A stretch of 36,760 bases of DNA from Paracoccaceae bacterium. GTDB taxonomy: Bacteria > Pseudomonadota > Alphaproteobacteria > Rhodobacterales > Rhodobacteraceae. The notes beneath the pieces are model-generated. The model worked only from the letters and a program-made list of their open reading frames with translations, was not told the DNA's origin and ran no database searches. The stretch lies in NCBI GenBank assembly GCA_018223085.1, contig JAAEZB010000028.1, positions 1 to 36,760 on the forward strand, in the 5' to 3' direction. Shown piece after piece: positions 1 to 36,760 of this stretch. Position numbers and translations under genes: made by a program. Numbering within the stretch: position 1 is the stretch's first letter; every line of letters begins with the position of its first letter.

Positions 1-423
1 GCCAAGAACACCAACCTGACCGAAAAAGGCGCTTATGTCCTCGCCGAAGCAGACGGCAAACGTCAGGCGATCCTGATCGCAACCGGCTCCGAAGTCGCCA
101 CCGCGCTTGAGGCCAAAAAACTCCTCGAAGCCGAGGGCATCGGCACCCGCGTGGTCTCCATGCCCTGCATGGAGCTTTTCGCCGAACAGGACGAAGCCTA
201 CCGCCGCAAGGTTCTGCCCGCTGGTGCCGCCGTGCGCGTCGGCATCGAGGCCGCCGTGCGTCAGGGCTGGGATCAATGGCTCCTTGGTGAACGCGCCAAA
301 CCGGGAAAATCCGATTTCGTCGGCATGGACCGCTTCGGTGCCTCCGCCCCGGCAGGTGAACTGTTCGAGAAATTCGGCATCACCGCCGCCAATGTCGCGG
401 ACAAGGTCAAAGCCCTTCTCTGA
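1..423 (+). CDS. tkt: Transketolase, C-terminal part (partial)
   Basis: The first 140 codons seen are the C-terminal end of a transketolase; the 5' part lies outside the window. Transketolase is a thiamine-diphosphate enzyme that moves two-carbon ketol units between sugar phosphates in the pentose phosphate pathway and, in autotrophs, the Calvin cycle. The visible part matches the third (C-terminal) domain of the family: an ILIATGSEV strand near residue 25, then [11 protein letters not shown] and VRVGIEAAV, and a terminal [18 protein letters not shown] helix. This domain carries no cofactor residues, so the assignment rests on these family motifs. Reading frame 1 is open from the window edge to TGA, and a strong terminator follows 20 bp later. 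The presence of pgk and a class I aldolase elsewhere in the window fits a central-carbon setting. Confidence 0.93.
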
Positions 424-443
424 GCCTGACCGGCAAACAAATG

Positions 444-477
444 AAAAGCCGCCGAGGATAGCCTCGGCGGCTTTTTT
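444..477 (+). terminator. Rho-independent terminator after tkt
   Basis: A perfect 10-bp GC-rich stem (GCCGCCGAGG / CCTCGGCGGC) with a four-base ATAG loop is followed by six T. It starts about 20 bp after the transketolase stop codon. The AAAA before the stem means it could also act weakly on the minus strand. Confidence 0.9.
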
Positions 478-513
478 GTGTCCAACAGAGCCGCGCCGGA
501 AAACATCTCGTAG

Positions 514-531
514 GGCGGGCTTCAGCCCGCC
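514..531. repeat. REP-like palindrome (GGCGGGCT-TC-AGCCCGCC)
   Basis: Two perfect 8-bp arms flank a TC centre, preceded by TCGTAGG. From general knowledge, the TAGGGCGGGCTTCAGCCCGCC type of sequence recurs between genes in many GC-rich bacterial genomes, so this is probably one copy of a dispersed palindromic repeat. It lies between the tkt terminator and the 3' end of the minus-strand DUF808 gene. There is no T-run, so it is not a classical terminator for either gene. Confidence 0.6.
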
Positions 532-534
532 GCC

Positions 535-569
535 CAAGGCCTACCCACAAGGCCTACCCAAAGGCCTTG
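535..569. repeat. 13-bp tandem repeat (CAAGGCCTACCCA) with hairpin
   Basis: Two identical 13-bp units (535-547 and 548-560) are followed by a partial third unit AAGGCCT. The second unit and the partial one form a 7-bp hairpin, CAAGGCC / GGCCTTG (548-554 with 563-569). It lies 31 bp beyond the stop codon of the DUF808 gene, so it may protect or end that transcript, but no T-run follows on the minus strand. Confidence 0.6.
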
Positions 570-599
570 CCCCAATGATTCCGCGCTGGATAAAGCGCC

Positions 600-1580
600 T
601 CAATGCGCCGCTTTGCTCTTCCCGGTAATCGCGCCCATGATCGGCGCAATCACCTTGCTTGCCACCGGAATAAGCACAAACCCAAGCGCGAGGCCAAACA
701 CCCCGTCCATCGCCGCCTTGGCGATCCATTCCGTGGCCCCTTCCCACGCAGCCGGCACCATATGGCCGACCGCATAGGCATAGTCATGAATATGATGCCC
801 GAGCCAGCCAAAGCCCAACTCTTCCAGCCCGTGAATGATAATCGATCCCCCGACCCAGAGCATCGCCGCCGTGCCCACAATGGTCAGAAGCTTCATGAAT
901 TTCGGCATGCCACGCACCAATCCGCGCCCAAGACCCCGCGTCAGGCCAAGCCGCCCGTTCTTGGTCATGTAAAGCCCCACATCATCCATCTTCACGATAA
1001 GCGCGACCGAACCATAAACCGCGACCGTGATGCCGATCCCGGCAAGCGCCAGCGTGCCCGCCTCCATCCAGAAATTGCTTTCCGGAATATTTGACAGGAT
1101 GATCGTCATGATCTCTGCCGACAGGATGAAATCCGTCTTGATCGCGCCCGCCGCTTTTTGCTCTTCAAGATGGGCCGGATCGCCCTCCGTCTCGTCTTCC
1201 TTGAAGACCTCATGCCCGGCCTCGCTATGGAAGATCGCATGGGCGATCTTCTCCGCCCCTTCGAAACACAAATACGCCCCGCCAAGCATCAACAGGGGCG
1301 CAATCGCCCAAGGCGCGAAATTCGCCAGCAATAGCGCCGCCGGAAGCAGGATCAAAAGCTTGTTCTTGATCGACCCCTTGGCGATCTTCCAGATGATCGG
1401 CAACTCGCGCTTGGCCTCAAAGCCGTGAACGTATTTCGGCGTCACCGCCGCATCGTCGATCACCGCGCCCGCCGCCTTGGCCCCCGCCTTGGCCGCCTGC
1501 GCCGCCACATCATCGACCGAAGCCGCCGCCACTTTGGCAATCCCTGCCACATCATCAAGCAAGGCCAGCAAACCGCTCAT
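600..1580 (-). CDS. DUF808 family (YedI-like) inner-membrane protein
   Basis: A 326-aa membrane protein recognised as DUF808/YedI by its N-terminus MSGLLALLDDVAGIAK and by the segment PKYVHGFEAKRELPIIWKI. Several hydrophobic segments can be read, around residues 75-105, 165-200, 220-245 and 290-315, separated by charged stretches including a DETEGD acidic loop. The molecular function of the family is not known to me. An in-frame ATG 11 codons upstream exists, but MSGLLALLDD is the conserved family start, so position 1580 was chosen. It is a single-gene unit on the minus strand. The 296 bp between it and coaD hold an 11-bp tandem-repeat element and the coaD terminator, and I could not identify a clear promoter there. 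Confidence 0.85.
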   Translation of the reverse strand: MSGLLALLDDVAGIAKVAAASVDDVAAQAAKAGAKAAGAVIDDAAVTPKYVHGFEAKRELPIIWKIAKGSIKNKLLILLPAALLLANFAPWAIAPLLMLGGAYLCFEGAEKIAHAIFHSEAGHEVFKEDETEGDPAHLEEQKAAGAIKTDFILSAEIMTIILSNIPESNFWMEAGTLALAGIGITVAVYGSVALIVKMDDVGLYMTKNGRLGLTRGLGRGLVRGMPKFMKLLTIVGTAAMLWVGGSIIIHGLEELGFGWLGHHIHDYAYAVGHMVPAAWEGATEWIAKAAMDGVFGLALGFVLIPVASKVIAPIMGAITGKSKAAH

Positions 1581-1716
1581 CGCACATACTCCCGTCTTCG
1601 CCGTTCCCCGCACCCTACCCTATCCCACGCCCCAGACAAGCACGGGTCAGCGGGGAAAAACCGCGCCCCTTCCCCGTTCATCCCCTGTTAAGCCGTGCGC
1701 TGGCTTAATCCGCCTC

Positions 1717-1771
1717 TTTCACGCACCCCCACCACCGCAATACCGACGTAATACCGACGCGATACAGACGT
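1717..1771 (+). repeat. 11-bp tandem-repeat element, copy A
   Basis: Three contiguous 11-bp units (1739-1749 AATACCGACGT, 1750-1760 AATACCGACGC, 1761-1771 GATACAGACGT) fit RATACMGACGY. They are preceded by a leader TTTCACGCACC and CACCACCGC. Related arrays occur near 8.5 kb and 26.7 kb. Here the array points away from the DUF808 start codon and towards the 3' end of coaD, so it is not in the orientation of a shared promoter. A GTTAACCATTT sequence follows at 1794-1804. Confidence 0.75.
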
Positions 1772-1822
1772 GCGTTTTCGCCCGCCGCGCCGCGTTAACC
1801 ATTTGGCCCGACTCAGCGCATC

Positions 1823-1851
1823 AAAAAACCCCGCAGAGGGCCTGCGGGGTT
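1823..1851 (-). terminator. Rho-independent terminator of coaD
   Basis: A 10-bp stem AACCCCGCAG / CTGCGGGGTT with a five-base loop lies 26 bp beyond the coaD stop. Read on the minus strand it is followed by a run of six T. On the plus strand only TTT follows, so the main direction is minus. Confidence 0.88.
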
Positions 1852-1876
1852 TCGAATTCTGTCCGGAATGTCTGGT

Positions 1877-2368
1877 TCAGGCAAAGCGCGCAATCAGCGC
1901 CTCATTGACATCGGGCGTGACGAATTTCGACACATCCCCGCCAAGCCGCGCAATCTCTTTGACAAGCTTGGAAGCAATCGCCTGATGCTTGGCCTCGGCC
2001 ATGAGGAACACCGTCTCGACCGAAGAATCCAATGCCCGATTCATGCCAACCATTTGAAATTCATACTCAAAATCGGCCACAGCCCGCAGCCCGCGCACAA
2101 TGACCTGCGCCCCGACATCATGGGCACAGTCGATCAGCAGGTTCTCAAACGGATGCACGACGATCTCGGTGCCGGTCTCTTTCACAAGCTGCGCACATTC
2201 CGCCTCGACCATGGCCACCCGCTCTTCGAGCGAGAAAAGCGGCCCCTTGTCCCGGTTGATCGCCACCCCGATCACCAGCTTGTCGACGAGAAGGCAGGCC
2301 CGACGAATAATATCAATATGCCCCATGGTAATAGGGTCAAACGTGCCGGGATAGAGACCAACTCTCAT
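1877..2368 (-). CDS. coaD: Pantetheine-phosphate adenylyltransferase
   Basis: A 163-aa protein of normal CoaD length. It transfers AMP from ATP to 4'-phosphopantetheine, the fourth step of coenzyme A synthesis, in the cytoplasm. The nucleotidyltransferase signature GTFDPITMGHIDII is at residues 8-21, containing the HxGH-type motif (here TMGH). The C-terminal VFLMAEAKHQAIASKLVKEIA corresponds to the family's second nucleotide-binding element. A longer frame starts 12 codons upstream, but MRVGLYPGTFDP is the usual start and a GGAGAG ribosome-binding site lies 5-6 nt before it. It is separated from the upstream CBS gene by a weak hairpin and followed by a strong terminator. Confidence 0.96.
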   Translation of the reverse strand: MRVGLYPGTFDPITMGHIDIIRRACLLVDKLVIGVAINRDKGPLFSLEERVAMVEAECAQLVKETGTEIVVHPFENLLIDCAHDVGAQVIVRGLRAVADFEYEFQMVGMNRALDSSVETVFLMAEAKHQAIASKLVKEIARLGGDVSKFVTPDVNEALIARFA

Positions 2369-2442
2369 GGATTCTCTCCATATTTTCAATCGCTTCCACG
2401 GCACGCAACATTATTGCGCCCCAAATTGCAAGCCCTGATTGG

Positions 2443-2463
2443 AAAACCCGTAGTCTTACGGGT
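2443..2463 (-). terminator. Possible weak terminator of the CBS-domain gene
   Basis: A 7-bp stem ACCCGTA / TACGGGT with a GTCT loop lies about 20 bp after the CBS-gene stop. On the minus strand it is followed by only four T. Partial read-through into coaD is therefore possible. Confidence 0.45.
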
Positions 2464-2484
2464 GGCAGGCCGGAACGCCGGGGC

Positions 2485-2919
2485 TCAATGCCCCATAATC
2501 ATCCCCTCAAGCGCGTTCTTCTCCATCGCCAATTCCGTCAGCCGCGCCTTGACCACATCGCCAATACTAATGAAGCCAACCATGACCCCCGCATCGACCA
2601 CAGGCATGTGGCGAAAGCGTTTTTCCGTCATCGTCGCCAACACCGCATCGGCCTTATCTCCAAGGCTACAGGTGACGATATTGCGGGTCATGACGTCATC
2701 AACCGTGCAGTTGAGACACGCCACCCCGCGCCGTGAAACTTCGCGCACGATATCGCGCTCCGAGAAGATGCCGTCCGGCGTATCCCCGGTCGAAGAAATG
2801 ACCAATGTGCCGATCCGTTTTTCGTCCATGAGCTTGGCAGCCTCCGACACCAACGTGCCCGGCGGAACCGTCACAACCCCTTGGTCTCCCTTGGATTTCA
2901 AAATCTGATGGACCAGCAT
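2485..2919 (-). CDS. Two-CBS-domain protein
   Basis: A 144-aa soluble protein made almost entirely of a CBS-domain pair (a Bateman module). The first domain spans about residues 8-65 (TLVSEAAKLMDEKRIGTLVIS, GIFSERDIVREV) and the second about 75-130 (VDDVMTRNIVTC, MTEKRFRHMPVVD, GFISIGDVVKARL). Such modules usually bind adenine nucleotides and regulate a partner, but no catalytic or transport domain is attached, so the partner is unknown. Two in-frame ATGs lie two codons apart. The AGGGAGGA site is immediately next to the first but 6 nt before the second, so the second (2919) was chosen. Small stand-alone CBS proteins of this kind are common in alphaproteobacteria. Confidence 0.9.
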   Translation of the reverse strand: MLVHQILKSKGDQGVVTVPPGTLVSEAAKLMDEKRIGTLVISSTGDTPDGIFSERDIVREVSRRGVACLNCTVDDVMTRNIVTCSLGDKADAVLATMTEKRFRHMPVVDAGVMVGFISIGDVVKARLTELAMEKNALEGMIMGH

Positions 2920-2978
2920 ACTCATTCCTCCCTAAGAATATTGCGTGCGTCCGATCGTCGCGGCAAGATCATTGCATG

Positions 2979-3875
2979 TCAAGCGTCCGCCTCAAGCCGC
3001 GCCACCTCGGTACGGATCCCCTCACACAGGGCTTTGGCAAATCGGTTCATCCTCTCAAGGCGGCGATCGTCGGCATGGCGGATGAGGTAAAAGCTCCGGG
3101 TAAGAGACACCTCTTCGGGCAGAACTTTGACCATTCCCCGCGCCGACGGCATGGCGAAATCATGAACAATTCCAACACCATGGCCTCCCCGAACCCAGTT
3201 GAATTGAACCGAGGCGGAATTTGAGGCCAAGCGCACCCGCTCCACCCCGGACTCGTTGAGATAATCCAATTCCTTGTCGAAAATCATGTCCGGGATATAG
3301 CCAACAATCATGTGATTGCGCAGGTCATCCAATGTCTCCACCGGCGGTGCATTGCGCAAATACCACCGCGCCGCCGCTAGGTGCAGCTTGTAATCGGTGA
3401 TCTTCTGCACGGTGAGTTTGCCCGCCGTCGGCGGACTGACCGCCACAACAAGATCGGCCTCCCGCTTCGAGAGGTTGACCACCCGCGGCAAGGCCACGAT
3501 CTGAATTTCAAGATCCGGGTTCTCCTGCGCAATCTGGGCACAGACCTGCGGCAACAGGTAATTCGCCGCCCCGTCCGGCGCCCCGATACGGATTTGCCCG
3601 GACATGCCGCCGCCGCTTCCCGACATCTCTTCGGTCGCCTCTTCCAACGACTGCTCAATCCGCACCGCATGCACCAAAAGCCGCTGACCGGCATCTGTCA
3701 TGGCATATCCCGAGGGCGATTTGACAAAAAGCGGTGCGCCCATGTCGGTCTCAAGCCGCGCCACCCGCCGTCCGACCGTCGCAGGGTCCACCTTGAGCCT
3801 CCGCCCCGCCGCCGAGAGGCTTTCCTCCCGCGCCACAGCCAGAAAAACACGAAGATCGTCCCATTGCGGCCCCAT
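2979..3875 (-). CDS. LysR-family transcriptional regulator
   Basis: A 298-aa regulator of typical LysR length. The N-terminal helix-turn-helix occupies about residues 4-62 (WDDLRVFLAVAREESLSAA, then VDPATVGRRVARLETDMGAPLF), followed by a linker helix. A periplasmic-binding-protein-like effector domain runs from about residue 90 (GQIRIGAPDGAANYLLP) to the C-terminus. The open frame extends 88 codons further upstream, but that part would run into mmsA. The ATG at 3875 has AGGAGGG in front and matches the family start. It is divergent from mmsA with 102 bp between start codons, the classical arrangement for a LysR protein controlling its neighbour. Control of valine catabolism is therefore a reasonable inference, though the effector is unknown. 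Confidence 0.92.
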   Translation of the reverse strand: MGPQWDDLRVFLAVAREESLSAAGRRLKVDPATVGRRVARLETDMGAPLFVKSPSGYAMTDAGQRLLVHAVRIEQSLEEATEEMSGSGGGMSGQIRIGAPDGAANYLLPQVCAQIAQENPDLEIQIVALPRVVNLSKREADLVVAVSPPTAGKLTVQKITDYKLHLAAARWYLRNAPPVETLDDLRNHMIVGYIPDMIFDKELDYLNESGVERVRLASNSASVQFNWVRGGHGVGIVHDFAMPSARGMVKVLPEEVSLTRSFYLIRHADDRRLERMNRFAKALCEGIRTEVARLEADA

Positions 3876-3907
3876 ACGACCCTCCTGAATAAACGCAAAG
3901 CTGTTTT

Positions 3908-3941
3908 GAGATGTTGTCTCTTTTAAAGGCATTCTTGCAAG
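3908..3941. promoter_or_regulatory. Candidate LysR operators between the regulator and mmsA
   Basis: The 102-bp divergent gap holds two dyads: GAGA-TGTTG-TCTC (3908-3920) and a perfect 8-bp palindrome CTTGCAAG (3934-3941). LysR proteins generally bind interrupted dyads of about this size in the divergent region. Which of the two is bound, and by what, cannot be decided from the sequence. Confidence 0.4.
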
Positions 3942-3977
3942 TCTAATCTGGCCCGGAACGCGTTTGGAGGAGATCCC

Positions 3978-5477
3978 ATGCAAGAACTGACTCATTTCAT
4001 CAACGGCAAACATGTCAAAGGCACGTCCGGCCGTTTCGCAGATGTCTATAACCCCGCCACCGGCGAGATTCAGGCCAAGGTGCCGCTCGCAACCGTTGCG
4101 GAAATGGATGCGGCCATCGCCGCCGCCGCCGCCGCTCAACCGGCATGGGCCGCCACCAACCCGCAGCGCCGCGCGCGGGTGATGATGAAATTCGCCGCCC
4201 TAATCGAAGAGCACATGGACGAGCTTTCCGAGCTGGTCAGCCGCGAACATGGCAAGACCCTCCCCGACGGGCGCGGCGACGTACAGCGTGGCCTTGAGGT
4301 CATCGAGGTCTGCATGGGCGCGCCGAACATGCTCAAGGGCGAGTATATGAATGACGGCGGCCCCGGCATTGACCTTTACGCCATGCGCCAGCCGCTCGGT
4401 GTTGTGGCGGGCATCACCCCGTTTAACTTCCCGGCCATGATCCCGCTTTGGAAAATGGGCCCGGCGCTGGCCTCCGGCAACGCCATGATCCTCAAACCGT
4501 CCGAGCGCTGCCCCTCGACCTCGCTGCGCCTTGCCGAGCTTATCCAGGAAGCGGGCCTGCCCGACGGTGTGCTTCAGGTCGTCAACGGTGACAAAGAAGC
4601 CGTGGACACGATCCTCGACAACGAAACGATCCAGGCCGTGGGCTTTGTCGGCTCGACCCCGATCGCCCAGTATATCTATGGCCGCGCCTGCACCAACGGC
4701 AAACGCGCCCAGTGTTTCGGCGGTGCCAAGAACCATATGATTATCATGCCCGACGCGGACATGGACAAAGCCGCTGACGCGCTCGTCGGTGCAGGCTTTG
4801 GCGCGGCTGGCGAACGCTGCATGGCAATCTCCGTGGCCGTTCCGGTCGGTGAGAAAACCGCCGACGCCCTCATCGAACGTCTCGTGCCGCGTATTGAGAA
4901 ACTCAAGGTTGGCCCCTATACCGCCGGTGCTGATGTGGATTACGGCCCGGTCATCACCGCACAAGCCAAGGACCGCATCAACGGTCTCGTCGCGAGCGGT
5001 GTTGAGCAAGGCGCCAATCTCGTCGTCGACGGTCGCGACTTTGCGATGCAGGGCTATGAAGACGGCTTCTTTGTCGGCCCGAGCCTGTTTGATAACGTGA
5101 CCAAGGACATGGACATCTACAAAGAAGAGATCTTTGGCCCGGTCCTGTCGACCGTGCGCACCGAAAGCTACGAAGAAGCGCTCGATCTGGTGATGACCAA
5201 CCAATATGGCAACGGCACCGCGATCTTTACCGCCGATGGCGACACGGCCCGCGATTTCGCCAACAAAGTCAATGTCGGCATGGTCGGGATCAACTTCCCG
5301 ATCCCGGTGCCGCTCAGCTACTTTAGCTTTGGCGGCTGGAAGAAGTCGGCCTTTGGTGACCTCAACCAATACGGCCCGGACGCGTTCCGCTTCTACACCA
5401 AGACCAAGACCGTTACGGCGCGCTGGTTCTCGGGGATCAAAGAAGGCGGAGAGTTCCACTTCAAGCAGATGGATTGA
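3978..5477 (+). CDS. mmsA: Methylmalonate-semialdehyde dehydrogenase (CoA-acylating)
   Basis: A 499-aa aldehyde dehydrogenase of the MmsA subfamily. It oxidises methylmalonate semialdehyde (or malonate semialdehyde) with NAD and CoA to propionyl-CoA (or acetyl-CoA), the last step of valine degradation, also used for beta-alanine and inositol. Family marks include PFNFPAMIPLWKMGPALASGN near residue 148, FVGSTPIA near 233, and the nucleophile Cys281 in GERCMAIS. At the position where hydrolytic aldehyde dehydrogenases have the general-base Glu (ELGGK) this protein reads FGGAKNH, as expected for a CoA-acylating enzyme. GGAGGAG precedes the ATG by 5-6 nt. A strong terminator follows, so mmsA is probably its own transcript, divergent from the LysR gene. 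Confidence 0.96.
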   Translation: MQELTHFINGKHVKGTSGRFADVYNPATGEIQAKVPLATVAEMDAAIAAAAAAQPAWAATNPQRRARVMMKFAALIEEHMDELSELVSREHGKTLPDGRGDVQRGLEVIEVCMGAPNMLKGEYMNDGGPGIDLYAMRQPLGVVAGITPFNFPAMIPLWKMGPALASGNAMILKPSERCPSTSLRLAELIQEAGLPDGVLQVVNGDKEAVDTILDNETIQAVGFVGSTPIAQYIYGRACTNGKRAQCFGGAKNHMIIMPDADMDKAADALVGAGFGAAGERCMAISVAVPVGEKTADALIERLVPRIEKLKVGPYTAGADVDYGPVITAQAKDRINGLVASGVEQGANLVVDGRDFAMQGYEDGFFVGPSLFDNVTKDMDIYKEEIFGPVLSTVRTESYEEALDLVMTNQYGNGTAIFTADGDTARDFANKVNVGMVGINFPIPVPLSYFSFGGWKKSAFGDLNQYGPDAFRFYTKTKTVTARWFSGIKEGGEFHFKQMD

Positions 5478-5501
5478 TCCATCGCCCAAGATATGCTTAC
5501 T

Positions 5502-5538
5502 CGAAGGCCGGAACCCCGTTCCGGCCTTCGTTCATTTC
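5502..5538 (+). terminator. Terminator after mmsA
   Basis: A perfect 13-bp stem CGAAGGCCGGAAC / GTTCCGGCCTTCG with a CCC loop is followed by TTCATTTC. It lies 24 bp after the mmsA stop. It also decides the start of the next gene, because an upstream ATG for that frame (5493) would place this hairpin inside the coding region. Confidence 0.85.
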
Positions 5539-5555
5539 TAAGGACTCTCAATCGC

Positions 5556-5993
5556 GTGTCTGTCACCTACACCATCCTCAAAGAGCACGGGCTCGTATAC
5601 GTCAAATACAAGGGCGTCGTTCGGATCAAGGACACGATGGAGACCTTTGCCCGCTACGCCGGCGATCCCGATTGCCGACCCGGACAAAAACAATTCGTCG
5701 ATCTCTCCAAGATCACAGAAGTCGAACAGGATTTCGCCAAGCTCATGGAAATTCAGGCCAAGAAAGCCGAAGTATTCATGGCTGGAGGGGCACAGACGAT
5801 CATGGTCTATTACGCGCCCACAGCACTTGGCCAGCGCATGGGCGGCATCATTGTGCGCTCTTGGGAACCCTTCGCCTCGGTCGTCGCCCTCGTCATTGAT
5901 AGCGAGACCGAGGCGCTCTCGGTACTTGGGCTGCGCGAGACCCGCATTGACGATCTGATCGGCCATATCCCCGAGCTGCGCACGCAAAAATGA
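5556..5993 (+). CDS. Uncharacterised conserved-looking protein (145 aa)
   Basis: I do not recognise a named family with certainty. The protein is soluble, without signal peptide or membrane segment. Its alternating strands and helices (LVYVKYKGVVRIKDTMETFARYA, GQKQFVDLSKITEVE, AQTIMVYYAPTALGQRMG, SVVALVIDSETEALSVLGL) resemble the SpoIIAA/STAS-like fold seen in small uncharacterised alphaproteobacterial proteins. That is only an impression from the pattern. The start is taken as GTG at 5556, with AAGGA 11 nt before it, because the upstream ATG would overlap the mmsA terminator. It sits between mmsA and the carboxylate-amine ligase gene inside a valine-degradation cluster, but nothing in its sequence ties it to that pathway. 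Confidence 0.75.
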   Translation: MSVTYTILKEHGLVYVKYKGVVRIKDTMETFARYAGDPDCRPGQKQFVDLSKITEVEQDFAKLMEIQAKKAEVFMAGGAQTIMVYYAPTALGQRMGGIIVRSWEPFASVVALVIDSETEALSVLGLRETRIDDLIGHIPELRTQK

Positions 5994-6076
5994 CAGCCCC
6001 AAACGGGTGTACCCCCGCTTGAAACCTGCGTCCTTTCCTGCTCAACTCGTGCCGGAGGCAGGCTGGGAGGCGCATC

Positions 6077-7210
6077 ATGTCCATGCAGGAACCGGATTTC
6101 ACCATCGGTGTGGAAGAAGAATATCTGCTGGTCGACAAGGATAGCCTCGACCTCGCCCCTGCCCCCGACGGCCTCATGGAAGCCTGCAGCGCCGAGCTTG
6201 AGGGACAAGTCAGCCCGGAATTCCTCAACTGCCAGATCGAGATCGGCACCACCGTCTGCAAAAACATTGCCGAGGCGCGCGAAGACCTCAAACGCCTGCG
6301 CTCGACCGTGGCGCGGGTCGCCGGACAGTATAACCTCGCCCCGATTGCCGCCTCCTGTCATCCTTTTTCGGACTGGCGCAAACAGCACCATACCGACAAA
6401 CAACGCTACAACGAACTGCGTGACGATCTGGCCGGGGTGGTGCGACGGATGCTGATCTGTGGCATGCATGTGCATGTCGGGATCGAAAGCGCCGACCAGC
6501 GCGTCGACCTCATGAACCAACTCAAATACTTCCTGCCGCATCTCCTCGCGCTGAGTTGCTCCTCGCCGTTCTGGCAGGGCGAGGATACGGGACTGAGCTG
6601 TTACCGTCTGACGGTCTTTGACAATCTGCCCCGCACCGGCCTGCCCCCGCGCGTCGAGGGCTGGGGCGAATATGAGCGCTCTGTCGAGGCGATGAAGACC
6701 GTGGGCGTGATTGAGGACGCCTCGAAAATCTGGTGGGATCTACGCCCGTCTTCGCGCTTTCCCACGATTGAGAGCCGCATTTGCGATGTCTCCCCAAGGC
6801 TCGAAACCGCGCTCACATTGGCCGCCCTGACCCAGACCCTGACACGGATGCTTTGGCGTCTGGCGACCCATAACCAACGCTGGCGCCTCTATGACAACTT
6901 CCTCATCGCCGAGAACCGCTGGCGCGCACAGCGTTATGGAATCTCTTCGGGCCTGATTGATTGGGGCATCCGCGAAATCGTGCCCTTTGACGCGCTGAGC
7001 GATGAACTCATAACCCTTGTCGAGGAAGACGCCGCTGCGCTCGGATGCATTAAAGAGATCGAGAACATGCGCTCCATCGTTGCCACCGGCAACAGCGCCG
7101 ACCAACAACGCGCCGTCTATCGCGATGCGGTTCAGGCCGAATATACCCATGAAGATGCCCTACGCGCCGTGGTGAAGCACCTGATCGAAGAATACCACGC
7201 AGATTTGTAG
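6077..7210 (+). CDS. YbdK-type carboxylate-amine ligase (GCS2 family)
   Basis: A 377-aa protein of the glutamate-cysteine ligase 2 family, close in length to E. coli YbdK. Members form a gamma-glutamyl amide bond using ATP; YbdK has only weak glutamate-cysteine ligase activity in vitro and its physiological substrate is uncertain. Visible marks are the N-terminal [13 protein letters not shown] (residues 8-20) with the metal-binding Glu cluster, [13 protein letters not shown] near 45, CGMHVHVGI near 128, [19 protein letters not shown] near 218, and a C-terminal helical region with [16 protein letters not shown] lies about 6 nt before the ATG. There is no glutathione synthetase or glutamine amidotransferase gene nearby. 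It stands alone between an uncharacterised gene and the acyl-CoA dehydrogenase. Confidence 0.9.
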
Positions 7211-7236
7211 GGGGATCGGGCAAAATCGCCAGCCTG

Positions 7237-7297
7237 TTTTGCAATTTTGCACACTGACACCACACCCTCAGACCTGTATAATTTAACAACCGTTCAA
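7237..7297 (+). promoter_or_regulatory. Candidate regulatory region before the isobutyryl-CoA dehydrogenase gene
   Basis: The 110-bp gap contains an exact tandem pair TTTTGCAA/TTTTGCAC (7237-7252) and a dyad TTTAAC-AACC-GTTCAA (7282-7297) 23 bp before the start codon. The TTTGCAA core recalls the binding sites described for short-chain acyl-CoA regulators (ScfR/PccR type) in Rhodobacter, but the spacing here is different. The link is tentative. The region probably holds the promoter of the three downstream valine-degradation genes. Confidence 0.4.
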
Positions 7298-7320
7298 TTG
7301 CGCGTTTTGGGAGGAACCAG

Positions 7321-8466
7321 ATGGACTTCGCACTGACCGAAGAGCAAACCCTGATCTTTGATATGGCCAAGGGCTTTGGCGAAGAACACATCGCCCCTCA
7401 TGCCCAGAAATGGGAAGCCGAGGGCACCATCCCCAAAGAGCTTTGGCCTCAGATTGCCGAACTTGGCCTTGGCGGTATTTACGTCAGCGAAGAATACGGC
7501 GGCTCGGGCCTGTCGCGCCTTGATGCGACGCTTGTTTTCGAAGCGCTGGCCATGTCCTGCCCCTCTGTTGGATCGTTCCTGTCGATCCATAACATGTGCG
7601 GCGGCATGATCGACAAATTCGGTAGCGAAGAGACCAAGCAAAAATGGCTCCCTGACCTCTGCACGATGTCCAAGGTATTCTCCTACTGCCTGACCGAACC
7701 CGGCTCTGGCTCGGACGCCGCGGCACTCAAGACGCGCGCCATCAAAACCAATGATGAATACGTCCTGAACGGCACCAAGGCCTTTATCTCTGGTGGCGGC
7801 TATTCGGATGCCTATGTCACCATGGTTCGCACCGGCGAAGATGGCCCCAAGGGCATTTCGACCGTCGTCGTCGAAGATGGCGCCGAAGGCCTGAGCTTTG
7901 GTGGACTTGAGAACAAGATGGGCTGGCGTTCGCAGCCGACCGCACAGGTGCAGTTCGACGATTGCAAAGTGCCGCTCGAAAACCGCATCGGCGACGAGGG
8001 CAAGGGCTTTGCCTACGCCATGGCCGGACTCGACGGTGGGCGCCTCAACATTGCTGCCTCTGCCCTTGGTGGCGCCCAGAACGCGCTTGATCTCACCATG
8101 CAATACATGTCCGAGCGCAAAGCCTTCGGCAAACCGATCAATCAGTTCCAGGCGCTGCAATTCCGCCTCGCCGAATTCGAAACCAAACTTCAGGCCGCCC
8201 GCATCTTCCTGCGTCAGGCCGCCTGGAAACTCGACAACAAGACCCATGACGCCACCAAGTTCTGCGCCATGGCCAAGCTCATGGTGACGGACGCGGCCTT
8301 TGATGTCGCCAATGGCTGTCTACAGATGCACGGCGGTTATGGTTATCTCGCGGATTACGGCATCGAAAAGATCGTCCGTGACCTGCGCGTGCACCAGATT
8401 CTCGAAGGCACCAATGAAATCATGCGCCTGATCGTTTCGCGCCAGATGATCTCTGACGCCTCCTGA
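7321..8466 (+). CDS. Acyl-CoA dehydrogenase, isobutyryl-CoA dehydrogenase-like
   Basis: A 381-aa FAD enzyme of the acyl-CoA dehydrogenase family. The context (next to a 3-hydroxyisobutyryl-CoA hydrolase-like gene, mmsB and mmsA) and the sequence suggest isobutyryl-CoA dehydrogenase (ACAD8 type), which makes methacrylyl-CoA in valine breakdown and passes electrons to ETF. Visible motifs are the N-terminal helical domain, the FAD/substrate signature YCLTEPGSGSD (residues 122-132), MSERKAFGKPINQFQALQF near 263, QMHGGYGYLADYGIEK near 345, and the catalytic Glu362 in HQILEGTNEIMR. GGGAGGA precedes the ATG by about 6 nt. It is the first gene of a likely operon with the two genes downstream. The exact acyl substrate (isobutyryl versus other short-chain) is inferred from context. 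Confidence 0.9.
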   Translation: MDFALTEEQTLIFDMAKGFGEEHIAPHAQKWEAEGTIPKELWPQIAELGLGGIYVSEEYGGSGLSRLDATLVFEALAMSCPSVGSFLSIHNMCGGMIDKFGSEETKQKWLPDLCTMSKVFSYCLTEPGSGSDAAALKTRAIKTNDEYVLNGTKAFISGGGYSDAYVTMVRTGEDGPKGISTVVVEDGAEGLSFGGLENKMGWRSQPTAQVQFDDCKVPLENRIGDEGKGFAYAMAGLDGGRLNIAASALGGAQNALDLTMQYMSERKAFGKPINQFQALQFRLAEFETKLQAARIFLRQAAWKLDNKTHDATKFCAMAKLMVTDAAFDVANGCLQMHGGYGYLADYGIEKIVRDLRVHQILEGTNEIMRLIVSRQMISDAS

Positions 8467-8467
8467 T

Positions 8468-8520
8468 TTCGAAAACCGCACCGACGCAATACAGACGCGA
8501 TGCACTCGCGATACAGACAA
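8468..8520 (+). repeat. 11-bp tandem-repeat element, copy B
   Basis: Four contiguous 11-bp units, two of them degenerate, fill the gap between two genes: 8477-8487 CGCACCGACGC, 8488-8498 AATACAGACGC, 8499-8509 GATGCACTCGC, 8510-8520 GATACAGACAA. They are preceded by TTTCGAAAA. The element starts right after the dehydrogenase stop codon. The end of its last unit supplies the AAGGG that acts as ribosome-binding site 7 nt before the next ATG. Copies A and C lie near 1.7 and 26.7 kb. Confidence 0.7.
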
Positions 8521-8530
8521 GGGTTTTCAC

Positions 8531-9571
8531 ATGGGTGACATTAATATCCGCAAGGTTGGCCAGACCGGCCGCATCACCTTTACCCGCCCCAAAGCGCTCA
8601 ACGCGATGAGCTATGAAATGTGCATCGCCATCGAAGATGCACTGGACGCTTGGGCGACGGATGATGAGGTCAAGATGATTGTCATCGACGCCGAGGGCGA
8701 AAAAGCCTTCTGCGCCGGGGGCGACATTGCCGAACTCTACGAGACCGGGAAAGCCGGAAACTTTGCTTTTGGACAAAAATTCTGGGCTGATGAATACAGA
8801 ATGAATGCCAAAATGTTTGAATTTTGCAAACCGGTTGCAAGCTTCATGCAGGGCTTTACGATGGGTGGCGGCGTCGGAGTGGGCTGTCATGCCTCCCATC
8901 GTGTTGTGGGTGACACAAGCCAGATCGCCATGCCGGAATGTGGCATTGGCCTCGTGCCGGACGTGGGCGGTTCCTACATCCTTGCCCATGCCCCGGGCCG
9001 TTTCGGCGAATACCTCGGCCTGACCGCGTCTCGCCTCGGAGCTTCTGACGCAATTTTTGCAGGATTTTCAGACTACTACATCCCAGAGTCAAAGTGGCCC
9101 GACCTCATCGCCTCGCTCGAAGAAACCGGCGACTGGACCCTAATCGACGCCGCCGCAGGGACAGCCCCGGAGGGGGTATTGGCCGCACAGGAAAACGAGA
9201 TCAACGCCTTCTTCGGCGGAGAAACCCTGCCCGATATCCTCAACGCCCTGAATGGTAGCGACTCCACCTTCGCCACAGACGCTCTGAAAAAACTCTCGCG
9301 CAATTCCCCCCTCGCCATGGGCTGCGCCCTCGAAATCATTCACCGCGTGCGCGGCTCCGAAAGCATCCGCCCTGCCCTAGATCAGGAATATCGCTTTACT
9401 TTCAGGGCGATGGAGCATGGCGATTTCCTCGAGGGGATCCGCGCCCAGATCATCGACAAGGATCGCAATCCTACTTGGAAACACGACCTCAACGCGCTTC
9501 CGGCCGTCGCCGTAAGCCAGATGCTGCTGCCTTTGGGAGAGGCAAAGCTCACATTTGAAAAGGGAGATTAA
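8531..9571 (+). CDS. Enoyl-CoA hydratase/isomerase family, 3-hydroxyisobutyryl-CoA hydrolase-like
   Basis: A 346-aa crotonase-fold protein. Its length and long C-terminal extension fit the 3-hydroxyisobutyryl-CoA hydrolase branch rather than plain enoyl-CoA hydratases of about 260 aa. This enzyme releases CoA from 3-hydroxyisobutyryl-CoA so that MmsB can oxidise the free acid. Visible marks are RPKALNAMSYEM (19-30), the oxyanion segment FCAGGDIAELY (60-70), FTMGGGVGVG (109-118), and MPECGIGLVPDVGG, in which Glu136 and Asp144 match the catalytic pair. The C-terminal EGIRAQIIDKDRNPTW is typical of the branch. Only 3 bp separate its stop from mmsB. Codons around 8758-8845 are unusually AT-rich compared with the rest of the gene. 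Confidence 0.9.
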   Translation: MGDINIRKVGQTGRITFTRPKALNAMSYEMCIAIEDALDAWATDDEVKMIVIDAEGEKAFCAGGDIAELYETGKAGNFAFGQKFWADEYRMNAKMFEFCKPVASFMQGFTMGGGVGVGCHASHRVVGDTSQIAMPECGIGLVPDVGGSYILAHAPGRFGEYLGLTASRLGASDAIFAGFSDYYIPESKWPDLIASLEETGDWTLIDAAAGTAPEGVLAAQENEINAFFGGETLPDILNALNGSDSTFATDALKKLSRNSPLAMGCALEIIHRVRGSESIRPALDQEYRFTFRAMEHGDFLEGIRAQIIDKDRNPTWKHDLNALPAVAVSQMLLPLGEAKLTFEKGD

Positions 9572-9574
9572 GCC

Positions 9575-10447
9575 ATGAAGATCGGATTTATCGGACTTGG
9601 GAACATGGGCGCGCCGATGGCCGCCAACCTCGCCAAGGCAGGCCACGAAGTCACAGGGTTCGATATGGCGGATGTCGCCATTGAAGGGGTTACCATGGCC
9701 TCCTCGGGCCCCGAAGCCGCCAAAGGCGCCGATGTGGTCATCACCATGCTGCCCAATGGTCAGATCCTACGCGCCGTCGCGGACGAGCTCATCCCGGCAA
9801 TGGATAAGGGAGCAGCCCTTGTAGATTGCTCAACTGTAGACGTGGAAAGCGCCCGCGCAGTGGCAGAAAAAGCCAAAGCCGCAGGACTTTTGGCGGTCGA
9901 TGCCCCGGTTTCAGGTGGTGTCGGCGGTGCAACAGCCGGAACACTGACCTTCATGGCTGGCGGCAGCGACGAGGCCTTTGCCAAAGCGGCACCTCTTTTC
10001 GACATCATGGGCCAAAAAGCCGTGCATTGCGGCACCGCGGGCGCGGGTCAGGCGGCCAAAATCTGTAACAATATGATCCTCGGCGTCACCATGATTGCCA
10101 CCTGCGAAGCCTTTGCCCTTGCGGATAAACTCGGCCTTGACCGCCAGAAGATGTTCGATGTGGTGTCAACCTCTTCGGGCTATTCGTGGACTATGAACGC
10201 CTATTGCCCTGCCCCCGGTGTCGGGCCGCAATCGCCTTCAGACAATGACTATAAGCCAGGCTTTGCTGCGGATCTGATGCTCAAGGACTTGCGTCTGTCA
10301 CAACAAGCCGCAGAGGCCGCCGATGCCGATACCCCCATGGGTCAGATGGCGCGCGACCTCTATGCGCTCTTCGTCGAAGGCGAAGATGGCGCGGGCATGG
10401 ACTTCTCGGCCATGCTGCCGCGTTTTGAAAAACGCGGACGCAGCTAA
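9575..10447 (+). CDS. mmsB: 3-Hydroxyisobutyrate dehydrogenase
   Basis: A 290-aa beta-hydroxyacid dehydrogenase that oxidises 3-hydroxyisobutyrate with NAD to methylmalonate semialdehyde, the substrate of MmsA encoded 4 kb upstream. The N-terminal Rossmann motif GLGNMG is at residues 7-12 (FIGLGNMGAPMAANLAKAGH). The substrate-binding VDAPVSGGVGGATAGTL starts near 108. The catalytic Lys162 lies in GAGQAAKICNNM. The all-helical C-terminal domain contains SSGYSWTMNAYCPAPGVGP, typical of this branch. AAAGGGAG overlapping the end of the hydrolase gene is the ribosome-binding site, with a 3-bp intergenic distance, so translation is probably coupled. It is the last gene of the unit, followed by a hairpin. 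Confidence 0.96.
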   Translation: MKIGFIGLGNMGAPMAANLAKAGHEVTGFDMADVAIEGVTMASSGPEAAKGADVVITMLPNGQILRAVADELIPAMDKGAALVDCSTVDVESARAVAEKAKAAGLLAVDAPVSGGVGGATAGTLTFMAGGSDEAFAKAAPLFDIMGQKAVHCGTAGAGQAAKICNNMILGVTMIATCEAFALADKLGLDRQKMFDVVSTSSGYSWTMNAYCPAPGVGPQSPSDNDYKPGFAADLMLKDLRLSQQAAEAADADTPMGQMARDLYALFVEGEDGAGMDFSAMLPRFEKRGRS

Positions 10448-10455
10448 ATCATCTA

Positions 10456-10480
10456 TGATCCCGTCTTCGCGGCGGGATCA
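10456..10480. terminator. Hairpin between convergent mmsB and patatin genes
   Basis: An 8-bp perfect stem TGATCCCG / CGGGATCA, extendable by two further pairs, around a TTCGC loop. It fills most of the 36 bp between the two convergent stop codons. The tail on the plus strand is only CTTTC, so it is a weak terminator. It may serve both directions. Confidence 0.6.
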
Positions 10481-10483
10481 CTT

Positions 10484-11350
10484 TCACAGCATCTTGAGTA
10501 GATCGGCCTTTTCGCGAACGATCCGTTGTCCTTCCGCGATCGCTTTGTCTGCGCGAAACAGTTCCAAAACAGACATATCACTAAGATCTGCTTCTAGCGC
10601 GATGGTCGCCGGGTCTGACGCGCTCCGTGTCAGGCGCACAAATTCAGTCATAATGTCGATCGAGGCCGATACAACATCAAGCGAGTTCGGCCCCGGCTCC
10701 CCTTTGGGGCGCAGCAACTCCCGCACCGGATCGGGAAGACGCTCAACCCAACCTGTGCTGCCAAGTTTCTCATAGAAACTGTCCCGAGGCTCCCAAAGTC
10801 TGCCAAACTTGGCATTGGGGTTGATTGAAATTGTCCTATCCGCCTCAAGCGCCCGGCAGGCAGAGTTCGGAACCGGATTAACCAACCCACCATCCAAAAG
10901 CCATTTTCCATCAACATAATAAGGGCTGAAGACCCCAGGTATCGAGATCGACGCGCGGATCGCATCAAAGAGAGAGCCGCGCTGAATCCAGATTTCGCGC
11001 CCCGTCGCCATATCCGTTGCCACGGCGACAAAGGGTTTATCGAGGTCTTCTATTCGGTCCGGCAGGTCAATATCCGCAAGCATTTCCCGCACGGTGCCCC
11101 CGCGCAAAAGCCCACCGTGCTCGAACCGTAGATCCACATAGCTCAGCATCCGGGCCTGTGTCAGCGAGCGTGCCCAATCTTCGAGCGCCTCAAGGCGATT
11201 AGCCGCCCAAGCTGCGCCGACAAGTGCCCCCATCGAGCATCCGGCCACCACGTCCGGCTCAATCCCCAACGCATCAATTTCTTTCAGTGCACCGATATGA
11301 CACCAGCCACGCGCCCCGCCGGATCCAAGAGAGAGGCCAAGGCAGTTCAT
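10484..11350 (-). CDS. Patatin-like phospholipase (RssA-like)
   Basis: A 288-aa patatin-fold serine hydrolase, expected to act on phospholipids or acyl esters through a Ser-Asp dyad. The oxyanion loop GSGGARG is at residues 9-15, the nucleophile Ser39 lies in GCSMG, and the catalytic Asp is in [11 protein letters not shown]. No signal peptide is visible, so it is probably cytoplasmic or peripheral to the inner membrane. The substrate is unknown. Its ATG overlaps the uvrA stop codon by 4 bp (ATGA), so it is probably translated from the uvrA transcript and falls under the same SOS control. An alternative is a separate promoter inside the end of uvrA, which I cannot exclude. Confidence 0.92.
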
Positions 11351-14193
11351 CGCTCGGGCTCCAACATCGGCTTGAGGTAGCGCCCCGTATAGCTGCGCTC
11401 GACCTCTGCGACTTTTTCAGGGGTGCCACGCGCGACGATTTCACCGCCCCCATCTCCCCCTTCTGGGCCAATGTCTATGATCCAGTCGGCGGTCTTGATG
11501 ACATCAAGATTGTGCTCAATCACCACAACCGTGTTACCCTGATCGACCAATTCATGCAGCACTTCCAGCAGCTTGCGTACATCTTCAAAATGCAGGCCGG
11601 TTGTAGGCTCATCGAGAATATAAAGCGTGCGACCAGTCGAGCGTTTGGCGAGCTCCTTCGAAAGCTTAACCCGTTGCGCTTCGCCTCCCGACAGGGTCGT
11701 CGCCTGTTGTCCAACCTTGATATAACCAAGGCCGACACGCGCCAAAGCATCCATCTTGTCTCGGATTGAGGGCACCGCCTTGAAGAACTCCTGCGCGTCC
11801 TCAACGGTCATATCGAGCACATCAGCAATGCTCTTGCCCTTGAATCTGATCTCCAACGTTTCACGATTATAACGCGCCCCGTTACAGGTTTCGCAGGTGA
11901 CATAGACATCCGGCAGGAAGTGCATCTCGATTTTGATGACCCCATCGCCCTGACAGGCCTCACACCGCCCCCCCTTAACGTTGAACGAGAACCGGCCCGG
12001 CTTGTAGCCGCGCGCCTTGGCCTCGGGCAATCCGGCAAACCAATCGCGGATTGGGGTAAAGGCACCCGTATAAGTCGCCGGGTTAGAGCGGGGCGTGCGC
12101 CCAATGGGACGCTGGTCGATGTCGATCACCTTGTCGAGATGCTCCAACCCCTTGATGGTTTCACAAGGCGCAGGCGTCTGACGCGCGCCGTTAAGGCGCA
12201 TAGAGGCCGTCTTAAACAGGGTCTCGATGGTTAGGGTCGATTTCCCGCCTCCCGATACGCCGGTGACACAGACAAATTTTCCAAGCGGGAAATCGGCCGT
12301 TACGGATTTGAGGTTGTTACCGGTCGCTTTGACCACGGTGAGCTTCTTACCATTCCCTTTGCGCCGCTCCGCAGGCACCGCAATTTCGCGCCCTCCCGAG
12401 AGATATTGGCCCGTGAGAGAGGCTGGATCATCGGCGATTTCCTGCGGCGTCCCTTTCGAGACCACGCGCCCGCCATGCACCCCCGCGCCGGGGCCGATGT
12501 CGAAAACGTAATCGGCCTCGCGGATGGCTTCCTCGTCGTGTTCGACAACAATGACCGTGTTGCCCTGATCGCGCAGGTTCTTCAATGTCAGGAGCAGTCG
12601 GTCATTGTCCCGCTGATGCAGGCCAATCGAGGGTTCATCAAGCACATAGAGAACACCGGTCAGGCCAGAGCCGATTTGGGAGGCAAGGCGAATCCTCTGG
12701 CTCTCGCCCCCACTTAGCGTGCCACTTGAACGTGATAACGTAAGATACTCCAGACCAACATTATTTAGAAATCCCAGGCGATCCTTGATCTCCTTGACGA
12801 TGGCACGTGCGATTTCCTGTTTCTGGGCCGTCAGATGATTTGGGGCCGCCTCGATCCAGCGATAGGCCTCGCGGATCGACATCTCGACCACCTGCCCGAT
12901 ATGCAACCCGGCAATGCGCACGGCCAGAGCCTCTTCGCGCAGACGGAACCCGCCGCAAGCACCACAGGGGCGGTTGTTCTGGTAGCGCTCAAACTCCTCG
13001 CGAATCCAGTTCGAATCCGTTTCGCGGTAGCGCCGTTCCATGTTGGGAATGACCCCTTCAAAGACACGCGTCACCTGATAGACACGCCCGCCCTCGTCAT
13101 AGCGGAACGGAATCTCCTCGTCGCCAGAGCCATATAGGAAGACCTGTTGCACATGTTTCGGAAGGTCTTTCCAAGGCGTATTTTTGTCGAACTCATAATG
13201 GCGCGCAATGGCTTCGATGGTCTGCAGGAAGTAAGGTGACTTACCCTTACGCCAAGGTGCCAGCGCCCCATCATAAAGGCGCAATGTCGCATCCGGCACC
13301 ACGAGACGCTCGTCAAAAAACAGTTCCTTGCCAAGGCCGCCGCATTCCGGACACGCCCCAAACGGCGCATTGAATGAAAAGAGCCTCGGTTCGATCTCAG
13401 GAATGGTGAAGCCGCTGACCGGACAGGCAAAATTCTCCGAGAAGGTCATCCGCTCGGGCTCGCCTTCTTTCGGCGCGGTCTCCAGAATGGCAATCCCATC
13501 TGCGAGGTCGAGCGCCGTGCGCAGACTATCGGCAAGCCGCGTTTCCATGCCTTCACGAACCACCAAACGATCCACAACAACGTCAATATCGTGGCGATAC
13601 TTCTTGTCGAGCGTCGGCGGTTCATCCAATTCATAGAACTGCCCATCGACCTTCACCCGCTGAAAGCCCTGCTTGCGCAGTTCGAGGAATTCTTTGCGAT
13701 ATTCGCCCTTCCGATCCCGAATGATCGGCGCCAGGAGATAGCCACGTGTGCCTTCTTCAAGCCCCATGATCCGGTCGACCATGTCCTGCACCTGTTGTGC
13801 CTCAATAGGCAGCCCTGTCGCCGGACTGTAGGGCGTGCCGACCCGCGCAAACAAAAGCCGCAGATAATCATAAATCTCCGTGACTGTGCCCACCGTCGAG
13901 CGTGGATTCTTAGAGGTGGTTTTCTGTTCGATCGAGATCGCCGGGGATAGGCCGCTGATGTGATCCACATCGGGCTTTTCCATCATGTCGAGGAATTGAC
14001 GCGCATAGGCCGAAAGCGATTCAACATAGCGGCGCTGCCCCTCGGCATAGATCGTGTCAAAGGCCAGAGACGATTTGCCAGAGCCGGAAAGCCCAGTAAT
14101 CACCACGAGCTGATCGCGGGGAATGTCGACATCGACATTCTTGAGATTGTGTTCGCGCGCGCCGCGCACTTCGATGTTCTTGAGCTCGGCCAT
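11347..14193 (-). CDS. uvrA: Excinuclease ABC subunit A
   Basis: A 948-aa UvrA, the DNA-damage-sensing ATPase of nucleotide excision repair, which loads UvrB at lesions. Both ABC modules are complete: Walker A GLSGSGKS at residues 34-41 and GVSGGGKST in the second half, with signature motifs [19 protein letters not shown] and [15 protein letters not shown]. Zinc-binding cysteine clusters are visible as CPECGG, CGACGG and CEACQGDG...CETCNG. The open frame extends 25 codons upstream, but [19 protein letters not shown] is the conserved start and has GAGGGA before it. The extra upstream codons would also cover the SOS box. It is divergent from a rhodanese gene, and its stop codon overlaps the start of the patatin gene. 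Confidence 0.98.
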
Positions 14194-14257
14194 AGGGTCC
14201 CTCGCGGTGTCGCCTAAGAAATAGGTCAGATAGTGAGAGTCGCCAACCCAAAAACAC

Positions 14258-14272
14258 GAACAAATCATGAAC
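14258..14272 (-). promoter_or_regulatory. LexA (SOS) box of uvrA
   Basis: GAAC-AAATCAT-GAAC on the plus strand, which reads GTTC-N7-GTTC towards uvrA, is the direct-repeat LexA site established for alphaproteobacteria. It lies 65 nt before the uvrA start codon and about 100 nt before the divergent rhodanese gene. Control of uvrA by LexA is well established in this class. Confidence 0.88.
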
Positions 14273-14372
14273 CTTTGCGGATTGCGTATTTCTTAGTTTG
14301 TATTCAACAGTTGGAATGTTAAATAAGGGGACGAGGAAACACCGGCACCGCCGGAAATGTAAGAGGTTTGCG

Positions 14373-14732
14373 ATGTTCTTTCTCAGACAAAAGCCCCGGG
14401 CCGGAATTTCCGCTCAGGATGCCGTGAATGGCGCCAAGGCCGGCGAGGTCACTGTCATTGATGTGCGCGACCGCATGGAGCTCATGAGCAGTGGCATTGC
14501 TGAAGGCGCGATTCACATCCCCCTGATGCGCCTGCGGGATATGGCCGACCCACGCCACCCTGATTTCAATTCTGCGCTCAAGATCGATGCCAAGATCGCT
14601 GTATATTGCGCAACGGGCGCCCGTTCACATGCTGCTGAAAGCATGCTGCGCCAGATCGGCTATGAAGACGTGCACAATATTGGCGGCCTGTCGCATTGGG
14701 TCCGTGCGGGCGGCAACGTTTCCCGAGTTTAA
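14373..14732 (+). CDS. Single-domain rhodanese-like protein
   Basis: A 119-aa protein consisting of one rhodanese domain. It would accept or transfer sulfane sulfur as a persulfide on the active-site cysteine. The domain signatures are VTVIDVRDRMELMSSGIAEGAIHIPL (about 28-53) and the active loop CATGARS, whose Cys lies in YCATGARSHAAE near residue 88. The C-terminal LSHWVRAG corresponds to the usual GGxxxW ending. Six-residue active loops of this kind are typical of PspE/GlpE-type sulfurtransferases. The frame is open for 25 more codons upstream, but the ATG at 14373 has AAGAGG 6-7 nt before it and gives the usual domain start. It is divergent from uvrA, so the SOS box could also influence it. 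Confidence 0.9.
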   Translation: MFFLRQKPRAGISAQDAVNGAKAGEVTVIDVRDRMELMSSGIAEGAIHIPLMRLRDMADPRHPDFNSALKIDAKIAVYCATGARSHAAESMLRQIGYEDVHNIGGLSHWVRAGGNVSRV

Positions 14733-14745
14733 CCACAGCGGACAA

Positions 14746-15306
14746 TCAGGTGCGGCGCGCCATGGCCCAAGCACAAATCGGCATGTCCGGATCGTTCTCA
14801 AGGCTATCGCGCGCCTCATCATAGAGCGGCGGCCAGGGCTGTTCGAGATTGCGCGCTGCCGCATTGCGGTTGCCCCATTGCTCGGCCCGGATTTCGCCCT
14901 CCTCAAACCCACATTCAATCAATAGGTTCCTGAGCCCGCGCGCCGACCAGCGCGAATTATCCATCGGGGCAGCATGAAACGGAATGTAGAAGGGCACGGC
15001 AAGCCAGAAATGCCCGCCTTTCTTGAGCATACGACGCACATTCTTTGTTGCCGCATAAGGGCGATCCAAATGCTCCCAGACCTGGTTGGCCAGGATCAGA
15101 TCAAATTTCTGAGGTTTCCCTTCCGGGGTCAAATAGGGGCCAGCGCAGATATCGTATTTCGGGTAGAGAAATCGGTTGTAGGAGCGAAACTTGAACGTTT
15201 CGCCCCATTTCCCAGAGATTTCAGCCACGTCGAGCGTTTCAGGGTCCAGTTTCTGGATCATCCGGCGGCTCGTTTTCGTCATGATGACCCGATTGAGGCT
15301 CGGCAC
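14746..15306 (-). CDS. Class I SAM-dependent methyltransferase-like protein
   Basis: A 186-aa protein resembling the Methyltransf_11 type in its second half: FDLILANQVWEHL (about 68-80, post-motif II position) and MLKKGGHFWLAVPFY (about 92-106, motif III region). The first half is atypical. Where a glycine-rich SAM motif (GxGxG) should be, it reads LDVAEISGKWGE, and the sequence lacks the normal loop, so SAM binding is uncertain. The C-terminal part with WSARGLRNLLIECGFEEGEI is also typical of the fold. The start is GTG at 15306, supported by AGGAG 7 nt upstream. It lies 38 bp downstream of lpdA on the same strand, so co-transcription is likely. The substrate is unknown. Confidence 0.75.
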   Translation of the reverse strand: MPSLNRVIMTKTSRRMIQKLDPETLDVAEISGKWGETFKFRSYNRFLYPKYDICAGPYLTPEGKPQKFDLILANQVWEHLDRPYAATKNVRRMLKKGGHFWLAVPFYIPFHAAPMDNSRWSARGLRNLLIECGFEEGEIRAEQWGNRNAAARNLEQPWPPLYDEARDSLENDPDMPICAWAMARRT

Positions 15307-15344
15307 GGAGGTCTCCTATCCCTGCGGCCACCCGGAACCGCGTT

Positions 15345-16736
15345 TTACATGTGGATCACACGTCCATAGGCATCCAGCACGCTTTCATGCATCATTTCAG
15401 AAAGCGTCGGATGCGGGAAGACCGTTTCCATGAGCTCCGCCTCGGTAGTTTCAAGCGTACGGCCGACGACATAGCCTTGGATCATCTCGGTGACTTCCGC
15501 CCCCACCATATGCGCGCCCAAAAGCTCGCCTGTCTTGGCGTCGAACACGGTTTTAACCATGCCTTCCGCTTCGCCAAGCGCGATGGCCTTGCCGTTGCCA
15601 ATAAAGGGGAATCGACCGACCTTAACCTCATAGCCAAGCTCTTTGGCCTTGGCTTCGCTATACCCGACCGAGGCCACCTGCGGATGACAATAGGTGCAGC
15701 CAGCGATGCTTTCGGGCTTGATCGGGTGCGGCTTTTGCCCTGCAATCAACTCGGCGACCATGACGCCCTCGTGGCTCGCTTTGTGCGCCAGCCACGGCGC
15801 CCCGGCAATGTCGCCGATCGCATAGAGGCCGTCGACGTCTGTGCGGCAATAGGCATCCGTCACGACATGGGTCCGGTCCACCTTGACGCCAAGCGCTTCA
15901 AGGCCGAGCCCTTCGACATTGCCGACAATCCCCACAGCCGAGATCACGGTATCGAACTCTTGCTTCTCAACTTTACCGCCAGTTTCGATATGCGCCGTGA
16001 CCTTGCCTTTGCCTCGATCCAGTTGCTTGACCATGGATTTCTCCATGATGGTCATGCCCTGTTTCTGAAACTGCTTTTTGGCAAAGGTGCTGATCTCGGC
16101 ATCCTCAACAGGAAGCACCCGGTCCATGACTTCGACCACCGTCGTATCGGCGCCGAGCGTGTTGTAAAAGCTCGCGAATTCGATCCCAATAGCGCCGGAC
16201 CCAATCACAAGGAGCTTCTTCGGCATCCGCGCCGGTTGCAGCGCGTGTTTGTAGGTCCAGACAAGATCGCCATCCGCCTCAAGCCCTGGAAGTTCCCGCG
16301 CCCGCGCGCCCGTCGCCAGCACGATATGCTTGGCCGACAGCTCTTCGCTCCCTTTCTCGGCCTTGACCACGACCTTACCCTTGCCCGGCAAGCTCGCCTC
16401 ACCCATCACAACGGTAATCTTGTTCTTCTTCATCAGGTGGCCGATACCAGAACTCAACTGCTTGGCCACACCACGTGAGCGTTTCACCACAGCATCCAGA
16501 TCATAAGAAAGGTTGTCCGCGCTCAGACCGAATTCTTTGGCCCGGTGCATGAGATGAAAGACCTCTGCCGAACGCAAGAGGGCCTTTGTCGGGATGCAGC
16601 CCCAGTTGAGACAAATCCCTCCCAAATGCTCGCGCTCAACGATGGCGACCTTGAGGCCCAACTGCGCGCCCCGGATCGCGGCCACGTAGCCGCCCGGCCC
16701 TGCGCCGATCACGATCATATCAAAAGACTTGGCCAT
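15345..16736 (-). CDS. lpdA: Dihydrolipoyl dehydrogenase (E3)
   Basis: A 463-aa flavoprotein that reoxidises dihydrolipoyl groups on E2 subunits of 2-oxoacid dehydrogenase complexes, reducing NAD. Motifs are the FAD-binding GAGPGG (11-16), the redox-active disulfide Cys42/Cys47 in GGICLNWGCIPTKALL, the NAD-binding GSGAIGIEFASFY, a second FAD motif YAIGDIAG, and the C-terminal His-Glu pair in HPHPTLSEMMHE. GGAGG lies about 7 nt before the ATG. It is 16 kb from pdhABC, but its promoter region carries a dyad almost identical to one before pdhA. It may therefore be the E3 of pyruvate dehydrogenase, possibly shared with other complexes. A methyltransferase-like gene follows. Confidence 0.96.
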   Translation of the reverse strand: MAKSFDMIVIGAGPGGYVAAIRGAQLGLKVAIVEREHLGGICLNWGCIPTKALLRSAEVFHLMHRAKEFGLSADNLSYDLDAVVKRSRGVAKQLSSGIGHLMKKNKITVVMGEASLPGKGKVVVKAEKGSEELSAKHIVLATGARARELPGLEADGDLVWTYKHALQPARMPKKLLVIGSGAIGIEFASFYNTLGADTTVVEVMDRVLPVEDAEISTFAKKQFQKQGMTIMEKSMVKQLDRGKGKVTAHIETGGKVEKQEFDTVISAVGIVGNVEGLGLEALGVKVDRTHVVTDAYCRTDVDGLYAIGDIAGAPWLAHKASHEGVMVAELIAGQKPHPIKPESIAGCTYCHPQVASVGYSEAKAKELGYEVKVGRFPFIGNGKAIALGEAEGMVKTVFDAKTGELLGAHMVGAEVTEMIQGYVVGRTLETTEAELMETVFPHPTLSEMMHESVLDAYGRVIHM

Positions 16737-16757
16737 GCCATCCTCCGAAATTCAATT

Positions 16758-16775
16758 TAGTTCAGCATTAAACTA
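16758..16775 (-). promoter_or_regulatory. Putative operator of lpdA shared with pdhA
   Basis: Read on the gene's strand the sequence is TAGTTTAATGCTGAACTA, an imperfect dyad ending 21 nt before the lpdA ATG. A 16-base core matches the dyad before pdhA at 13 positions (GTTTAAYGYTRAACTA), in the same orientation and at the same distance from the start codon. Such agreement suggests a common regulator. The identity of that regulator is not visible here. Confidence 0.6.
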
Positions 16776-16813
16776 TTTACCTCAGCGCTTCAAATGGGAT
16801 TTTACACACAATG

Positions 16814-16847
16814 AAAAAACCCGCGCGACTGCATCGCACGGGTTTTT
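16814..16847 (-). terminator. Terminator of the DUF924 gene
   Basis: A 9-bp stem AAAAACCCG / CGGGTTTTT with an extra 3-bp inner helix lies about 25 bp after the DUF924 stop codon. The minus strand carries a T-run from the A-rich side. Because the stem ends are A/T-rich on both sides it could also act in the plus direction, but no plus-strand gene precedes it. Confidence 0.82.
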
Positions 16848-16869
16848 AAAATTCTCGTGTATATGACAA

Positions 16870-17448
16870 TCAGCCGGCTTGCTGAAGCTGCTGCACTGTC
16901 TGCCCGTAACCACCGTTTTCGACATAGGCTTTTTCCGGGCCAGTCGATGCACGCGCGAGTGCCTCGTTGCGATAAGGGAAACGTCCAAATTGGCGGATCA
17001 CCTCGCGGTGAGCCTTGGCATGCAGCATGTTGGACGTGCCAGCCTCGGGCATGCGCTCTTTCATCAGGCGCACACAGCGCTCCTGATCGCACAGGTTCTC
17101 GGAATGCATCAGTGGGAGGTAAAAGAACTGGCGCGCCGGTTCGTCAATCTTCAGATCATAGCCCTGATGAATGGCGCCTTTGGCCGCTGCGAGGGCAATA
17201 CGGTCTGAGGAAAACGCCTTGGAGCTACCACGAAACATGTTTCTAGGAAGCTGGTCATTGAGAACCACATAGGCCAGCGCCCCGCTCGGATAAGTCAGCC
17301 ACTGGGCAAAGCTGCCCTCTTGTGCTGCCACCCAAGTATCCATGAAACCTTCACGCACTTGCGTATCCAGTTCGTCGGATACCTTGTACCACCCCTCTGG
17401 CCCGACATCGTCTAGCCAGAATTTCAAAATCTCTTCCGGGCTCGCCAT
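16870..17448 (-). CDS. DUF924 family protein
   Basis: A 192-aa soluble, mostly helical protein recognised as DUF924 by ILKFWLDDVGPEGWYKVSDELD near the N-terminus, LTYPSGALAYVVLNDQLPRNMFRGSSKAFSSD in the middle (residues about 51-82), and QFFYLPLMHSENLCDQERCV. The family is widespread in proteobacteria and has a TPR-like fold, but its function is unknown. The open frame extends 27 codons further upstream. The ATG at 17448 has GGAGAG about 7 nt before it and gives the conserved start. It follows the MFS transporter gene on the same strand with a 101-bp gap that contains several small inverted repeats, such as GTCAC-N6-GTGAC at 17473-17488. Confidence 0.9.
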   Translation of the reverse strand: MASPEEILKFWLDDVGPEGWYKVSDELDTQVREGFMDTWVAAQEGSFAQWLTYPSGALAYVVLNDQLPRNMFRGSSKAFSSDRIALAAAKGAIHQGYDLKIDEPARQFFYLPLMHSENLCDQERCVRLMKERMPEAGTSNMLHAKAHREVIRQFGRFPYRNEALARASTGPEKAYVENGGYGQTVQQLQQAG

Positions 17449-17549
17449 TGCCCTGCTCTCCTCACCATACGTCACCCACCTGTGACACAAAAACGTTACA
17501 CATGATCCCCAACGAAAAAACAGTAACAATTTGCGACAGGGGCGTCACA

Positions 17550-18809
17550 TTATGACGCAGCCTCAGTCTCTTCCTCCTCAAGGGCGGTTTCGATGGCGAA
17601 TTCTTGCGCAACCTCAACTGCAACTGGCGAAGAAGTGGGCATAACGGGGGCGTATGTTGCGGTTTCATCTGCGGTTGCCCGCCGCGTCATCCGGAAGGCC
17701 GCATATCCGCCAAGACCGATCATGAGCACCGCAATCAGCAAAAAGAAGCCCGAAGCACCAAAGCTCGACATGATCCACCCGGTCACGACCGGCCCTGCGA
17801 TGGCCCCCACCCCATTGACGAACACCATGCCGCCCGATGCTGCGGCCATATCTTCGGGTTCGAGAAAATCATTCGTATGCGCGATGAGTAGTGAATAGAG
17901 CGGATTGGATAGACCGCCAATGAGCGCCGCAGACACCAGAAGCAGGGTAAAGCTCTCTCCTGCCGCCATTCCAAGCACAGCCCCCAGCCCGCCCACAACA
18001 GCCGCAACCATGATCAAAACACGCCGGTCCATGCGATCGGAAAGCCATCCAAGCGGATACTGCAAGAAAGTCGCCCCGACATAGAAAGCCGCCACGAAAA
18101 TCGAGATTTCCCCGACACTGAGGCCGATCTTAGCGCCAAAAACAGCAGACATACCGAACTGTGCCGCGAACACGCTACCAAGGAGGAACATACCAATCAC
18201 ACCTAGCGGCGATGTTTCATACAAGCTGCGCAGGTTCATCGGCTTGGTCGTATCAAAGGCCGGGGTCGGCGAGATACTAAGCAAAATGGGCGCAAAAGAG
18301 ATCGAAACGAGCACCGAAGGGATTACAAAGAGGACAAATCCCGACGGATCGGCGGTCACAAGAAGGGCCTGTGCCGCGATAATCCCAATCATCTGCACAA
18401 TCACGTAGAGCGAAAGCGCCTGCCCCCGTGTCTCGTTGGTGGCTGCATTATTGAGCCAGCTTTCTGCCGTCACATACACACCCGAGAAACAGAACCCGAT
18501 AATGATCCGACCGATGGCCCAGACCCAGGGGTTGGCAAAGGTCGGGTAGAGGATCAAAACCGCCGAAATGAACGAGGCCAATGCCGCGAAGACCCGCACA
18601 TGACCGACGCGTCGGATCATCTCGGGTGCCATACGCGACCCCCCGAGGAAGCCAAGGAAGTAAGACGACATCACGATCGACATCTCGAAGGTCGAGAACC
18701 CTTCAATTTCTCCCCTGATACCAAGCAACGTCGACTGAAGGCCGTTGCCAACCATCAGCAGCATCATACCGAGCAGCAAAGCCCAGGCGTTGGACAAGAA
18801 CTGAAACAT
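17550..18809 (-). CDS. MFS transporter (YcaD-like)
   Basis: A 419-aa major facilitator superfamily protein with about 12 hydrophobic segments. The N-terminal half includes GRIIIGFCFSGVYVTAESWLNNAATNETRGQALSLY, a pattern seen in the YcaD-like subgroup. The loop between helices 8 and 9 contains GWLSDRMDRR, a typical MFS motif A. The C-terminal tail is cytoplasmic, acidic and rich in Ala/Glu (ALEEEETEAAS). The substrate cannot be deduced. TGGAGAG precedes the ATG by about 5 nt. It lies 86 bp downstream of queA, so it may be read from the queA transcript. A short dyad GCGTCA/TGACGC (17542-17558) overlaps its stop codon, but no T-run follows. Confidence 0.9.
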   Translation of the reverse strand: MFQFLSNAWALLLGMMLLMVGNGLQSTLLGIRGEIEGFSTFEMSIVMSSYFLGFLGGSRMAPEMIRRVGHVRVFAALASFISAVLILYPTFANPWVWAIGRIIIGFCFSGVYVTAESWLNNAATNETRGQALSLYVIVQMIGIIAAQALLVTADPSGFVLFVIPSVLVSISFAPILLSISPTPAFDTTKPMNLRSLYETSPLGVIGMFLLGSVFAAQFGMSAVFGAKIGLSVGEISIFVAAFYVGATFLQYPLGWLSDRMDRRVLIMVAAVVGGLGAVLGMAAGESFTLLLVSAALIGGLSNPLYSLLIAHTNDFLEPEDMAAASGGMVFVNGVGAIAGPVVTGWIMSSFGASGFFLLIAVLMIGLGGYAAFRMTRRATADETATYAPVMPTSSPVAVEVAQEFAIETALEEEETEAAS

Positions 18810-18895
18810 TGATCTCTCCAGAAGGGGTCTCTTCGCAATAGAGCGCGCAGGTTTACCGGTGCCTCATAGTAGCGACATTTTACAATCCGCCCGCG

Positions 18896-19954
18896 TCACC
18901 CTTTCGAGGGTAACAACAAAGAGGCATCGCCATATGAAAAAAATCGGTAATCGGCATCAATCGCATGCGCATAGATCGCCTTGATAGGCTCCACGCCCAT
19001 AAGTGCCGAAACAAGCATCATCAAAGTCGATTTGGGCAGATGGAAATTCGTCATCAACGCGTCGGCGACGCGAAACTCAAAACCCGGATAGATGAAGATA
19101 TCTGTCTCGCCCTGCCATGGGGCAATTGCACCGCTCGCGCGCGCGGCGCTTTCGATCAGGCGCAACGCCGTAGTGCCAACAGGGATCACGCGCCCGCCCG
19201 CCGCCTTGGTTGCGGCAATCTCGGCTGCGGCTTTGTCGCTGACATGGCCCCACTCGGCGTGCATCTTGTGCTTGGTCACATCCTCGACCTTGACCGGCAG
19301 GAAGGTGCCTGCGCCGACATGCAAGGTCACGAAGGTGAAATCGACTCCCATCGCCCTCAGACGCTCAAGAAGTGATGGGTCGAAATGCAGCGAGGCCGTC
19401 GGTGCGGCCACTGCGCCGCTATTACGGGCAAAGACAGTCTGATAGTCGTCCTTATCACGTTCATCCGCCGCGCGTTTGGCCGCAATATAGGGCGGCAACG
19501 GCATCATCCCCGCCTCTGCCAGCGCCGCATCGAAATTCTCGCCTTCAAGGTTGAAACGCAAGATGCCCTGCCCGTCTTCCTTGGCCAAAAGCGTAGCCCT
19601 GAGACGGTCGGAAAACATCACCTCTTCGCCCTCGCGGATCTTCTTCAGGGGTTTCAGCAAAGCCGACCATGCGCCATCGCCACGCGGTTCAAGAAGCGTC
19701 ACTTCTATACGCGCCTCGGTGGGGCCCTCCGCACCGACCCGGTGGCGACGACCGCTTAGGCGTGCCGGGATTACCTTGGTATCGTTCAGCACAAGCCGAT
19801 CCCCGGGCCGAAGCCAGTCAGGCAGTTCAGAGACACTCGAATCCGTGATCCTGTCCCCTTCTGCCACAAGAAGGCGAGCCGAGCTTCTGGGCTCTGCAGG
19901 GCGTGTGGCGATCAACCGCTCGGGAAGATCGAAATCGAAATCAGAAAGCTGCAT
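18896..19954 (-). CDS. queA: tRNA preQ1(34) S-adenosylmethionine ribosyltransferase-isomerase
   Basis: A 352-aa QueA, which transfers and rearranges the ribosyl part of S-adenosylmethionine onto preQ1 in tRNA to form epoxyqueuosine at the wobble base. Family sequences include the N-terminal [34 protein letters not shown] near 58, MPLPPYI near 157, [19 protein letters not shown] (an otherwise conserved [16 protein letters not shown] block, with S in place of G), and [11 protein letters not shown]. The MSxLMG-type ending contains [15 protein letters not shown]. The start was placed at MQLSDF, five codons into the open frame, with GAGTAGG upstream. Only 4 bp separate it from the stop codon of the AsmA-like gene, so translation is probably coupled to that gene. 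Confidence 0.97.
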
Positions 19955-19958
19955 TCGC

Positions 19959-22900
19959 CTACTCTTCAAGATTCGGGGCTGGGCGGCGGAAAATCTCTCG
20001 TAAGAAGCCGGGCGTCAAGGCCGAGAGCGGATTGACCGACACACGCATCAAATCAGGCGTGCCACGCAAACGGTAATTGAACGCAATAAGCCCCTCGCCT
20101 TTCTTGGCTACGATCCGGCCAATGGCATTAACGATATAAAGCGGCGATAGGGCCCCCTGAAAATCCATCTGACGCGATGCAATGTCATAAATCCCGTCGA
20201 GTGAAATCCCCATGGCGGGGCCAACAGCGCTGCTCTCGCCAATGATAATCTGTTGGGGGGTCAGACGGAATTTGCCGATGACATCGGAAAAATGGATGCC
20301 CGAGCCATTAAGCTGCTCCAGAAGGCCAACGATACTAACGGCATTCAACACTTCCGCCATCGCCGGAGCGTTCTGAATACGGATATTTTCAATTTTGACA
20401 TAACCATCAAAGACACCCGGCCCCTGAATCGGGGTCAGTGCCATTTGCAGCGTGCCGCCATCTGAGGCCTCCGAAAACCCGAGGGCCGTGATAACCTTAC
20501 CAGCCTGTCGCGACCGAAGATCAATGCGGGTACGACCGTTCAGCGGCGAGAAGGCCCCTTCGACAGGCGCCTGACCATTGAGCCGCCCGGCAAACGCCCC
20601 CCGCATCTGGGCTCCGCCGAGGGTCTCCAACGTGACATCGCTAAGATAAATCCCGTCCGTGACCTGCACTCGATCAAGCCGCCCGGTGATCGGCCCGGTT
20701 TCGCTGTCCGCCGGAGCGCCGCCCGACGGCAGCCCCCGCATATCAAGACGCCCGCCTTTGACAACAATCGCCGGGGGAACGCCCTCGCCACGCCCGACCA
20801 AAGCCCCCTGCCCCCTAAGCCAAGTCCCGACGCTGAAGCTCGCAAACTCAGCACTGTCGAGCGATCCACTGTCCTTAAGGGTAACTTTCCCCTCAGCCTC
20901 AAGGCCAGCCGCCTCAAGCGTCACGGAATTGACCACCGGTGGCTGGGCGAGCGTCATAGCCATGGCAAGCGCACCCTTGGTTTTCGCCGATTTTCGCCAA
21001 TCCAATGCGGCAAAGGATAGGGTCGCCCCCACGAGGTCCGACGTCAGGCGCATGCGTGGCGGTTGGCCCTTGGTAAAATCAATGCGGAAATCAGCATCCG
21101 CTGCGCCTTGGACTGTGCCCTCGGGGAGACCGATGCGAAACTCTTCGAGTGCACGCGGACCAAGTTCGGCCTGCCCCTCCAGAACGCTGGTGCCATCAGC
21201 CTCTTCCCCAAGACCCGATTGCCACACCGCCCGGAAAGGCACAGTCCCCAACTGCCCGGCCCCCGAAAAGATCAAGCGTCCGTTGGAGGCATCCCAATTG
21301 GCAGCGCCCCTGATCGTCTTATCTTTTACGAAATGGTCGCTCGTGAAGGCGGGCAATGTCCCACGCAAATGAAACGCCACCTGATCCTTAGGCAGGTTCT
21401 TTTTCAGAAGCAGTTCGATAGACCCCTCTGCGAAAACCTCTCCTTTGGCGAGGGTGACCGGCAGATCGGCCTTATCCATGGCCGAAAGCGGCGGTCGGTT
21501 CAGCAGAGAGAGCGCCGCCGGGATTGGCCCATGCGCTTTCAGAGAAACACGTGCCGGGGCAGGTTTTTGCCGTGTGTCGAGAATGGTAAATCCGGTGCCA
21601 GCCGCACTAATTTTTCCACCTTGATCCGCCGTGACATAGCCCTGTTCCGCCGCAACCCGGAAGGCATTGTCAGAAAAGCTCGCATAGCCAGCTGCCCCTT
21701 GCATATCCGGGAGGGTTTTGAGGAACCGCATATCGAGATCCCGGAACTGAAAATCTGCATGAACCTTAGGCTTATCGCCTCCCTGCGATCGCAGAGCGAC
21801 ACGAGCGGAATGCATGTCGAGAGCATGAATATTTTCGTCGATCCAGATACGCAGCTTGGGCAGAAAAACCTCAGGCCAAAGCCCCAGAACCCGGCGATGA
21901 TCCAAGCTGTTGGCACGAGCATTGAGTGCATATTCCCAATTGTCCGGCGTCGTGCGCACCTCTCCACGCAACGATAACGTTTGATCGCCCTCGATCAGAA
22001 CGGCTTGACCAAGCGACACCTCGAAGGGGGACAGCCTAAGGCGGAAATCAGCAAACGCCTGGTCGAGTGCAACGGGGATCGTCTCGCGGGCATTTGGGTT
22101 GACCTCAAGCTGGTCAAGGCGCAGTTGCACGACCATTTCGCCCGGCAGGCCAAGCTCCATATTCCGCAACAGCGCCTTACCGTTTGCCGTGGTCCGAACC
22201 CACGGTGCCTGTACGGATAGCTCATCAAGGATGAGGGTCGCCGTCCCCGGTTCATAGCTCAGGTAGGTATGCGCGGATTCAAAGGGGATCGGGCTCACGG
22301 TATCGGTCGGCTGAAGGGCGCCCTCACCGATTTGAAGCGCCGCGCTGGTTGCCCCAAGCGCGCCATCAGCGTCGATCGAGCTCCGCATCGACCCGGAGAT
22401 CGGCGCGCGCAGTATGTCGAGCCAGGCCAACGCGGGAGATTGCGAGGCGATATCCTCGGCGGGCACATCCTCGAACGTAACCCCAAACCGCGCCGCATCC
22501 GAGCCGTAATCCGTCTCGTAGGTCATTTCGAGCGACGTCACATAATCCCGCGCCCCAAGCGCCACAAGGCTGGCCGACAATGCAATGCTATCGTCATCCC
22601 GCAACAAACGCGCCTGTCCGCCGTCAATGGTCCATCCCTTGCCCGCGCGCACATCCTCATAACGCAAGGTCACCGATCTCAGGCTGGCGGCGGAAAGTTG
22701 CGCAAGCCAAGGCTTTGCAAGCCCCTCTTTCAACTCGCGCGACAGGCTCGCCAATGTCGTCCGCCGATCAACCGGGTCAACCGACTGTCCATTGTCACCA
22801 AGTGCCACACTGATCGACCCATCAGACAGGCGCCGCATGTTGAGGAAAATTCCGCTGACGTGAAGCTCGCTTGGCGCAAGCCTTCCATCCCGCAATGCCT

Positions 22901-23291
22901 CGATGGCAAAGGTGCTGTCGATCTCGGAAATTTCGACCATGGCCCCGGTTTCAAGATCCTGCAACGAGACCGAAGAGGCCCGAATGCGTGGCTGCCAGTT
23001 TTCTTCAAGAACGATAGAAATCTCAGCAATATCAACATCTAGGCCCGGAACTTCCTGTGCAACGGCTTCAATAATCCGTTCCGCAGCCCAGTCCGGCAAT
23101 GTCAGACTGCGCTGAAGCAACAGGACGAGGGCCAGCCCCGCAATCCCCGCCATAAGCGACAGACTGAGCAGCATCCACAACCCAATCCGCCGACGACGCG
23201 GGCGGGTCGGTTCGATAGGGGCATTGGTGTCTTCGGGTTCGTTCAGGGGAGCCTCGGTTGGTTTTCTGGTTGGGCTTGCTCGTTGGCTCAC
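19959..23291 (-). CDS. AsmA/YhdP-like inner-membrane-anchored protein
   Basis: A protein of about 1110 aa. An N-terminal cytoplasmic stretch ends in RPRRRR and is followed by one membrane helix ([23 protein letters not shown]). The long remainder is periplasmic and dominated by beta-strand repeats typical of AsmA-like proteins (DUF3971 followed by an AsmA-like C-terminal region, with [27 protein letters not shown] near the end). Proteins of this type (YhdP, TamB, AsmA) are thought to form grooved bridges for phospholipid transport between the two membranes. The start is taken as GTG at 23291 with TAGGG upstream. Longer starts would overlap the divergent peroxiredoxin gene. It is followed immediately by queA. 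Confidence 0.85.
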
Positions 23292-23331
23292 ACTATATAC
23301 CCTACGTAAGAGACACCCAAGGACAGAGCAC

Positions 23332-23793
23332 ATGATTGATCTCAATGATATCGCCCCCGATTTCACCCTACCCGCCAGCGGCGACACAAACGTCACCTTG
23401 TCCGCCTTGCGCCCGGCTCCTGTAGTCCTGTTCTTCTATCCGCGTGACAACACCGCGGGCTGCACCCGCGAAGCGATGGAATTCACAGAGGCACTTGGTG
23501 CATTCGAAGCCGCAGGGGCAAAGGTCTTTGGCATTTCCAAAGACAGCCTTGCATCGCATGAGAAATTCATCGCCAAAAAAGAGCTTGGCATGCCGCTTCT
23601 ATCGGACGAGGCGGATACAGTCTGCGAGGACTATGGTGTTTGGAAAGAAAAGAAGATGTACGGCAAGACCTTCATGGGGATCGAACGGTCGACTTTTTTG
23701 ATTGATGGCGAGGGACGGATCGCCGGACTCTGGCGCAAGGTCAAAGTCGATGGCCACGTGACCGAGGTTCTTGAGGCGGTGAAGGCTCTATGA
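23332..23793 (+). CDS. bcp: BCP-type peroxiredoxin
   Basis: A 153-aa thiol peroxidase of the PrxQ/BCP group, which reduces hydrogen peroxide and organic hydroperoxides in the cytoplasm. The peroxidatic Cys44 lies in FYPRDNTAGCTREA, where the family usually reads PGCT. The position five residues later, where E. coli BCP has its resolving Cys, is Met49. A second cysteine, Cys98 in DEADTVCEDYGVW, could resolve the sulfenic acid, or an external thiol does so. The longest frame starts 36 codons earlier, but MIDLNDIAPDFTLPA is the family start and has AAGGA about 8 nt before it. It is divergent from the AsmA-like gene, and its end overlaps the DUF455 gene by 4 bp. Confidence 0.94.
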   Translation: MIDLNDIAPDFTLPASGDTNVTLSALRPAPVVLFFYPRDNTAGCTREAMEFTEALGAFEAAGAKVFGISKDSLASHEKFIAKKELGMPLLSDEADTVCEDYGVWKEKKMYGKTFMGIERSTFLIDGEGRIAGLWRKVKVDGHVTEVLEAVKAL

Positions 23794-24623
23794 GCAATCT
23801 GACTCTTTCGGAAATGGCGGTTGAGGTGCTCACAACCGCCGATGGGCGCGCAAAAACCGCGCTTTCGCACAAATATGCGGCGCGGTGGTTTGCCGCACGC
23901 GCCGCCGGAGAGGTCATCGAGATTGGCAATGCGGTTCCGCCATTGCGACCTGCACGCCCGGAAAAGCCCGAGCTCCTATCGCCTCGCGACGTGCCTCGCC
24001 GCCGCCCCGGTAGCCCCGAAGGCCGGATCGCGCTTCTCCATGCGGTGGCGCATATCGAATTGAACGCAGTGGACCTGCATTGGGATATTATCGCGCGCTT
24101 TACGGACACCCCGATGCCAATCGGGTTCTATGACGACTGGGTTAAATCAGCCGACGAAGAATCCAAACATTTCAACCTTATATGCGACTGCCTTGAAGCG
24201 ATGGGAAGCCATTATGGCGCGCTCGCGGCGCATGCGGGCATGTGGCGCGCTGCCGAGGACACGGCCGAGGATTTCATGGGGCGCCTCGCCGTTGTGCCCA
24301 TGGTTCTTGAGGCGCGCGGACTTGATGTGACGCCGGGAATGATCGAGATTTTCCAAAAGGCTAAGGAAGAGCAGACCATCGCCGCCTTGCACACGATTTA
24401 CGCCGAAGAGGTTGGCCATGTGGCCTATGGCGCGAAATGGTTCAACTTCCTGTGTGGGCGCGACAATCTCGACCCCAAAGGAGTCTTCCATAGCTTGGTA
24501 GACCGCTATTTCCATTCAAAGCTCAAAGCGCCGTTTAACGAAGAAAAACGGGCCGAAGCGGGCCTCCCGCCAGATTTTTACTGGCCACTGGCTGACGAAT
24601 TGCCGCCTCCTTATGCACGGTGA
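23790..24623 (+). CDS. DUF455 family ferritin-like protein
   Basis: A 277-aa helical protein of the DUF455 family, which belongs to the ferritin-like diiron proteins. Probable metal-binding helices can be seen: LLHAVAHIELNAVDLHWD (about 82-99), DEESKHFNLICDCLE (about 121-135), VVPMVLEARGLDVTP and IYAEEVGHVAYGAKWF (about 204-219), each with the Glu and His residues expected of four-helix diiron sites. Its reaction is unknown. The start codon overlaps the peroxiredoxin stop (ATGA), so the two proteins are co-translated. A role linked to oxidative stress is a guess from this pairing. The 153 bp that follow contain no obvious gene or strong terminator. Confidence 0.88.
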   Translation: MSNLTLSEMAVEVLTTADGRAKTALSHKYAARWFAARAAGEVIEIGNAVPPLRPARPEKPELLSPRDVPRRRPGSPEGRIALLHAVAHIELNAVDLHWDIIARFTDTPMPIGFYDDWVKSADEESKHFNLICDCLEAMGSHYGALAAHAGMWRAAEDTAEDFMGRLAVVPMVLEARGLDVTPGMIEIFQKAKEEQTIAALHTIYAEEVGHVAYGAKWFNFLCGRDNLDPKGVFHSLVDRYFHSKLKAPFNEEKRAEAGLPPDFYWPLADELPPPYAR

Positions 24624-24776
24624 TCGGCAAGTCCTTGCCCATGCGCGATTTTATCCTGTTGTCCTTCTCGCAAGAGATGGGCAAAAACCTTGCTCGAATG
24701 CGTCCAAATGGTTAAGACCTCCTGCGTCGGGGTTCCATACGGCTCCGCAGATGAGACAGGGACGAGGACGACAGCA

Positions 24777-26090
24777 GTGAGAACGCGGCTCGGAATAAAG
24801 ATGAGTGCCTTCCTGGAGCGCTATTTCCCGGAACGCCGCCTGTTCCTTCGTTCCGAAACCGATACTCGGTTTATCCGCCTGCGCCCTTCGACGCAGATTA
24901 TTGTTTTTCTTGGCGGCTCGGGCATCGTTGCTTGGGCAATCATTGCCACGGCGATCCTGTTGATGGACTCCATCGGCGCGGGCAATTTCCGCGAGCAGGC
25001 GCGGCGCGATCAGCAGACCTATGAACAGCGGCTGAACGACCTTTCGGACGAGCGCGATTCACGCACCGAAGAGGCGCTGGCGGCACAAGGCCGTTTCAAC
25101 TCGGCCCTGCGTCAGATTTCGGAGATGCAGTCGGAGTTGCTCACCTCGGAAGCGCGGCGTCGTGAGCTTGAGACCGGGATCGAGGTCATCCAGTCGACCC
25201 TGCGCCGGACGATGAAAGAACGCGATCTGGCCCGTGTCGAGACCGAAGGTCTGCGCCAGAATGCAAACGGCGAAAGCACCCTGATGGCCGCCGGATCACA
25301 AACCGGTAACGAGATGGTTGACGCGCTGGCGACCGCGCTTGAACAAACGGCGGAACAGCGTGACCAGCTCATCAAAAACGCCGAGGCCGCGATCCGTGCC
25401 GAAGAAGAGATGCGCCTTGAATTGGCGCTCATGGAAGAGAAGAACGACCGCATTTTCAGACAGTTGGAAGATGCGATGACTGTATCCGTCGCGCCGCTTG
25501 AAAAGATGTTCAAATCTGCCGGGCTCGACACGGACTCGCTCATCAACGAGGTCAAGCGCGGCTATGATGGTCAGGGCGGGCCGATGATGCCGCTATCCTT
25601 CTCGACCAAGGGCGGCGATCTTGACCCTGAGGCACAGCGCGCCAACCGCCTGCTGGACCGGCTTGATGCGCTCAACATGTATCGTATCGCCGCCGAGACC
25701 GCGCCGTTTTCCCACCCGGTGCGCAGCGCCTACCGCTATACAAGCGGCTTTGGCATGCGTTGGGGCCGGATGCACAAGGGATCGGACTTTGCCGCCAAGC
25801 ACGGTACGCCGATTTATGCCACTGCGGACGGGGTTGTGGTGCATGCGGATTGGCTCTCCGGCTATGGCCGTGTTATCAAGATCAAACATGATTTCGGGAT
25901 CGAGACCCGTTACGCCCACCTATCCAAATTCCGCGTGAAGAAAGGCCAAAGGGTCTCGCGTGGGGACCATATTGGTGATATGGGCAACTCTGGACGCTCG
26001 ACCGGAACCCACCTGCACTATGAGATACGGCTCAATGGTCGCGCCGTGAATCCGATGAACTTTATCAAGGCTGGAAGAGATGTTTTCTAA
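24777..26090 (+). CDS. M23 family (LytM-like) membrane-anchored peptidase
   Basis: A protein of about 437 aa. A short N-terminal cytoplasmic part precedes one membrane helix (IIVFLGGSGIVAWAIIATAILLM, about residues 43-65), then a coiled coil of roughly 150 residues rich in Glu, Gln and Arg. The C-terminal M23 zinc metallopeptidase domain (about 325-430) shows HKGSDFAA (HxxxD) and HLHYEI (HxH), so the zinc ligands are present. Such enzymes cut peptidoglycan cross-links, or activate amidases when degenerate. The start is uncertain: GTG at 24777 has GAGGA 8 nt upstream, while ATG at 24801 (MSAFLERYF) has only GGAA. It overlaps the bactofilin gene by 11 bp, and bactofilin/M23 pairs are known to act together in cell shape. 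Confidence 0.88.
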   Translation: MRTRLGIKMSAFLERYFPERRLFLRSETDTRFIRLRPSTQIIVFLGGSGIVAWAIIATAILLMDSIGAGNFREQARRDQQTYEQRLNDLSDERDSRTEEALAAQGRFNSALRQISEMQSELLTSEARRRELETGIEVIQSTLRRTMKERDLARVETEGLRQNANGESTLMAAGSQTGNEMVDALATALEQTAEQRDQLIKNAEAAIRAEEEMRLELALMEEKNDRIFRQLEDAMTVSVAPLEKMFKSAGLDTDSLINEVKRGYDGQGGPMMPLSFSTKGGDLDPEAQRANRLLDRLDALNMYRIAAETAPFSHPVRSAYRYTSGFGMRWGRMHKGSDFAAKHGTPIYATADGVVVHADWLSGYGRVIKIKHDFGIETRYAHLSKFRVKKGQRVSRGDHIGDMGNSGRSTGTHLHYEIRLNGRAVNPMNFIKAGRDVF

Positions 26091-26598
26091 GAGCAAAATC
26101 AACGAACCCGCACCCAAATCTGCTGATCCGGCCAAGCCCGCTTCGGCTGATCCGGCCCCCAAGCCGAGCCCTGCTCCGGCGGCTGATTTCAAAGCGTCCG
26201 CGCCCAAGGCGAAGCCTCCGGCATCGGTTCTTTCCTCGGACCTGCACATCAGCGGCAACCTCAAGACCACTGGCGATATCCAGGTCGAAGGCACCGTCGA
26301 AGGCGACATCCGCGCGCATCTTCTGACCGTGGGCGAAAACGCCACCATTCGCGGCGAAGTTGTCGCCGATGACGTGGTCGTCAATGGCCGCATCGTGGGC
26401 CGTGTACGCGGTCTCAAGGTACGTCTGACCTCGACCGCACGGGTCGAAGGCGACATCATTCACAAGACCATCGCCATTGAGAGCGGTGCGCATTTCGAAG
26501 GCTCGGTGCAGCGTCAGGATGATCCGCTCACCCCCAAGAAAGCCGCCGCAGCGCCTGCACCGAAGGCCGCGGCCAAGCCGGCCGGAAACGGCGCCTGA
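26080..26598 (+). CDS. Bactofilin (polymer-forming cytoskeletal protein)
   Basis: A 172-aa bactofilin. A disordered Ala/Pro/Lys-rich N-terminus of about 48 residues (PAKPASADPAPKPSPAPAAD) precedes the compact beta-helix core, residues about 52-145, with short repeats such as ISGNLKTTGDIQVEGTVEGDI, LTVGENATIRGEVVADDV, VNGRIVGRVRG and VEGDIIHKTIAIESGAHFEG. A second Ala/Pro/Lys-rich tail follows. Bactofilins polymerise without nucleotides and localise cell-wall enzymes. The start lies inside the last codons of the M23 peptidase gene, in another frame, so translation is probably coupled. This gene order matches the bactofilin/LmdC pairs described in stalked and budding alphaproteobacteria. A terminator follows 29 bp after the stop. 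Confidence 0.95.
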   Translation: MFSKSKINEPAPKSADPAKPASADPAPKPSPAPAADFKASAPKAKPPASVLSSDLHISGNLKTTGDIQVEGTVEGDIRAHLLTVGENATIRGEVVADDVVVNGRIVGRVRGLKVRLTSTARVEGDIIHKTIAIESGAHFEGSVQRQDDPLTPKKAAAAPAPKAAAKPAGNGA

Positions 26599-26627
26599 TA
26601 CCTGCCATCAGGCACCAGAGAATACAG

Positions 26628-26651
26628 CGCCGCCCTTTGGGGCGGCGTTTT
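26628..26651 (+). terminator. Terminator of the M23-bactofilin unit
   Basis: A perfect 8-bp stem CGCCGCCC / GGGCGGCG with a TTTG loop is followed by TTTTGCGTTT. It lies 29 bp after the bactofilin stop codon. Confidence 0.85.
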
Positions 26652-26691
26652 GCGTTTGGGCCGTCTGATAAAAGGTTAATGGCAATACCCC

Positions 26692-26746
26692 ACGTCGGTA
26701 TCACGTCGGTATTGCGTCTGTATCGCGGTGGTGCATGTTTCGAAAA
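26692..26746 (-). repeat. 11-bp tandem-repeat element, copy C
   Basis: Three perfect 11-bp units, read on the minus strand, fit RATACMGACGY (26692-26702, 26703-26713, 26714-26724). They are preceded on that strand by TTTTCGAAA, GCACC and ACCGC, the same leader types as in copies A and B. It lies between convergent genes (bactofilin and a cyclophilin), where no promoter is needed. GTTAACCATTT occurs nearby on the plus strand (26757-26767), as it does near copy A. Confidence 0.75.
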
Positions 26747-26780
26747 GGCCATGGCCGTTAACCATTTCGGGCAGCCGCGA

Positions 26781-26803
26781 AAAAGGGGGGCGAAGCCCCC
26801 TTC
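26781..26803 (-). terminator. Terminator of the cyclophilin operon
   Basis: On the minus strand AAGGGGG and a C-rich arm CCCCCC enclose a short CTTCG loop, followed by TTTTTC. It lies about 65 bp downstream of the exported cyclophilin gene's stop codon, beyond a long palindrome. Confidence 0.7.
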
Positions 26804-26838
26804 CCGACCCTGACGAGCCGATTTTTTCGTGACACGCT

Positions 26839-26860
26839 CAAGGCGTTTCGAAACGCCTTG
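26839..26860. repeat. Perfect 22-bp palindrome
   Basis: CAAGGCGTTTC is followed directly by its exact reverse complement, with no spacer. It begins 7 bp beyond the cyclophilin stop codon. As RNA it would form a long stem, but no T-run follows on the minus strand. It may protect the mRNA end, be a repeat unit, or be a protein-binding site. Confidence 0.6.
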
Positions 26861-26867
26861 GCCCGGA

Positions 26868-27428
26868 TCACTCGGTCGCGGTGACCTTGACCATGCGGTC
26901 GGGCTCGCCAAAGACGAGGCCATTCGGACCTTCGCCGCGCTTGATCGCATCGACCACATCCATGCCCGAGGTGACCTTGCCGACGACGGTATAGTTACCG
27001 TTCAGGAAATGGCCTTCGTCAAACATGATGAAGAACTGCGAGTTGGCGGAATCGGGATCCTGCGAGCGGGCCATGCCAATCACACCACGATCAAAAGGCA
27101 CATCAGAGAATTCGGCCTTGAGATCAGGGTAGGACGATCCGCCGCGCCCGGCATAACGCATGTCGAAATCTTCTTTCACGAGGCCAAATTCGACATCGCC
27201 GGTCTGGGCCATGAAGCCTTCGATCACCCGGTGAAAGACCACGTTGTCATAAGCGCCGTCCTTGGCGAGCGTCGTCAGGCGCTTGGCATGACCCGGGGCG
27301 ATGTCCTCAAAAAGATCAATCACCACGGTGCCATTGGCACCGGGGCCGGAAATTTCGATCTCAAGGCCGGAGGCAAAGGCCGGTCCGGCAACAAGGGTCA
27401 GGGCGAGAACAGATTTAAGCATCGACAT
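26868..27428 (-). CDS. Exported cyclophilin-type peptidyl-prolyl isomerase
   Basis: A 186-aa cyclophilin with an N-terminal signal peptide (MSMLKSVLALTLVAGPAFA, cleavage expected after AFA near residue 19), so it should act in the periplasm as a protein-folding catalyst. Core motifs are VVFHRVIEGFMAQTGD (catalytic Arg in FHRVI), NSQFFIMFDEGHFLNGNYTVVGKV and a C-terminal DRMVKVTATE. Two in-frame starts exist (27428 and 27422). AAGGTGG fits the first better. It overlaps the upstream cyclophilin gene by 14 bp and is clearly a paralogue of it, so the pair probably arose by tandem duplication with later addition or loss of the signal peptide. Translation is probably coupled. Confidence 0.93.
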   Translation of the reverse strand: MSMLKSVLALTLVAGPAFASGLEIEISGPGANGTVVIDLFEDIAPGHAKRLTTLAKDGAYDNVVFHRVIEGFMAQTGDVEFGLVKEDFDMRYAGRGGSSYPDLKAEFSDVPFDRGVIGMARSQDPDSANSQFFIMFDEGHFLNGNYTVVGKVTSGMDVVDAIKRGEGPNGLVFGEPDRMVKVTATE

Positions 27429-27927
27429 CTGCTGCCACCTTTACCGAGACCATGCGGTCGGGATACATCGGCGGTTCGCCTTTGACGATCGCATCCACCA
27501 ATTCCATGCCAGCAATGACGCGGCCATAGACGGTATATTGACCGTTGAGGAAGTGGTTGTCTTTGAAATTGATGAAGAATTGCGAGTTCGCACTATCGGG
27601 CATGGCCGAGCGTGCCGCACCAAGGGTGCCACGATCGTGGGGGATACGGGAGAACTCGGCCTTGAGGTTCGGCAGGTCAGAACCGCCGGTGCCTGCACGG
27701 CGGATATCGAAATCCTGTTCCATGTTGCCATGCGCGACGTCGCCGGTCTGGGCCATGAAGCCGTCGATCACCCGGTGAAAGGCCACGTTGTCATAGGCGC
27801 CGGAGCGGGCAAGTTCTTTCATGCGGTCGCAATGGCCCGGCGCGATATCGGGCAGAAGCTCGATAATGACGGTGCCGTCCTTCAGTTCCATGAGGATGGT
27901 GTTTTCGGGGTCTTTGATCTCGGCCAT
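27415..27927 (-). CDS. Cytoplasmic cyclophilin-type peptidyl-prolyl isomerase
   Basis: A 170-aa cyclophilin without signal peptide, similar to the cytoplasmic PpiB group. It interconverts cis and trans X-Pro bonds. Visible motifs are VAFHRVIDGFMAQTGD with the catalytic Arg, GTLGAARSAMPDSANSQFFINFKDNHFLNGQYTVYG and PDRMVSVKVAADVDA at the C-terminus. The open frame runs 81 codons further upstream, into the divergent pgk region. MAEIKDPENTILMEL is the family start and has AGGAGGG about 5 nt before it. It is the first gene of the two-cyclophilin unit and divergent from pgk, with 136 bp between the start codons. Confidence 0.94.
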   Translation of the reverse strand: MAEIKDPENTILMELKDGTVIIELLPDIAPGHCDRMKELARSGAYDNVAFHRVIDGFMAQTGDVAHGNMEQDFDIRRAGTGGSDLPNLKAEFSRIPHDRGTLGAARSAMPDSANSQFFINFKDNHFLNGQYTVYGRVIAGMELVDAIVKGEPPMYPDRMVSVKVAADVDA

Positions 27928-28063
27928 GGGGCCCTCCTGTCTTTTCGTTGCCTGATAGTTAATCACCCCCATGAGGAAAGCCAAGACACCGCATTGACCG
28001 ATAGGGGGTTTCCTATATGAAACGGGGCGAGCGCATTTTTTAAAGACATCAGGGAGGAACCCC

Positions 28064-29254
28064 ATGCCTTGGAAAACACTCGACGAGATGGATCTCGCCG
28101 GCAAGCGGGTCTTGACCCGCGTGGACATCAATGTGCCGGTCGTAGATGGCATTGTTACGGACGCGACGCGCATTCATCGGATCGTGCCGACGGTCACCGA
28201 TATTCTCAAGGCGGGCGGTAAGCCGGTCTTGCTCGCGCATTTTGGCCGTCCGGGCGGCGAGCGGCGCGAAAATCTATCACTGAACCAGCTTGTGCCGACG
28301 CTTGAGAAGGCCTTTGGCGTGCCGGTGGAATTTGCCGATGATTGCATCGGTGCCGAAGCCGAAGCGGCCAGCAAAGCCCTTGGCGAAGGTAAGGTTCTCT
28401 TGCTTGAGAACACGCGCTTTCACGCAGGCGAAACCAAGAATGACCCGGCGCTGACCGAGGCCATGGCCAAGCTTGGCGAAGTCTATTGCAACGACGCCTT
28501 TTCGGCGGCGCACCGGGCGCATTGTTCGACCGAGGGCCTTGCGCACAAGATGCCAGCCTGTGCCGGGCGCCTCATGCAGGCGGAGCTTTCGGCGCTGGAA
28601 GCGGCGCTTGGCAAACCGGCGCGTCCGGTCACGGCGGTTGTGGGCGGCGCGAAAGTGTCGACCAAGCTTGAGCTTTTGTCGAACCTTGTCGAGAAGGTCG
28701 ACAACCTGGTGATCGGGGGCGGCATGGCCAATACGTTCCTTGCGGCCAAGGGCATTGAGGTCGGCAAATCGCTGGCCGAGCTGAACATGACCGACACCGC
28801 CAAGGAGATCATGGACAAGGCCGAGACCACGGGGTGCAATATCGTGCTGCCGGTCGACATCGTTGTCGCACGCGAATTCAAGGCCAATGCGGCCAATGAG
28901 ACCGTGGCGGCGGACGCCTGCCCGGCGGATGCGATGATCCTTGATGCCGGGGCGCAGAGCGTCAAGGAAATCACCTCGGTTCTGTCGTCTTCGCATACGG
29001 TGATCTGGAACGGCCCGCTTGGGGCGTTCGAGATCGAACCGTTTGACACCGCGACCAATGCGGCGGCCCTTGTGGCGGCGGCGCTGACCAAATCGGGCGG
29101 TATCATCTCGGTGGCGGGCGGCGGCGACACGGTCGCGGCGCTCAATGCCTCGGGCGCTGCGAAGGATTTCACCTATATCTCGACCGCCGGCGGTGCGTTC
29201 CTCGAATGGATGGAAGGCAAGGCCCTGCCCGGTGTGGCAGCCCTCGAAGGCTAG
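28064..29254 (+). CDS. pgk: Phosphoglycerate kinase
   Basis: A 396-aa glycolytic enzyme that interconverts 1,3-bisphosphoglycerate and 3-phosphoglycerate with formation or use of ATP. Signatures are the N-terminal [13 protein letters not shown] (residues 14-26) with substrate-binding Arg, [10 protein letters not shown] near 57, [12 protein letters not shown] near 110, [15 protein letters not shown] near 194, [11 protein letters not shown] near 312, and the nucleotide-binding GGGDTVAAL near 350. GGGAGGA precedes the ATG by about 6 nt. A TTGACC (27994-27999) and TATATGA (28014-28020) in the divergent gap are possible promoter elements, although their spacing is short. A terminator follows, so the downstream aldolase gene probably has its own promoter or depends on read-through. 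Confidence 0.98.
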
Positions 29255-29314
29255 GTCAAACCGCCCGAATATCAGGCAGGCGCGCATTTCGTTAGCGCCA
29301 CCAGAATTGCATGA

Positions 29315-29352
29315 TGCGCCCCGCTCCCGTAGAAGCGGGGCGTATTCATTTT
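29315..29352 (+). terminator. Terminator between pgk and the aldolase gene
   Basis: A 9-bp stem CGCCCCGCT / AGCGGGGCG, extendable by two weaker pairs, has an eight-base loop and is followed by TTCATTTT. It lies about 60 bp after the pgk stop. The T-run is interrupted, so termination may be partial. Confidence 0.7.
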
Positions 29353-29389
29353 GCACTGCAGCAAACGGATTTTTCAGGGCGGACAAGGT

Positions 29390-30283
29390 ATGACCAAGCA
29401 AGCACAAATTGAACAGATGACCTCCGGCGCGGGCTTTATTGCCGCTCTTGACCAATCGGGCGGATCGACCCCGAAGGCATTGCGTTTGTATGGTGTGGAA
29501 GAGGACCAATATGGCTCCGAAGCAGAGATGTTCGACCTGATCCATGCCATGCGCGCGCGTATCGCCAAGGCCCCGGCCTTTACCGGCGAAAAGGTCATTG
29601 GCGCGATCCTGTTTGAGATGACCATGGAGCGCGAAATCGACGGCATGCCGACCGCAACCTATATGTGGAAAGAGCGCGGTGTGGTGCCGTTCCTCAAGGT
29701 CGATAAGGGCTTGGCCGAGGAAGAGAACGGCGCGCAGGTGATGAAACCGATGCCAGAGCTGGACGCGCTTTTGGAGCGGGCGGTGAAGGCCGGGATTTTC
29801 GGCACCAAGATGCGGTCGGTCATCAACGCGGCGAACCCGGAAGGCATCGCCGCCGTGGTCGCGCAGCAATTCGAAGTTGGCAAACAGATCCTTGGCCATG
29901 GGCTCGTGCCGATCATTGAGCCGGAAGTGACGATCTCGATTGCCGACAAGGCGGCGGCGGAAGAGATTCTTCTGGCTGAGATCCTCAAGCAGCTTGATGC
30001 ATTGCCCGAGGGGCAGAAGATCATGCTCAAGCTCACCCTGCCGGAAACCACCAACCATTACAAAGCGTTGGTCGATCATCCTAAGGTGATGCGGGTTGTG
30101 GCGCTTTCGGGCGGTTATGCGCGCGATGAGGCCAATGAACGGCTTTCGAAGAATACCGGCGTGATTGCGTCATTTAGCCGTGCGCTGACCGAAGGGCTTT
30201 CGGCGGGGCAGTCGGATGATGCGTTCAACGCCACCATCGCGGGCACGATTGAAAGCATCTACGCCGCCTCGGTCGCGGGCTAA
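29390..30283 (+). CDS. Class I fructose-bisphosphate aldolase
   Basis: A 297-aa Schiff-base aldolase of the bacterial class I group (about 296 residues in related enzymes), which splits fructose 1,6-bisphosphate into two triose phosphates without a metal ion. Visible marks are [17 protein letters not shown] (16-32), with the early active-site Asp, [10 protein letters not shown] near 99, Glu178 in PIIEPEV, and Lys214 in IMLKLTLPE, the expected Schiff-base lysine. [11 protein letters not shown] near 245 is the phosphate-binding segment. An upstream ATG gives 13 extra residues. The ATG at 29390 begins at [10 protein letters not shown], as in relatives, and AGGGCGGA lies about 7 nt before it. The position directly after pgk supports a glycolytic or gluconeogenic role. 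Confidence 0.93.
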
Positions 30284-30313
30284 GCGCCCCACCCCAGAGG
30301 TTTGAAACTGTTG

Positions 30314-30347
30314 CTCCCGCCGGACGCCTCCGGCGGGAGTATTTTTG
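30314..30347 (+). terminator. Terminator of the aldolase gene
   Basis: A perfect 11-bp stem CTCCCGCCGGA / TCCGGCGGGAG with a CGCC loop is followed by TATTTTTG. It lies 30 bp after the aldolase stop and just before the convergent acyl-CoA dehydrogenase gene ends. Confidence 0.92.
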
Positions 30348-30368
30348 TCAGAGAAGAAGACAGGGCGG

Positions 30369-31988
30369 TTAGCCCAGACGCGCGAGGATGGCGTCGGTAT
30401 CGAGGCCGGTCACGCTTCCGGCGATGGAGCCGCGCTGGCCGGTGAGGCGGGATGTGATGTAGCCCTCGACCACAGGCGCCGGTGCGGTGCGCATCAGGGC
30501 CGCCGTGGTCAGGAGCGAGGCGAGGCTTTCGGTAAACCAGCGTGCCTCTTGTTCTGGTGGGATGCTCTGCCAGCGGGTGCGGTGTTGGTTGAGGACCGCA
30601 TCATAGCGCGGGTCGCGGCCCTTGGCGGCGTCGAGCACGGCATTGAGCGCCTCGGCGGCGAGCGGTTCGCGCGCCAGTGTGCGCAGGATGTCGAGGCAGA
30701 TCACGTTGCCCGAGCCTTCCCAGATCGAATTCAAGGGGGCCTCGCGGTAGAGCATCGGCAGGGGCGTGTCCTCGACGTATCCCATGCCACCGAGCACCTC
30801 CATCGCCTCGCCGACCACGGAGATGCAGCGTTTGTTGTTGAGGAACTTGGCCAGTGCGACGCCGATCCGGGCCAAGGCGCGGCTTTCCTCGTCCTCCTTG
30901 TCAAAGGTGCCCGCCATGAACATGGCGACGGCGAGCGCCCCTTCCCAATCGAGCGCGAGATCGGCCAGGACGGCGCGCATGAGCGGCTGGTCGATCAGGC
31001 GGCGTTGAAAGGCGGAGCGATGCGAGACCCAATGATGGGCCTCAGAGAGCGCGGCACGCATCAGGGCCGCGGGGGCGATGGCGGTATCAAGGCGGGTATG
31101 GTGCACCATCTCGATAATGGTGCGCACGCCGCCGCCCTCTTCGCCAAGGCGGAAGGCGAGCGTATCGTGATATTCGATCTCGGAGCTGGCGTTGGCATGA
31201 TTGCCGAGCTTGTTCTTGAGACGCTGGAGGCGCATGGAGTTGCGCTCGCCTTCGAGCCAGCGGGGCACGAGGAAACAGGTCAGGCCGCCCTCGGCATGGG
31301 CCAGTGTCAGGAAGCCGTCGCACATGGGCGCGGAGCAGAACCATTTATGGCCGCGCAGGCGGTAATGCTCGCCATCGCGATGCGCGCGGGTGGTATTGGC
31401 GCGCACGTCGGAACCGCCTTGTTTCTCGGTCATGGCCATGCCCATGGTGGCGCCCGTCTTTTCCGTAATCGGGCGGGTCGAGGGGTCATAGACACCAGAG
31501 GCAAGGCGCGGGGCCCAGATTTTCTCAAGATCGGGCGTATGGCGCAGGGCGGGCACGGCGGCATAGGTCATGGTCATCGGGCAGCAAGCGCCCGGCTCGA
31601 CCTGTTGCATCATATAGGCGATGACGGCGTGAGAGGCGTGCCCTCCCGGTTTGCCATCCCATGCGGCGGAGGCATAGCCAGCCTTGAGACCGGCCTCCAT
31701 GACGGTGTGATAGCCCTCGTTAAAGGCGACCTCGTCAAGGCGGCGGCCACCGCGATCAAAGAGGGTCAGGCGGGGCGGATCACGGCGGGCGTCTTCGCCT
31801 GCGGTAAGGATCGTCTCATCGCCAAGCGCGGCACCGGAGGCGGCCAGCGCATCAAGGCGCGCGCCTGCGGCGGTGGCGGCTTCGCGCAGGGGCAGGTCTT
31901 CGGCCCAGAGGTCACGTGCGCCGCGCAAGGCGGGCTGGTTCATCACCTCGTGGGTTTCAAGACGGCTTGCGGCGTCAGATTGGCTCAT
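30369..31988 (-). CDS. AidB-like acyl-CoA dehydrogenase family protein
   Basis: A 539-aa member of the large AidB-like branch of acyl-CoA dehydrogenases. Typical features are the long N-terminal domain, MAMTEKQGGSDVRAN near residue 184 (the FAD-binding signature, TEKQGGSD), GHKWFCSAPMCDGFLTLA near 213, and LYREAPLNSIWEGSGNVICLD near 430, with the Glu of the acyl-CoA dehydrogenase active-site region. A helical extension follows, as in AidB. E. coli AidB is linked to the adaptive response to alkylation and binds DNA, but most homologues are uncharacterised and may act on acyl-CoA. GGGAGGA lies about 6 nt before the ATG. It is a single gene, divergent from ftsB with 156 bp between starts and convergent with the aldolase gene. 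Confidence 0.9.
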   Translation of the reverse strand: MSQSDAASRLETHEVMNQPALRGARDLWAEDLPLREAATAAGARLDALAASGAALGDETILTAGEDARRDPPRLTLFDRGGRRLDEVAFNEGYHTVMEAGLKAGYASAAWDGKPGGHASHAVIAYMMQQVEPGACCPMTMTYAAVPALRHTPDLEKIWAPRLASGVYDPSTRPITEKTGATMGMAMTEKQGGSDVRANTTRAHRDGEHYRLRGHKWFCSAPMCDGFLTLAHAEGGLTCFLVPRWLEGERNSMRLQRLKNKLGNHANASSEIEYHDTLAFRLGEEGGGVRTIIEMVHHTRLDTAIAPAALMRAALSEAHHWVSHRSAFQRRLIDQPLMRAVLADLALDWEGALAVAMFMAGTFDKEDEESRALARIGVALAKFLNNKRCISVVGEAMEVLGGMGYVEDTPLPMLYREAPLNSIWEGSGNVICLDILRTLAREPLAAEALNAVLDAAKGRDPRYDAVLNQHRTRWQSIPPEQEARWFTESLASLLTTAALMRTAPAPVVEGYITSRLTGQRGSIAGSVTGLDTDAILARLG

Positions 31989-32077
31989 ATCTCGGTCCTC
32001 CCATTTGGCGTCATGCTAGGGCGCAGGCGCGCAACATTGCCAGCGCACCGTTGCGTCACAAATCATTGCGTTTTGGG

Positions 32078-32108
32078 GATTCACACGGCGAATCACTTGT
32101 GACATAAT
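32078..32108 (+). promoter_or_regulatory. Candidate ftsB promoter with two GANTC sites
   Basis: GATTC (32078-32082) and GAATC (32090-32094) are both GANTC sequences, the target of the CcrM methylase of alphaproteobacteria. They are followed by a possible -10 element CATAAT (32103-32108), 36 nt before the ftsB ATG. GANTC sites close to the core promoter are a feature of GcrA/CcrM-controlled cell-cycle genes. A 7-bp inverted repeat, GTCACAA (32055-32061) and TTGTGAC (32097-32103), flanks the sites. Confidence 0.45.
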
Positions 32109-32144
32109 GAAAGGAGACGCCGAAAAGGCGCGTAAGAGGCAGAA

Positions 32145-32447
32145 ATGACAGCACAAAAGAACCGTCCGGCGATTGGTGCGCTCCTGTTTTTCGGAGTGGC
32201 GTTTGCGCTTGCCTCGATCTTTACCTTTGCCGCCGTACAGGGCGACTACGGCCTGTTCCGTCGGGTTGAGGTAGATGCGGAAAAAACCGTTCTCAAAGAA
32301 GAGCTTGCCCGGCTTCAGACCGAGGTTGCGCGGATGGAAAACCTCACGCAGCGCCTGAGCGATGATTACCTTGATCTTGATCTTCTCGATCAGCAGGCAC
32401 GCGATGTGCTTGGCATGATCCGCGCCGACGAAATCGTTATCCAGTAA
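32145..32447 (+). CDS. ftsB: FtsB/DivIC-type septum formation initiator
   Basis: A 100-aa single-pass membrane protein. The topology is typical for FtsB: a short cytoplasmic N-terminus, one membrane helix (about residues 10-30, GALLFFGVAFALASIFTFAAV), and a periplasmic coiled coil (about 43-75, VDAEKTVLKEELARLQTEVARMENLTQRL). FtsB joins FtsL and FtsQ in the divisome and helps activate septal peptidoglycan synthesis. The region after the coiled coil (DLDLLDQQARDVLGMIRADEIVI) matches the conserved end of alphaproteobacterial homologues. AAGAGG precedes the ATG by 5 nt. The position immediately upstream of pdhABC is common in alphaproteobacteria, but the 108-bp gap with a separate operator suggests separate transcription of pdh. 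Confidence 0.9.
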   Translation: MTAQKNRPAIGALLFFGVAFALASIFTFAAVQGDYGLFRRVEVDAEKTVLKEELARLQTEVARMENLTQRLSDDYLDLDLLDQQARDVLGMIRADEIVIQ

Positions 32448-32513
32448 GCGCAGGGCCCTGCCACACCCTTCCCCGGAAATTTTCGCTCGCATGTCCTTTG
32501 TGAATGCGATATA

Positions 32514-32533
32514 TTTTGTTTAACGTTAAACTA
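32514..32533 (+). promoter_or_regulatory. Putative operator of pdhABC shared with lpdA
   Basis: A perfect 14-bp palindrome GTTTAACGTTAAAC (32518-32531), in a T/A-rich context and extended by TA, ends 22 nt before the pdhA start. The same site, with three base changes over a 16-base core, occurs at the same distance before lpdA. It is placed to interfere with transcription start or early elongation, which would fit a repressor. The regulator is unknown. Confidence 0.65.
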
Positions 32534-32555
32534 TTTTTCCTGAGGGAGGAGAGAC

Positions 32556-33545
32556 ATGGCTGCCAAACGGCCTGCGAAGAAGACGAATGTCTCGGGTGAC
32601 GAACTCACACAATATTACCGCGATATGCTGCTGATCCGGCGTTTTGAAGAGAAGGCCGGCCAGCTTTATGGCATGGGCCTCATCGGCGGGTTCTGCCACC
32701 TTTATATCGGTCAGGAGGCGGTTGTTGTCGGCCTTGAGGCCGCGGCAGAGGAAGGCGACAAGCGCGTCACCTCTTATCGCGATCACGGGCATATGCTTGC
32801 CTGTGGGATGGACCCCAATGGCGTCATGGCGGAACTGACCGGGCGCGAGGGCGGCTATTCCAAGGGCAAGGGCGGCTCGATGCATATGTTCTCCAAGGAG
32901 AAGCATTTCTACGGCGGTCATGGCATCGTCGGCGCGCAGGTGCCGATTGGTGCGGGGCTTGCTTTTGCGGACAAATACAAGGGCAATGGGCGCGTCACGT
33001 TTACCTATTTCGGGGATGGCGCGGCGAACCAGGGTCAGGTTTATGAAACCTTCAACATGGCGGCGCTTTGGGACCTGCCGGTGATCTTTGTCATCGAGAA
33101 CAACCAATACGCCATGGGCACGGCGCAGCAGCGCTCGACCTCGACCCCCGATATTCACACGCGCGGCGAAGCCTTTGGCATTCCGGGCGAAGCGGTCGAC
33201 GGGATGGACGTTCTTGCAGTCAAGGAAGCGGGCGAACGCGCGGTGGCGCATTGTCGCAAGGGTAAGGGGCCTTACATCCTTGAGATCAAGACCTACCGTT
33301 ATCGTGGCCACTCTATGTCGGACCCGGCGAAGTATCGCACCCGTGAAGAAGTCCAGAAGATGCGCGAAGAGCGCGACGCAATCGACCATGTGCGCCAACT
33401 TCTGATCGAGGGCAAACATGCCAGCGAGGACGATCTCAAGGCGATCGACAAGGAAATCAAAGCGGTGGTCAACGCCAGCGCCGATTTCGCCAAGGAAAGC
33501 CCCCTGCCCGCGCTCGAAGAGCTGTGGACGGATATTTACGCCTGA
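32556..33545 (+). CDS. pdhA: Pyruvate dehydrogenase E1 component, alpha subunit
   Basis: A 329-aa thiamine-diphosphate-binding subunit which, with PdhB, decarboxylates pyruvate and transfers the acetyl group to lipoamide. The diphosphate/magnesium motif starts at Gly153 with GDGAANQG and continues with Asn182-Asn183 in FVIENNQYAMGT. Other marks are GFCHLYIGQEAVVVGL (45-60), SYRDHGHMLACGMDP near 73, YSKGKGGSMHMFS near 101, and TYRYRGHSMSDPAKYRTREE (the phosphorylation-loop equivalent). GGGAGGAG precedes the ATG by about 5 nt. It is the first gene of pdhABC, with 21 bp to pdhB, and has a palindromic operator just upstream that is shared with lpdA. Confidence 0.97.
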   Translation: MAAKRPAKKTNVSGDELTQYYRDMLLIRRFEEKAGQLYGMGLIGGFCHLYIGQEAVVVGLEAAAEEGDKRVTSYRDHGHMLACGMDPNGVMAELTGREGGYSKGKGGSMHMFSKEKHFYGGHGIVGAQVPIGAGLAFADKYKGNGRVTFTYFGDGAANQGQVYETFNMAALWDLPVIFVIENNQYAMGTAQQRSTSTPDIHTRGEAFGIPGEAVDGMDVLAVKEAGERAVAHCRKGKGPYILEIKTYRYRGHSMSDPAKYRTREEVQKMREERDAIDHVRQLLIEGKHASEDDLKAIDKEIKAVVNASADFAKESPLPALEELWTDIYA

Positions 33546-33566
33546 GACGACGGAGGAAGTTGAAAG

Positions 33567-34922
33567 ATGGCTATGGAAATTCTGATGCCTGCCCTGTCGC
33601 CGACGATGGAAGAGGGCACGCTTGCAAAATGGCTCGTGAAAGAGGGCGATACGGTCTCTGCGGGCGATATTATCGCCGAGATCGAGACTGACAAAGCGAC
33701 GATGGAATTCGAAGCGGTGGATGAAGGCGTGATTGGCCAGATTCTCGTGCCGGAAGGCAGCGAGGGTGTGAAGGTCAACACGGCGATTGCCACGCTTTTG
33801 GAAGAAGGCGAAGAGCCGGGTACGGCCCCGGTCAAGGCGGACGCCCCGGTAGCGGCGGCGGCCCCTGCCCCAGTGGCGGCAGTTGCGGCACCGGAAGCGC
33901 CCAAAGCGGACCTGACGCCCGATTGGCCGGAAGGCACCAAGATGAAGTCGCAGACCGTGCGCGAGGCGTTGCGCGATGCGATGGCCGAAGAGATGCGCGG
34001 CGACGAAAATGTCTACCTCATGGGCGAGGAAGTCGCGGAGTATCAGGGGGCCTATAAGGTCTCCCAAGGGCTTCTGGATGAGTTCGGCTCCAAGCGGGTG
34101 ATCGACACGCCGATTACCGAGCATGGCTTTGCCGGGATCGCGGTTGGCGCGGCCTTTGGCGGATTACGCCCGATTGTCGAGTTCATGACCTTCAACTTTG
34201 CCATGCAGGCGATTGACCAGATCATCAACTCGGCCGCCAAGACCCTTTATATGTCGGGTGGTCAGATGGGCGCGCCGATGGTGTTCCGTGGCCCGAACGG
34301 TGCCGCGGCCCGCGTTGGCGCGCAGCACTCGCAGGATTACGCCGCATGGTATGCGCAAATCCCAGGCCTCAAGGTCGTGATGCCCTATTCGGCATCGGAT
34401 GCGAAGGGCCTTCTCAAGAGTGCCATCCGGGATCCCAACCCGGTCATCTTCCTTGAAAACGAAATCCTTTATGGGCGGAGTTTCGAGGTTCCGGTGATGG
34501 ACGATTTCACCGTACCGTTTGGCAAGGCGCGCATCTGGCGCGAAGGGTCGGATGTCACCATCGTCTCCTTCGGGATCGGCATGCAATACGCGCTTGAGGC
34601 GGCAGAGAAACTCGCCGAAGAGGGGATCGAAGCGGAGGTCATCGACCTGCGCACCCTGCGCCCGATTGATTATGACACGGTGATCGCCTCGGTGATGAAG
34701 ACCAACCGCTGTGTGACGGTCGAGGAAGGCTGGCCCGTGGGGTCGATCGGCAACCACCTCTCGGCAGAGATCATGACCCGCGCCTTTGATTATCTTGATG
34801 CGCCGGTTCTGAACTGCACGGGGAAAGATGTGCCGATGCCCTATGCGGCGAACCTTGAAAAGCTTGCGCTTGTGACGACGGATGAGGTCATCGCGGCGGT
34901 TAAGCAAGTGACCTATCGCTAA
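33567..34922 (+). CDS. pdhB: Pyruvate dehydrogenase E1 component, beta subunit with N-terminal lipoyl domain
   Basis: A 451-aa E1 beta subunit. Beyond the usual catalytic part of about 325 residues it carries an N-terminal lipoyl domain (about 1-80, with the lipoyl Lys43 in ETDKATMEF) and an Ala/Pro-rich linker (about 85-110). The catalytic part shows [73 protein letters not shown] and a C-terminal transketolase-C domain with [16 protein letters not shown]. Lipoylated E1 beta is known in rhizobial and rhodobacterial complexes. The lipoyl domain is almost identical to that of PdhC (72 of the first 82 residues). A GGAGGA site lies about 9 nt before the ATG, and 10 bp separate this gene from pdhC. 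Confidence 0.97.
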
Positions 34923-34932
34923 GGAGACGGAC

Positions 34933-36246
34933 ATGCCTATTGAAATTCTCATGCCCGCCCTGTCGCCAACCATGGAGGAAGGCACGCTGGCGAAATGGCT
35001 CGTCAAAGAGGGCGATACGGTCGCCTCGGGCGATATCATTGCCGAAATCGAAACCGACAAGGCAACGATGGAATTCGAAGCCGTGGATGAAGGGGTGATC
35101 GGCAAGATCCTCGTTCAGGACGGCAGCGAAGGGGTCAAGGTTAACACCGTGATTGCTGTGCTTCTTGAGGACGGCGAAAGCGCCGAGGATATTGGCGCGA
35201 GCGCCCCGGCGGCGCCGGAAGCGGCGCCTGCCGCTAATGCGGAGGTCGAGGCGGCCCCTGTCGGGGGCTCCGAGGCATCCGCCCCTGCCCCGGTGGCGGC
35301 GGATGGCAGCCGCATTTTTGCATCGCCCCTTGCCCGACGTATCGCGGCACAAAAGGGCATCGACCTTGCCGCGCTGGCGGGCTCTGGCCCGCGCGGGCGG
35401 ATTGTTAAGGCCGATGTCGAAGCGGCGGCACCGGGCACCAAGGCCCCTGCCCCAGCAGCCGCGCCCGCCCCTGCGGCGGCGGCGCCGGTTGCATCGGTAG
35501 CAGCAGCCCCGAGCGGCCCGGATACCGATACCGTCAAACGCATGTATGAAGGGCGCGACTATGAAGAGGTCACGCTTGACGGGATGCGCAAGACCATTGC
35601 CGCGCGCCTTTCGGAAGCCAAGCAGACCATCCCGCATTTCTATCTGCGTCGCGATATCAAGCTAGACGCGCTTCTTGCGTTCCGCAGCCAGATCAACAAG
35701 CAGCTTGAGGCGCGCGGCGTGAAGCTTTCGGTCAATGATTTTATCATCAAGGCCGTGGCCAACGCGCTTCAGCAGGTGCCGGAGTGTAATGCCGTCTGGG
35801 CCGGGGATCGTGTGTTGAAGCTCAAACCTTCGGATGTGGCCGTAGCGGTCGCCATCGAGGGCGGGCTGTTCACGCCGGTCCTTCGGGATGCGGAGATGAA
35901 ATCACTCTCGGCGCTGTCGGCAGAGATGAAAGATCTTGCTGCACGGGCGCGCGATCGCAAGCTCGCACCGCAGGAATATCAGGGCGGTAGTTTCGCGATT
36001 TCCAACCTTGGCATGTTCGGCATCGACAATTTCGACGCCATCGTGAACCCACCGCATGCGGGCATCCTTGCCGTGGGTGCGGGCGTGAAGAAGCCGATTG
36101 TCGGAGAAGATGGAAACGTCACCGTAGCGACCGTCATGTCGGTCACCATGTCGGTCGATCATCGGGTCATTGACGGCGCGCTTGGGGCGGAGCTTCTCAA
36201 GGCGATTGTCGACAACCTTGAGAACCCCGTGGCGATGCTGGCCTGA
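34933..36246 (+). CDS. pdhC: Dihydrolipoyl acetyltransferase (E2 of pyruvate dehydrogenase)
   Basis: A 437-aa E2 subunit that forms the core of the complex and transfers the acetyl group from lipoamide to CoA. Order of domains: one lipoyl domain (1-80, lipoyl Lys43), an Ala/Pro-rich linker, a peripheral-subunit-binding domain (about 117-155, [35 protein letters not shown]), a second Ala/Pro linker, and the catalytic acyltransferase domain (about 205-437). The catalytic HxxxDG motif is present as [14 protein letters not shown] near the C-terminus. GGAGA lies about 6 nt before the ATG. It is the last gene of pdhABC, followed by a strong terminator. E3 is supplied from lpdA elsewhere in the window. 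Confidence 0.97.
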
Positions 36247-36267
36247 GCCAACCTGTTTGGAAAAAAC

Positions 36268-36299
36268 AAAAGCGCCGCAGAATGTTGCGGCGCTTTTTT
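36268..36299 (+). terminator. Terminator of pdhABC
   Basis: A stem AAAAGCGCCGCA / TGCGGCGCTTTT, 12 bp counting the A-T pairs, has a GAATGT loop and is followed by six T in all. It lies about 20 bp after the pdhC stop. The A-rich left side gives a minus-strand T-run as well, so it can also stop the convergent cysE transcript. Confidence 0.92.
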
Positions 36300-36316
36300 C
36301 ATGCTTTACCTGAAAA

Positions 36317-36760
36317 TCAATGGTCGAGGATTTGATCCATCTCGACCGATGGGTGCGCGCACCCCGCCTCGCCAACGATCTTGGCCGGGACCCCAGCCAC
36401 AGTCGAGCATGGCGGGACTTCTTCAAGCACCACGGACCCGGCGGCGATGCGGCTGCAATGGCCGACCTTGATATTGCCAAGCACCTTGGCCCCGGCCCCG
36501 ATCAACACGCCATCGCCGATTTTGGGGTGGCGGTCTTCTTCTTCCTTGCCGGTGCCGCCGAGGGTCACGGAATGCAGCATGGAGACGTTATCGCCCACCA
36601 CGGCAGTTTCGCCGATGACGATCGAATGAGCATGGTCGATCATGATCCCTTTGCCGATACGGGCGGCCGGGTGAATGTCGATACCGAAGATTTCCGAGGT
36701 CCGCATCTGGATGAAATAAGCGAGGTCATAGCGACCCTGGTTCCAGAGCCAATGACCAAT
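36317..36760 (-). CDS. cysE: Serine O-acetyltransferase, C-terminal part (partial)
   Basis: 147 codons of the C-terminal part are visible; the 5' end lies beyond the window, and the frame stays open to the last base. CysE acetylates serine with acetyl-CoA in the first step of cysteine synthesis. The visible part has the left-handed beta-helix hexapeptide repeats: FGIDIHPAARIGKGIMIDHAHSIVIGETAVVGDNV, then LGGTGKEEEDRHPKIGDGVLIGAGAKVLGNIKVG, then VVLEEVPPCSTVAGVPAKIVG. The His in MIDHAH and the DRHPKIGDGV segment are the typical active-site elements. The N-terminal helical domain is mostly missing, with only IGHWLWNQGRYDLAYFIQMRTSEI of the junction seen. The gene is convergent with pdhABC. Confidence 0.95.
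   Translation of the reverse strand: MGHWLWNQGRYDLAYFIQMRTSEIFGIDIHPAARIGKGIMIDHAHSIVIGETAVVGDNVSMLHSVTLGGTGKEEEDRHPKIGDGVLIGAGAKVLGNIKVGHCSRIAAGSVVLEEVPPCSTVAGVPAKIVGEAGCAHPSVEMDQILDH

Follow-up and report, generated by a model that had tools for sequence, protein, structure and literature searches.

Dispersed arrays of an 11-bp direct repeat in Shimia and related Rhodobacterales as candidate landing sites of a head-to-tail DNA-binding protein

What is the role of a short direct repeat that recurs between genes, in constant register, at three distant places of a single stretch of DNA? The window analyzed here, 36,760 nt of a Shimia draft genome (3.0 Mb in 145 contigs, 89% complete), holds three such sites, referred to as arrays A, B and C. 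The initial annotation described them as tandem 11-bp units of the form RATACMGACGY, and proposed that a protein could occupy all units of an array from one face of the DNA.

Anatomy of the repeated element

Array A is located on the + strand and opens with a degenerate leader unit, CCCACCACCGC (1728..1738), recovered by sequence reading as well as by enriched-word and per-position analyses. Three full 11-bp units follow, AATACCGACGT, AATACCGACGC and GATACAGACGT (1739..1771, the individual units being 1739-1749, 1750-1760 and 1761-1771), then the trailer GCGTTTTCGCC (1772..1782, + strand) and a GTTAACC (1794..1800, + strand), 22 bp and hence two helical turns after the last unit. Array C, on the - strand, displays the leader unit TGCACCACCGC (26725..26735) and three full units, GATACAGACGC, AATACCGACGT and GATACCGACGT (26692..26724), and direct reading reveals a GTTAACC 5' of it, on the strand opposite to the array (26757..26763, + strand). 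Both sites agree with the original description, while array B (+ strand) departs from it in its degenerate middle unit. Here, a weak leader unit, CGCACCGACGC (8477..8487), precedes three units (8488..8520), the first of which fits RATACMGACGY (8488-8498), followed by GATGCACTCGC (8499-8509) and GATACAGACAA (8510-8520). The array scores 27/33 in the threshold search and 28 at its best register; its orthologue in genome G017 is a clean array with a score of 31. The 3' end of array B is positioned 10 bp ahead of the ATG at 8531.

All three arrays are intergenic by codon-usage gene calls, with DUF808 and coaD flanking array A, acyl-CoA dehydrogenase and enoyl-CoA hydratase flanking array B, and bactofilin and cyclophilin flanking array C. 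A two-unit pattern searched with up to 3 mismatches yielded 6 matches in the window and 0 in 100 dinucleotide shuffles, and a de novo scan of the spacers for three-copy tandem repeats of period 7-18 returned period 11 only (3 hits). The Rfam search of the window gave 0 matches above the gathering score. The open-access literature, with subscription journals and preprints mostly outside the scope of the search, also returned nothing on this repeat, congruent with the earlier remark that no described element is known to carry the consensus.

Comparing many copies, the element consists of a degenerate first unit, usually three RATACMGACGY units and a GTTTT-containing trailer. Among 162 arrays from mixed genomes, 110 have three good units, 35 have four, 14 have two and 3 have five. 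The weak first unit lacks RAT and keeps ACCGACGC, often as CACCACCGC in the window's genome. The leader that had been noted ahead of the arrays (GCACC / CACCACCGC) is indeed conserved, as a half-matching extra unit, and its TTTC is present at A, B and C while absent among the enriched upstream words listed.

A second motif, GTTAAC, accompanies about a quarter to a third of the arrays, being found within 60 bp upstream of 35/140 and downstream of 43/140, against a background of 4% of 1036 60-mers. Downstream copies sit 10-12, 21-24 or 33-35 bp past the last unit in 55 of the 58 cases detected within 60 bp among 202 arrays examined, the distance ranges being read off the data themselves. The corresponding Rayleigh score is 0.80 at period 11, with the best value among the periods tried, 0.88, at period 12. 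Upstream, the distances peak at 24-30 bp and the phasing is weaker (0.37). This helical phasing strengthens the predicted binding from one DNA face. The association with the arrays is weaker in G292, a genome where the arrays show a fixed upstream TTAAC and, about 20 bp later, a CGTTCG ahead of the leader unit. In 400 kb of the array-less genome G024, eight GTTAAC were located in spacers, five of them divergent and none convergent. Unlike the CtrA site, TTAA-N7-TTAA, the repeat unit holds no TTAA, and GTTAAC is only a phased neighbor of some arrays.

Spread, conservation and turnover

The anticipated abundance in the genome was confirmed: with up to 3 mismatches, the two-unit pattern matches 188 times in the window's genome and the reversed pattern once. 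These matches represent at least 64 separate arrays, and array B is not among the matches listed. The proposed search of related genomes for adjacent units gave positives at ≤1 mismatch in 22 of the 25 Shimia genomes, with zero in the remaining three (G004, G023 and G024). At family level, 25/394 genomes and 24/393 genera match at this threshold, some at one or a few places only, leaving 369 of the 393 genera without a match. In a class-wide draw of 240 genomes, again at ≤1 mismatch, 3 match, all in the family, as opposed to 0/237 other alphaproteobacteria. As most genera of the family display no match, the function is either dispensable there or differently encoded. De novo tandem scans returned six period-11 hits and one period-10 hit in 400 kb of G292, and in 400 kb of G024 a single unrelated period-11 hit, with no variant 11-bp family. 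G349, a single-contig genome, has 17 matches in forward and 4 in reverse orientation. The ten of these that are listed extend across 2.15 Mb and share one strand, with five of them containing the unit GATACTGACG or GATACGGACG.

Next, we assessed how long individual arrays persist. Array A adjoins coaD, in antisense orientation, in 18 of the 25 Shimia genomes (score ≥26/33, a level never reached in 1.2 Mb of reversed sequence). It is missing at coaD in G001, G018, G021, G004, G023 and G024, and the G017 contig begins inside the array, with two units visible. Over the 18 genomes (153 ungapped pairs), identity at this site amounts to 84% at core unit positions, 46% at degenerate positions and 34% in the flanks on either side, the site having been located by best consensus score, which favors the core identity. 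Array B, on the other hand, is in place in 3/25 genomes (G000, G003 and G017), the other 22 scoring ≤18. Of the 24 genomes testable for array C, three (G000, G003 and G016) carry it downstream of bactofilin with unchanged orientation, 645 bp away in G016, and the other 21 lack it within 1500 bp; the G017 contig ends at this place. Only array A of the three is thus widely kept, while B and C turn over, and their retention in so few genomes indicates that turnover is high. Across genera, the side and orientation of the array relative to orthologous neighbors coincide in 32 of 38 (non-independent) pairs; once nine pairs joining Shimia to two records of possible Shimia identity are set aside, they coincide in 23 of 29. 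The coaD identities and the cross-genus neighbors sustain the earlier view that the register is kept while letters drift, through selection rather than recent duplication.

The patchiness of arrays B and C would also be expected if the arrays derived from a small mobile or REP-like repeat, as functionless copies or remnants, with the promoter avoidance described below reflecting the purging of harmful insertions. Congruent with such an origin, the genes flanking array B are separated by 64 bp in the window and by 15-19 bp in G004 and G023 (11 of 25 spacers inspected), and the extragenic placement at 3' ends is reminiscent of REP elements. The two-unit pattern is furthermore present on four IMG/VR viral contigs (L288, L289, L290 and L291), where it may represent host contamination, a prophage flank or genuine phage copies; a BLAST comparison with plasmids and phages, using a consensus-like array as the query, returned no match, a weak test as the units vary. 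Several observations are nevertheless difficult to reconcile with mobility. The copies are not near-identical, because the units carry 48-53 bits but the flanks only 7-16 bits per 60 bp; core letters outlast the flanks at the coaD site; and the even spacing reported below would be unexpected. The sequence GAAAACC...GGTTTTC around array B had suggested terminal inverted repeats, but these were unsupported over 219 elements, with group means for flanking inverted repeats differing from permuted pairs by -0.13 to +0.35, and the share of scores ≥7 somewhat higher than in permuted pairs in three of four groups. REP and BIME elements are palindromic and have many extragenic copies at gene 3' ends. 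The arrays resemble them in having many extragenic copies that mostly are not between divergent genes, and differ in that no palindrome was found, one site has long been kept, the spacing is even and the copies vary. The lack of supported terminal inverted repeats and of near-identity also separates them from MITE/IS-derived repeats. Taken together, we consider a mobile origin rather improbable.

Gene context, spacing and strand

Genes were called with a custom codon-usage script, not a standard gene finder, and 160 arrays were placed relative to them: 140 in spacers between two genes, 8 in long spacers, 7 overlapping a gene and 5 without two neighbors. The 140 are distributed over 46 ++, 45 +-, 44 -- and 5 -+ spacers, and an earlier, overlapping set of 121 arrays over 46 +-, 39 ++, 27 -- and 6 -+ spacers, with 3 inside genes. 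The baseline (spacers >40 bp on loci of at least 7 kb, array spacers included) comprises 353 ++, 262 --, 226 -+ and 138 +-. Comparison of these counts demonstrates that divergent spacers are avoided and convergent ones favored. The initial claim that arrays always lie between genes hence describes the window well, but elsewhere there are exceptions, namely the 3/121 inside and the 7/160 overlapping called genes, as well as 1/33 overlapping in 1.2 Mb of G292.

This distribution bears directly on the possibility that an ordinary global regulator reading 11-bp direct repeats (OmpR/PhoB or MerR/CarH type) uses the arrays as operators to act on adjacent genes. The closest known system by design points in that direction: the operators of CarH, a MerR-family B12 photoreceptor, are reported to consist of three or four tandem 11-bp direct repeats bound on one DNA face and are found at carotenoid promoters with the consensus nnnnTnnACAn (PMC9304148); three or four tandem 11-bp direct repeats are shared by our arrays. 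Moreover, some arrays are positioned at start codons (array B and L023). An operator would, however, be poorly served by a placement with 5/140 arrays between divergent genes and 45/140 between convergent ones, and both orientations are common in tandem spacers, in the present set as well as the earlier one. The reported CarH consensus fits the unit in no rotation when compared by hand; the arrays also differ from CarH operators in forming dozens of mostly non-promoter sites, and the neighbors of the window arrays include no carotenoid gene promoter. We regard an operator function as unlikely.

The enrichment at 3' ends raises the alternative that the arrays end or insulate transcription, as protein road-blocks or as elements acting at the RNA level. 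By eye, array C is framed by the terminators of the two convergent genes next to it, and array A sits past the coaD terminator; in the wider set, terminators are found both before and after the array. Using a simple rule for intrinsic terminators, we detected them at 45% and 53% of array-bearing convergent 3' ends (of 47) and at 49% of array-free ones (of 134). A replacement of intrinsic terminators by arrays was hence not supported, as convergent spacers are not depleted. Terminators are slightly less frequent in tandem spacers carrying a sense array (29% of 38) than in array-free ones (35% of 350), in line with a road-block, whereas they are more frequent where the array is antisense (63% of 43). 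In addition, RNA folding of five window stretches revealed no structure (z 0.57 to -0.98), and both orientations occur, leaving this alternative a very slim chance.

The arrays are further characterized by their spacing. Along 1.2 Mb of continuous G292 sequence, 33 arrays are separated by a mean gap of 36.5 kb with a CV of 0.63, as compared to 0.97 for arrays placed randomly in non-divergent spacers, where 0.26% of 5000 draws were as even (p = 0.0026; p = 0.0027 against uniform placement). Similarly, 22 arrays up to 845 kb of contig G002:C18, to which point the array list is complete for ≤3 mismatches, have a mean gap of 38.2 kb and a CV of 0.56 (p = 0.0023 against uniform). Within these two stretches, the arrays are accordingly distributed more regularly than expected by chance; at 2.5-2.9 Mb of G292 they look sparser among the matches listed. 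The initial annotation had mentioned neither the avoidance of divergent spacers, nor the even spacing, nor the complete absence from some species.

A strand bias is also evident, with 164/182 arrays, and 28/33 in G292, reading RATACMGACGY on the locally C-rich strand. Among the matches listed for G002:C18, the 22 arrays of the first 0.85 Mb share one strand, the strands being mixed further along the contig. Such a pattern would be anticipated for polar signals of a replication- or segregation-linked DNA motor, in the manner of KOPS or Chi. This functional polarity looked strong, yet it was accounted for by base composition: as A and C are abundant in the unit, local composition is by itself enough to predict 106.5 of 132 orientations, and the observed number is 110. 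With the bias explained in this way, we make no claim of a polar function. KOPS itself, GGGNAGGG, was analyzed separately and is largely bipolar in 40 sampled G292 windows, with few exceptions, such as at 1.80 Mb. The arrays share the strand bias along the chromosome with KOPS, but are 33-44 bp long rather than an octamer and appear about once per 36 kb, a density far below that of Chi or KOPS. An inverted-skew segment near 1.69-1.74 Mb of G292 that keeps inverted arrays likewise disfavors a motor signal, and we judge this reading very improbable. The segment, at about 1.688-1.744 Mb of G292:C1, comprises ~55 kb with inverted fourfold-site skew in a mostly negative stretch and may be an inversion; two inverted arrays fall inside it and another, at 1.763 Mb, lies outside. 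In the window, the + strand GC skew between 24000 and 28000 changes sign near array C, from negative to positive. The idea of a skew boundary at arrays that this flip suggested was abandoned, since only a small difference was left once genes on the two strands were treated separately (-0.30 and -0.22 on the left, -0.24 and -0.17 on the right).

Candidate role and known systems

Fixed-register repeats, a phased motif, core letters outlasting the flanks and the absence from three species together point to sites for a head-to-tail protein, and promoter avoidance combined with even spacing suggests a role at the level of the chromosome. With roughly even confidence, we interpret each array as the landing site of a specific putative head-to-tail DNA-binding protein, dispersed and most likely serving chromosome architecture; protein binding, oligomerization and the architectural role are what we infer from sequence. 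The putative protein would bind head to tail along one helix face, one protomer per 11-bp unit, occupying the weak first unit and usually three good ones. At some sites, a second factor or domain may read GTTAAC at a distance of one to three turns. Dispersed about every 36-38 kb where measured in parts of two genomes, and located mainly at the 3' ends of genes and away from promoters, the sites would then most likely act as domain anchors or topological barriers, and not control neighboring genes. In a more specific form, which we advance only tentatively, they could be evenly spaced domain anchors, gripped on one DNA face by an oligomer spanning ~four turns that docks at some of them with a GTTAAC-reading partner in helical phase, and would delimit domains of ~36 kb. 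Such a system would belong to a subset of the Rhodobacterales and would have disappeared entirely from some Shimia species.

By use, the closest systems are the Noc (NBS), SlmA (SBS) and MatP (matS) sites, palindromes present in tens per chromosome that avoid or mark the terminus and serve chromosome or division biology, not promoters. The arrays are comparable in number, also amounting to tens of sites per chromosome, but are head-to-tail direct repeats instead of palindromes. A Noc-like depletion at the terminus was not supported, as arrays occur around the G292 terminus inferred from KOPS (near 690, 761, 853, 964 and 1012 kb). Plasmid parC iterons, bound by ParR head to tail, likewise are 11-bp direct repeats, but are confined to one locus with about ten repeats, whereas the arrays do not constitute a single plasmid centromere of that kind.

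To our knowledge, sequence-defined, evenly spaced sets of chromosome sites are rare in bacteria. If the arrays anchor domains, deleting or moving sites would test what sets domain size, a long-standing question. Shimia with and without sites offer a natural control, and a comparison of their gene content should expose the binding protein. Weighing against the preferred interpretation are the turnover of arrays B and C, an evenness that derives from two part-genomes, and the presence of GTTAAC at a minority of arrays. Array B and the L023 array also fit poorly with an architectural role, being situated at start codons; the last unit of L023 (G000:C59) runs straight into the start codon (GATACCGACATG), and these few arrays may act on translation.
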